Shown in pieces: positions 1-28,829 of a DNA stretch of 28,829 nt (positions are counted from its first letter, which is position 1; every line of letters starts with the position of its first letter). Under the pieces are notes generated by a model. It searched no databases and was not told the origin of the DNA. It was given only the letters and a program-made list of their open reading frames with translations. The stretch comes from a virus, in the IMG/VR virus record IMGVR_UViG_3300021961_005430, positions 1 through 28,829 of that record; one strand, written 5' to 3'. The position numbers and the translations under genes were made by a program.

Positions 1-142
1 TTTCAACTGAAACACGTTCTACATACTCGTTTTTATAAATTTTAGTAGCATAATAAAAGTCACTTTTATCAACTGTTTTGTAGAATGAAAAGTCACAGAA
101 TACGTTGTTTTTTGTTTTTAATACTTCGTTTAATATAGTCAT
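1..142 (-). CDS. small hypothetical protein, 3' end cut by window edge
   Basis: Open frame starting with ATG at 142-140 and running out of the window after 47 codons, beginning MTILNEVLKTKNNVFCDF. An AAAGGT ribosome-binding sequence lies about 7 nt upstream, and a strong sigma70-type promoter (185-212) lies about 40 nt further up, so transcription and translation signals agree. The protein is rich in Lys, Asn, Phe and Tyr, with no recognisable motif. It resembles its two neighbours in size and promoter layout, and is probably one of a set of small early genes. Function unknown. Confidence 0.55.
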   Translation of the reverse strand, partial: MTILNEVLKTKNNVFCDFSFYKTVDKSDFYYATKIYKNEYVERVSVE

Positions 143-184
143 TTTTTTTACCTTTTTGAGTTAATGTTTTATTTTATAGTGCTT

Positions 185-212
185 ATTATACACGTTTTTT
201 ACGAAAAGTCAA
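185..212 (-). promoter_or_regulatory. sigma70-type early promoter for the partial gene at 1-142
   Basis: Minus strand reads TTGACT (212-207), 16-nt spacer, TATAAT (190-185), followed by AAGCAC. It belongs to the window's conserved promoter family (AATGCTTGAC upstream, TGTATAATAAGCA downstream). Confidence 0.8.
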
Positions 213-242
213 GCATTTTCTTCCACTAAAAGCGCTTGACAA

Positions 243-277
243 TCAATGACTTACAACCTCCTTGTGTAAGTCATTGA
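243..277. repeat. perfect 12-bp inverted repeat, hairpin with SD-like loop
   Basis: TCAATGACTTAC (243-254) pairs perfectly with GTAAGTCATTGA (266-277) around an 11-nt loop. On the minus strand the loop reads ACAAGGAGGTT, a full Shine-Dalgarno sequence; on the plus strand it is the anti-SD. It begins 3 nt after the stop of the gene at 280-522. There is no directly adjacent U-tract, so it could be a processing or mRNA-stability hairpin or a weak terminator. The arms belong to a repeat family also found at 1183-1238 and 8459-8592. Confidence 0.6.
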
Positions 278-279
278 AT

Positions 280-522
280 TCAAACAGAAAAACGTAAGTA
301 AAAACGAGGAAAATAAGGAGTGTATTTTGAATGAGTTACTTTAAAATTACGTAAGTTATTGTTTTCACTGAAGTTTTTCAGGTTCAATAACTGTGTTTGA
401 GTTAAATTGTTTAAAATACAGTAAGTTACACGTCTCGAGGTTACTTGTTTTTCACTGTACATTTTAGTTACTACTAAGTTATTGTTTTTAATGAAGTTTC
501 TGATTTCAACGTATTTTGTCAT
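280..522 (-). CDS. small hypothetical protein (80 aa)
   Basis: Unknown function; basic protein rich in Asn, Lys and Thr, starting MTKYVEIRNFIKNNNL, with no motif I recognise. I place the start at 522 rather than at the in-frame ATG at 567: the 567 ATG lies inside the -10 region of the promoter at 559-586, while the 522 ATG follows an AAGAGA ribosome-binding sequence and sits about 30 nt after the predicted transcription start. The stop is followed at once by the hairpin at 243-277. Probably an early, host-directed or dispensable small gene, judged only from position and promoter. Confidence 0.5.
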   Translation of the reverse strand: MTKYVEIRNFIKNNNLVVTKMYSEKQVTSRRVTYCILNNLTQTQLLNLKNFSENNNLRNFKVTHSKYTPYFPRFYLRFSV

Positions 523-558
523 AATTTTAATCTCTTTTTCAGTTAATTTGAAGTGCTT

Positions 559-586
559 ATTATACACACTTTTTTCAATTTGTCAA
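559..586 (-). promoter_or_regulatory. sigma70-type early promoter for the gene at 280-522
   Basis: Minus strand TTGACA (586-581), 16-nt spacer, TATAAT (564-559), then AAGCACTT. Perfect hexamers, and the same flanks as the other promoters of the family. Confidence 0.85.
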
Positions 587-589
587 GCA

Positions 590-805
590 TTATTTCGGCA
601 GGCTGTAAATAACGTCACTACATTCATTTAAAATGAAGCCATTTATTTCACACTCAAAATAGTGCTTTTTTATGAATTCAATAAATGCTAAAAAGTCACT
701 TTTTACATTGACAAGGTCAGCGATACATGAATGAGTAAAAGTATTAAGCAACTCAGCATTTTCAAAATCAGTTAGCGTTACAATTATCAAATATTTTGTT
801 TTCAT
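590..805 (-). CDS. small hypothetical protein (71 aa)
   Basis: Acidic to neutral 71-aa protein starting MKTKYLIIVTLTDFENAEL, with a hydrophobic N-terminal beta-like stretch (residues 4-11), two Cys in the first half of the chain's remainder, and no recognised domain. An AAAAGAGAAA ribosome-binding sequence precedes the ATG, and a family promoter lies at 841-868. Its size, promoter and place match the two small genes further left, suggesting a row of separately transcribed early genes. Function unknown. Confidence 0.5.
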   Translation of the reverse strand: MKTKYLIIVTLTDFENAELLNTFTHSCIADLVNVKSDFLAFIEFIKKHYFECEINGFILNECSDVIYSLPK

Positions 806-840
806 AGTTTATTTCTCTTTTAAGTTATTTTGTAGTGCTT

Positions 841-868
841 ATTATACAGCCTTTTTCTGAAAAGTCTA
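841..868 (-). promoter_or_regulatory. early promoter for the gene at 590-805
   Basis: Minus strand TAGACT (868-863), 16-nt spacer, TATAAT (846-841), AAGCAC. The -35 box departs from the TTGACW of its sisters at one position. It is back-to-back with the plus-strand promoter at 916-943, making 841-943 a divergent promoter region. Confidence 0.7.
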
Positions 869-915
869 ATTGTTTTTATCTATGAAGATAGGGGTTTCAA
901 TAGGCAAAATAATGC

Positions 916-943
916 TTGACTTTTACTGAGATACGTGTATAAT
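916..943 (+). promoter_or_regulatory. sigma70-type promoter reading right into non-coding DNA
   Basis: TTGACT (916-921), 16-nt spacer, TATAAT (938-943), flanked by AATGCTT (911-917) and AAGCATT (944-950). Same design as the minus-strand early promoters but in the opposite direction, with no open reading frame downstream. Confidence 0.8.
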
Positions 944-983
944 AAGCATTATAAACTGAAAAGTGCGGGAACTTCATCAAACC

Positions 984-1070
984 GGAGTACAAGACGGGAC
1001 GGGTGGCTAACTGTCTTGGAAATCAAGCGGTTACAGCACCTTCTTAACATTGGTTCGAGGTTATGCTCCT
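984..1070 (+). ncRNA. candidate structured RNA, tRNA-like but not a canonical tRNA
   Basis: The stretch starts about 40 nt after the promoter at 916-943. GGAGTA (984-989) can pair with TGCTCC (1064-1069) to close an 86-nt domain. Inside it, one alternative pairs CAAGAC with GTCTTG; another pairs GGTG, TAAC and CTTG with CAAG, GTTA and GCACC as a long hairpin closed by a GAAAT loop. A GGTTCGAGG segment (1052-1060) looks like a tRNA T-loop. I could not form a proper anticodon arm with U33, nor a T-stem in register with the acceptor, so this is either a decayed class II tRNA or an unrelated small RNA. Confidence 0.3.
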
Positions 1071-1124
1071 AAGTGCTTGTTTTATATAGCAAATAAAAAA
1101 GATTAAAAAAAGTGAAAAAAGTGC

Positions 1125-1153
1125 TTGACAAATGCGCCAAAAGATGTTTTAAT
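1125..1153 (+). promoter_or_regulatory. sigma70-type promoter reading right
   Basis: TTGACA (1125-1130), 17-nt spacer, TTTAAT (1148-1153; one mismatch to TATAAT), preceded by AAGTGC like other family members. Downstream are only hairpins and repeats. Confidence 0.55.
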
Positions 1154-1182
1154 ACGCACAATGCTCGAGATATGAGCAGGGC

Positions 1183-1238
1183 TGTAAGTCATTGATTTCA
1201 TTGAGGTTTCCGGAAATCGCTTAGATATCAATGACTTA
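1183..1238. repeat. inverted repeat containing a dispersed 20-bp element
   Basis: TAAGTCATTGAT (1185-1196) pairs with ATCAATGACTTA (1227-1238). The first arm lies in a 20-mer (1183-1202, TGTAAGTCATTGATTTCATT) that recurs exactly on the minus strand at 8478-8459. The loop contains a smaller palindrome, TTTCCGGAAA. Confidence 0.7.
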
Positions 1239-1302
1239 GGGGTGTTAGTTAATGTAGGATCTATCTAACACTCCCCTGTGTGAATATGTGTTTGCACAGG
1301 GG
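1239..1302 (+). other. two mutually exclusive hairpins
   Basis: GGG and GTGTTAG (1239-1248) pair with CTAACAC and CCC (1265-1275, one bulged T). The same CCCC (1273-1276), as part of CCCCTGTG (1273-1280), can instead pair with CACAGGGG (1295-1302). The layout resembles an attenuator-type switch, but no U-tract follows and no gene lies downstream on this strand. Confidence 0.4.
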
Positions 1303-1340
1303 CCAGCCCCAGCGCAGGCCAGCCCCAGCGCTGGGCCAGC
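1301..1340. repeat. GC-rich 16-bp tandem repeat
   Basis: GGCCAGCCCCAGCGCA (1301-1316) is followed by GGCCAGCCCCAGCGCT (1317-1332) and a partial third GGCCAGC (1334-1340). The composition is far more GC-rich than the rest of the window, and the units are partly self-complementary (CCAGCGCTGG). Confidence 0.8.
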
Positions 1341-1383
1341 ACAGGAACCTGCTGGGCCTCCTTTCAATCCTATCAACCAGGGC

Positions 1384-1412
1384 TTGACTTTTGGGCTGAG
1401 TTGTGCTATAAT
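1384..1412 (+). promoter_or_regulatory. sigma70-type promoter in the GC-rich island
   Basis: TTGACT (1384-1389), 17-nt spacer, TATAAT (1407-1412). It reads right, antisense to the end of the sulfotransferase-like gene. No ATG-started frame with a ribosome-binding site follows. Confidence 0.65.
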
Positions 1413-1587
1413 GAGCGCTGGGCCTGTGGGGGAATCAGGCTGAGCGTTTTCGGCCGGACGGATTACCTCACCCCATATCTCATATAAGCACGCGGCCACA
1501 CTCCAAGTCTATACGCAAAGGCACCTGGGCGGCCGTATCTGGGCATCTCGACTCACACACGAAAGGCACCTCGGTTAACGCACGCGC

Positions 1588-1659
1588 GGCATCTTACTGG
1601 GCATCTAACATGGCATCTGACTTGGCATCTGACTTGGCAAATTGCTCGGCAGATGATGC
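1588..1659. repeat. 12-bp periodic repeat (GGCATCT-type)
   Basis: Six units start exactly every 12 bp at 1588, 1600, 1612, 1624, 1636 and 1648. The units at 1612 and 1624 are identical (GGCATCTGACTT) and the outer ones are diverged. Read on the minus strand they give 4-residue protein repeats (KSDA, KSDA, MLDA) ending the overlapping gene, and the pattern continues past its stop codon. Confidence 0.75.
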
Positions 1660-2253
1660 ACTTGCGAGTCGCATATATGCGTTAAGGCATTCCGTGTAGT
1701 TTGCTATATAGGCATCTGGGGGGTGTTTACTGACTGTGGTTCTATCTGCCGCTCGTAATAGAGCTGTGTTGAGTTTATTCTCTATAAGATCTACACTGTC
1801 TTCTAAGTATATAATGATTGGATTGTTCTTCTTTATGAATTGTTCTTCCTTGAGAATTACTTGCTTGGTGAGTGCGATATAGTCGTTTATATCTACACTG
1901 AAAGGTTTGATTGTTGGTGGGGCTTTTCCCGGAATCCAATCACCTGTTTTCCTCGCTATAAAATTACTTAAAACTATATCTCTCTTGTCTTTGCGCGTGC
2001 TGAGGATTGGTTGGAATCCTTCCGGGACAGGAAATACAAGGGTGTGACTGTGGATGACTGTTTGCGTGGTCAATTCATCTTTGACGAAAGGTGCCCATAG
2101 ACAATGAGGGCCGGGGTGGATTAGATTACACAGACGGGTCGAACCGGTTCTACCGATCGCACTATAGATATAATACTTATTTGCTGAAACAGGACCATGC
2201 AACATTAATGAATTCGTCTGCCCATTCTGATTTGTTGAGTCCGTATTTTTCAT
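1594..2253 (-). CDS. sulfotransferase-like protein with repeated C-terminal tail
   Basis: 219 aa. Residues 31-42 (SAIGRTGSTRLC) form a P-loop-like 5'-phosphosulfate-binding loop, and residues 87-96 (RKDKRDIVLS) match the 3'-phosphate-binding Arg...Ser segment of PAPS-dependent sulfotransferases. The known family role is transfer of sulfate from PAPS to a sugar, lipid or other hydroxyl group; the substrate cannot be read from sequence. The tail is low-complexity and ends in 4-residue SDA-type repeats encoded by a 12-bp DNA repeat. The ATG at 2253 overlaps the upstream methyltransferase by 77 nt with a weak ribosome-binding sequence; the ATG at 2205 (MLHGPVS) would also keep the fold. Last gene of the minus-strand accessory cluster. 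Confidence 0.6.
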   Translation of the reverse strand: MKNTDSTNQNGQTNSLMLHGPVSANKYYIYSAIGRTGSTRLCNLIHPGPHCLWAPFVKDELTTQTVIHSHTLVFPVPEGFQPILSTRKDKRDIVLSNFIARKTGDWIPGKAPPTIKPFSVDINDYIALTKQVILKEEQFIKKNNPIIIYLEDSVDLIENKLNTALLRAADRTTVSKHPPDAYIANYTECLNAYMRLASASSAEQFAKSDAKSDAMLDAQ

Positions 2254-2758
2254 ATTGAAGATCTTCGTCTGTGTTTTGACACCATTCCCATACGCTGTAT
2301 TTCATATGTAACGTATGGAATTCTTTGCTTGGAGCATAGTCATGCGTCATTATGAAGTCGTGTGCTTTGAGATGAGGGGCGTATAAATGAAATTCTTTGA
2401 CCTTATCGCCGCCATCTGTGAGTAATAGGACTTTCTTGTCAGACTGTAATGCTTGTATGATTTCATTATAGCCTTCACCGTCCCATGCTGATTTTTCTCT
2501 GAAATCGAAGGGAGGAGTAATTCCCATGTGATTCTTTATATCGTAAGTACAAAAGGTAAAGTTATATTCCTTTGACAGCTCGTGTACGTACAAGGACAAA
2601 CCGCCTTCGCTTGTGCCTATTTCAATGACGGTATCGAATTGTTCCTTTTCAAAAAACGCTGGGAAGTAATCGAATATTCTGTGGTTTTGCTGTGTAGGAT
2701 ATCCTTTGTAGATGAATCTGCCTCTACGTGAGCAAGTGTAATTATGATATTTCAACAA
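2177..2758 (-). CDS. class I SAM-dependent methyltransferase-like protein
   Basis: About 193 aa. VIEIGTSEGGLS is the glycine-rich SAM-binding motif I, preceded by a basic N-terminal segment and followed by CTYDIKN (motif II-like acid) and LLTDGG. The overall pattern recalls the cephalosporin hydroxylase/O-methyltransferase type (Methyltransf_24 or CmcI-like), in which small molecules or sugars are O-methylated. The frame is open up to a TTG at 2797, but an AAGGGAG ribosome-binding sequence sits 9 nt before the TTG at 2758, so I start there; this overlaps the upstream EEP-like gene by 17 nt. The substrate is unknown; a sulfotransferase-like neighbour suggests a shared modification task. Confidence 0.6.
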   Translation of the reverse strand: MLKYHNYTCSRRGRFIYKGYPTQQNHRIFDYFPAFFEKEQFDTVIEIGTSEGGLSLYVHELSKEYNFTFCTYDIKNHMGITPPFDFREKSAWDGEGYNEIIQALQSDKKVLLLTDGGDKVKEFHLYAPHLKAHDFIMTHDYAPSKEFHTLHMKYSVWEWCQNTDEDLQYEKYGLNKSEWADEFINVAWSCFSK

Positions 2759-3419
2759 CAGGTATATCTCCCTTCGGTTCGTCAAACCAAGCCTCAACAG
2801 GATGGTGTCCTACATGATTCTCGCCAAGCCAATGAACCTTCTCATATTGTATTGACTTACCGGCTGACATTATCCAAGTCAATACCTGTTTTGGTTCTCC
2901 GGGCTTTGAAAAATTAGCCTGACTGTTTTCTATTTTCGTCCATGGCTGGAAGAAAGGTGATGCGTTATAAGGCATTTTTAAATTACAATGATTAAGATCG
3001 AGATGAGTGTCACCGACAGCAATATCGAAGTCAAGTTTCAATAATTTTATGAAGTAATCTATATGAGAACCTTTCGGTCTAAACGGAGGCAGAAAATTGA
3101 CATAGACACAATTTCTGAATACCATTCGCTGATATATAGTGGATTGTGATTTGTCTTTTTGTGAAATGCTTCCTTTGGGAATCATTTCTTTAACTCGTGG
3201 ATTAGTCTCGAACCTGAGACCTTTTGTTGCTGTCAACAAACCATCGGCATCCTCTCCTTCTGTTTGAGGATGCCACCAAATAACGTACCCCAACTCATCT
3301 CGTATCTTTTCAGCAAGAACAAGAGGACATCTCTGCATATAGATAATATGGTGTGAGCCGTTGAAAATGTCTTTGTGTAAATGCTCGCTGTGATTAGCGT
3401 TCCACGAGATAAGTTTCAT
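2742..3419 (-). CDS. divergent endonuclease/exonuclease/phosphatase (EEP) fold protein
   Basis: 225 aa. It opens with MKLISWNAN, the classic first strand of the EEP fold with the catalytic Asn at residue 7, contains GDTHLD (Asp137, His139; usually GDFN or GDxH) and ends with GHHPVEAWF (His205/206; usually SDHxPV). The family hydrolyses phosphodiester or phosphomonoester bonds in DNA, lipids or nucleotides. The usual metal-binding Glu of the second motif (LQE) appears to be replaced: the matching place reads YMQR (27-30). It may therefore be catalytically altered, or my alignment may be off. Its ATG directly follows the TAA of the 37-aa gene (TAAATG), implying translational coupling. Confidence 0.5.
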   Translation of the reverse strand: MKLISWNANHSEHLHKDIFNGSHHIIYMQRCPLVLAEKIRDELGYVIWWHPQTEGEDADGLLTATKGLRFETNPRVKEMIPKGSISQKDKSQSTIYQRMVFRNCVYVNFLPPFRPKGSHIDYFIKLLKLDFDIAVGDTHLDLNHCNLKMPYNASPFFQPWTKIENSQANFSKPGEPKQVLTWIMSAGKSIQYEKVHWLGENHVGHHPVEAWFDEPKGDIPVVEIS

Positions 3420-3533
3420 TTAATATATCAAACCGTAGGTAATACACCAAAGTTCAAGGAAGCCTCTGTACATAAGCCAACAAGCAAATGCCCCGAGTGT
3501 TGCGTAACTAATACGCCTTGCTGTATCCAACAT
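3420..3533 (-). CDS. 37-aa membrane peptide overlapping the receptor gene end
   Basis: Short frame MLDTARRISYATLGAFACWLMYRG... ending ITYGLIY. A basic N-terminus is followed by one hydrophobic, aromatic-rich segment (about residues 9-37), so a single-pass inner-membrane peptide is likely. The ATG at 3533-3531 has a GGGAG ribosome-binding sequence 8 nt upstream, inside the last codons of the TonB-dependent receptor gene (26-nt overlap), and its stop abuts the next ATG. These couplings fill an otherwise empty gap and are the main support. Function unknown; phages often use such peptides for superinfection exclusion or lysis timing. Confidence 0.45.
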   Translation of the reverse strand: MLDTARRISYATLGAFACWLMYRGFLELWCITYGLIY

Positions 3534-4896
3534 AAAATTGTCTCCCACCGAGTTCATAATTCGGCATAATCTCGTAATTATTATCAAACACATCTTGTAA
3601 TGTGAAGTACCAGTTATTTATACGGTGCGTCAGATCAACTGTGTTTACACCGAGGTCAGTCCATGTCCATGATGCCCACTTGTATTGTATCTTTGCTCTG
3701 TACTCTGCTATGTAAGGTTGATCTGAATCTGTGTAGCCAAGTGTCAACCAATCGTTGCTGTAGCGTAGTCCTTGTGTGCTGTAAGAACCTGTGTTTACAA
3801 ACTGTGCCAGCTCCCAATCGTAGTTTATTCCTTCTTTGAAGTCATATCTAAATGCTGAGAAGTTACCATAACCTATATCAATGCCAATAGACTCCTCTGG
3901 ATCTAACAATGGATTCGCTGCTACCCAAGCATCGCCTTCCATTTCATAGTCAGTAGGACGTCTATAACCTGAGCCAATACCCATTGAAAACTCGTCTACT
4001 TGTATACCTACTCGTGCTACAGCGTGTCCGTCTATTACTCGTGCTGAAAGCTGCAATTCATCAAAGGGCTGATACAGTGCATATGCTTCTTCACCATTGT
4101 TATATGTGACGCCTACAGTCCAGTCATTGTATGTATTACGTGCATCAAAGTACACGTTGTCTGCTTTTGATCGATATGTCTTTTCACCGTCAGCATAGAA
4201 ATCAAGATAATTCCAAGAGTAACCTAATGTAAAGTTATCATTCCTAAATGACAGATTACCGGTTGTTCCTTTCTGCTCACAATCATCGGTGCCCCAACAG
4301 TCATCATAATCGTAACTGTAGTCTGTGATTGCTAATGATATGTGTTCATCTTTGTAACGTGCTGTGAAGTTCTCGTACAGGTCTCGCTCGTTGTTTGTAG
4401 TCATTACAGAACCATTGTCACCATAGGCATAAGAGAGATTAAAGTTCTCTACAGAGCCTGACAGCAGTGCTGAGTCAGTGCCTGCTCGTACGGTGTAACC
4501 TGGAGTGATATTGTCCTCAATGAATACAGTTCCGCCAAGAGAGCCTGAACCATACAATGTACTGTTAGCTCCGTGTGATACTGTCACAAGTTCCTGGCCA
4601 GTGGGAATAATGTGGCCGAAGTCATACCAGCCTGTGCTGGGATCATTGACAGGCATACCGTTACGATACACCGTGGTGTGAATAGTTTGTGCTCCTCGCT
4701 CACGGAAACCAGCAAAACCACCCATACCACCTTGAGTGAATGGCTGGTCAATGCTGATGGTTTCGATAAGAGAGAAGTCTAACTGCGTGTCTGTTGTAAT
4801 ACTATCTGTTACTGAACCTAATACTACAATTTCCTCAATCTGCTGTGCCTGTACTACGGAGGTTGTCAGCAAACCCATTACAAAATACTTCTTCAT
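3508..4896 (-). CDS. TonB-dependent outer-membrane receptor (short form), phage-encoded
   Basis: 462 aa. Residues 1-17 are a signal peptide (MKKYF, hydrophobic core, VQA cleavage site). EEIVV (21-25) is a TonB box. The plug spans about 28-126 with RERGAQ (65-70), YRNGMPVND (77-85) and STLYGSGSLGGTVFI (112-126), all hallmark TonB-dependent receptor plug motifs. Residues 127-462 are a beta-barrel-type sequence (alternating aromatic/polar, many Y, W and N) ending GRQFYVGYSKAY with the terminal aromatic residue used by the BAM complex. It is shorter than usual (650-800 aa), so the barrel has short loops or fewer strands. In the family it imports siderophores, cobalamin or glycans using TonB. Start chosen at 4896: AAGGAG lies 5 nt upstream and the start sits 1 nt after the DUF2061 stop; the in-frame ATG at 4950 would prepend a polar stretch before the signal peptide. 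Confidence 0.85.
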   Translation of the reverse strand: MKKYFVMGLLTTSVVQAQQIEEIVVLGSVTDSITTDTQLDFSLIETISIDQPFTQGGMGGFAGFRERGAQTIHTTVYRNGMPVNDPSTGWYDFGHIIPTGQELVTVSHGANSTLYGSGSLGGTVFIEDNITPGYTVRAGTDSALLSGSVENFNLSYAYGDNGSVMTTNNERDLYENFTARYKDEHISLAITDYSYDYDDCWGTDDCEQKGTTGNLSFRNDNFTLGYSWNYLDFYADGEKTYRSKADNVYFDARNTYNDWTVGVTYNNGEEAYALYQPFDELQLSARVIDGHAVARVGIQVDEFSMGIGSGYRRPTDYEMEGDAWVAANPLLDPEESIGIDIGYGNFSAFRYDFKEGINYDWELAQFVNTGSYSTQGLRYSNDWLTLGYTDSDQPYIAEYRAKIQYKWASWTWTDLGVNTVDLTHRINNWYFTLQDVFDNNYEIMPNYELGGRQFYVGYSKAY

Positions 4897-4897
4897 A

Positions 4898-5119
4898 TCA
4901 CTCCTTAATTGTTGTTTTTCCCCACTGAATTCTGTTCCATACCTGGTCAAAGATATAAAACATGAAGGTGTTTACTATTGCTGCTGCTCCTGCAAATGCA
5001 AGTCCGCCTTGCCAAGAGCCTGTCATGTACCAACCAAAGCCCGCGTTGCTAAATGTAATCCATACTCTCCAGGTAACAAGTTTGGCGAGGCCTCGTTTCT
5101 GTGTCTCTATGTATTTCAT
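4898..5119 (-). CDS. DUF2061-type small membrane protein
   Basis: 73 aa starting MKYIETQKRGLAKLVTWRVW. It has the DUF2061 pattern: basic N-terminus with KRGLAKxxTWR, a first hydrophobic segment (about 20-32), a Gly/Ala-rich second segment (38-58) and a terminal YxFDxVWNRIxWG motif. Members are inner-membrane proteins of unknown role and recur in marine T4-like phages. The ATG overlaps the TAG of the upstream 60-aa gene, and its stop lies 1 nt before the receptor start, so it is co-translated with the receptor. A link to envelope function is inferred from neighbours only. Confidence 0.7.
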   Translation of the reverse strand: MKYIETQKRGLAKLVTWRVWITFSNAGFGWYMTGSWQGGLAFAGAAAIVNTFMFYIFDQVWNRIQWGKTTIKE

Positions 5120-5298
5120 CTAATGATCTCAACTTCACCATCGGTTAATTTGATTTTGACCTCATTGGTCAACTTGTTTTTATGACTATCAAGGAAATCT
5201 AAAAAACGCTCAATGCCTTCACGCTTGCCTAACTGAAAGCCTGTATAACAACCGCCTCCTACACAAGCAAAAGTAATAAGATAATAGATGGGATCCAA
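5116..5298 (-). CDS. 60-aa single-pass membrane protein, TTG start
   Basis: Starts at TTG (5298-5296), supported by AAGGAG 6 nt upstream; the first residues read MDPIYYLITFACVGGGCY. One N-terminal membrane segment (about 4-24) with two Cys is followed by a charged cytoplasmic-type tail (LGKREGIERFLDFLDSHKNK). No known domain. It lies between the 56-aa gene (its SD overlaps that gene's end) and DUF2061 (stop/start overlap), so it is part of the same tight run of small membrane proteins upstream of the receptor. Function unknown. Confidence 0.6.
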   Translation of the reverse strand: MDPIYYLITFACVGGGCYTGFQLGKREGIERFLDFLDSHKNKLTNEVKIKLTDGEVEIIR

Positions 5299-5299
5299 G

Positions 5300-5470
5300 T
5301 TATACTCCTTCGCTGATGTTCCAATTTTGAGTTTCTACAGGTGCCATACCAAGTAGCTTTCTTGCCTCATCACGTACTTCTGCTGTTACTGCATGACCAT
5401 ACATCTCAGGATCTAAAAGATCTTTTAGAAACTTTTTCATCGCTTCTTTTTCATAATCATACGCATTCAT
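5300..5470 (-). CDS. 56-aa hypothetical protein
   Basis: Short frame MNAYDYEKEAMKKFLKDLLD ... ending NWNISEGV, with an excellent GGAGAT ribosome-binding site 4-5 nt before the ATG at 5470. Acidic/basic amphipathic helices (residues 5-20 and 27-40), no membrane segment. It fills the space between the 93-aa membrane protein (stop 5480) and the 60-aa gene, whose SD lies in this gene's last codons (GAAGGAGTA). The coding layout is therefore fully consistent even though it is very short. Function unknown. Confidence 0.65.
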   Translation of the reverse strand: MNAYDYEKEAMKKFLKDLLDPEMYGHAVTAEVRDEARKLLGMAPVETQNWNISEGV

Positions 5471-5479
5471 ATTTATCTC

Positions 5480-5761
5480 CTATATGCCTATGTCAATTTC
5501 AAAAGGATTGCCGTAGACTTCACAATAGTTAGTCCACAAGACTCTCAACCAACCAGCACCGTAAATGAACACCAAAATCATTACACCGTACTGGTCATTG
5601 ATGTATGCTGTAGCGAACCAAAAGGGCTCACCAAACAAACCGATACACCCAGCAAGTAGACGCTTACGTGCATCGGTTGAAGCCATAAAGTAAAGAGAAC
5701 CTATACCACAAAAAGTAAGGATGGCTTGGCATATGTAATCAAACAGCATTAGCGATGACAT
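5480..5761 (-). CDS. small multi-pass membrane protein
   Basis: 93 aa with three predicted membrane spans: about 8-28 (LFDYICQAILTFCGIGSLY), 34-52 (LLAGCIGLFGEPFWFATAY) and 57-75 (YGVMILVFIYGAGWLRVLW). The RKRLLAG...GLFGEPFWFATAYINDQYG arrangement resembles small phage membrane proteins loosely related to PnuC or YgjV-type permease halves; that assignment is weak. It overlaps the upstream nucleotidase gene by 23 nt. Another candidate start is the Met at 5749. It belongs to the run of small membrane proteins upstream of the receptor. Confidence 0.55.
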   Translation of the reverse strand: MSSLMLFDYICQAILTFCGIGSLYFMASTDARKRLLAGCIGLFGEPFWFATAYINDQYGVMILVFIYGAGWLRVLWTNYCEVYGNPFEIDIGI

Positions 5762-6326
5762 ACTTGTACACTGCCTCCCAGTTCTTCATTACTTTAGCTG
5801 GGCCACTGTAATCCATATTGTGACCATGCTCCATTAGTATACTATCGAAGCCACACGCTGAACCTATATCAGCGTTTGCTGGTTTATCCTCAACCCATAC
5901 ATGACCAGGATAACGTGCTCCGTATTCTGCAAGTACCTCATCTTTATCAGCACCGCAGTCTAAAAAGACACACTCCTGGAACGTATTAGGACCAAAGATT
6001 TTGGCTAAGTTTCGTTCACGCAGCTTTTGTGCGTGGGGATCCAAACTGAGACTTGTAATACAAATAAATTTGTATTGGTGACGCTCATGTAGCATTTTGA
6101 TATAATACTGAGCATCACGTAGAGGAGGTAGGAATCCTATTGCTGCCGATTCATTGAATGTCCTGACCAGAGTCTTTCCTACCGACCAGTCGATTCCATA
6201 CATCTTTGATACCTTGTAGTGCCCTTCTTCTTTTACTGTGTGGCCGTGGTGTTGCATCCAACTGTGAAACGCCCACTCCCAATCCAGGATTGCTCCGTCG
6301 CAATCCGTCAATATCACTTTTTCCAT
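5739..6326 (-). CDS. HAD-superfamily hydrolase, 5'(3')-nucleotidase-like
   Basis: 195 aa. Motif I is DCDG (Asp8 nucleophile, Asp10 acid/base); a motif II-type Thr lies in ICITSLS; the motif III/IV acidic part is HVWVEDKP near residue 143. The short cap and overall length fit HAD phosphatases such as 5'(3')-deoxyribonucleotidases, which dephosphorylate nucleoside monophosphates; other small phosphate substrates are possible. GAGGAA precedes the ATG by about 7 nt. It follows the metallopeptidase gene after a 41-nt gap. A nucleotidase would fit the phage's dNTP genes further right, but it sits in the accessory cluster. Confidence 0.7.
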   Translation of the reverse strand: MEKVILTDCDGAILDWEWAFHSWMQHHGHTVKEEGHYKVSKMYGIDWSVGKTLVRTFNESAAIGFLPPLRDAQYYIKMLHERHQYKFICITSLSLDPHAQKLRERNLAKIFGPNTFQECVFLDCGADKDEVLAEYGARYPGHVWVEDKPANADIGSACGFDSILMEHGHNMDYSGPAKVMKNWEAVYKYVIANAV

Positions 6327-6367
6327 ATATATTCCTCACATAATTATTATAATCTTGTCTTTGTCTA

Positions 6368-6883
6368 CTACTCGCCATCACAAATTCTCTCTAATATCTC
6401 GTATTCCATCTGCCAGTCTATCTTTTTCATAGTGCGTGGGGACAAGTCTTTGGCCTGTTTGTATGTAATCTCAAGGACCTCACTGATAAAACCTTTTGCT
6501 AAAGGATACTGTACTTTCCAGGCCTCTTTCTCCCATGGCTGCTTACTATAAGCAGTTTCAGTATGATCTACACCATTCCAATAAGATTTATTGTACTTAT
6601 ATACCAACTCACCTGTAACATATTGCTTCAGATGTGTCATCTCATGTGCTAAGTATGAAAGGTATTCATACAAAGAGCCTCTGTTATGAAGCTCTATCTT
6701 GTATGAATCCTTTTCCAATTTATCACAATAACCAACAACATCTTCCTTGATATAGTTACCGATAACAATATCAATCCAAAGCACACGCTTTCTGGGGAGG
6801 AGTTCCTTGACAAAATATCGAGTCGCATCCTCCGTCAGATTGCGCTGTGTTTTAGTTCCACCCTCAAGGGATATTAGGATCAC
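6368..6883 (-). CDS. HExxH zinc metallopeptidase-like protein
   Basis: 171 aa with HEMTH (80-84), the zinc-binding HExxH signature, in the context YLAHEMTHLKQY; a Glu downstream in QPWEKEAW (116-122) could be the third ligand. The size and helix context recall SprT-like or other small phage metallopeptidases. The target is unknown. Start is GTG (6883-6881) with AAGGAAT upstream, overlapping the TGA of the HNH gene as GTGA. No signal peptide, so presumably cytoplasmic. Confidence 0.65.
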   Translation of the reverse strand: MILISLEGGTKTQRNLTEDATRYFVKELLPRKRVLWIDIVIGNYIKEDVVGYCDKLEKDSYKIELHNRGSLYEYLSYLAHEMTHLKQYVTGELVYKYNKSYWNGVDHTETAYSKQPWEKEAWKVQYPLAKGFISEVLEITYKQAKDLSPRTMKKIDWQMEYEILERICDGE

Positions 6884-7296
6884 TTTTTATTCCTTGGATT
6901 CCCTATTGAACGGTTCTTAGAAGCACACATATATTCCAAATTAGAAAGACTGTTGTCTTCCTTGTTTCCGTTCTTGTGATGCACATCAGTCATCTTAGCA
7001 GTCAAAAGTTTACGGACTGCTGCAGGGGTCTTCTTCCAATCCGACGCACTAATATCATTAGGGCGCCTCTCCTCTTGGGGAATGAATGTTGAAGCTACTA
7101 CTTGATGAACCGGCACTGTGGTTTTGGTGCCATTATTAAGAACAAGACCAACCTTTGGATAAGCACATCTACCACTGACACATGGGCTCATCTCCCTAAC
7201 AGAAAAGATCTGTCCCTCGGTTGATACATAATAACTGTTCTGTACCTCACCTTTGAATACTAAAGGTTTGATTTTATTGAAGTCAATATTACTCAT
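6880..7296 (-). CDS. HNH endonuclease with NUMOD4-like N-terminus
   Basis: 138 aa. The C-terminal part holds the HNH core: DVHHKNGNKEDNSLSNLEYM (104-123) with His106/107, Asn109 and Asn119. The N-terminal YYVSTEGQIFSV (22-33) matches the NUMOD4/AP2-type segment seen in free-standing phage homing endonucleases. Such enzymes nick or cut DNA and promote their own spread between related phages. It overlaps both neighbours by ATGA/GTGA junctions, so it is well embedded in the operon rather than inserted with its own signals. Confidence 0.8.
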   Translation of the reverse strand: MSNIDFNKIKPLVFKGEVQNSYYVSTEGQIFSVREMSPCVSGRCAYPKVGLVLNNGTKTTVPVHQVVASTFIPQEERRPNDISASDWKKTPAAVRKLLTAKMTDVHHKNGNKEDNSLSNLEYMCASKNRSIGNPRNKK

Positions 7297-7646
7297 TCTG
7301 ATATATCTCCGTAGTAAGAGGTTCCAACCTGACGAAAACGCTTGCCGTCAGCAGTTTTGATTTCCTGTACCTTGCCGTTAGCACCGGCCTGTACCTTAGT
7401 ATTCATCTCATAGCCTTCTTCAATCACGTTGCGTGCCAACAGATCAAACTTGATAAACTTATCGCTTGACAGTATAGCACCCAATGTAGTAGGCTTGTAG
7501 CTTGTAACTTCACGCAATGTAGCAGCTGATACCAGCTTGCCGTCAGACTTGAGGTCATGTCTATCCATGCCGTTAGTCATTTCCCAGCGAGAGAGCTGTG
7601 AACCAATACATGAGGTTGTTGCTTGAGCTGTATAACTATTCCACAT
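7293..7646 (-). CDS. hypothetical protein (117 aa)
   Basis: Starts MWNSYTAQATTSCIGSQLSRWEM. The middle (residues 40-80) has a helix-turn-helix-like feel (ATLREVTSYKPTTLGAILSSD), and the end is a beta-like strip (GKVQEIKTADGKRFRQVG). It is the first gene after the strong intrinsic terminator at 7672-7689, so it needs either read-through or a promoter that I did not identify in 7647-7716. AGGATT precedes the ATG by about 6 nt. No family recognised; DNA binding is only a guess. Confidence 0.5.
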   Translation of the reverse strand: MWNSYTAQATTSCIGSQLSRWEMTNGMDRHDLKSDGKLVSAATLREVTSYKPTTLGAILSSDKFIKFDLLARNVIEEGYEMNTKVQAGANGKVQEIKTADGKRFRQVGTSYYGDISE

Positions 7647-7671
7647 AATATAATCCTAATAAGTTAAAAAG

Positions 7672-7689
7672 GCCCCCGTTGCCGGGGGC
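7672..7689 (-). terminator. rho-independent terminator
   Basis: GCCCCC (7672-7677) pairs with GGGGGC (7684-7689) around a 6-nt loop, and on the minus strand is followed by CTTTTT. It lies between the 107-aa gene and the 117-aa gene and would end the short transcript from the promoter at 8093-8120. Confidence 0.9.
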
Positions 7690-7697
7690 AAGAGTGT

Positions 7698-7722
7698 GCT
7701 TAGGGAGAGGAAGACCCTAAGC
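7698..7722 (-). other. 8-bp hairpin over the stop codon
   Basis: GCTTAGGG (7698-7705) pairs with CCCTAAGC (7715-7722) around a 9-nt loop. It covers the TAG of the 107-aa gene and sits just before the terminator hairpin, giving a tandem stem-loop 3' end that may protect the mRNA. Confidence 0.6.
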
Positions 7723-8040
7723 GGCTACTTCAACGTCTGAAACTGATTCAGTCGAGTCCACAGTCAAGATAGCCTGTGGGGGTGAATAAGCATCATACTT
7801 ACGAATCTTAGACTCGCGTGACTTATTCTGATATGGCTTAGTCTTAGTAACTACACCAGCATTAACTCGTGCGTTAATGAACAATGCCATATCTGCATCT
7901 TCTTCCAGGAAGACATACTTGTCCGACTGATAAGAGTGAGAAGAAACCAGAGAATGAATCTCAGGATACTGAGCAAACTCTGAATGGGGTACACGTAACC
8001 AACCGTGACCAGGGTCTTGAATGTAAGCGAATGTACGCAT
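7717..8040 (-). CDS. conserved phage hypothetical protein (107 aa)
   Basis: Starts MRTFAYIQDPGHGWLRVPHSE and continues with an acidic, aromatic pattern (YVFLEEDADMALFINARV, residues 43-60) that I associate with a small protein common in large phages, of unknown function. It has its own complete unit: family promoter at 8093-8120, near-perfect AAGGAGG ribosome-binding site about 8 nt before the ATG, and a terminator after the stop. That suggests high early expression. No membrane segment or catalytic motif seen. Confidence 0.65.
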   Translation of the reverse strand: MRTFAYIQDPGHGWLRVPHSEFAQYPEIHSLVSSHSYQSDKYVFLEEDADMALFINARVNAGVVTKTKPYQNKSRESKIRKYDAYSPPQAILTVDSTESVSDVEVAA

Positions 8041-8092
8041 ATTAAATGTCCTCCTTAGGACTTTGTTGAAAAACTTTTACTTTATAATGCTT

Positions 8093-8120
8093 ATTATACA
8101 CGAATTTTGCCAAATGTCAA
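8093..8120 (-). promoter_or_regulatory. sigma70-type early promoter for the 107-aa gene
   Basis: Minus strand TTGACA (8120-8115), 16-nt spacer, TATAAT (8098-8093), then AAGCATTATAAA. The flanks AATGCTT and AAGCATT form an inverted repeat around the promoter. Confidence 0.88.
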
Positions 8121-8137
8121 GCATTATTTTCACTTTT

Positions 8138-8371
8138 TTACAATCCGATTAGTGCTTTGTTGAGAATAGACTCGGCTTCACCGCAATCAAAACCACATTC
8201 CTCACAAAAATCAATGCTGCTTGATTTGGCCAGATCATCTTGGAAATTGACATTATTATCCGCTAACAGTTTATGTAAAGAATCTACATCATTAGCGAGG
8301 CCAATAACAACACCGTCTATGTCTACTTCAATACGACCTTCGTCTGCTGAAAAGTATACGAATCTGCTCAT
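8138..8371 (-). CDS. small acidic hypothetical protein (77 aa)
   Basis: Starts MSRFVYFSADEGRIEVDIDG. Acidic, with a C-terminal Cys cluster FCEECGFDCGE (three Cys) that might bind a metal. I use the ATG at 8371 because AAGGA lies about 8 nt upstream; the in-frame ATG at 8392 is too close to the promoter at 8407-8434 to have a leader. The promoter belongs to the early family, so this is probably an early gene. Function unknown. Confidence 0.5.
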   Translation of the reverse strand: MSRFVYFSADEGRIEVDIDGVVIGLANDVDSLHKLLADNNVNFQDDLAKSSSIDFCEECGFDCGEAESILNKALIGL

Positions 8372-8406
8372 GTTTTTAGTCCTTATCTTCATTGTTTATA
8401 ATGCTT

Positions 8407-8434
8407 ATTATACAGCCTTTTTCCAAAAAGTCAA
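8407..8434 (-). promoter_or_regulatory. sigma70-type early promoter for the 77-aa gene
   Basis: Minus strand TTGACT (8434-8429), 16-nt spacer, TATAAT (8412-8407), AAGCATTATAAAC. Same AATGCTT/AAGCATT frame as the other family members. Confidence 0.88.
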
Positions 8435-8458
8435 GCATTATTTTCATTTATTTGGCCT

Positions 8459-8592
8459 AATGAAATCAATGACTTACAAATCTCTTAGCATTTTTCTCAT
8501 TTATACCGTCATTATACACACATTTGGCCAAATGTCAAGCATTTTCTTTCCGTATATAAATCAAGCACTTACCACTGAGCTAAGTCATTGAT
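8459..8592. repeat. element bounded by inverted 12-bp repeats, with 20-bp dispersed repeat
   Basis: ATCAATGACTTA (8465-8476) and TAAGTCATTGAT (8581-8592) face each other across about 100 bp. The left arm lies in a 20-mer (8459-8478) identical, in reverse orientation, to 1183-1202. Between the arms are a minus-strand promoter and a tRNA D-arm-like string. A miniature mobile element or duplicated spacer cassette is possible; no target duplication was identified. Confidence 0.5.
8511..8538 (-). promoter_or_regulatory. sigma70-type promoter with a palindromic spacer
   Basis: Minus strand TTGACA (8538-8533), 16-nt spacer, TATAAT (8516-8511). The 14-bp perfect palindrome CATTTGGCCAAATG (8521-8534) fills most of the spacer and touches the -35 box, a good place for an operator. 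Downstream only an 8-codon frame precedes the next promoter. Confidence 0.7.
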
Positions 8593-8640
8593 ATTACAGC
8601 GCTTTTTCAACGAGAAATCAAGCACTTACGAACCCAGCTC
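8568..8640 (-). pseudogene. possible decayed tRNA fragments
   Basis: Minus strand 8583-8568 reads TTAGCTCAGTGGTAAG, matching the conserved tRNA position 8-21 segment, but the D-stem is not completed and no anticodon or T-arm follows. A GGGTTCG string lies nearby (about 8635-8628). Both are followed by the same TAAGTGCTTGATTT sequence (15-bp direct repeat AAATCAAGCACTTAC at 8558-8572 and 8615-8629). This looks like tRNA pieces joined to a common promoter-containing spacer. Confidence 0.3.
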
Positions 8641-8668
8641 GAAATCTGGGAGGTTAACAGTACAGTTA

Positions 8669-8676
8669 TATAAATA
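8669..8676 (+). promoter_or_regulatory. T4-type late promoter box
   Basis: TATAAATA, the exact T4 late promoter -10 element, 24 nt before the ATG of the plus-strand gene at 8700. No sigma70-type promoter was found on this strand here, so late, gp55-type transcription is the natural reading. The octamer is not rare in AT-rich DNA. Confidence 0.6.
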
Positions 8677-8699
8677 GTCTATAAAACCAGGAGTTACGT

Positions 8700-9980
8700 A
8701 TGGCCGATGATACTTCATATGCTGAGTCAGCTCAAGCGCTATTTTGTGCTATGGCAGACTATTTAGGCAAATCAGAAACAACAAAGCTAATGGATATAAA
8801 AAAGTATCCAGATCTCGATTCCTTAATGGAAAACAATACACTTAAAAAAGCTATGGATAAATCATATCCTCGAATCTATACCCACTATAAAGGCGGTGCT
8901 AAATTTTCATTAGATCAAATAACAGAATGGTTGGGCGACCCCAAAAATAAAAAATGGTATACTTCTACAGTTCTAATCGCCAAGAAGATGATGGAAGAGA
9001 TAGCCTCAATAGATACAGACCCCAAAGGTAAGTTTAAAAACATTGAGTCTGCAGACTTTCAGAATTTATATTATTTTAGAGGTGATGATGAAGTAATGAC
9101 CAACATAGAAGCACTTTTTAAAATAGCAAATGAGGCTGATGTGGTTGCAGTAGGAGGCACCATGAAGTTCGGTGACGTTAATAAATGGTCGCCTGCTGAT
9201 ATATACTTTGGTAGCACAAAAGCTAAAAATAAAATAAAAGCAACAATAAAAGAATACAGCACACCAAAAATTAAAAAGGCTTTCAGTTTTACAATGTTAA
9301 ATAGTATGATGGGTGATCTTATTGATTCCGGTGATTTACTACCACTATCACTGAAACAAGCTGCTGGTTCAGTAACCATTAAAAAGGTCAACTTTGTGAG
9401 AGCAGAGGAAGAAAAATATATAAACAGCCTGAAAATAACAAAAATTCTCTGGACTCCTTATAAAGTATTGCCTTTTGAAAAATGGCGGGCTATAACAAAA
9501 ACTCAAAGACAGCCAAGAGACCTACAGGTAAAAATATCGGTGGGTAAGGTTACTGGCACATTAAAGTTTAGACATGATCCTTCAGGTATGAAATACTTAG
9601 CAGAGTATATACCTGATAGAGGTAACGCAAGAGAAGGGCAGATAGGTTCAGCTGATCTTATATCTAAGGTTATGGGAACCTTAGATACAACTGCTGCGGC
9701 TAAGTTCAAACGTGAATATGATAAAGCATTCTTAAAATTTAAAGATGAGATGAAAACTTTGACTCCACAAAAACAAGCATTATCTAAAATTAACCCTGGA
9801 CAAGATAACAAATTCAATTGGGCAAGAGGTAATGCGAGTGCAACAACAATAATGGCAGCGACTGGTCCTGTGCTAATGGAATTTTTTAAAAGCAAAAACG
9901 GATTGAAGTTTGCAAAATTAGTATTTGAATATAGCACATCAAGATCTATCGCTTCAGGAAAATTTGTAATAGCTAAGTAA
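8700..9980 (+). CDS. unknown 426-aa phage protein
   Basis: Starts MADDTSYAESAQALFCAMAD after AGGAG (6 nt spacing). The central part contains GDVNKWSPADIYF followed about 55 residues on by GDLLPLSLKQAAG; the spacing of an Asp after Pro and a later S-L-K strand recalls PD-(D/E)xK nuclease-type cores, but the acidic residue before the Lys is missing, so I do not assign the fold. The rest is Lys-rich and helical. It is the first of only two plus-strand genes, has a late-type box, overlaps the NUMOD3 gene by 1 nt, and is flanked on the left by repeat debris. It may be a transferred cassette; function unknown. Confidence 0.6.
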   Translation: MADDTSYAESAQALFCAMADYLGKSETTKLMDIKKYPDLDSLMENNTLKKAMDKSYPRIYTHYKGGAKFSLDQITEWLGDPKNKKWYTSTVLIAKKMMEEIASIDTDPKGKFKNIESADFQNLYYFRGDDEVMTNIEALFKIANEADVVAVGGTMKFGDVNKWSPADIYFGSTKAKNKIKATIKEYSTPKIKKAFSFTMLNSMMGDLIDSGDLLPLSLKQAAGSVTIKKVNFVRAEEEKYINSLKITKILWTPYKVLPFEKWRAITKTQRQPRDLQVKISVGKVTGTLKFRHDPSGMKYLAEYIPDRGNAREGQIGSADLISKVMGTLDTTAAAKFKREYDKAFLKFKDEMKTLTPQKQALSKINPGQDNKFNWARGNASATTIMAATGPVLMEFFKSKNGLKFAKLVFEYSTSRSIASGKFVIAK

Positions 9981-10477
9981 TGAAGTCTTATTTTATATTC
10001 AACACCAGAGATGGCTACTGTTTAGTAGAAGCAAAAGACGTAGATAAGCTACCCAAACCAAGAGAGCTTATCCGTCGTGCTAATGCTGTTGAGGTGTTGC
10101 GTGAGTATGCTGAGAAGGAAGGCATTGAGTTTGCTGTCGATAAAGCACGTAAGCGCAGTAAACACACACAGGAGACAAAGGATAAGATCAGTGCTGCTGT
10201 CAAGGCCAATCACGGACACAAGGATGGGTTAAAAGAATCACACCGCCTAAAGATTAAAAAGAGTAGAACAGGACAGAACAGAGGCGAAGATAACAACTTC
10301 TATGGAAAGAAACATTCTTATACTACAAAACTAAAAATGTCCAAGACAAGATTAGCAAGAGGTAAGTACAAATATATTTGTAACCCTGAGGGCTATACTG
10401 CTATACCAGAGAATGATCCTGTGCCTGAAGGCTATCAGTTAGGAACAATCTATGATCCTTATAAACCCACTGATTAG
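9980..10477 (+). CDS. NUMOD3-motif DNA-binding protein, homing-associated
   Basis: 165 aa. HTQETKDKISAAVKANHG (about 62-79) and NFYGKKHSYTTKLKMSKTR (about 106-124) are NUMOD3-type repeats, the modular DNA-binding helices normally attached to GIY-YIG or HNH homing nucleases. No catalytic domain is present: the N-terminal 60 residues (SYFIFNTRDGYCLVEAKD) are a beta strip and helix I do not recognise. It starts in the stop of the 426-aa gene (TAATG) and ends 4 nt into the Fe-S carrier gene on the other strand (tail-to-tail). Possibly a nuclease remnant or the targeting partner of the upstream protein. Confidence 0.65.
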   Translation: MKSYFIFNTRDGYCLVEAKDVDKLPKPRELIRRANAVEVLREYAEKEGIEFAVDKARKRSKHTQETKDKISAAVKANHGHKDGLKESHRLKIKKSRTGQNRGEDNNFYGKKHSYTTKLKMSKTRLARGKYKYICNPEGYTAIPENDPVPEGYQLGTIYDPYKPTD

Positions 10478-10800
10478 ACTGTAAACGAAACTCCACACCC
10501 ACAAGTACCGACAGCATTTGGATTGGACAACTGAAAGCTACTACCCATGATGTCTTCTTTGTAATCTAACGTGCTTCCTACTACATAACTATACGAAAGG
10601 CTATCTACTAATACTAAGTTATCTATTATAGTATCATCTGCCTGAGGTTCTTCTATTGAAAAGCCGTACTGAAAACCCGAACAACCTCCTCCGTGTACAT
10701 AGACTCGCAATAGCTTGTCTCCGTCTTTAAGAGAAGCTGCTTTGTTTTTTGCATTTTCTGACAAGATTAATGCTTGAGGGGTGAATGATTCAACTGACAT
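10474..10800 (-). CDS. A-type iron-sulfur cluster carrier (IscA/ErpA/HesB family)
   Basis: 108 aa from the ATG at 10800. The three cluster-binding Cys are all present: Cys40 in HGGGCSGFQYGF and Cys100/Cys102 in VGTCGCGVSF, close to the positions of E. coli IscA. The family accepts or delivers Fe-S clusters to apo-proteins in the cytoplasm. Length is typical. I prefer this start (MSVESFTPQALILS, the usual family beginning) over the in-frame ATG at 10827. It overlaps the upstream GNAT gene by 11 nt. No other Fe-S assembly gene is visible, so it would work with host SUF/ISC machinery. Which client it serves in infection is not evident. Confidence 0.9.
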   Translation of the reverse strand: MSVESFTPQALILSENAKNKAASLKDGDKLLRVYVHGGGCSGFQYGFSIEEPQADDTIIDNLVLVDSLSYSYVVGSTLDYKEDIMGSSFQLSNPNAVGTCGCGVSFTV

Positions 10801-11272
10801 CGTATTCAAAGTTATCCGTTTCTTCATTATCTGATATTAGCTTAGCCCCATTACTTAAATGAAACTTTGTAGCTAATTTTGTTTTGGGTGACATTGTAAC
10901 AACACGAGGAGACTTCTGCCCAGTGCGTTTAATTTCTTTTTTTAGATTATTCAACAACCCGTTAAGCAGTGTACGTCCTGCTCCTTTACCGTAAGACCAA
11001 ATAGTATAAGGAACCATGAATGCCTGTGTAGGCTTTTCTGCATAAGGTATCATTGACAGTTCTGCTTCAGTAGTGGGTATGCTAAACCCGTTGGCTATAC
11101 ATACAATAGCTACCATCTTACCTTCTCCTGTTTGCGAATCAAGATCAACTAAACCATATGTTCGTCTACCAAACTCATGGTTAATTCTGAAGTCTGTGGG
11201 CAAATGAGGACGAACAGGATCGTCATCTATATATTGATCTAACATCTCTTTTGTCATTTCAATTATTTGCAT
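10790..11272 (-). CDS. GNAT-type acetyltransferase-like protein
   Basis: 160 aa. YGKGAGRTLLNGLLNNLKKE (about 104-123) resembles GNAT motif A (Q/RxxGxG/A acetyl-CoA pyrophosphate loop followed by a helix), and KFHLSNGAKLI near the end matches the motif B FYxxxGF-type segment. The first part (beta strands VAIVCIANGF and AFMVPYTIW) fits the core sheet. The substrate is unknown; similar proteins occur in T4-like cyanophages. AGGT lies about 8 nt before the ATG. Adjacent to the 84-aa gene with an 8-nt gap. Confidence 0.6.
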   Translation of the reverse strand: MQIIEMTKEMLDQYIDDDPVRPHLPTDFRINHEFGRRTYGLVDLDSQTGEGKMVAIVCIANGFSIPTTEAELSMIPYAEKPTQAFMVPYTIWSYGKGAGRTLLNGLLNNLKKEIKRTGQKSPRVVTMSPKTKLATKFHLSNGAKLISDNEETDNFEYDVS

Positions 11273-11280
11273 AATGTAAC

Positions 11281-11535
11281 CTAAAATATTTTAATGATAT
11301 GAAAGACAACAGGGTTTAGAAACTTCAGTTCATGGTGTCTATCTTCAAGATCAATCCAGATAAAGTGTTTAGGATTCTTTTTGACAATCTTCTTAGCAAA
11401 AAATGACTTTTCAGCCGGAGCCTTTTCTACGGTTGAACCATCTGCTAATGAAACCTTTTCCCCTGGATAGTAAATTGTTATCTGGTATTCTTCTCTCCAG
11501 AGATTTGTCCACCAGTCAGCTACTTTTCTCCACAT
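11281..11535 (-). CDS. conserved phage hypothetical protein (84 aa)
   Basis: Starts MWRKVADWWTNLWREEYQITI, a Trp-rich amphipathic N-terminus, followed by beta-type strands (KHFIWIDLEDRHHELKFL). The arrangement resembles a small protein found in marine T4-like phages next to gp-type replication genes; no function is known to me. The ATG lies within the last codons of the upstream gene (20-nt overlap) with GAGGG about 10 nt upstream. Basic, no membrane span. Confidence 0.55.
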   Translation of the reverse strand: MWRKVADWWTNLWREEYQITIYYPGEKVSLADGSTVEKAPAEKSFFAKKIVKKNPKHFIWIDLEDRHHELKFLNPVVFHIIKIF

Positions 11536-12028
11536 TCTTTTTAGCCCTCGCCTTTCTTTTGGGTTTTGTTTCTGGTTTGTTATACTCAGTTATACCAAGA
11601 GGTTTAAGTAAAGGTTCAAGCTGTGGATACAATTCTAACAACTTACCATCTTTTACTGCTGTCAGTATCTTAGCTTCTTTGTGGTGTACTCCTTCAAGTA
11701 TATTCAACCACTGTGCCTCTCTCTTTACAGGAGGTAGATTATTCATGTTGCTACCAGGTGTAATAAATGCTTTCACTCTGCGCCATTCAAGCTGTAGAGT
11801 AGTTTCACCCATGCCTTCAGGAATATCTTCTTTAATTTTATTGATTTTAGGCATACCCTCAGGCAAATCCCATGCGGGTTTCTCAGCACCTACACCAATA
11901 CGCACAATAGGAACCAATGCCTGATTAGTAGACGCCCACTCTTTCAGTCGCTTCACCTGCTCATCTACAGATGTTGCTTTGAATACCCACTCAAAACCCT
12001 CATCTGCTTGTCTAAATTTTGCTGCCAT
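11516..12028 (-). CDS. conserved T4-like hypothetical protein (DUF6433-like)
   Basis: 170 aa. Contains LEWRRVKAFITPGSNMNNLP and REAQWLNILEGVHHKEAKIL, a pattern I associate with a family conserved in T4-like phages (tentatively DUF6433), then KDGKLLELYP and a Lys-rich tail (KPKRKARAKK). The basic tail suggests nucleic-acid or protein contact, but no role is known. Its ATG overlaps the stop of the RNase H gene (TAATG), placing it in the replication operon. Confidence 0.6.
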   Translation of the reverse strand: MAAKFRQADEGFEWVFKATSVDEQVKRLKEWASTNQALVPIVRIGVGAEKPAWDLPEGMPKINKIKEDIPEGMGETTLQLEWRRVKAFITPGSNMNNLPPVKREAQWLNILEGVHHKEAKILTAVKDGKLLELYPQLEPLLKPLGITEYNKPETKPKRKARAKKNVEKSS

Positions 12029-12921
12029 TAAAAATCTCCCAACACATCCATCATGTTTTTCATTTTGTTTTTTATAAAATAGTTTAGCAACTGACTTCTA
12101 TCGCCACCCTGCTGTAATTCGTAACTATTTATAATGTTATCTTTAATCTCCTGAGGAGTTTGTGTAAGGTCAACAAGCATACGATTACGATTGTATCCGT
12201 GTGCCATATCAGCTGTCACCCATTCCTCAGGCGGCTTAGACTTCCACTCTGCTAACTGAGTCTTACGTATGGGCTTTTGACGTTTACCTTCCACAAAACA
12301 ATCATCAGGGGACAACATATTAGGAATGCCGTCACCCTTATCGCCTGTAATAATATGTTCCATCAGTACCTTTTCAACAGGTTCTTTTAGTTTGATCCAC
12401 TTCTTAAATGCTGGGGCATACTGTTTCACGTTGTCCCATTTCTGTAGCTGATTGAAGTCATGGTCACCGCTGATAATGAGATAAGGAACAGAAGTAGGAT
12501 CACCGAACAATCCATCAGGCTCTCCCAACTTCTGACTATATTCAGCAAGAGCACCAATAACGTCATCTGCCTCTGCCCCTTCTATGTCTATGACAGGATA
12601 TGGGAAGAATTCTGCTAACTCATCTCGTATAATAGACAGAGCATCAAAGATAGCATTCCAATCAAAGTCTGACTTTGCTCTGTCTTTCTTACGGTGTGCT
12701 TTGTACTGTGGGAATACCTTTCGTCTCCAGTAGTGTCTGTTATCACAAGCAATAACAAGCTCACCAAACTCATTACCGAAACGTGTGCGATATGAGCGAA
12801 TGGTATTGATAATCATGTGACGCAACAAGGGTAAGTTTACTTCAATATCACTACCAGGCCTGTGACCTATCTCTGACATGAATGTTGCAATTGCTACTTG
12901 GTTATAATCTATGACAATCAT
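12028..12921 (-). CDS. rnh: RNase H / 5'-3' exonuclease of the T4 Rnh (FEN) family
   Basis: 297 aa. Metal-binding acids of the FEN/5'-exonuclease fold are in place: Asp5 (VIDYNQ), Asp60 (ACDNRHYWRR, with basic helical-arch residues to about 83, HRKKDRAKSD), Glu117/Asp119/Asp120 (EGAEADDVIG), Asp153/Asp155 (SGDHDFNQLQ), and the helix-hairpin-helix-type GDKGDGIPN. T4 RNase H removes RNA primers and flaps from lagging-strand fragments. Length is close to that of T4 Rnh (305 aa). It overlaps the upstream gene by ATGA and is followed by TAATG, so it is expressed with the replication-linked neighbours. Confidence 0.9.
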   Translation of the reverse strand: MIVIDYNQVAIATFMSEIGHRPGSDIEVNLPLLRHMIINTIRSYRTRFGNEFGELVIACDNRHYWRRKVFPQYKAHRKKDRAKSDFDWNAIFDALSIIRDELAEFFPYPVIDIEGAEADDVIGALAEYSQKLGEPDGLFGDPTSVPYLIISGDHDFNQLQKWDNVKQYAPAFKKWIKLKEPVEKVLMEHIITGDKGDGIPNMLSPDDCFVEGKRQKPIRKTQLAEWKSKPPEEWVTADMAHGYNRNRMLVDLTQTPQEIKDNIINSYELQQGGDRSQLLNYFIKNKMKNMMDVLGDF

Positions 12922-13994
12922 TTAATCACCCTCAGCAAAACCATTGTGGGTTGCACACGGGACTTTGCAGGAAACTTCTTGCCACGTATCTTGTCCATAA
13001 ATGAGTGCAAACCATTCTTACGACATTCCATAAACAACTTAACATATTCGTCTTTACGGACTGTCTTTTCGTATGATTTTGTGAGGGAGTAATTATCAAT
13101 GACTGTGCCTTTAACCCCCAAAGTGTTTTCATACTCTGACGCATACACACCAATACGCTTACGCTTAATGTCATACACCCATACCTCACTTGCACCTATG
13201 ATCTCAACAGGATCAATGGACTTATATTGCTCGTGCTGCTTAGTGTACTTCAGCCTGCGTACAAGTTTGTTCTTGTCAACAGGACGCTTACGTCTGATAC
13301 GTGTAATCTTTTTAGCCTGTTTAGTTTCCATGAGGCCTGTTTGTACGCCATCAAAGAAAGCTAACAAGTGCTTTAGGGTAGACTTTTTAACGTGTGAGTA
13401 GCCTTCTGCTAACTGCTCATCATCACCCTGTGCTAACTCTCTAAACTCCATAGCAAACTCGTCTACAATTGTAACAGCTTGTCCTGTCTCAACATTGTTG
13501 AGTTTGAATGATTCTACAAAGTCTTTGTAGTTCGTCATCTGTGTGCCATGAATGATACGATCAATCGAATCATCTACACCCATAGCAAACTTATCAAGAT
13601 TCTCTCGTATGATTACAACTTTGGGTTTGACTTCCTTTTCTTCTACATAGGAACCAGCTGCTGCTATCCAAATATTCTTCTGCCTTTCCATCCATTCAGA
13701 TGTTGATTGTGTCAACCAACCCAACTTGTTCCAACAGTAGAAATATTTAGCAACTGAATGAAAAGTAGAATCAGGCAACTTTGAAATAATAGACACAGTG
13801 TCTTTATCCCAGTTTGCTTTCATCCACTTTTTAAAGTGATTAACACCTGCCTTATCTTGTATCTCGTAATGCACGAAATACAGGCACTGGCGTAGTGCTA
13901 CCTCTCGTTCTTCGTTATCGGTGAGCAGTTTGAATTCTGCCCACTTAGGTTCTGGCAACACATAGGTGCTGCGTGTTCGTTTTGTCTTTGCCAT
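12918..13994 (-). CDS. conserved marine T4-like hypothetical protein (358 aa)
   Basis: 358 aa, basic, starting MAKTKRTRSTYVLPEPKWAE. The C-terminal half holds KRPVDKNKLVRRLKY, SIDPVEIIGASEVWVYDIK and VKGTVIDNY, a conserved block I know from cyanophage-type T4-like genomes, where the role is unknown. The N-terminal half is mainly helical. It has the only sigma70-type promoter in this part of the window (14025-14054) and an AAGGAG ribosome-binding site 7 nt before the ATG, so it heads the unit continuing into RNase H. A role in DNA metabolism is inferred from that linkage alone. Confidence 0.65.
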   Translation of the reverse strand: MAKTKRTRSTYVLPEPKWAEFKLLTDNEEREVALRQCLYFVHYEIQDKAGVNHFKKWMKANWDKDTVSIISKLPDSTFHSVAKYFYCWNKLGWLTQSTSEWMERQKNIWIAAAGSYVEEKEVKPKVVIIRENLDKFAMGVDDSIDRIIHGTQMTNYKDFVESFKLNNVETGQAVTIVDEFAMEFRELAQGDDEQLAEGYSHVKKSTLKHLLAFFDGVQTGLMETKQAKKITRIRRKRPVDKNKLVRRLKYTKQHEQYKSIDPVEIIGASEVWVYDIKRKRIGVYASEYENTLGVKGTVIDNYSLTKSYEKTVRKDEYVKLFMECRKNGLHSFMDKIRGKKFPAKSRVQPTMVLLRVIK

Positions 13995-14024
13995 TTAAGG
14001 ACTCCTTCTATAATTACATCTATA

Positions 14025-14054
14025 ATTATAACAGAAAAAAACCCTAAATGTCAA
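14025..14054 (-). promoter_or_regulatory. sigma70-type promoter for the 358-aa gene and RNase H unit
   Basis: Minus strand TTGACA (14054-14049), 18-nt spacer with a T-rich run, TATAAT (14030-14025). It overlaps the last codons of the gene at 14044-14556. It lacks the AATGCTT/AAGCATT flanks of the early family. Confidence 0.75.
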
Positions 14055-14556
14055 GCTCTTTTATGTACTGTTCTACAGTTATTGAGGGGATTTCGGTGAT
14101 TGCACAGGTATTGTCCACAACTCTACGGACATTTAGACCTTCACATATATACATCAATCGGTCATTCCAAATGTCAAAACGGTCATTTGGTTGTGCTGTA
14201 TCTGGATATAATTTTTGGGATACACCATCAAACCCTATTAAATCTATTTGTCCAGCGCCTAAATCTTTGGCCAAAAGAATGGCCGCGTTGCCTGTGTTCT
14301 CACCATTCATAAAGTGAGGGGTATGCCAGTTTGTTTTAGGATGATATCCTAATCGTCTCAGGGTCATGTGTCTGTAGTAAACAACTCCCTCATAGGAACT
14401 TTCATATACTTCTTTGGTAATGGCGTGGTCTATAACACACAAATAAGTGGGGTGAAAATCTCTGTAGACCGCGTTACATCCTACTGTAATTCCTGATATC
14501 TTTTGTAAAGGAATCGGGGTCCTTGAGACCCCGTTACCTATAACAGTTACCCTCAT
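14044..14556 (-). CDS. nucleotide-sugar/sialyltransferase-like or MptE-like protein
   Basis: 170 aa. Starts MRVTVIGNGVSRTPIPLQ: a beta strand with GNGxSR loop, then VGCNAVYRDFHPTYLCVID (about 25-43), then a NTGNAAILLAKDLGAGQIDLIGFDG segment. This N-GNG / cNAvyrd / viD / G-FD order is shared by DUF115/MptE-like proteins and by CST-type (GT42) sialyltransferases. It suggests a nucleotide-binding transferase; I cannot tell which. The ATG overlaps the TGA of the upstream SH3-like gene (ATGA). Confidence 0.45.
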   Translation of the reverse strand: MRVTVIGNGVSRTPIPLQKISGITVGCNAVYRDFHPTYLCVIDHAITKEVYESSYEGVVYYRHMTLRRLGYHPKTNWHTPHFMNGENTGNAAILLAKDLGAGQIDLIGFDGVSQKLYPDTAQPNDRFDIWNDRLMYICEGLNVRRVVDNTCAITEIPSITVEQYIKELDI

Positions 14557-14777
14557 ACAAAGGACTTGATATTCTTAATAATAACAGAACGCCAGCCATT
14601 GTTTTCAGTGTCAAAAACAACTAAATTATTTTCAGGAGCTGTTCTGGTTCCTGTTGTTGCAGGCACTACACTTTCCTGTAGTGTGGCCTTCATCACACGT
14701 TCCGTACCGTCTTTCTTTGTAAAAGTAATTGTACGCACGCCTGTCTGTAGTGCGCTTACATAATCTTCTCTACTCAT
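14553..14777 (-). CDS. WYL_2/Sm-like SH3 beta-barrel protein
   Basis: 74 aa from the ATG at 14777, chosen for GGAG 6 nt upstream; the frame extends to 14822. MSREDYVSALQTGVRTITF followed by KKDGTERVMKATL, then NNLVVFDTENNGWRSV, is the pattern of the small phage WYL_2 (DUF2693) Sm-like barrel family: a short helix, then beta strands with the TFTKxDGxERVM signature. The role is unknown; nucleic-acid binding is assumed for the fold. Overlaps the gene upstream only if the longer start is used. Confidence 0.7.
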   Translation of the reverse strand: MSREDYVSALQTGVRTITFTKKDGTERVMKATLQESVVPATTGTRTAPENNLVVFDTENNGWRSVIIKNIKSFV

Positions 14778-14788
14778 TTTACTCTCCA

Positions 14789-15061
14789 TTATAAAACTAT
14801 ACCCGAAGTGAATTCCCGCCATGCTTTTTCAACTGCTGGATTCACCGCCATCACAACTACTACATTGCTACTGTAGAAAGTAGCCTCATTAGGCTCTTCA
14901 ACGCCTGCCATGCTAACACCTTTAGCAAAGCCCATACCCTGTTGGTTATGGACAATCATTCTTGGATCTTCAAGTGTCACACCCTCAGGAGTGTCAGCTA
15001 CAAACTTGCCTACAAACTCACCTACATTTGTGACAACTGATACCACATCATTCTTTTTCAT
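14789..15061 (-). CDS. small Lsm/SH3-like phage protein
   Basis: 90 aa from the ATG at 15061 (AAGGAAAG 5 nt upstream). MKKNDVVSVVTNVGEFVGKF, then TLEDPRMIVHNQQGMGFA, looks like the two-strand start and DPRxIV turn of an Lsm-type barrel, with a C-terminal helix (VEKAWREFTSG). Related small proteins occur in T4-like phages next to the WYL_2 protein. No function known. It overlaps the end of the upstream membrane protein gene by 14 nt. Confidence 0.55.
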   Translation of the reverse strand: MKKNDVVSVVTNVGEFVGKFVADTPEGVTLEDPRMIVHNQQGMGFAKGVSMAGVEEPNEATFYSSNVVVVMAVNPAVEKAWREFTSGIVL

Positions 15062-15983
15062 TATCTTTCCTTTTCTTATCAACTAACCAACTCAATTTAC
15101 TTCTTAGGCTTCTATCTAATCTATTCAACTGTTCTACTTCTGTATCAGACAAATCAGGTACACCGTCAACATCAATACCAAAGTCCTCTGGTTCAGGCTC
15201 TATTGTATTTATTGTCACAAAGGATATTTTCTCACCCCTGCGCTGTAGTAATGACTGATTGGCCGCTATGACAAGCAATATAGCCAACGGGTCAAATACT
15301 AATACTATTAATATTACTACAATTCGTACCGTGTTGTCAAGCATTTCTTCAGGATTTTCATATATAAGTGCCGCAATGTATTTTACCGGGCCAACTTCTG
15401 CTTCTTGCTGTAATGCCATCTGTCTAAGTGGCCGTAAATCATCCTCATACGACTCAATATTCTGGATTGCTTGTTCAATAGAAGCATTGAGGGTTTGTCT
15501 TTCTTCTGCCTGTGAAGCACGGACAGCTAAGGCGCCATCAGGGCCTCGTATCCTGTCGTAGTCCTGTAGAATCTGAACAGAGGCATCGAGACTCGCAATA
15601 ACATTCTCCGCATCAGTTATGACACGCCTTTCATTATTGATTCGCCTTTCAATGCTCTCAATCTGTAGAGCATTGTTGCCTCCCATTGTAATAGTTTGTT
15701 CAATGTGTGCTTTGGATAGGAACCCATAGATTCCCATACTTGTAATAAATGATAAAATAACTACAGATGTAGTCAAATAAACTTTATGTAGTAGTGCTGC
15801 CGTGTCCCAATTACGATATATCCAAGAGGCTGTGACAAGTTTTGCCACTTCAAGGACTATGCCCATTGTTAAGATAGGTACAGGCACTCCTGGAAAGATA
15901 GCCATCAGTCCCACTATTGAGAACCAACCTGCTACTGCTGATACTGCTAATGCTGAACACAGGAGAAGCGCTATGAAAAACAT
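15048..15983 (-). CDS. phage membrane protein with central coiled coil
   Basis: 311 aa. Three N-terminal membrane segments (about 3-30, 35-55, 69-89), a long polar coiled-coil domain (about 105-205, IERRINNERRVITDAENV and related heptads), a fourth membrane segment near 232-252 (VVILIVLVFDPLAILLVIA) and an acidic C-terminal tail. The start MFFIALLLCSALAVSAVAGW is nearly a signature of a membrane protein recurrent in marine T4-like phages, loosely like DUF4407. Role unknown; an inner-membrane role in infection, such as exclusion or lysis control, is possible. GAGGAA lies 8 nt before the ATG; it overlaps the sulfotransferase-like gene end by 13 nt. Confidence 0.65.
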   Translation of the reverse strand: MFFIALLLCSALAVSAVAGWFSIVGLMAIFPGVPVPILTMGIVLEVAKLVTASWIYRNWDTAALLHKVYLTTSVVILSFITSMGIYGFLSKAHIEQTITMGGNNALQIESIERRINNERRVITDAENVIASLDASVQILQDYDRIRGPDGALAVRASQAEERQTLNASIEQAIQNIESYEDDLRPLRQMALQQEAEVGPVKYIAALIYENPEEMLDNTVRIVVILIVLVFDPLAILLVIAANQSLLQRRGEKISFVTINTIEPEPEDFGIDVDGVPDLSDTEVEQLNRLDRSLRSKLSWLVDKKRKDNEKE

Positions 15984-16498
15984 CTGTGAAATTCCTCTAC
16001 TGTGATGCGTTGGTTTTCATTTAATAATTTAAAATACAAACCCATTTCAGTATCCCAATCGTAATCATTTTCAACCCAGTTTCTTTTTTCTAAAGCTGGG
16101 TCTCTTTGTATATGTGGAACGTAATCCCCCAAATTATCAAATAATAATATCTTAAAGTTTATATCTAAGTTCAGTCTGTGTAGAAAGGGAGCGCCGTGAT
16201 ATAACATGAACCTTTCATAGTTATCATACTGTGGATGATCTTGATGGTTTTGTTCTACCCATAATTGATGCCCACTCATAAATCTGTCTTTAGGGTCTCT
16301 CAATACAAGTATCTGTGTTTTTTCAGATTGCTGTATTGTATCAGGCACAACAAAAAACTTGAACCTTTCTTCCGGTGGAAGGGTAGTGTCACCATATACG
16401 TCACTATAGGAGTAACCGAGCGTGTGGTGTGTTATTGACTTTGTACCACACCTACCCATTGAGTATAATATTGCTTTATCGTTTTCAACTTTTAACAT
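15971..16498 (-). CDS. second sulfotransferase-like protein
   Basis: 175 aa. SMGRCGTKSI (13-22) is a P-loop-like phosphosulfate-binding loop, and LRDPKDRFMSGHQLW (66-80) is the Arg...Ser 3'-phosphate-binding segment of the PAPS sulfotransferase superfamily. It is shorter than cellular sulfotransferases (250-300 aa) and lacks an obvious catalytic His between the two motifs beyond SITHHTLG. Not closely similar to the first one (1594-2253), so probably separately acquired. Substrate unknown. Overlaps the GIY-YIG gene end by 14 nt. Confidence 0.65.
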   Translation of the reverse strand: MLKVENDKAILYSMGRCGTKSITHHTLGYSYSDVYGDTTLPPEERFKFFVVPDTIQQSEKTQILVLRDPKDRFMSGHQLWVEQNHQDHPQYDNYERFMLYHGAPFLHRLNLDINFKILLFDNLGDYVPHIQRDPALEKRNWVENDYDWDTEMGLYFKLLNENQRITVEEFHRCFS

Positions 16499-16832
16499 TC
16501 GGTAACCACTCTAACGGAACAAAATCAGCTAATGGCTCTTTGTTCAGTCTTATATTTAACATTGAGTTTAGGCACTTAGGATCGTGACGTTGTTGCCACT
16601 GTAATAAAAACTCCTGCATCTTAGCATGAGACTTCTTCTCAAACTCAGCAATAGTTTCTTTTGTAAGTTCACCTTCATACTCCTTAACGTACTTAGAGCT
16701 ACCATAATATTTTTCATAGAGCCTTTGAGGCTTGCCTGAATATCCTATATAGTAATCACCATTAGGAAAATAGGTACAGTAAACTTTATGAGTCTGTGGT
16801 TCCTTCTTCTTCCGCTTCTTCTTTATCGCCAT
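16485..16832 (-). CDS. GIY-YIG nuclease
   Basis: 115 aa from the ATG at 16832 (AAGGTG about 8 nt upstream). A Lys-rich N-terminus precedes HKVYCTYFPNGDYYIGYSG (15-33), the GIY-YIG motif in the KVY...YIG form, followed by RLYEKYYGSSK with the conserved Arg37 and Tyr. The fold cuts DNA; free-standing members are often homing endonucleases in T4-like phages. The C-terminal half (FEKKSHAKMQEFLLQWQQ) is helical with Asn/Arg-rich strands. It overlaps the 3' end of the glycosyltransferase-like gene by 47 nt, where a late-type TATAAATA box lies (16860-16867). Confidence 0.7.
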   Translation of the reverse strand: MAIKKKRKKKEPQTHKVYCTYFPNGDYYIGYSGKPQRLYEKYYGSSKYVKEYEGELTKETIAEFEKKSHAKMQEFLLQWQQRHDPKCLNSMLNIRLNKEPLADFVPLEWLPNVKS

Positions 16833-17694
16833 CAAGTACACCTTCATTATCAGATGTACTATTTATATAAGAATTTACCATGTCCTCGCAGTGAGCAATA
16901 TTGTCAAGTGCGAGTTTTTGTATCATAGGTATATCTTCTTGCTTAAAGGTAAGTCTTTTTGATACTACAGCAGCAGGGCAACAATCAGTGGATCTTTTTA
17001 TTTCATTGACATATAAGAACATAGGTACCCCCATTGTTTGTGCTAACTGAGCAGAGCCGCCGGCATATCCTACAAACAAATCACAGTTCTTTAGTATGTC
17101 AACTAATTCTTGTAATGGTGTTCTGTAATCTACAAATCTTACGTTGTCAAAGTTTTCATACGTATTAGACCATGAATCAGGTGACTTCCAAAATTTATGT
17201 TTTGGGTTGTTGTAGTCTTTCCACTGAACATAATTATTATGTGTAGTATTGAACACAATATAACCACTACCACCTTGCCATTTATATTCAGGTTTCATGT
17301 AGCGATAAAAATACAATGGGTGATTGGGTAATTCACTGTGTTGATAAGGTAGATTCTCATTGTATCTTATTTTGAGTTCTACTTTTTCAGTGGTCATCAT
17401 GTCAAAGATTTTTTCTAATCTATAATTAGTATCTTCACTATCAGGATGCTCAATCGTTGGAGCGAGACGTTCACCTTCACCATTAAATGAAGTCCACTCT
17501 AATCTGACTTTCTTGCCTGTTTTCTGTGACAGATTATTTGCATAACCTACAGCACTACACATATCTCCGTAACCAGGCTTTCCTTTCCATTCAACAACAA
17601 TAGGACCAAACACTGCATCCCAATTATTGTTGTATTTGTTTTGATTTACTTTTCTAAAATTACTGCCCTTACCGCCATGCCAAACACCGGACAT
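16786..17694 (-). CDS. glycosyltransferase-like protein with a fused phage N-terminal motif
   Basis: 302 aa. Residues 5-30 carry WHGGKGSNFR and NNWDAVFG, the core of a family of tiny stand-alone phage proteins (GKGSxxR...NWDxIFG). After it comes VEWKGKPGYGDMCSAVGYAN (about 34-53), the GxGD entry of GT9-type glycosyltransferases, and CDLFVGYAGGSAQLAQTMGVP near the C-terminus, the donor-binding stretch of heptosyltransferase-like enzymes. It ends in an acidic tail (GDKEEAEEEG). A role in glycosylating DNA, virion or host surface is possible. It starts 2 nt after the zinc-ribbon gene stop, with GAGGA upstream. Confidence 0.55.
   Translation of the reverse strand: MSGVWHGGKGSNFRKVNQNKYNNNWDAVFGPIVVEWKGKPGYGDMCSAVGYANNLSQKTGKKVRLEWTSFNGEGERLAPTIEHPDSEDTNYRLEKIFDMMTTEKVELKIRYNENLPYQHSELPNHPLYFYRYMKPEYKWQGGSGYIVFNTTHNNYVQWKDYNNPKHKFWKSPDSWSNTYENFDNVRFVDYRTPLQELVDILKNCDLFVGYAGGSAQLAQTMGVPMFLYVNEIKRSTDCCPAAVVSKRLTFKQEDIPMIQKLALDNIAHCEDMVNSYINSTSDNEGVLDGDKEEAEEEGTTDS
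16860..16867 (-). promoter_or_regulatory. possible T4-type late promoter for the GIY-YIG gene
   Basis: Minus strand TATAAATA inside the end of the glycosyltransferase-like gene, 28 nt before the GIY-YIG ATG. In T4, homing endonuclease genes commonly use such internal late promoters. A chance match is possible in AT-rich DNA. Confidence 0.4.
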
Positions 17695-17696
17695 AA

Positions 17697-17852
17697 TTAG
17701 TCATCCTCGAAATCCAATTCATCATCAACAATAAGTTCCGCACAAAAGGCACAAAATCTTGGTTCGTCAATATTATTTTCTGGGTCATATGTAACCATGT
17801 ACTCTGCCCCACATTTTTCGCAATAATTTTCTACACTTATTTTACTTGACAT
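17697..17852 (-). CDS. 51-aa zinc-ribbon protein
   Basis: Short frame MSSKISVENYCEKCGAEYMV ... RFCAFCAEL ... ending DELDFEDD. Two CxxC knuckles (Cys11/Cys14 and Cys33/Cys36) make a zinc ribbon, and the tail is strongly acidic. It fills the gap between dCMP deaminase, which it overlaps by 16 nt, and the glycosyltransferase-like gene, whose ATG follows after 2 nt. Such mini-ribbons in phages can bind nucleic acid or RNA polymerase; here the function is unknown. Confidence 0.7.
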   Translation of the reverse strand: MSSKISVENYCEKCGAEYMVTYDPENNIDEPRFCAFCAELIVDDELDFEDD

Positions 17853-18256
17853 ACTTCTATACCTGCCTTTTCTAAAAAGTTTCTACCGCTACCCTTTGTA
17901 GCTTCGTAATCGTTTATATAGTATACCTGCGAGATGCCTGCTTGATAAACAAGTTTAGCACACTCTATACAAGGAAAGTGGGTTACAAACAATGTTGCCC
18001 CCTCACTCGAATCTGTTGACCTACACAACTTCATAAGAGCATTAGCTTCTGCGTGAAGTACCTCTGGTTTAGTTTTGGTTGGAGTTACTACATCTTCACA
18101 CTCGTTGCTCCAACCAGAGGGCATACCATTGTAACCAATAGAAAGTATCCTGTTGTCTTTTACAATGACACACCCTACTTGTAGTTTCTTTGCTGTAGAT
18201 AGTTTTGCTGTTTCTTCTGCTATCTTAGCGTAATACTGTAACCATTTTAGGCCCAT
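17837..18256 (-). CDS. deoxycytidylate (dCMP) deaminase
   Basis: 139 aa from the ATG at 18256; the frame also has an ATG at 18268. Zinc ligands and catalytic Glu: HAE (68-70) and PCIEC (95-99: Cys96, Cys99). GYNGMPSG (41-48) is a signature of the dCMP deaminase branch. It converts dCMP to dUMP, feeding thymidylate synthesis by the ThyX encoded 3.4 kb upstream in the same direction. Overlaps the nrdB stop by 10 nt. Confidence 0.9.
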   Translation of the reverse strand: MGLKWLQYYAKIAEETAKLSTAKKLQVGCVIVKDNRILSIGYNGMPSGWSNECEDVVTPTKTKPEVLHAEANALMKLCRSTDSSEGATLFVTHFPCIECAKLVYQAGISQVYYINDYEATKGSGRNFLEKAGIEVCQVK

Positions 18257-19215
18257 ACTTCGTCCCATGTTCCTGTTGTCGCACCACGTGCATAATCTGT
18301 TGCTCTGTTCTCAAAAAAGTTGGTGTGTGTAGGTGCGTTAATCATTTCCTCAACCCACAGCAAAGGATTCTTCTTAACTTTAAATATACCTTTCAGTCCC
18401 AAACTAATCAGTCGCCTGTCACAAATATATCTAATGTATGTTTTTACTTCATCAGGCGTTAGTCCTTCCATTGGACCGATAGCAAATGCCAAGTCAATAA
18501 ACTTATCCTCAAGCTCTACCATCTTCTCTGCAATAGTGTATATTTTACCCTTAACATCATCATTCCAAATGTCAATGTTCTCATTTACATACTCACGGAA
18601 CAACTTAATCATATTCTCAGCATGCAAAGTCTCATCAACAATCGACCACGTAATAATCTGTCCCATGCCTTTCATCTTACCGTGACGTGGGAAGTTCAGT
18701 AGCATAATGAATGAGCTGAACAACTGCATACCTTCTGTAAACGCTGAGAAGGCAGCGATGTTTGTTGCTACTGTAGAAATATCCTGATTTGCGTTTGACA
18801 TTTCCATAAAGTATTCATGCTTGTCTTTCATAGCATCATACTCAAGGAATTCGTTGTACGTGGACTCAGGCATACCTAATGTTTCAATAAGGTGACTGTA
18901 TGCTGCTACGTGTAATGCCTCTCGTGCTGCAAACCCTGCGAGCATCATACGAATCTCAGGCTGTTTGAAGTATGGGAGATAGTTATTGACATAGCCGCCG
19001 GCTACATCAATGTCACCCTGTGTAAAGAATCTAAATATGTTTGTAAGGAATGCCTTCTCTGCTGCTGATAGTTTAGTTTTCCAATCCTTAACATCCTCTG
19101 CCATAGGGACTTCTGTGTGTAGCCAATGTGACTGCTCATGCTTTAACCAAGCATCATATGCCCAGGCATAGTTAAAGGGCTTGAAGTAACTTCTTTCTTC
19201 AGTTAGTTTTTTCAT
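18247..19215 (-). CDS. nrdB: class Ia ribonucleotide reductase small subunit NrdB
   Basis: 322 aa ferritin-like subunit. Di-iron ligands by pattern: Asp68 (TQGDID), Glu99 and His102 (REALH), Glu161 (TEGMQLF), Glu195 and His198 (DETLH). Tyr106 (LHVAAYSHLI) is at the place of the E. coli Tyr122 radical, so it should form a tyrosyl radical. The C-terminus GTWDEVWA is an NrdA-binding type tail. It partners NrdA to reduce ribonucleotides to deoxyribonucleotides. AAGGAAAA precedes the ATG. It is separated from nrdA by one small ORF (19199-19831). Confidence 0.95.
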   Translation of the reverse strand: MKKLTEERSYFKPFNYAWAYDAWLKHEQSHWLHTEVPMAEDVKDWKTKLSAAEKAFLTNIFRFFTQGDIDVAGGYVNNYLPYFKQPEIRMMLAGFAAREALHVAAYSHLIETLGMPESTYNEFLEYDAMKDKHEYFMEMSNANQDISTVATNIAAFSAFTEGMQLFSSFIMLLNFPRHGKMKGMGQIITWSIVDETLHAENMIKLFREYVNENIDIWNDDVKGKIYTIAEKMVELEDKFIDLAFAIGPMEGLTPDEVKTYIRYICDRRLISLGLKGIFKVKKNPLLWVEEMINAPTHTNFFENRATDYARGATTGTWDEVWA

Positions 19216-19831
19216 TTATTTTCCTTAAAAATTCTTTTTCGTATTCCTGTTCAAACAGATGGAACATTACGTGTTGTTCTGTGTTTCTTATATTATACAA
19301 GCCAGCATATTTCTGTTGTCTCATTCTAACACCTGGCTTCCTATATTCTATTCTTCCTATTTTCTGGTATTCAGGATATTTAGAAGGATCGTTTATTCTA
19401 ATAGCAGTATCAATAATCTTCTTATTATATTTTTCAACAGATACACAGCCACCTTTATATCCTTGTAACATTGCAGAGTCTTCCATTAACCATGTCAGAT
19501 CATTTGTTAAAGGTGCATTACGAACGCTGACATTTTTTAAATAATTAGGTATTGTATATGCCCTTGCTTGAACATACACATTGCTATCCCAATCACTTTC
19601 ATACCAACCCATACCTGCTACTATCTCTGTATTCTTAATGTAGATCAAGTAGCCTGCTTTGGGTCCATCAAATCTTTTTTCTTTGTATAGCAAATACAAA
19701 AGAGTGTTTGGTTTATTTTCCCAATCAACAGGATCCATGTTGATAGCATTTGGCCGGCTGTCTCCTATTGAGTGCTGACAAAACTGTAATATAGGTAGTA
19801 AAGGATATGTGCTATTAATTACCTGGATCAA
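19199..19831 (-). CDS. hypothetical protein between nrdA and nrdB, GNAT-like
   Basis: 210 aa. Not recognised with certainty. GYLIYIKNTEIVAGMGWYES (about 60-79) is a strand pair like the N-terminal GNAT sheet, followed by YVQARAYTIPNYLK (arrival strand plus helix) and GCVSVEKYNKKIID near residue 133 that could be the motif B part. Start is TTG overlapping the nrdA stop (TTGA); no clear ribosome-binding site, so translational coupling is assumed. It overlaps nrdB by 17 nt. Sitting inside the RNR operon it may simply be a moron gene. Confidence 0.45.
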   Translation of the reverse strand: MIQVINSTYPLLPILQFCQHSIGDSRPNAINMDPVDWENKPNTLLYLLYKEKRFDGPKAGYLIYIKNTEIVAGMGWYESDWDSNVYVQARAYTIPNYLKNVSVRNAPLTNDLTWLMEDSAMLQGYKGGCVSVEKYNKKIIDTAIRINDPSKYPEYQKIGRIEYRKPGVRMRQQKYAGLYNIRNTEQHVMFHLFEQEYEKEFLRKINEKTN

Positions 19832-21630
19832 CCTTCACACGCCAGGCATTCACTGCTCTCAACAAGTGCTGTCATATCAGCTTCCTTAATAATCTCACGT
19901 TCAATCCTACGTGATACCTTATCAGCTTTACCTACTTTCTCTGAGCGACAATAGTAAAGTGTTTTCAATCCTGACTTCCATGCTAAGAAGTGTACGAGAT
20001 GTAGATACTTCTTATTTACATCTGGGCGGAAGAATAAATTAAGTGACTGTGCTTGGTCAATAAACTCCTGACGTTTTGAGGCGTGGTCAATCAACCAACG
20101 CTGATCTATTTCCATAGCAGTTTTAAATACGTTCTTCTCTTCCTCTGTCAGGAATCTGAGGTGTTGTACAGAGCCGTCATTGGATATTACTGAGGACCAG
20201 ATTTCGTCTTCTGTCTGTTTAGTCGCTCCAGCTTCAATCTTACCTTTAAAAAGGTCCACCAGATACTTATTTTTATTGAGATAAGATCCAGAAAGTGTAT
20301 CTTGCCTGTAAGCATTTGCCCTATACGGCTCAACAGAAGGCGAAGTGTTACCCATAATAATAGAGGAAGAGGCATTAGGAGCAATAGCCATAACATGGCT
20401 AAACCTTCTTCCTGTACCCTCTGCGTCAGGTGCCTCTCCTCGTTCACTACCCAATTCCAAATTTGCTTCATCAAGTTTCCCTCGAATGTGTCTGAACATT
20501 CTCATGTTAGCACTTGTAGCCTGCCATGATTCCCATTCTATCATATTCTTCTGTAGATAGGCATGGAAGCCGAGTGCGCCGATTCCAATGCTCCGTTCAC
20601 GCATTGCTGAAAACTTAGCACGAGCAACTTGATCGGGAGCCTTATCAATAAAAAACTGTAACACGTTGTCTAACATCTCTGCCATGTCTTTCAGGAACAT
20701 TGTATTTTTAGACCATGAGTCATAATGTTCTAAGTTCACTGAGGACAAACAGCATACTGCTGTTCTGTCTTTGTTTGTAGGCAGAATGATTTCACTACAC
20801 AGATTAGACTGATGAATTTTCAGTCCGAGCTTTTTTTGAAAATCAGGCAGGTGTTCATTGCTTGTATCAATGAAGTGAATGTAGGGTTCACCTGTTTCCA
20901 TTCTAAGTTCAAGTATCTTCTGCCACAGATACTTAGCTGAGATAGTGTCACGTATCTCACCTGTGTGTGGGTCAGTAAGGTTCCAACCGTCATCAGCATC
21001 TGGGTCTGCCATACAGCGCTCAACAAGTTCCATAAACCTATCATTGATATTAATACCGTGATGCAAGTTCAGACAACGGACATTCTGGTCGCCTGTAGGT
21101 TTTCTCATTTCTAAAAACTGGATAACGTCCGGGTGGCTAATGTCAAGATAAGTAGCATAACTGCCGCGGCGAGTCCGACCCTGACGATAAGCGAGACAGG
21201 ATGAGTCGTAAGTTTTGAGGTGAGGCATAACACCAACAGATTTATCATCGCTGGCACGGATACCGAAACCGATGCCAACGCCACCACCCAACATAGATAA
21301 CCAATTAGTTTCACTTAGATTCTCCACCAACCCTTCGGCTGTATCATTGATGTAGTTTAGAAAGCATGAAATAGGCATACCTTTCTTAGAACGACCAAAA
21401 GACAAAATAGGTGTAGAGTATGACAACCAGTGCCTGCTTGCATAGTCATACAATCTTTGTGCGTGTTCAATATTACTCGCAAACTGTAGGCTAACAAAAG
21501 CAAAACGCTCTTGAGGAGATTCTTCTTCCTCCCTCATGTAGCTTTCACGTAAACGCTGAATACCTAACTTGTCAAATAATTCGTCACGGGACAGGTCAAT
21601 TTGAATACCTAAATAGTCCTTCTTAGCCAT
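19828..21630 (-). CDS. nrdA: class I ribonucleotide reductase large subunit NrdA, no ATP-cone
   Basis: 600 aa. Catalytic residues visible: Asn276-Cys278-Glu280 (NLCSE, the thiyl radical Cys), redox pair Cys89 (ISCFLN) and Cys293/294 (VCCLSSVNL), radical-transfer Tyr pair in TLYYCRSEK, and the C-terminal shuttle cysteines Cys595/Cys598 (ECLACEG). It is about 160 residues shorter than E. coli NrdA; the N-terminal ATP-cone that mediates dATP inhibition is missing and the protein starts almost at the ten-stranded barrel domain. GAGGAA lies before the ATG, which overlaps the thyX end. Makes dNDPs together with NrdB. Confidence 0.95.
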   Translation of the reverse strand: MAKKDYLGIQIDLSRDELFDKLGIQRLRESYMREEEESPQERFAFVSLQFASNIEHAQRLYDYASRHWLSYSTPILSFGRSKKGMPISCFLNYINDTAEGLVENLSETNWLSMLGGGVGIGFGIRASDDKSVGVMPHLKTYDSSCLAYRQGRTRRGSYATYLDISHPDVIQFLEMRKPTGDQNVRCLNLHHGININDRFMELVERCMADPDADDGWNLTDPHTGEIRDTISAKYLWQKILELRMETGEPYIHFIDTSNEHLPDFQKKLGLKIHQSNLCSEIILPTNKDRTAVCCLSSVNLEHYDSWSKNTMFLKDMAEMLDNVLQFFIDKAPDQVARAKFSAMRERSIGIGALGFHAYLQKNMIEWESWQATSANMRMFRHIRGKLDEANLELGSERGEAPDAEGTGRRFSHVMAIAPNASSSIIMGNTSPSVEPYRANAYRQDTLSGSYLNKNKYLVDLFKGKIEAGATKQTEDEIWSSVISNDGSVQHLRFLTEEEKNVFKTAMEIDQRWLIDHASKRQEFIDQAQSLNLFFRPDVNKKYLHLVHFLAWKSGLKTLYYCRSEKVGKADKVSRRIEREIIKEADMTALVESSECLACEG

Positions 21631-22282
21631 TTAATTCCTCTACTGCCTTAGCAACATCAGGAAAGTGATGTTTAATAACTTCCCAACATTGTTTGGCTAT
21701 ATCTGAGTGTTCTTTTTGTGTGCCGTTTGCCATTCTTAGTTCACAGTAATGAACCCAACTTCTTAGTGTTCCTGACATATACAGTGTGGTTTCAGTATTA
21801 CCCTCAGGCAAAACAGCTCGTGCTTGCTCTTTGGCGATACCTTTTGATAAGGCCCATTCGTATGCTTCTCTGGCCTTATTAATAACTTCATGTTGCTTCA
21901 TGTTCCAATCTTCTCGCAGATCTCTATCATCAGTCTCTATAGAATTCTGTCTGTTCTTAGGATCCTGCAAGCGTGCCTCACGTTCAATATAATCAGAAGA
22001 TACAGCATATCGCTGACTAAACTCCTGAAAACTGAAACTACGGTGCCTAATAATCTGTCTACTGATATCTCGTGTAGTGTTTATCTCCATTGTTATAGAA
22101 ACCATCTCAAAAGGGCTCCAATGGGCATTTTTTATTAGATATTGTAGCAGTTTAGGTGCTGATTCTTTATTATTTTGATTGCCTGGGTTGCTTACACGAG
22201 CAGCGTAAGCAATCAATTCGTTCGCCGTATGACAGCCTGTAGTGGCTGAGGGTTGTGTCATTCCAACGAGTGATACCTTCAT
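21623..22282 (-). CDS. thyX: flavin-dependent thymidylate synthase ThyX
   Basis: 219 aa from the ATG at 22282 (TAATG overlap with the primase stop, GGAG 9 nt upstream). The ThyX signature RHRxxSxQExSxRY is complete: RHRSFSFQEFSQRY (79-92). Further family features are HWSPFEMVSITME (54-66) and RSWVHYCELR (the C-terminal substrate-binding Arg region). It methylates dUMP to dTMP using methylene-tetrahydrofolate, FAD and NADPH, taking the product of the phage dCMP deaminase. Length typical. Confidence 0.95.
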   Translation of the reverse strand: MKVSLVGMTQPSATTGCHTANELIAYAARVSNPGNQNNKESAPKLLQYLIKNAHWSPFEMVSITMEINTTRDISRQIIRHRSFSFQEFSQRYAVSSDYIEREARLQDPKNRQNSIETDDRDLREDWNMKQHEVINKAREAYEWALSKGIAKEQARAVLPEGNTETTLYMSGTLRSWVHYCELRMANGTQKEHSDIAKQCWEVIKHHFPDVAKAVEELNG

Positions 22283-23301
22283 TAACATTTTCTCCATTGT
22301 GTAAATTGCAGTTCTGCTTCAAGTCCTTCATAGGTATTCATACTTATAATAGTATGAATTTCATCTTTTGTCAAGCCCGACATAACCATATCATTAATAT
22401 CTTTTTCTTCCATGTCAGGCCATAGACATACTTTGTTACCCAACTTTATCTGTTGGTGTATCAGTCTACATACTTCTTTGTTGCGGGGCTGATTGTCAAA
22501 TATCATTGTGAAGTATGTCAATCCTATCTTATCTACCTTGCCGAATGAAGTACCGACACAGGCTATAGCATTATCAAGGAACAAACTATCAATGGGACCT
22601 TCTACCACATACACTTCTTTATTAGTGTCTGCTTCATCAAGGCCGAATATTTGCATTTCTTCCTTAATAATAAGATTTATATATCTTAGTTTTTCACCAC
22701 GCATACCTCTCAATGCCATACCTGTCAACTGTCCATCAGGTGTTAGGAATGGGAGAGATAAACGAGGCTGTTTGATATTTAGTGCTTCTTTGTATTTTGA
22801 GTTCAGCTGTGACAATGTGCGTATATCGTCAACATAATATAATCTGTGAAACTGTGTCTCAGGTATCATTCTACCTTTAGCATATTTCACTGCCTCATGG
22901 TCACTTGGCAACTTATCTAACCTGTCCATGAGAGTGTCAATCAGTCTTGCTGGTTTGTCAAAGTCAGGTTTGAAGTCGAAAGCGTACTCAGGATTAGGCT
23001 CTTTCTTAGGTTCAGGTTTGTCATCTTTTCTGACAAACTTTTCCATAACATATTCTTTGTATAACAAGTGGTCAACTTTCTCAAGGAAGTTAGCAATGGT
23101 TGTGCCATAATCACAATTATGACAGCGATAGAACATATCGTTGTCTTTGCGGTAAAAGAATCCTCGCATCTTATTCTTTTTCTTTTGACTATCACCACAA
23201 ATAGGGCAGCGACAATTGAACAGGTAGTCGTCTTTCTTCTGGAACCTGTCCAGTTTCACCGAAACCATGTTTATAAATTTAAGATCAACAAATAGAGACA
23301 T
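22282..23301 (-). CDS. DNA primase, T4 gp61-like
   Basis: 339 aa. N-terminal zinc domain with CPIC (32-35) and CHNC (60-63), preceded by FNCR; then a linker rich in charged residues; then a Toprim-type core with VVEGPIDSLF (Glu234), MIFDN (Asp269) and MEEKDINDM (Asp301). This is the DnaG-type arrangement of gp61, which makes RNA primers for the lagging strand with the gp41 helicase. The start MSLFVDLKFINMVSVKLDRF agrees with cyanophage gp61 proteins. There is no ribosome-binding sequence because the ATG directly follows a terminator; a promoter lies at 23335-23363. Confidence 0.9.
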   Translation of the reverse strand: MSLFVDLKFINMVSVKLDRFQKKDDYLFNCRCPICGDSQKKKNKMRGFFYRKDNDMFYRCHNCDYGTTIANFLEKVDHLLYKEYVMEKFVRKDDKPEPKKEPNPEYAFDFKPDFDKPARLIDTLMDRLDKLPSDHEAVKYAKGRMIPETQFHRLYYVDDIRTLSQLNSKYKEALNIKQPRLSLPFLTPDGQLTGMALRGMRGEKLRYINLIIKEEMQIFGLDEADTNKEVYVVEGPIDSLFLDNAIACVGTSFGKVDKIGLTYFTMIFDNQPRNKEVCRLIHQQIKLGNKVCLWPDMEEKDINDMVMSGLTKDEIHTIISMNTYEGLEAELQFTQWRKC

Positions 23302-23310
23302 AAGGCAAAA

Positions 23311-23333
23311 AACCTATACATTTAGTATAGGTT
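23311..23333 (-). terminator. rho-independent terminator upstream of primase
   Basis: AACCTATAC (23311-23319) and GTATAGGTT (23325-23333) make a 9-bp perfect stem with a 5-nt loop; on the minus strand TTTTTT follows. It ends transcripts coming from the late genes on the right. It overlaps the promoter that restarts transcription for primase. Confidence 0.8.
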
Positions 23334-23334
23334 A

Positions 23335-23363
23335 ATAATAACAAATTTTTAAGGAGATGTCAA
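23335..23363 (-). promoter_or_regulatory. sigma70-type promoter for the primase/thyX/nrd operon
   Basis: Minus strand TTGACA (23363-23358), 17-nt spacer, TATTAT (23340-23335; one mismatch). Its transcription start would fall in the terminator's 5' arm, so its own transcripts escape that hairpin. Confidence 0.65.
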
Positions 23364-23364
23364 G

Positions 23365-23769
23365 TTATATATTTGACATTAGGAAGGTTCGTATTTCCGG
23401 TAAGAATATACCGCCGGCCACAAGAGCACCGATAAGTATCCAGCGCCATTTTTCGAGGTTCTCAATTCTGTCCTCTAATTTGTCGTGTTTAGTTACCATA
23501 TGACTTTTTAAATCTTTGATAGCATCCAACACCTTGTCTATCTCTTTAGTCATTTTGTCCTCTAAGTCTGCCATATCGTTTTGAATAGCGTTAAAAGTAC
23601 GCTCTCCTTCTGATAGTCGTTGTTCGTGTACTGCGAGTATTTGTGTAGCATTATTACACACAGTAGTCAACTTGTCAAGTGTTGCTTCAAGTTTAACAAA
23701 CAGGCCACCCATTTGTTGAACATCGTGTTTGACTACGGTCAATTCGGCTTCTACTTGTTTAAGAGGCAT
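23365..23769 (-). CDS. coiled-coil protein with C-terminal membrane anchor
   Basis: 134 aa. Residues 1-105 are a long heptad-rich helix (KHDVQQMGGLFVKLEATLDKL, MADLEDKMTKEIDKVLDAIKDL), then WRWILIGALVAGGIFLPEI (about 109-127) is one membrane span. The topology is like the XhlA/haemolysin-type or tail-anchored phage proteins used in lysis, but no family signature is decisive. The ATG overlaps the end of the 179-aa gene by 11 nt. It is the last gene of the late unit before the terminator. Confidence 0.55.
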   Translation of the reverse strand: MPLKQVEAELTVVKHDVQQMGGLFVKLEATLDKLTTVCNNATQILAVHEQRLSEGERTFNAIQNDMADLEDKMTKEIDKVLDAIKDLKSHMVTKHDKLEDRIENLEKWRWILIGALVAGGIFLPEIRTFLMSNI

Positions 23770-24298
23770 TTTTCTTCTTCTTTTTTCTACGAACCATTGG
23801 CATCATCACAGGATCTCGTCCTGGTTCTGCTTGGTTTGCTTTAGTAGGGTGTTCAATTCCTATACCTGCTATTGCTCCCCCACCCACTCCCATTTCTTCA
23901 CGGAACATCTTAAAGGATACAAGGTTATGCTCAAGTAAATGTGATTCTTGTGTTACATCTTCAAACAGTGAATATAAATCTAATTTATTCTCAAGTTCTT
24001 TATCGTTCATGGCTAATAAATCATCTTCGCTATGTTCTCTAAGTATTGCAATTGCTGCCGCTAAGGATAACAACCTGTTACTTGATCTGTCAGGTGATTT
24101 TCCTAATGCGTACTGTAGTTTAAAAACAAGACGGTTTAAAATAGTGTAAGAATCTTTTTCTTTAGCACTATCAGGTTTTCTAAGTTTTTTACCGTTTCTG
24201 TCAATTATGCCGTATTTGTAAGCGTCAGATTGCTCGATTGGAGTCGATAACAACTTCAATATTCTTAATACTACAACAGCATCTGTTAAATTAGCCAC
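23759..24298 (-). CDS. conserved T4-like phage protein (179 aa)
   Basis: Starts with GTG (24298-24296; AAGGAAAT upstream; TAGTG overlap with the upstream stop). The core LLSTPIEQSDAYKYGIIDRNGKKLRK, then DSYTILNRLVFKLQYALGK and NRLLSLAAAIAILREH, is highly characteristic of a protein conserved in marine T4-like phages (lTPFxxxxAYkxGIID-x-GkxLrk type), whose function is unknown to me. The C-terminal tail is very basic (RRKKKKKNAS). It sits next to virion proteins, so a capsid or core role is likely, but this is inference. Confidence 0.65.
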   Translation of the reverse strand: MANLTDAVVVLRILKLLSTPIEQSDAYKYGIIDRNGKKLRKPDSAKEKDSYTILNRLVFKLQYALGKSPDRSSNRLLSLAAAIAILREHSEDDLLAMNDKELENKLDLYSLFEDVTQESHLLEHNLVSFKMFREEMGVGGGAIAGIGIEHPTKANQAEPGRDPVMMPMVRRKKKKKNAS

Positions 24299-24675
24299 TA
24301 CAATTTCCTTAGTATTTCCACCAAAGTTTGGTTTAAGGGTATTTCTGTTTCTTTTATACCCGGAGAAACTACTGTTTCTAAAGGCATTCTGTGAAGATAC
24401 ACAAGATATGTTTTAAGTTCAGGCCAATACTCTTCCTCTAACTTATAAAACAACATATCTGTTGCTGCATCTTCAAAAACATTATACAATACTACAAGAT
24501 GATTTAGGATTAACCTTTCACTTGCATCGCCTGTTTTTTTGTATCTATTTAACAGACGTTTTACGTATTTAATTCTTTTTAAATCTTCTTCCAGGTCGCT
24601 CATACCCATGCTTCCTGGATTGTAATAATGTTTTATTGCATAAATTAAAAAGTTATCTTCATTCAACTCAACCAT
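24298..24675 (-). CDS. conserved T4-like phage protein (125 aa)
   Basis: Starts MVELNEDNFLIYAIKHYYNPGS; the pattern LNEDNFLxYAxKHY, then DLKRIKYVKRLLNRY, RLILNHLVVLYNVFEDAAT and EEYWPELKTYLVYLHRMP is that of a strongly conserved short protein in marine T4-like phages, always near structural genes as far as I know. Helical, no membrane span. AAGGAT lies 6 nt before the ATG. Function unknown. Confidence 0.65.
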   Translation of the reverse strand: MVELNEDNFLIYAIKHYYNPGSMGMSDLEEDLKRIKYVKRLLNRYKKTGDASERLILNHLVVLYNVFEDAATDMLFYKLEEEYWPELKTYLVYLHRMPLETVVSPGIKETEIPLNQTLVEILRKL

Positions 24676-24684
24676 GTTTTATCC

Positions 24685-25125
24685 TTATGATATAGTAGCA
24701 GTACCTCCAATCATGTACCACTTGCTATTAGTATATATCATGGTTGCGGTATCGCCTGCTGCATCAAAAGCAATACTACCTTCTACAGTGGAACCAGTCA
24801 ATGTTAGTGTGGTTCCTCCTGTATTTGAAGTCATAATAATTATTTTGACCTGGCCATCACTACCGGCTGCTAAGGACAAATTCCCTGAGCTTGTAGGATT
24901 AGACAAATAACTTATATTGGTTGTTAGACTTACAGCACCAGCCTCTGTCAAGGTATCAGTATCTTTAATTTGAATCTTGTCAGTAAACACAGCAGGTGTA
25001 GCAATAGTACCAAAAAGGTTTGCTACCGTAATTTTTTTACTGGTAGCTGACTGTACAAGGTAGGTGGCATCAGAAGCAGCGGCCGAAGTGGCCGCTGTAA
25101 GTTCTGATAGTTTCGCATCTGCCAT
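24685..25125 (-). CDS. putative phage structural/fibre protein
   Basis: 146 aa. The N-terminus MADAKLSELTAATSAAASDATYLVQ followed by SKKITVANLFG is the attachment-type repeat start of many phage fibre and head-decoration proteins; the C-terminal half (GNLSLAAGSDGQVKIIIM, GTTLTLTGS, GSIAFDAAGDTATMIYTNSKW) is the beta-rich fibre motif found in cyanophage tail or capsid fibres. It is short for a whole fibre. AGGGAG 8 nt before the ATG and an AATAAATA box at 25151-25158 support strong late expression. Confidence 0.65.
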   Translation of the reverse strand: MADAKLSELTAATSAAASDATYLVQSATSKKITVANLFGTIATPAVFTDKIQIKDTDTLTEAGAVSLTTNISYLSNPTSSGNLSLAAGSDGQVKIIIMTSNTGGTTLTLTGSTVEGSIAFDAAGDTATMIYTNSKWYMIGGTATIS

Positions 25126-25150
25126 ATTAAATACTCCCTAAATTAAAAAG

Positions 25151-25158
25151 TATTTATT
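25151..25158 (-). promoter_or_regulatory. possible late promoter (AATAAATA)
   Basis: Minus strand AATAAATA overlapping the stop of the Ig-like gene, 25 nt before the next ATG. It matches the NATAAATA form described for cyanophage late promoters. Chance matches are common in AT-rich DNA. Confidence 0.35.
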
Positions 25159-25978
25159 AGGCGATTGTAGCAGCTACTGCGCTTGAAGTAACACTGTCTG
25201 CGCCTGTTGCACTAACTACACAACGGAACTCGTTAGCATCAACATATTCTGCGTCAGTAGAAATTACTGTCAATGTAGCTGCTGTACCGGATGCGTCAAC
25301 TGTGTTTGCAAAAGTAGCACCACTGTCAGTAGAAACCTGCCACTGATAAGTAAGTGTTCCTCCAGTACCAGTAATGCTGGCGGCTACAGTGAATACTACG
25401 TCTGCAGGGCTTGTTACTGAAACAGCTGAAGGCTGAGTACCAATAGTAATCAAGTAGTCCTCAAATACAGCATCTTCTGCGTCAGTAGCAGAGAAGGCAT
25501 TCTTAGACAGTGCTACAAGAGTTTCAACTTGTGTTCGAGCAACTCCCCCCACTGTTTTAGTAGATACTTTGTTCCAGCCAAGATGTGCTGCACCTTCCTG
25601 AGTTTTGTTAGCTGCCATTTCGTTCTTGTCAACGCCATAAAGATTAGAACCAAGAATTTGAATGGTGTCAGTAGCAGTATCACCAACAGCAGTTAGTGTA
25701 ATTTCGGTACCAGCATTTGCGTTTGACAATGAATTAGCTAACTGATAAGCATTAGTGCCATCAGCAATAATATAGTATGTAGTACCCGAAGCGAGGCCGC
25801 CAATTGCTGTGCCAGCAGTAGTATAAATTACTGCATCTCCAGTTTTAAAGCCTTGATTGATAACGATTGTATCATTTGAAGTGCTTACTACATCAGTGCT
25901 GGTAGAGTCGATGGTAAAAGTAGTTGCTTCTACTACTGGCTTGCCTGCCTGATTATCAGTGTTAGACCATGCGGACAT
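25157..25978 (-). CDS. virion structural protein with C-terminal Ig-like domain
   Basis: 273 aa, acidic, Ala/Thr-rich. It begins MSAWSNTDNQAGKPV, like several T4-like cyanophage virion proteins; residues 45-95 form a beta repeat (GDAVIYTT, GTTYYIIADGTNAYQLANS); then NKTQEGAAHLGWNKV, the HLGW block of the same virion family; then from about 185 an Ig-like domain with TLTYQWQVSTDSGATF and ANEFRCVVSATGA. Phage Ig-like domains sit on the particle surface and are thought to help adhesion to the host or mucus. Its ATG overlaps the stop of the core-type gene (TAATG). Confidence 0.7.
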   Translation of the reverse strand: MSAWSNTDNQAGKPVVEATTFTIDSTSTDVVSTSNDTIVINQGFKTGDAVIYTTAGTAIGGLASGTTYYIIADGTNAYQLANSLSNANAGTEITLTAVGDTATDTIQILGSNLYGVDKNEMAANKTQEGAAHLGWNKVSTKTVGGVARTQVETLVALSKNAFSATDAEDAVFEDYLITIGTQPSAVSVTSPADVVFTVAASITGTGGTLTYQWQVSTDSGATFANTVDASGTAATLTVISTDAEYVDANEFRCVVSATGADSVTSSAVAATIA

Positions 25979-27444
25979 TATTGTTCTCCTAAGTTTTCTG
26001 CGTTATTTAAAATCTTTGCCAGAAGTTTATATGCTTCGGCTTTGTTATTATTTTCTTTAATCATTTTACGAAGCTGCTGTACCTGCTCTTCCACATCTTT
26101 CTTAGTAGGAGCCATGCCTTTCTGGGCACCTTTCTGCTTCATGTCTGCTTTCGCTCTTTTCTCAACGGCTTTAGCAGCAGCACCACTTTGTACTCTGTCG
26201 GCAGCACGTGCAATTACTCTCATTCTATCAGCTTTTTCCTGAGGTGTCAATTCTTCGTTTGCCTGGCGCAATGCCTTCTTGGCAGCTGGGTGATTAGAAA
26301 GACCTTTCTTAATCTTTTCCATCTTCTCAGCAGCACCGGTGTAGTCACCACCCTTATGTCTGGGGTCGTTAGCAATGCCTTTTGCCATCCTAACCTGCTT
26401 AGAAGTAATGTATTCGTTGACCTGCTGTACGTAAGAATTGTCTACTTCTTCTTTAGGACCATAGCCTTTGGGAGTAACATCTGTTACTTTCGCATCTGAT
26501 TTTTTACCACCATGCACTTCTTTAGAAACTTTCTTAGGATCAATGTTGCCCTTCTTATCAAAAAGTTTCTTCAAATGATCCGGCAGTTCTTCTTGCACCT
26601 GCTCTACTTCTTCTTTCTTCATCAAGGATGCTCTGGCTGCTGGATTGCTCATGTTGCTTTTACCAGCATCAGGACCAAATCCTTTAAGTTTAACACGGTT
26701 GCCTTCCTTGTCGTATTTGCCGGCAGCCATATCAGCACGGGCTTTCTCTCTGCGCTTCTCGTTATCTTCAAAACTTTCTTTCTTCATAGACTTTTTGATA
26801 GCTTTGTCACGGGAACCCATGTACTCTGATGTGCTGGTTTCTACTTTGCCGTCGCCGTCATGGTCTTTCTTAGCCATCTTAGCTTCTTCCAAAGCCTCGT
26901 CTACAATTTTGAAGAAGACCGCTTTCTTTTCTTCAGGTAAGTCCCTGATATTAGATACTTCAAAGTATTCTAATGTTGCTTCAAACATTTCCTGATAGGT
27001 GTCATTCAACTCTAAGACTTCTTCGTCCATCTGTGCTTTCTTTTTCTCTTTTTTAAGTTCAGGTGAAAGAAGTCTGTATTTATCTCGCTTACGAATTGAA
27101 AGACGCTTTGCTTTCTTTTCTGCTTTCTCTCTTCCCCTCACTTCCATATCTTCTTCAGCGCCGTCTATGACCCTGACATTCTCATCAATTTCCACGGCTG
27201 TCTCCTCCGTTTGGTATCTTGTTCTTTGTGTGTGTAACTTTGCACGATTAAAAACAGTGGTATCTTTCAACATAATATCTGTCATGTTGAACATATACTT
27301 GTCTAATACTTTTCTTTCAGTTGGTGACAGTTGCTTACCCATATGCAAACTACTCATTGCTTGCATAAGCATGGGAAGTTTACCCGAAGGTACTATACCC
27401 TGTCTAACTAACTGTTCTAATCGTTGTTTTGTTTTGCTTTCCAT
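25978..27444 (-). CDS. large charged core/capsid-associated protein with EF-hand-like loop
   Basis: 488 aa, extremely rich in Lys and Glu, mostly helical. An EF-hand-type loop DHDGDGKVE (194-202) is followed by the block SEYMGSRDKAIKKS, a motif common in T4-like marine phages in prohead or internal-core proteins. Further repeats: KGFGPDAGKSNM and KGYGPKEE; PDHLKKLFDKKGNIDPKK (about 289-306) looks like a second degenerate loop. No catalytic site. It overlaps the oxygenase-like gene by 41 nt, and a TATAAATA box lies 5 nt before the ATG (27450-27457). Scaffold, internal head protein or DNA-condensing role is inferred. Confidence 0.6.
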   Translation of the reverse strand: MESKTKQRLEQLVRQGIVPSGKLPMLMQAMSSLHMGKQLSPTERKVLDKYMFNMTDIMLKDTTVFNRAKLHTQRTRYQTEETAVEIDENVRVIDGAEEDMEVRGREKAEKKAKRLSIRKRDKYRLLSPELKKEKKKAQMDEEVLELNDTYQEMFEATLEYFEVSNIRDLPEEKKAVFFKIVDEALEEAKMAKKDHDGDGKVETSTSEYMGSRDKAIKKSMKKESFEDNEKRREKARADMAAGKYDKEGNRVKLKGFGPDAGKSNMSNPAARASLMKKEEVEQVQEELPDHLKKLFDKKGNIDPKKVSKEVHGGKKSDAKVTDVTPKGYGPKEEVDNSYVQQVNEYITSKQVRMAKGIANDPRHKGGDYTGAAEKMEKIKKGLSNHPAAKKALRQANEELTPQEKADRMRVIARAADRVQSGAAAKAVEKRAKADMKQKGAQKGMAPTKKDVEEQVQQLRKMIKENNNKAEAYKLLAKILNNAENLGEQ

Positions 27445-27895
27445 ACTTGTATTTATAACCTATTGCCTCTATAGGAGTATCAAATATGGAAAATTTTAAC
27501 AACAATCTTGGTTTGTCGCCTGTTTTAACTGAGTGCATGAGAGAGGTATTAAGAAATGCTGCCTTGTAATAATAGTCAAGGCCTTCTATATTTACTGGGG
27601 CTGGGTCGTCTGATAGCACAAAGTTCAGTGAACATTGTGTGCCGTTATCAACATGAGGTGGGAGATATGAATGGGGTTCCTGCCAATAGAATCTGGGATT
27701 ACATTCAATACCAAAATCATCAGCAATCTTTTGTAGATCTGGATGTTCGTACTTTCCTATTTTCCACCAACTAAAGTCAGCGTCAGGAAATCTATCATCA
27801 GTATAAAAGGTTGCAGAGGGGTATGCCTCCTCTGCAATTTCTTTCATTCTTTGTATGTCTAAATCATAATCAACAAGTATCAAGGGTGTAGACAT
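27404..27895 (-). CDS. 2-oxoglutarate/Fe(II) dioxygenase-like protein
   Basis: 163 aa. The facial triad is visible: His81 and Asp83 (PPHVDNGTQCSLNFVL), distal His121 (LMHSV) and the 2-oxoglutarate-binding Arg130 (RLLLKFSIFD). This matches aspartyl/asparaginyl-hydroxylase or cupin-like 2OG dioxygenases; cyanophages carry many such genes. The substrate is not deducible (protein, nucleobase or small molecule). The ATG overlaps the TAA of the upstream structural-type gene (TAATG), so it is expressed with late genes, which is odd for a metabolic enzyme and may point to a virion-protein target. Confidence 0.65.
   Translation of the reverse strand: MSTPLILVDYDLDIQRMKEIAEEAYPSATFYTDDRFPDADFSWWKIGKYEHPDLQKIADDFGIECNPRFYWQEPHSYLPPHVDNGTQCSLNFVLSDDPAPVNIEGLDYYYKAAFLNTSLMHSVKTGDKPRLLLKFSIFDTPIEAIGYKYKYGKQNKTTIRTVS
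27450..27457 (-). promoter_or_regulatory. TATAAATA box before the core-type gene
   Basis: Exact late-promoter octamer on the minus strand, 5 nt before the ATG at 27444. If used, the transcript would be almost leaderless, so it may be a chance match within the end of the oxygenase gene. Confidence 0.25.
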
Positions 27896-28829
27896 TATCT
27901 TTTCACTTTAAATTTCTTCGCCTTCTGTGAGGATGCTCTTGCTATTGGCTTTGATGCTTTATACTTCTTAGACTTCTGTGGAGCCTTTCCTCTTCTATTT
28001 TTCATGCGTGTAATTTCCATCTTACGCATTTTAGGTAACATTCTTTGTGCAAATCTCTGAATGAGGGGTTGATACATAACGATAAGTCTTTCAAAGCGTG
28101 CCTTCTCTGCTGGTGGCATTGATGATTTGTCTCTACCTTTGAGTAGTCGCTTGTATACCATAGAACGAGCACCTCTTGTCGCTCTCTTTTTCAAACGATC
28201 AGGTGAGGATCCTCGTCTTAGTGCAATGTTTCTTGCTACTTTAAGTTTCTGTCTATTCTTACGTGCAGCAAATCTACGCTTCAGTCTACCTTGTACTGAA
28301 AGGACTTCATCAAGTGTAAAGATATGTTCTACACCTTCCGATGTTGTCACTTTATAATCAGTATCAACTATATCAACGTCTTCAAAATCAAAGTCGTCCC
28401 ACTCTATAGTAGAATCATATTCATCATCTTCATCATCAAAGAAACCATATTCTTCCATGTCATCATATGTCATGGTTTCTATTTCAGCATACAAGTTTGC
28501 TATATCATCTTTTGACAGAGGAACAATGCCAGCCTCAGGTGCTACATCGGCATTGTCCTCTCTATACTTTTTTTTAGTTTCGCCTGCTTCGGTTTCTTCT
28601 GCAAATTTTACCGGGGCTTCAATTTTTCTATTCATGCTGCCTCGGTAGTTACAATGTGAGCAACCTCTACCTTCACATGATTTACACTCACTCGTGCTTT
28701 CGCCAGGAGTGTTGTCTTTCATGTATTCTGTGCCTTTAGGTAGGCCTCTATCCATGACACCCATAGTAGAATCATATGCCATGCCCTCTGCTAACTTCTT
28801 ACGCTTGGCACCTAAGTAAGCAGCGACTG
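27895..28829 (-). CDS. virion/core-type protein with zinc-knuckle N-terminus, 5' end cut by window edge
   Basis: The frame is open to the window end: before the Met at 28782 it reads ...VAAYLGAKRKKLAEG, so the gene probably starts outside; if the 28782 ATG is used the protein has 295 aa. From that Met, CKSCEGRGCSHC (33-44) is a DnaJ-type CxxCxGxGCxxC zinc knuckle, 100-145 is highly acidic (DDEDDEYDSTIEWDDFDFED), and the C-terminal 140 residues are very basic with KVARNIALRRGSSPDRLKKRA and RMLPKMRKMEITRMKNRR, a block conserved in T4-like marine phages near head genes. Likely an internal-head, scaffold or assembly protein; function inferred. Confidence 0.6.
   Translation of the reverse strand, partial: VAAYLGAKRKKLAEGMAYDSTMGVMDRGLPKGTEYMKDNTPGESTSECKSCEGRGCSHCNYRGSMNRKIEAPVKFAEETEAGETKKKYREDNADVAPEAGIVPLSKDDIANLYAEIETMTYDDMEEYGFFDDEDDEYDSTIEWDDFDFEDVDIVDTDYKVTTSEGVEHIFTLDEVLSVQGRLKRRFAARKNRQKLKVARNIALRRGSSPDRLKKRATRGARSMVYKRLLKGRDKSSMPPAEKARFERLIVMYQPLIQRFAQRMLPKMRKMEITRMKNRRGKAPQKSKKYKASKPIARASSQKAKKFKVKR

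Follow-up and report, generated by a model that had tools for sequence, protein, structure and literature searches.

What does a phage do with a long stretch of DNA in which promoters are plain and genes are not? The stretch at 870–1593 is the largest gap between open reading frames (ORFs) of at least 60 aa within the 28,829-base window, that is, the whole stretch of viral DNA analysed here. The window most probably represents part of a T4-like marine phage genome, because its primase is closest to those of Pelagibacter phage Mosig and Methylophilales phage Melnitz (39–40% identity) and because it carries NrdA and NrdB genes. The gene at 8700 is rightward, unlike most of the others in the window, and is preceded by a T4-late-type box (TATAAATAG). 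With about as much confidence as doubt, we read 870–1593 as an intergenic early-transcription locus of this phage, in which a promoter array would make untranslated RNAs within a control region with IHF-type sites.

Promoters and coding capacity of the locus

When promoters were called strictly (no more than one mismatch per hexamer, and 11 of the 12 letters matched overall), 13 were found in the 28,829-base window, ten leftward and three rightward, and the three rightward ones all lie inside 870–1593 (−35 at 916, 1125 and 1384), with none elsewhere in the 28.8 kb. These are P1 (916–943, + strand; TTGACT-16-TATAAT), which belongs to the early-promoter family of the phage, P2 (1125–1153, +; TTGACA-17-TTTAAT) and P3 (1384–1412, +; TTGACT-17-TATAAT, with a TG before the −10). 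The initial annotation had claimed three rightward sigma70-type promoters, and the claim is borne out: each matches at 11 of 12 letters, whereas first-order Markov versions of 870–1593 give an expectation of 0.005 on the + strand, with no single version among 2000 containing more than one such promoter. The strict threshold matters, since a looser scan yielded 18 promoters against 16.9 in shuffles and thus no overall excess. The promoter array of 870–1593 is real, and it is unusual within the genome of this phage.

P1 stands back to back with a leftward promoter (841–868, − strand) that serves ORF 590–805, and it is 84–87% identical to three segments of the other strand (8073–8130, 167–217 and 8394–8444), in keeping with its earlier description as nearly identical to the early promoters of protein genes. 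The family, ATGCTTGAC(A/T)TTT..GTGTATAATAAGCA, belongs to small leftward genes of the phage, and the same box is also present in a relative (L009). Apart from their promoters, the units behind P1, P2 and P3 are not copies of one another. The GC content of 1300–1600 is 55–60%, against near 40% for the genome, and this part holds a GC-rich 16-base direct repeat (1301–1340, +; GGCCAGCCCCAGCGC(A/T)).

Promoters of their own and a lack of coding capacity are both features of phage small non-coding RNA genes, and both are found at this locus, with the proviso that short frames are poorly resolved. In a codon test, the six frames examined within the locus have scores of −0.08 to −0.63 bits per codon and the training genes scores of +0.15 to +0.38, and Pfam and PHROGs searches of the locus returned chance-level matches only and no family, so that the roughly 700 bp previously said to lack a credible gene do lack one as far as frames of this length can be judged. 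The resolution of the test is poor for short frames because two short nearby ORFs that have promoters score just −0.12 and 0.0. These near-zero scores are what would favour short, unannotated peptides as the products of the three transcripts, but we consider that highly unlikely: reading of the sequence revealed no ATG with a purine-rich ribosome site downstream of any of the three promoters, and no protein family matches.

A decayed tRNA cluster, which the initial annotation offered as an alternative, or a decayed tmRNA, would have a precedent in the nearest cultured relatives, since Mosig and Melnitz have tRNAs and a phage-encoded permuted tmRNA behind an early promoter (PMC9004378). That tmRNA resembles what is predicted here in being a non-coding RNA driven by an early promoter, but no tmRNA model matches the locus, although the same Rfam search recovers the Mosig tmRNA as a positive control. 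ARAGORN at its standard setting finds no tRNA or tmRNA at the locus, Rfam (E-value searches included) finds no RNA family there, and alignments of the locus to the two tmRNAs remain at shuffle level. A candidate tRNA-Ile remnant at 1026–1070 aligns weakly (z about 5 versus shuffles), but other segments of the window match tRNAs equally well or better. The decayed tRNA or tmRNA reading is therefore close to refuted.

Predicted transcripts and their folding

Judged by their sequence, P1–P3 would fire, with host sigma70 RNA polymerase starting at the three tandem promoters early in infection and making short rightward untranslated RNAs of about 170, 220 and at least 175 bases. With ends placed by prediction, these are unit 1 from P1 (950–1115, +), unit 2 from P2 (1160–1380, +) and unit 3 from P3 (1419–1593, +), the last of which may run antisense into the gene at 1594–2253, depending on where its 3′ end lies. 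The terminator scan listed none on the + strand inside the locus.

The middle RNA would be the strongly folded one. Unit 2 (1160–1380) folds with a z of −4.17, better than all 200 shuffles, whereas unit 1 (948–1115; z −0.23) and unit 3 (1417–1600; z +0.99) are at shuffle level; the value for unit 2 comes from one sequence, with no homologues for covariation. Hairpins had been announced in each predicted transcript, and this holds for unit 2; for units 1 and 3 the statement carries no weight, because both fold like shuffles. Unit 2 is built as a GGGCTG/CAGCCC stem around three hairpins, and once the first of them is removed, the remainder, 1239–1376, still has a z of −3.0, beaten by two of 200 shuffles; the two further hairpins (1239–1303, +) have a z of −2.8. 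A role as a CsrA sponge was considered and rejected, as the number of GGA triplets, judged by eye, comes close to what the base composition would give.

The small stable RNAs C and D of T4 are untranslated RNAs of a T4-type phage. The RNAs predicted here would be like them in being short, non-coding and derived from a dispensable region that is transcribed early, but the units at this locus have one promoter each and no tRNA gene beside them. The proposal of a phage small-RNA cluster thus survives in part: promoters that lead into untranslated DNA fit it, but unusual structure is confined to unit 2, whose main stem is an IHF-type pair (see below), and neither a terminator nor a homologue was found. 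The RNAs would presumably be stable and act as RNA, in a regulatory or antisense capacity; for a function at the RNA level as such, we hold the chances to be about even. If the RNAs are made, an uncultured T4-like phage devotes three strong early promoters to untranslated RNA, and the locus would be a compact case of this kind.

The most serious rival is gene turnover, because searches by DNA and by the neighbouring proteins, which may have lacked near-identical records, turned up no relative that has the locus; the short BLAST matches of the locus are AT-rich tracts or the IHF-type motif. On this account P1–P3 are what remains of small early genes that lay to their right and have since been deleted or have decayed, and any RNAs still made would be functionless. 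The locus does have small early genes around it, every one behind a promoter of its own, and units 1 and 3 have no special structure, but one would expect the three consensus promoters, which are intact, to have decayed along with their genes, unit 2 is unusually folded and no gene remnant is detectable. We regard such a leftover as unlikely.

IHF-type sites at the locus and elsewhere in the window

The main hairpin of unit 2 (1185–1238) is at the same time an inverted pair of perfect sites for the IHF consensus, WATCAANNNNTTR (PMC4585315). The left half is AATCAATGACTTA (1185–1197, − strand) and the right half TATCAATGACTTA (1226–1238, +), with a total span of 54; the hairpin arm TAAGTCATTGATTTCATTGA, on the other strand, contains AATCAATGACTTA, whose letters conform to WATCAANNNNTTR. 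An isolated match to the consensus, AATCAAGCGGTTA (1021–1033, +), may be due to chance, as 2.8 such matches are expected per window. An imperfect site of the same motif (1070–1082, −; TAAGTGCTTGTTT on the + strand), read by eye and with one mismatch to the search pattern, is suggestive only; it stands 55 bp before the −35 of P2.

Across the window, the motif occurs as five exact copies of ATCAATGACTTA, against 0.0 expected in first-order random sequence, and two of ATCAAGCACTTA, all in the two promoter regions (241–253, 1185–1197, 1226–1238, 8464–8476, 8559–8571, 8581–8593 and 8616–8628). Three leftward early promoters of the window have an IHF-type site at 33, 42 and 41 bp, respectively. The pair at 1185–1238 is placed between P2 and P3; the 150 bp in front of it contain no promoter, and its span of 54 falls outside the helical classes of other pairs.

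Two observations speak against reading the hairpin at 1185–1238 as RNA: in another pair of the window, at 8581–8628, the free positions are a combination of TGAC and GCAC with no compensating change, and the spans of inverted pairs track the helical repeat. A role in DNA is therefore preferred, and the helically spaced recurrence of such sites before promoters in many phage contigs points to DNA-level control rather than an RNA hairpin. A host DNA-bending protein might shape the region through the inverted pair between P2 and P3.

Two further places in the window deserve mention. A second non-coding stretch, 8393–8699, is dense in IHF-type sites and has two strict leftward early promoters; it precedes the rightward gene with the T4-late-type box, which is kept in the relatives L009–L011. 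In a 140-base scan, the strongest local fold of the window was at 141–280 (z about −8, from 15 shuffles only), within which a 13-base perfect hairpin, TCAATGACTTACA/TGTAAGTCATTGA (243–277), overlaps the IHF-type site upstream of a leftward promoter.

Sites of this type could also belong to a replication origin, in which transcripts would act as primers, as they do in T4, and the IHF-type sites would bend the DNA. The locus combines promoters, an A-rich tract (about 1080–1124), inverted repeats and IHF-type sites, a 12-base tandem array follows at 1588–1639, and the same motif is found in a repeat-rich, unannotated 1.5 kb gap of phage Lacusarx. However, the same sites stand at ordinary promoters, the 12-base array is a repeat in the coding sequence of a gene, at its 3′ end, and cumulative GC skew, itself weak evidence, has no minimum at the locus. 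An origin is not indicated here, and a DNA-level site of this sort seems to us decidedly improbable as the explanation of the locus.

The IHF-type motif in other phages and the gene neighbourhood

Many viral contigs (loci L017–L136 and L139–L177) contain a near-invariant IHF-type site, WATCAATGACTTA or WATCAAGCACTTA, both upstream of promoters and as inverted pairs, and the number of viral-contig stretches with the arm TAAGTCATTGATTTCATTGA is at least 120. In the fetched contigs, away from the seeded matches, the free positions of the motif are preferentially TGAC, GCAC or CAAC. Among contigs that came from pattern searches for the motif, with promoters taken as consensus matches, the site stands before a promoter 83 times and after one 12 times. 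Once similar sequences were removed, distances from the site to the −35 fell into clusters of 31–33, 41–45, 52–57, 64–68 and 72–77, and spans of inverted pairs into clusters of 48–53, 58–63 and 70–72. Both series are stepped by about one DNA turn, with a period determined only loosely (a value near 11 fits promoters best, while pairs fit 9.5 to 12 about equally). Outside the locus, this phage and many others have the sites in helical register ahead of early promoters.

The inverted pair was found in eight stretches of bacterial genomes versus 40 of viral contigs. Half of the bacterial pairs (4/8) are in one gammaproteobacterial metagenome-assembled genome, and one belongs to the genome of a Clostridium, which as a group is not known to have IHF; because of this last pair, we only infer from the letters of the sites that IHF may be the protein that binds them.

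IHF sites upstream of phage early promoters are known from lambda pL and Mu Pe. The present arrangement is similar in that a site of the WATCAANNNNTTR type lies upstream of a sigma70 promoter and depends on helical phase; it differs in that the free positions are nearly fixed (TGAC, GCAC) and in that the putative site recurs in many unrelated phage contigs, also as a phased inverted pair. In the literature searched, which lay mostly outside subscription journals, the letters of the motif were not found described as a phage element. Tentatively, and with more doubt than belief, the locus could be part of an undescribed phage-wide control system, in which a near-invariant IHF-type site of 13–20 bases, single or as a phased inverted pair, would be a mark of early promoters in phages that are not related, and at this locus would sit beside new untranslated early RNAs, one of them folding into a four-way junction. 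The motif could help to find early promoters where the host of a phage contig is unknown, and its presence suggests that a host DNA-bending protein is needed for early transcription in many phages. Among cultured phages, Lacusarx (L187, 853–2410) and Slicky01 (L188, 757–2410) have the motif or a near form in unannotated gaps of 1.5–1.6 kb, and the Lacusarx gap is full of GTTAACC-type repeats.

To the right of the locus, the genes at 1594–3419 may be recent arrivals. The 12-base array at 1588–1639 (GGCATCTGACTT, 4.3 copies) encodes a four-residue repeat at the C-terminus of the sulfotransferase-like ORF 1594–2253. Over 1–3000, the GC skew is slightly positive despite leftward genes, unlike in the rest of the window. 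Further on, a phage gene at 3508–4950 (− strand) has a TonB-dependent receptor Plug domain (Pfam PF07715, E 2.4e-10) and shares 77–82% DNA identity with genes in four other viral contigs.

Follow-up and report, generated by a model that had tools for sequence, protein, structure and literature searches.

TonB-dependent receptors (TBDRs) are the usual targets of phages. What, then, is a gene for such a receptor doing in viral DNA, and what would its product do for the phage that carries it? The gene considered here lies on a virus fragment, and the DNA analysed was the entire IMG/VR record of 28,829 bases, referred to below as the window.

The receptor gene and its predicted structure

The product of the gene is almost certainly a TBDR, because nearly every testable feature of such receptors was found: a signal peptide, a TonB box, a Plug domain above its curated cut-off (PF07715; 41.4 versus 23.9 bits), and the fold of a 22-strand plugged barrel (Table 1). 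The first-pass annotation, which had read an intact, phage-borne receptor at this position, was borne out. Sixty-seven distinct full-length proteins of the family were aligned (461 to 541 amino acids, median 523), the shortest being those of the window's subfamily. All 67 matched the Plug domain; the barrel sequence family PF00593 was matched by 12 of them, without a match for the window protein. Mean conservation in this alignment was 0.76 for the TonB box, 0.36 for the signal peptide, and 0.50 for the linker that follows the box. Since the box is far more conserved than its flanks, it is not a chance motif.

Table 1. Features of the receptor gene and its immediate neighbours, in window coordinates
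Feature	Positions	Strand	Basis or remark
Phage TonB-dependent receptor (TBDR) gene	3508-4896	(-)	Intact open reading frame, 462 codons, stop included
Signal peptide, residues 1-17, MKKYFVMGLLTTSVVQA	4846-4896	(-)	Called by eye; family N-termini equivalent
TonB box IEEIVV, residues 20-25	4822-4839	(-)	Sequence and family alignment
Plug domain, residues ~29-132	4501-4812	(-)	Pfam PF07715, E 2.3e-10; AlphaFold model
22-stranded barrel, residues 133-461	3514-4500	(-)	AlphaFold model; BtuB fold match
Extracellular loop L2, residues 161-172	4381-4416	(-)	S163, N168, E170, D172 invariant
Loop L3, cysteine pair C200/C206, invariant	4279-4299	(-)	Family alignment and model
Shine-Dalgarno-like AAGGAG within the final codons of the upstream DUF2061 gene	4901-4906	(-)	
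Upstream gene, small membrane protein (DUF2061)	4898-5119	(-)	Stop 1 base before receptor start
Downstream gene, without family match	2742-3419	(-)	In variable cargo region

With the 67-member phage alignment as input, AlphaFold modelled the window protein at a pLDDT of 83.8 and a pTM of 0.83 (four close sequences alone gave a pLDDT of 30). A predicted structure other than a plugged barrel had been named beforehand as a possible refutation; the model is a plugged barrel that matches the fold of BtuB, with a four-stranded plug sheet ahead of 22 barrel strands, counted from secondary structure, from residue 133 on. The model is of the window protein, and the remaining family members are presumably alike, judging from their length. 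The first-pass annotation had also called the barrel, which has ~330 residues here, short. Instead, all 22 strands are present in the model, and it is the loops that are short: L1 to L11 measure about 2, 12, 8, 2, 2, 2, 21, 4, 7, 2, and 14 residues, and the nine extracellular loops for which BtuB ranges were taken from PMC7360065 (L2 to L5 and L7 to L11) total ~72 residues here versus ~143 in BtuB. Since a complete 22-strand barrel is combined with a smaller loop sum, the window protein is predicted to be a complete receptor with pared-down outer loops and no strands missing, rather than a truncated barrel. Conservation of the remaining outer loops L2, L3, L7, L9, and L11 was 0.67 to 0.77, above that of most strands and of the periplasmic turns (mostly 0.33 to 0.43). 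The C200/C206 pair in L3 likely forms a disulfide.

Two finer points of the earlier reading stood in part. The terminal aromatic residue is present in the window (Tyr462) but is unconserved, other members ending in L or P. Co-translation with phage genes had also been proposed; coupling of receptor translation to the DUF2061 gene is plausible because a single base separates the DUF2061 stop from the receptor start and AAGGAG lies in the final DUF2061 codons.

Distribution and genomic setting of the family

A single-protein search of viral contigs recovered four contigs with receptors at 80 to 83% identity, and a more distant relative (42 to 46% identity) was found on a 165-kb contig. Iterated searches enlarged the family to 43, then 202, and then 216 IMG/VR viral stretches; the last round gave 233 pattern matches, of which 216 proved to be true relatives. 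No relative was found among 84,980 prokaryote genomes by peptide-pattern searches confirmed by tblastn, which distant cellular relatives could escape. Nor did 50,697 phage records contain a family member; the sole matches there, at 24 to 26% identity and via BtuB, were AFYI01000005.1 and AGRM01000004.1 (L205), which are Salmonella chromosome contigs misfiled among phage records. Plasmid records gave three matches, all Enterobacterales and at most 28% identical. The family is virus-only in the collections searched and apparently virus-restricted. It is under purifying selection, with pairwise dN/dS values of 0.08 to 0.30 among pairs with measurable divergence.

A literature search, with subscription journals mostly outside its coverage, found no published description of these receptors, and this miniature family is apparently undescribed. 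Databases are not entirely without phage TBDRs, however. A SusC-like receptor from an uncultured marine phage (BFVD A0A8D9FQQ5) is likewise phage-annotated as TonB dependent, but it has 805 residues, is 10% identical to the window protein, superposes poorly on it (TM 0.51), and belongs to another lineage. Similarly, phrog_5687 is weakly matched by 52 of 67 members, covering residues 61 to 165 of the window protein, but its profile is much longer (760 positions) and has no function assigned.

The T4-like label given in the first-pass annotation holds, because the window genes include RNase H, class I ribonucleotide reductase, and ThyX and because 7 of 14 large contigs with the receptor carry gp23, which is absent from the annotated genes of the 28.8-kb window. 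A single Plug match occurs in every one of these 14 contigs and none in 16 control contigs. A TBDR gene in a T4-like genome had been called unexpected; the gene is in fact widespread in such phages, and the proposed search of viral contigs for it beside T4-like markers was positive, with T4-like replication-gene neighbourhoods among the 216 stretches. The receptor is found in a handful of conserved T4-like gene orders. In one it follows UvsX and precedes a UvsW-type helicase; in another it follows gp47, gp46, peptide deformylase, and a ClpP-like protease and precedes a peptidase-CobS pair and gp45; in others it lies ahead of RNase H or near gp32. Within the window's subfamily, the receptor has three locations: that seen in the window, one next to gp32 (L002 and L003), and one next to a primase-like gene (L005). 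In L007 and L009, close sisters of the window with a nearby HAD-like protein >90% identical, DUF2061 is followed by no receptor. The receptor gene is therefore cargo, moving between T4-like phages and long-lived in some lineages. The product of the gene downstream of it in the window had no relatives in a search of viral contigs.

Other genes and records were noted in the course of the analysis. A membrane/coiled-coil protein encoded at 15048-15983, far from the receptor in the window, has a homologue (cluster 32, e.g., L152 6644-7996) directly upstream of the receptor in a different phage group. In ~20 loci of the UvsX/UvsW group, the receptor is immediately preceded by a gene for a 371-amino-acid protein (L183 912-2024), which had no Pfam, PHROG, or NCBIfam match. 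The window also encodes an IscA/ErpA-like iron-sulfur carrier protein (10474-10827) and HNH endonuclease and NUMOD3 motif proteins (6880-7296 and 9980-10477), which are likely homing-type elements. The tRNAs, checked for host clues, were few. Two carriers, L154 (2786546798) and L159 (2788500184), have IMG identifiers unlike metagenome ones and, should they be single-cell or isolate genomes, could point to the host.

Kinship to BtuB and the vitamin B12 question

By both profile and fold, the best match to the phage receptor is BtuB (TIGR01779; PDB 2gsk and 1nqh). Among PDB sequences, the family profile matched BtuB at E 1.4e-24, covering the plug and the C-terminal half, ~19 orders of magnitude better than any other chain. 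The closest solved fold by Foldseek was BtuB in complex with TonB (VIA-align superposition, Z 33.8, rmsd 2.6, 443 residues aligned), and the top 15 entries of the fold list are all BtuB structures or other B12 transporters. The two receptors share the 22-stranded plugged barrel, the TonB box, the plug apices, the C-terminal region, and, in part, the acidic positions of L2. In contrast to BtuB, with its 614 amino acids, the phage receptor has 462, nearly lacks L4, L5, L8, and L10 (L4, L5, and L10 are ~2 residues in the model), carries the cysteine pair in L3, is virus-borne, and has no riboswitch. Identity to BtuB is ~17 to 20%, on a long branch in the tree, and owing to this deep divergence the substrate is unreadable from homology. 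In NCBIfam, TIGR01779 (TonB-B12) was matched by 54 of 67 members and PRK10641 by 29 of 67, counted without comparison to the curated cut-offs; the window protein had no NCBIfam match at E 0.001 and so falls outside the curated BtuB models. BtuB is thus the nearest known family, and the phage receptor may function like it, but we do not class it as BtuB, because the window protein falls outside those models and a riboswitch is lacking.

In the alignment with BtuB, which is uncertain in the loops at such a distance, D193 corresponds to E170 and D195 to D172, both invariant in the family, and Y579 aligns with Y447, conserved in at least 90% of members. Of the positions that we take to form the BtuB calcium cage, these two acidic ones align, and no clean match was obtained for the rest. 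In BtuB, five aspartates near the B12 site form a cage with two calcium sites, cobalamin makes its strongest contacts with L3 and L11, and L2 to L5 are key to binding (PMC7360065). Vitamin B12 or a corrinoid is the best single guess for the substrate of the phage receptor, offered tentatively, with haem or another metal complex otherwise.

It is possible, if somewhat doubtful, that the receptor imports a different substrate—haem, a zinc or copper complex, or a siderophore—and resembles BtuB through common ancestry, a reading that rivals B12 and not transport as such. Just over half of the members (35 of 67) also weakly match the haemoglobin/transferrin receptor model, and haem, zinc, and copper receptors come next in the fold list (Z 25 to 29). 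However, BtuB structures clearly lead that list (Z 30 to 34), as BtuB leads the PDB profile search.

Tests of B12 through genomic context did not confirm it as the substrate. No cobalamin riboswitch was matched by Rfam in the window or in 22 related loci; by comparison, the Salmonella btuB record has one upstream. No B12-dependent (NrdJ) ribonucleotide reductase scored over the cut-off in 14 records. Two gene associations were considered as evidence for B12 and rejected. In two separate lineages, the gene that immediately follows the receptor encodes a radical-SAM protein with a weak B12-binding domain (L002 2968-4560 and L003 5407-6969, in the window's subfamily, and, separately, L135 to L137); PhpK type is its best NCBIfam match. 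Locally, radical-SAM/B12-binding genes were counted in 8 of 68 distinct loci versus 1 of ~76, but B12-binding radical-SAM genes were not enriched in whole records (6 of 14 carriers versus 4 of 16 controls; p = 0.44). The association was rejected on this control and because most B12-binding domain scores fall under the Pfam cut-off. In one subgroup (L091 12375-13565 and neighbours), a gene for a CobS-like AAA ATPase and its peptidase partner adjoin the receptor; CobS-type accessory genes of marine T4-like phages have possible cobalamin relevance and occur in the same phage group. This adjacency was rejected as inherited old synteny, because cyanophage Syn19 has the peptidase-cobS pair in the same placement, between gp46 and gp45, without a receptor.

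Probable function in the infected cell and rival explanations

On balance, we lean toward a functional, minimised, phage-encoded TonB-dependent outer-membrane importer of BtuB ancestry. The receptor probably imports a nutrient in the infected cell; transport is favoured because both the element for energy coupling, the TonB box, and the ligand-facing parts are conserved. During infection, the protein would be exported by host Sec, folded into the outer membrane by host BAM, and energised by host TonB-ExbB-ExbD, and it would then bring a scarce nutrient into the cell. Of the functional ideas in the first-pass annotation, nutrient supply fits best, given that the TonB box and the binding-face loops are conserved, with B12 as the nutrient unproven; no finding supported the idea that lysed debris is kept from trapping progeny.

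A less likely explanation is superinfection exclusion, in which the phage receptor displaces the host receptor used by competing phages, or takes over its TonB or BAM capacity, and the trimmed loops deny those phages a foothold. Phage surface proteins that bar competitors have precedent, such as T5 Llp on FhuA (structure 8a60, which is in the fold list). The loops are indeed trimmed relative to BtuB (loop ranges from PMC7360065), yet a mask need not keep a TonB box or ligand-facing loops, and both are conserved. PADLOC, which models host defences and so weighs little here, gave no match. Nutrient import and superinfection exclusion are mutually compatible. The trimmed loops of an importer would also leave other phages and bacteriocins little surface to grip. 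We put forward, as a speculative extension of the importer reading, that these virus-only miniature TBDRs may let lytic T4-like phages feed the infected cell a scarce cofactor, possibly vitamin B12, and present a near-loop-free surface to rival phages and bacteriocins.

It is improbable that the protein acts as a decoy that soaks up host TonB and starves TonB-dependent phages or bacteriocins of energy coupling; the TonB box is the best-conserved N-terminal part and the BtuB-TonB complex is the top fold match, but a decoy leaves the conservation of the plug apices and of L2, L3, L7, and L11 unexplained. An assembly chimera at 3.4 to 5.1 kb or host contamination, conceivable in that the window record is a fragment, is refuted for practical purposes because independent contigs carry the receptor: the 80 to 83% identical genes lie in different phage contexts, the 216 viral stretches show conserved synteny and no prokaryote-genome match, carrier contigs have gp23, and HAD and small membrane-protein genes precede the receptor in L064 as they do in the window.

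These genes apparently constitute a new, virus-restricted family of miniature TonB-dependent receptors. The family is large and conserved among phages, and the prokaryote genomes searched lack it, so that a nutrient gate of viral making may be present in infected cells. Whether phages actively take up nutrients through the outer membrane of the cells they infect becomes directly testable with one gene. As a natural minimal TBDR, the receptor may also help to tell the loops needed for transport from those that serve attackers as handles.
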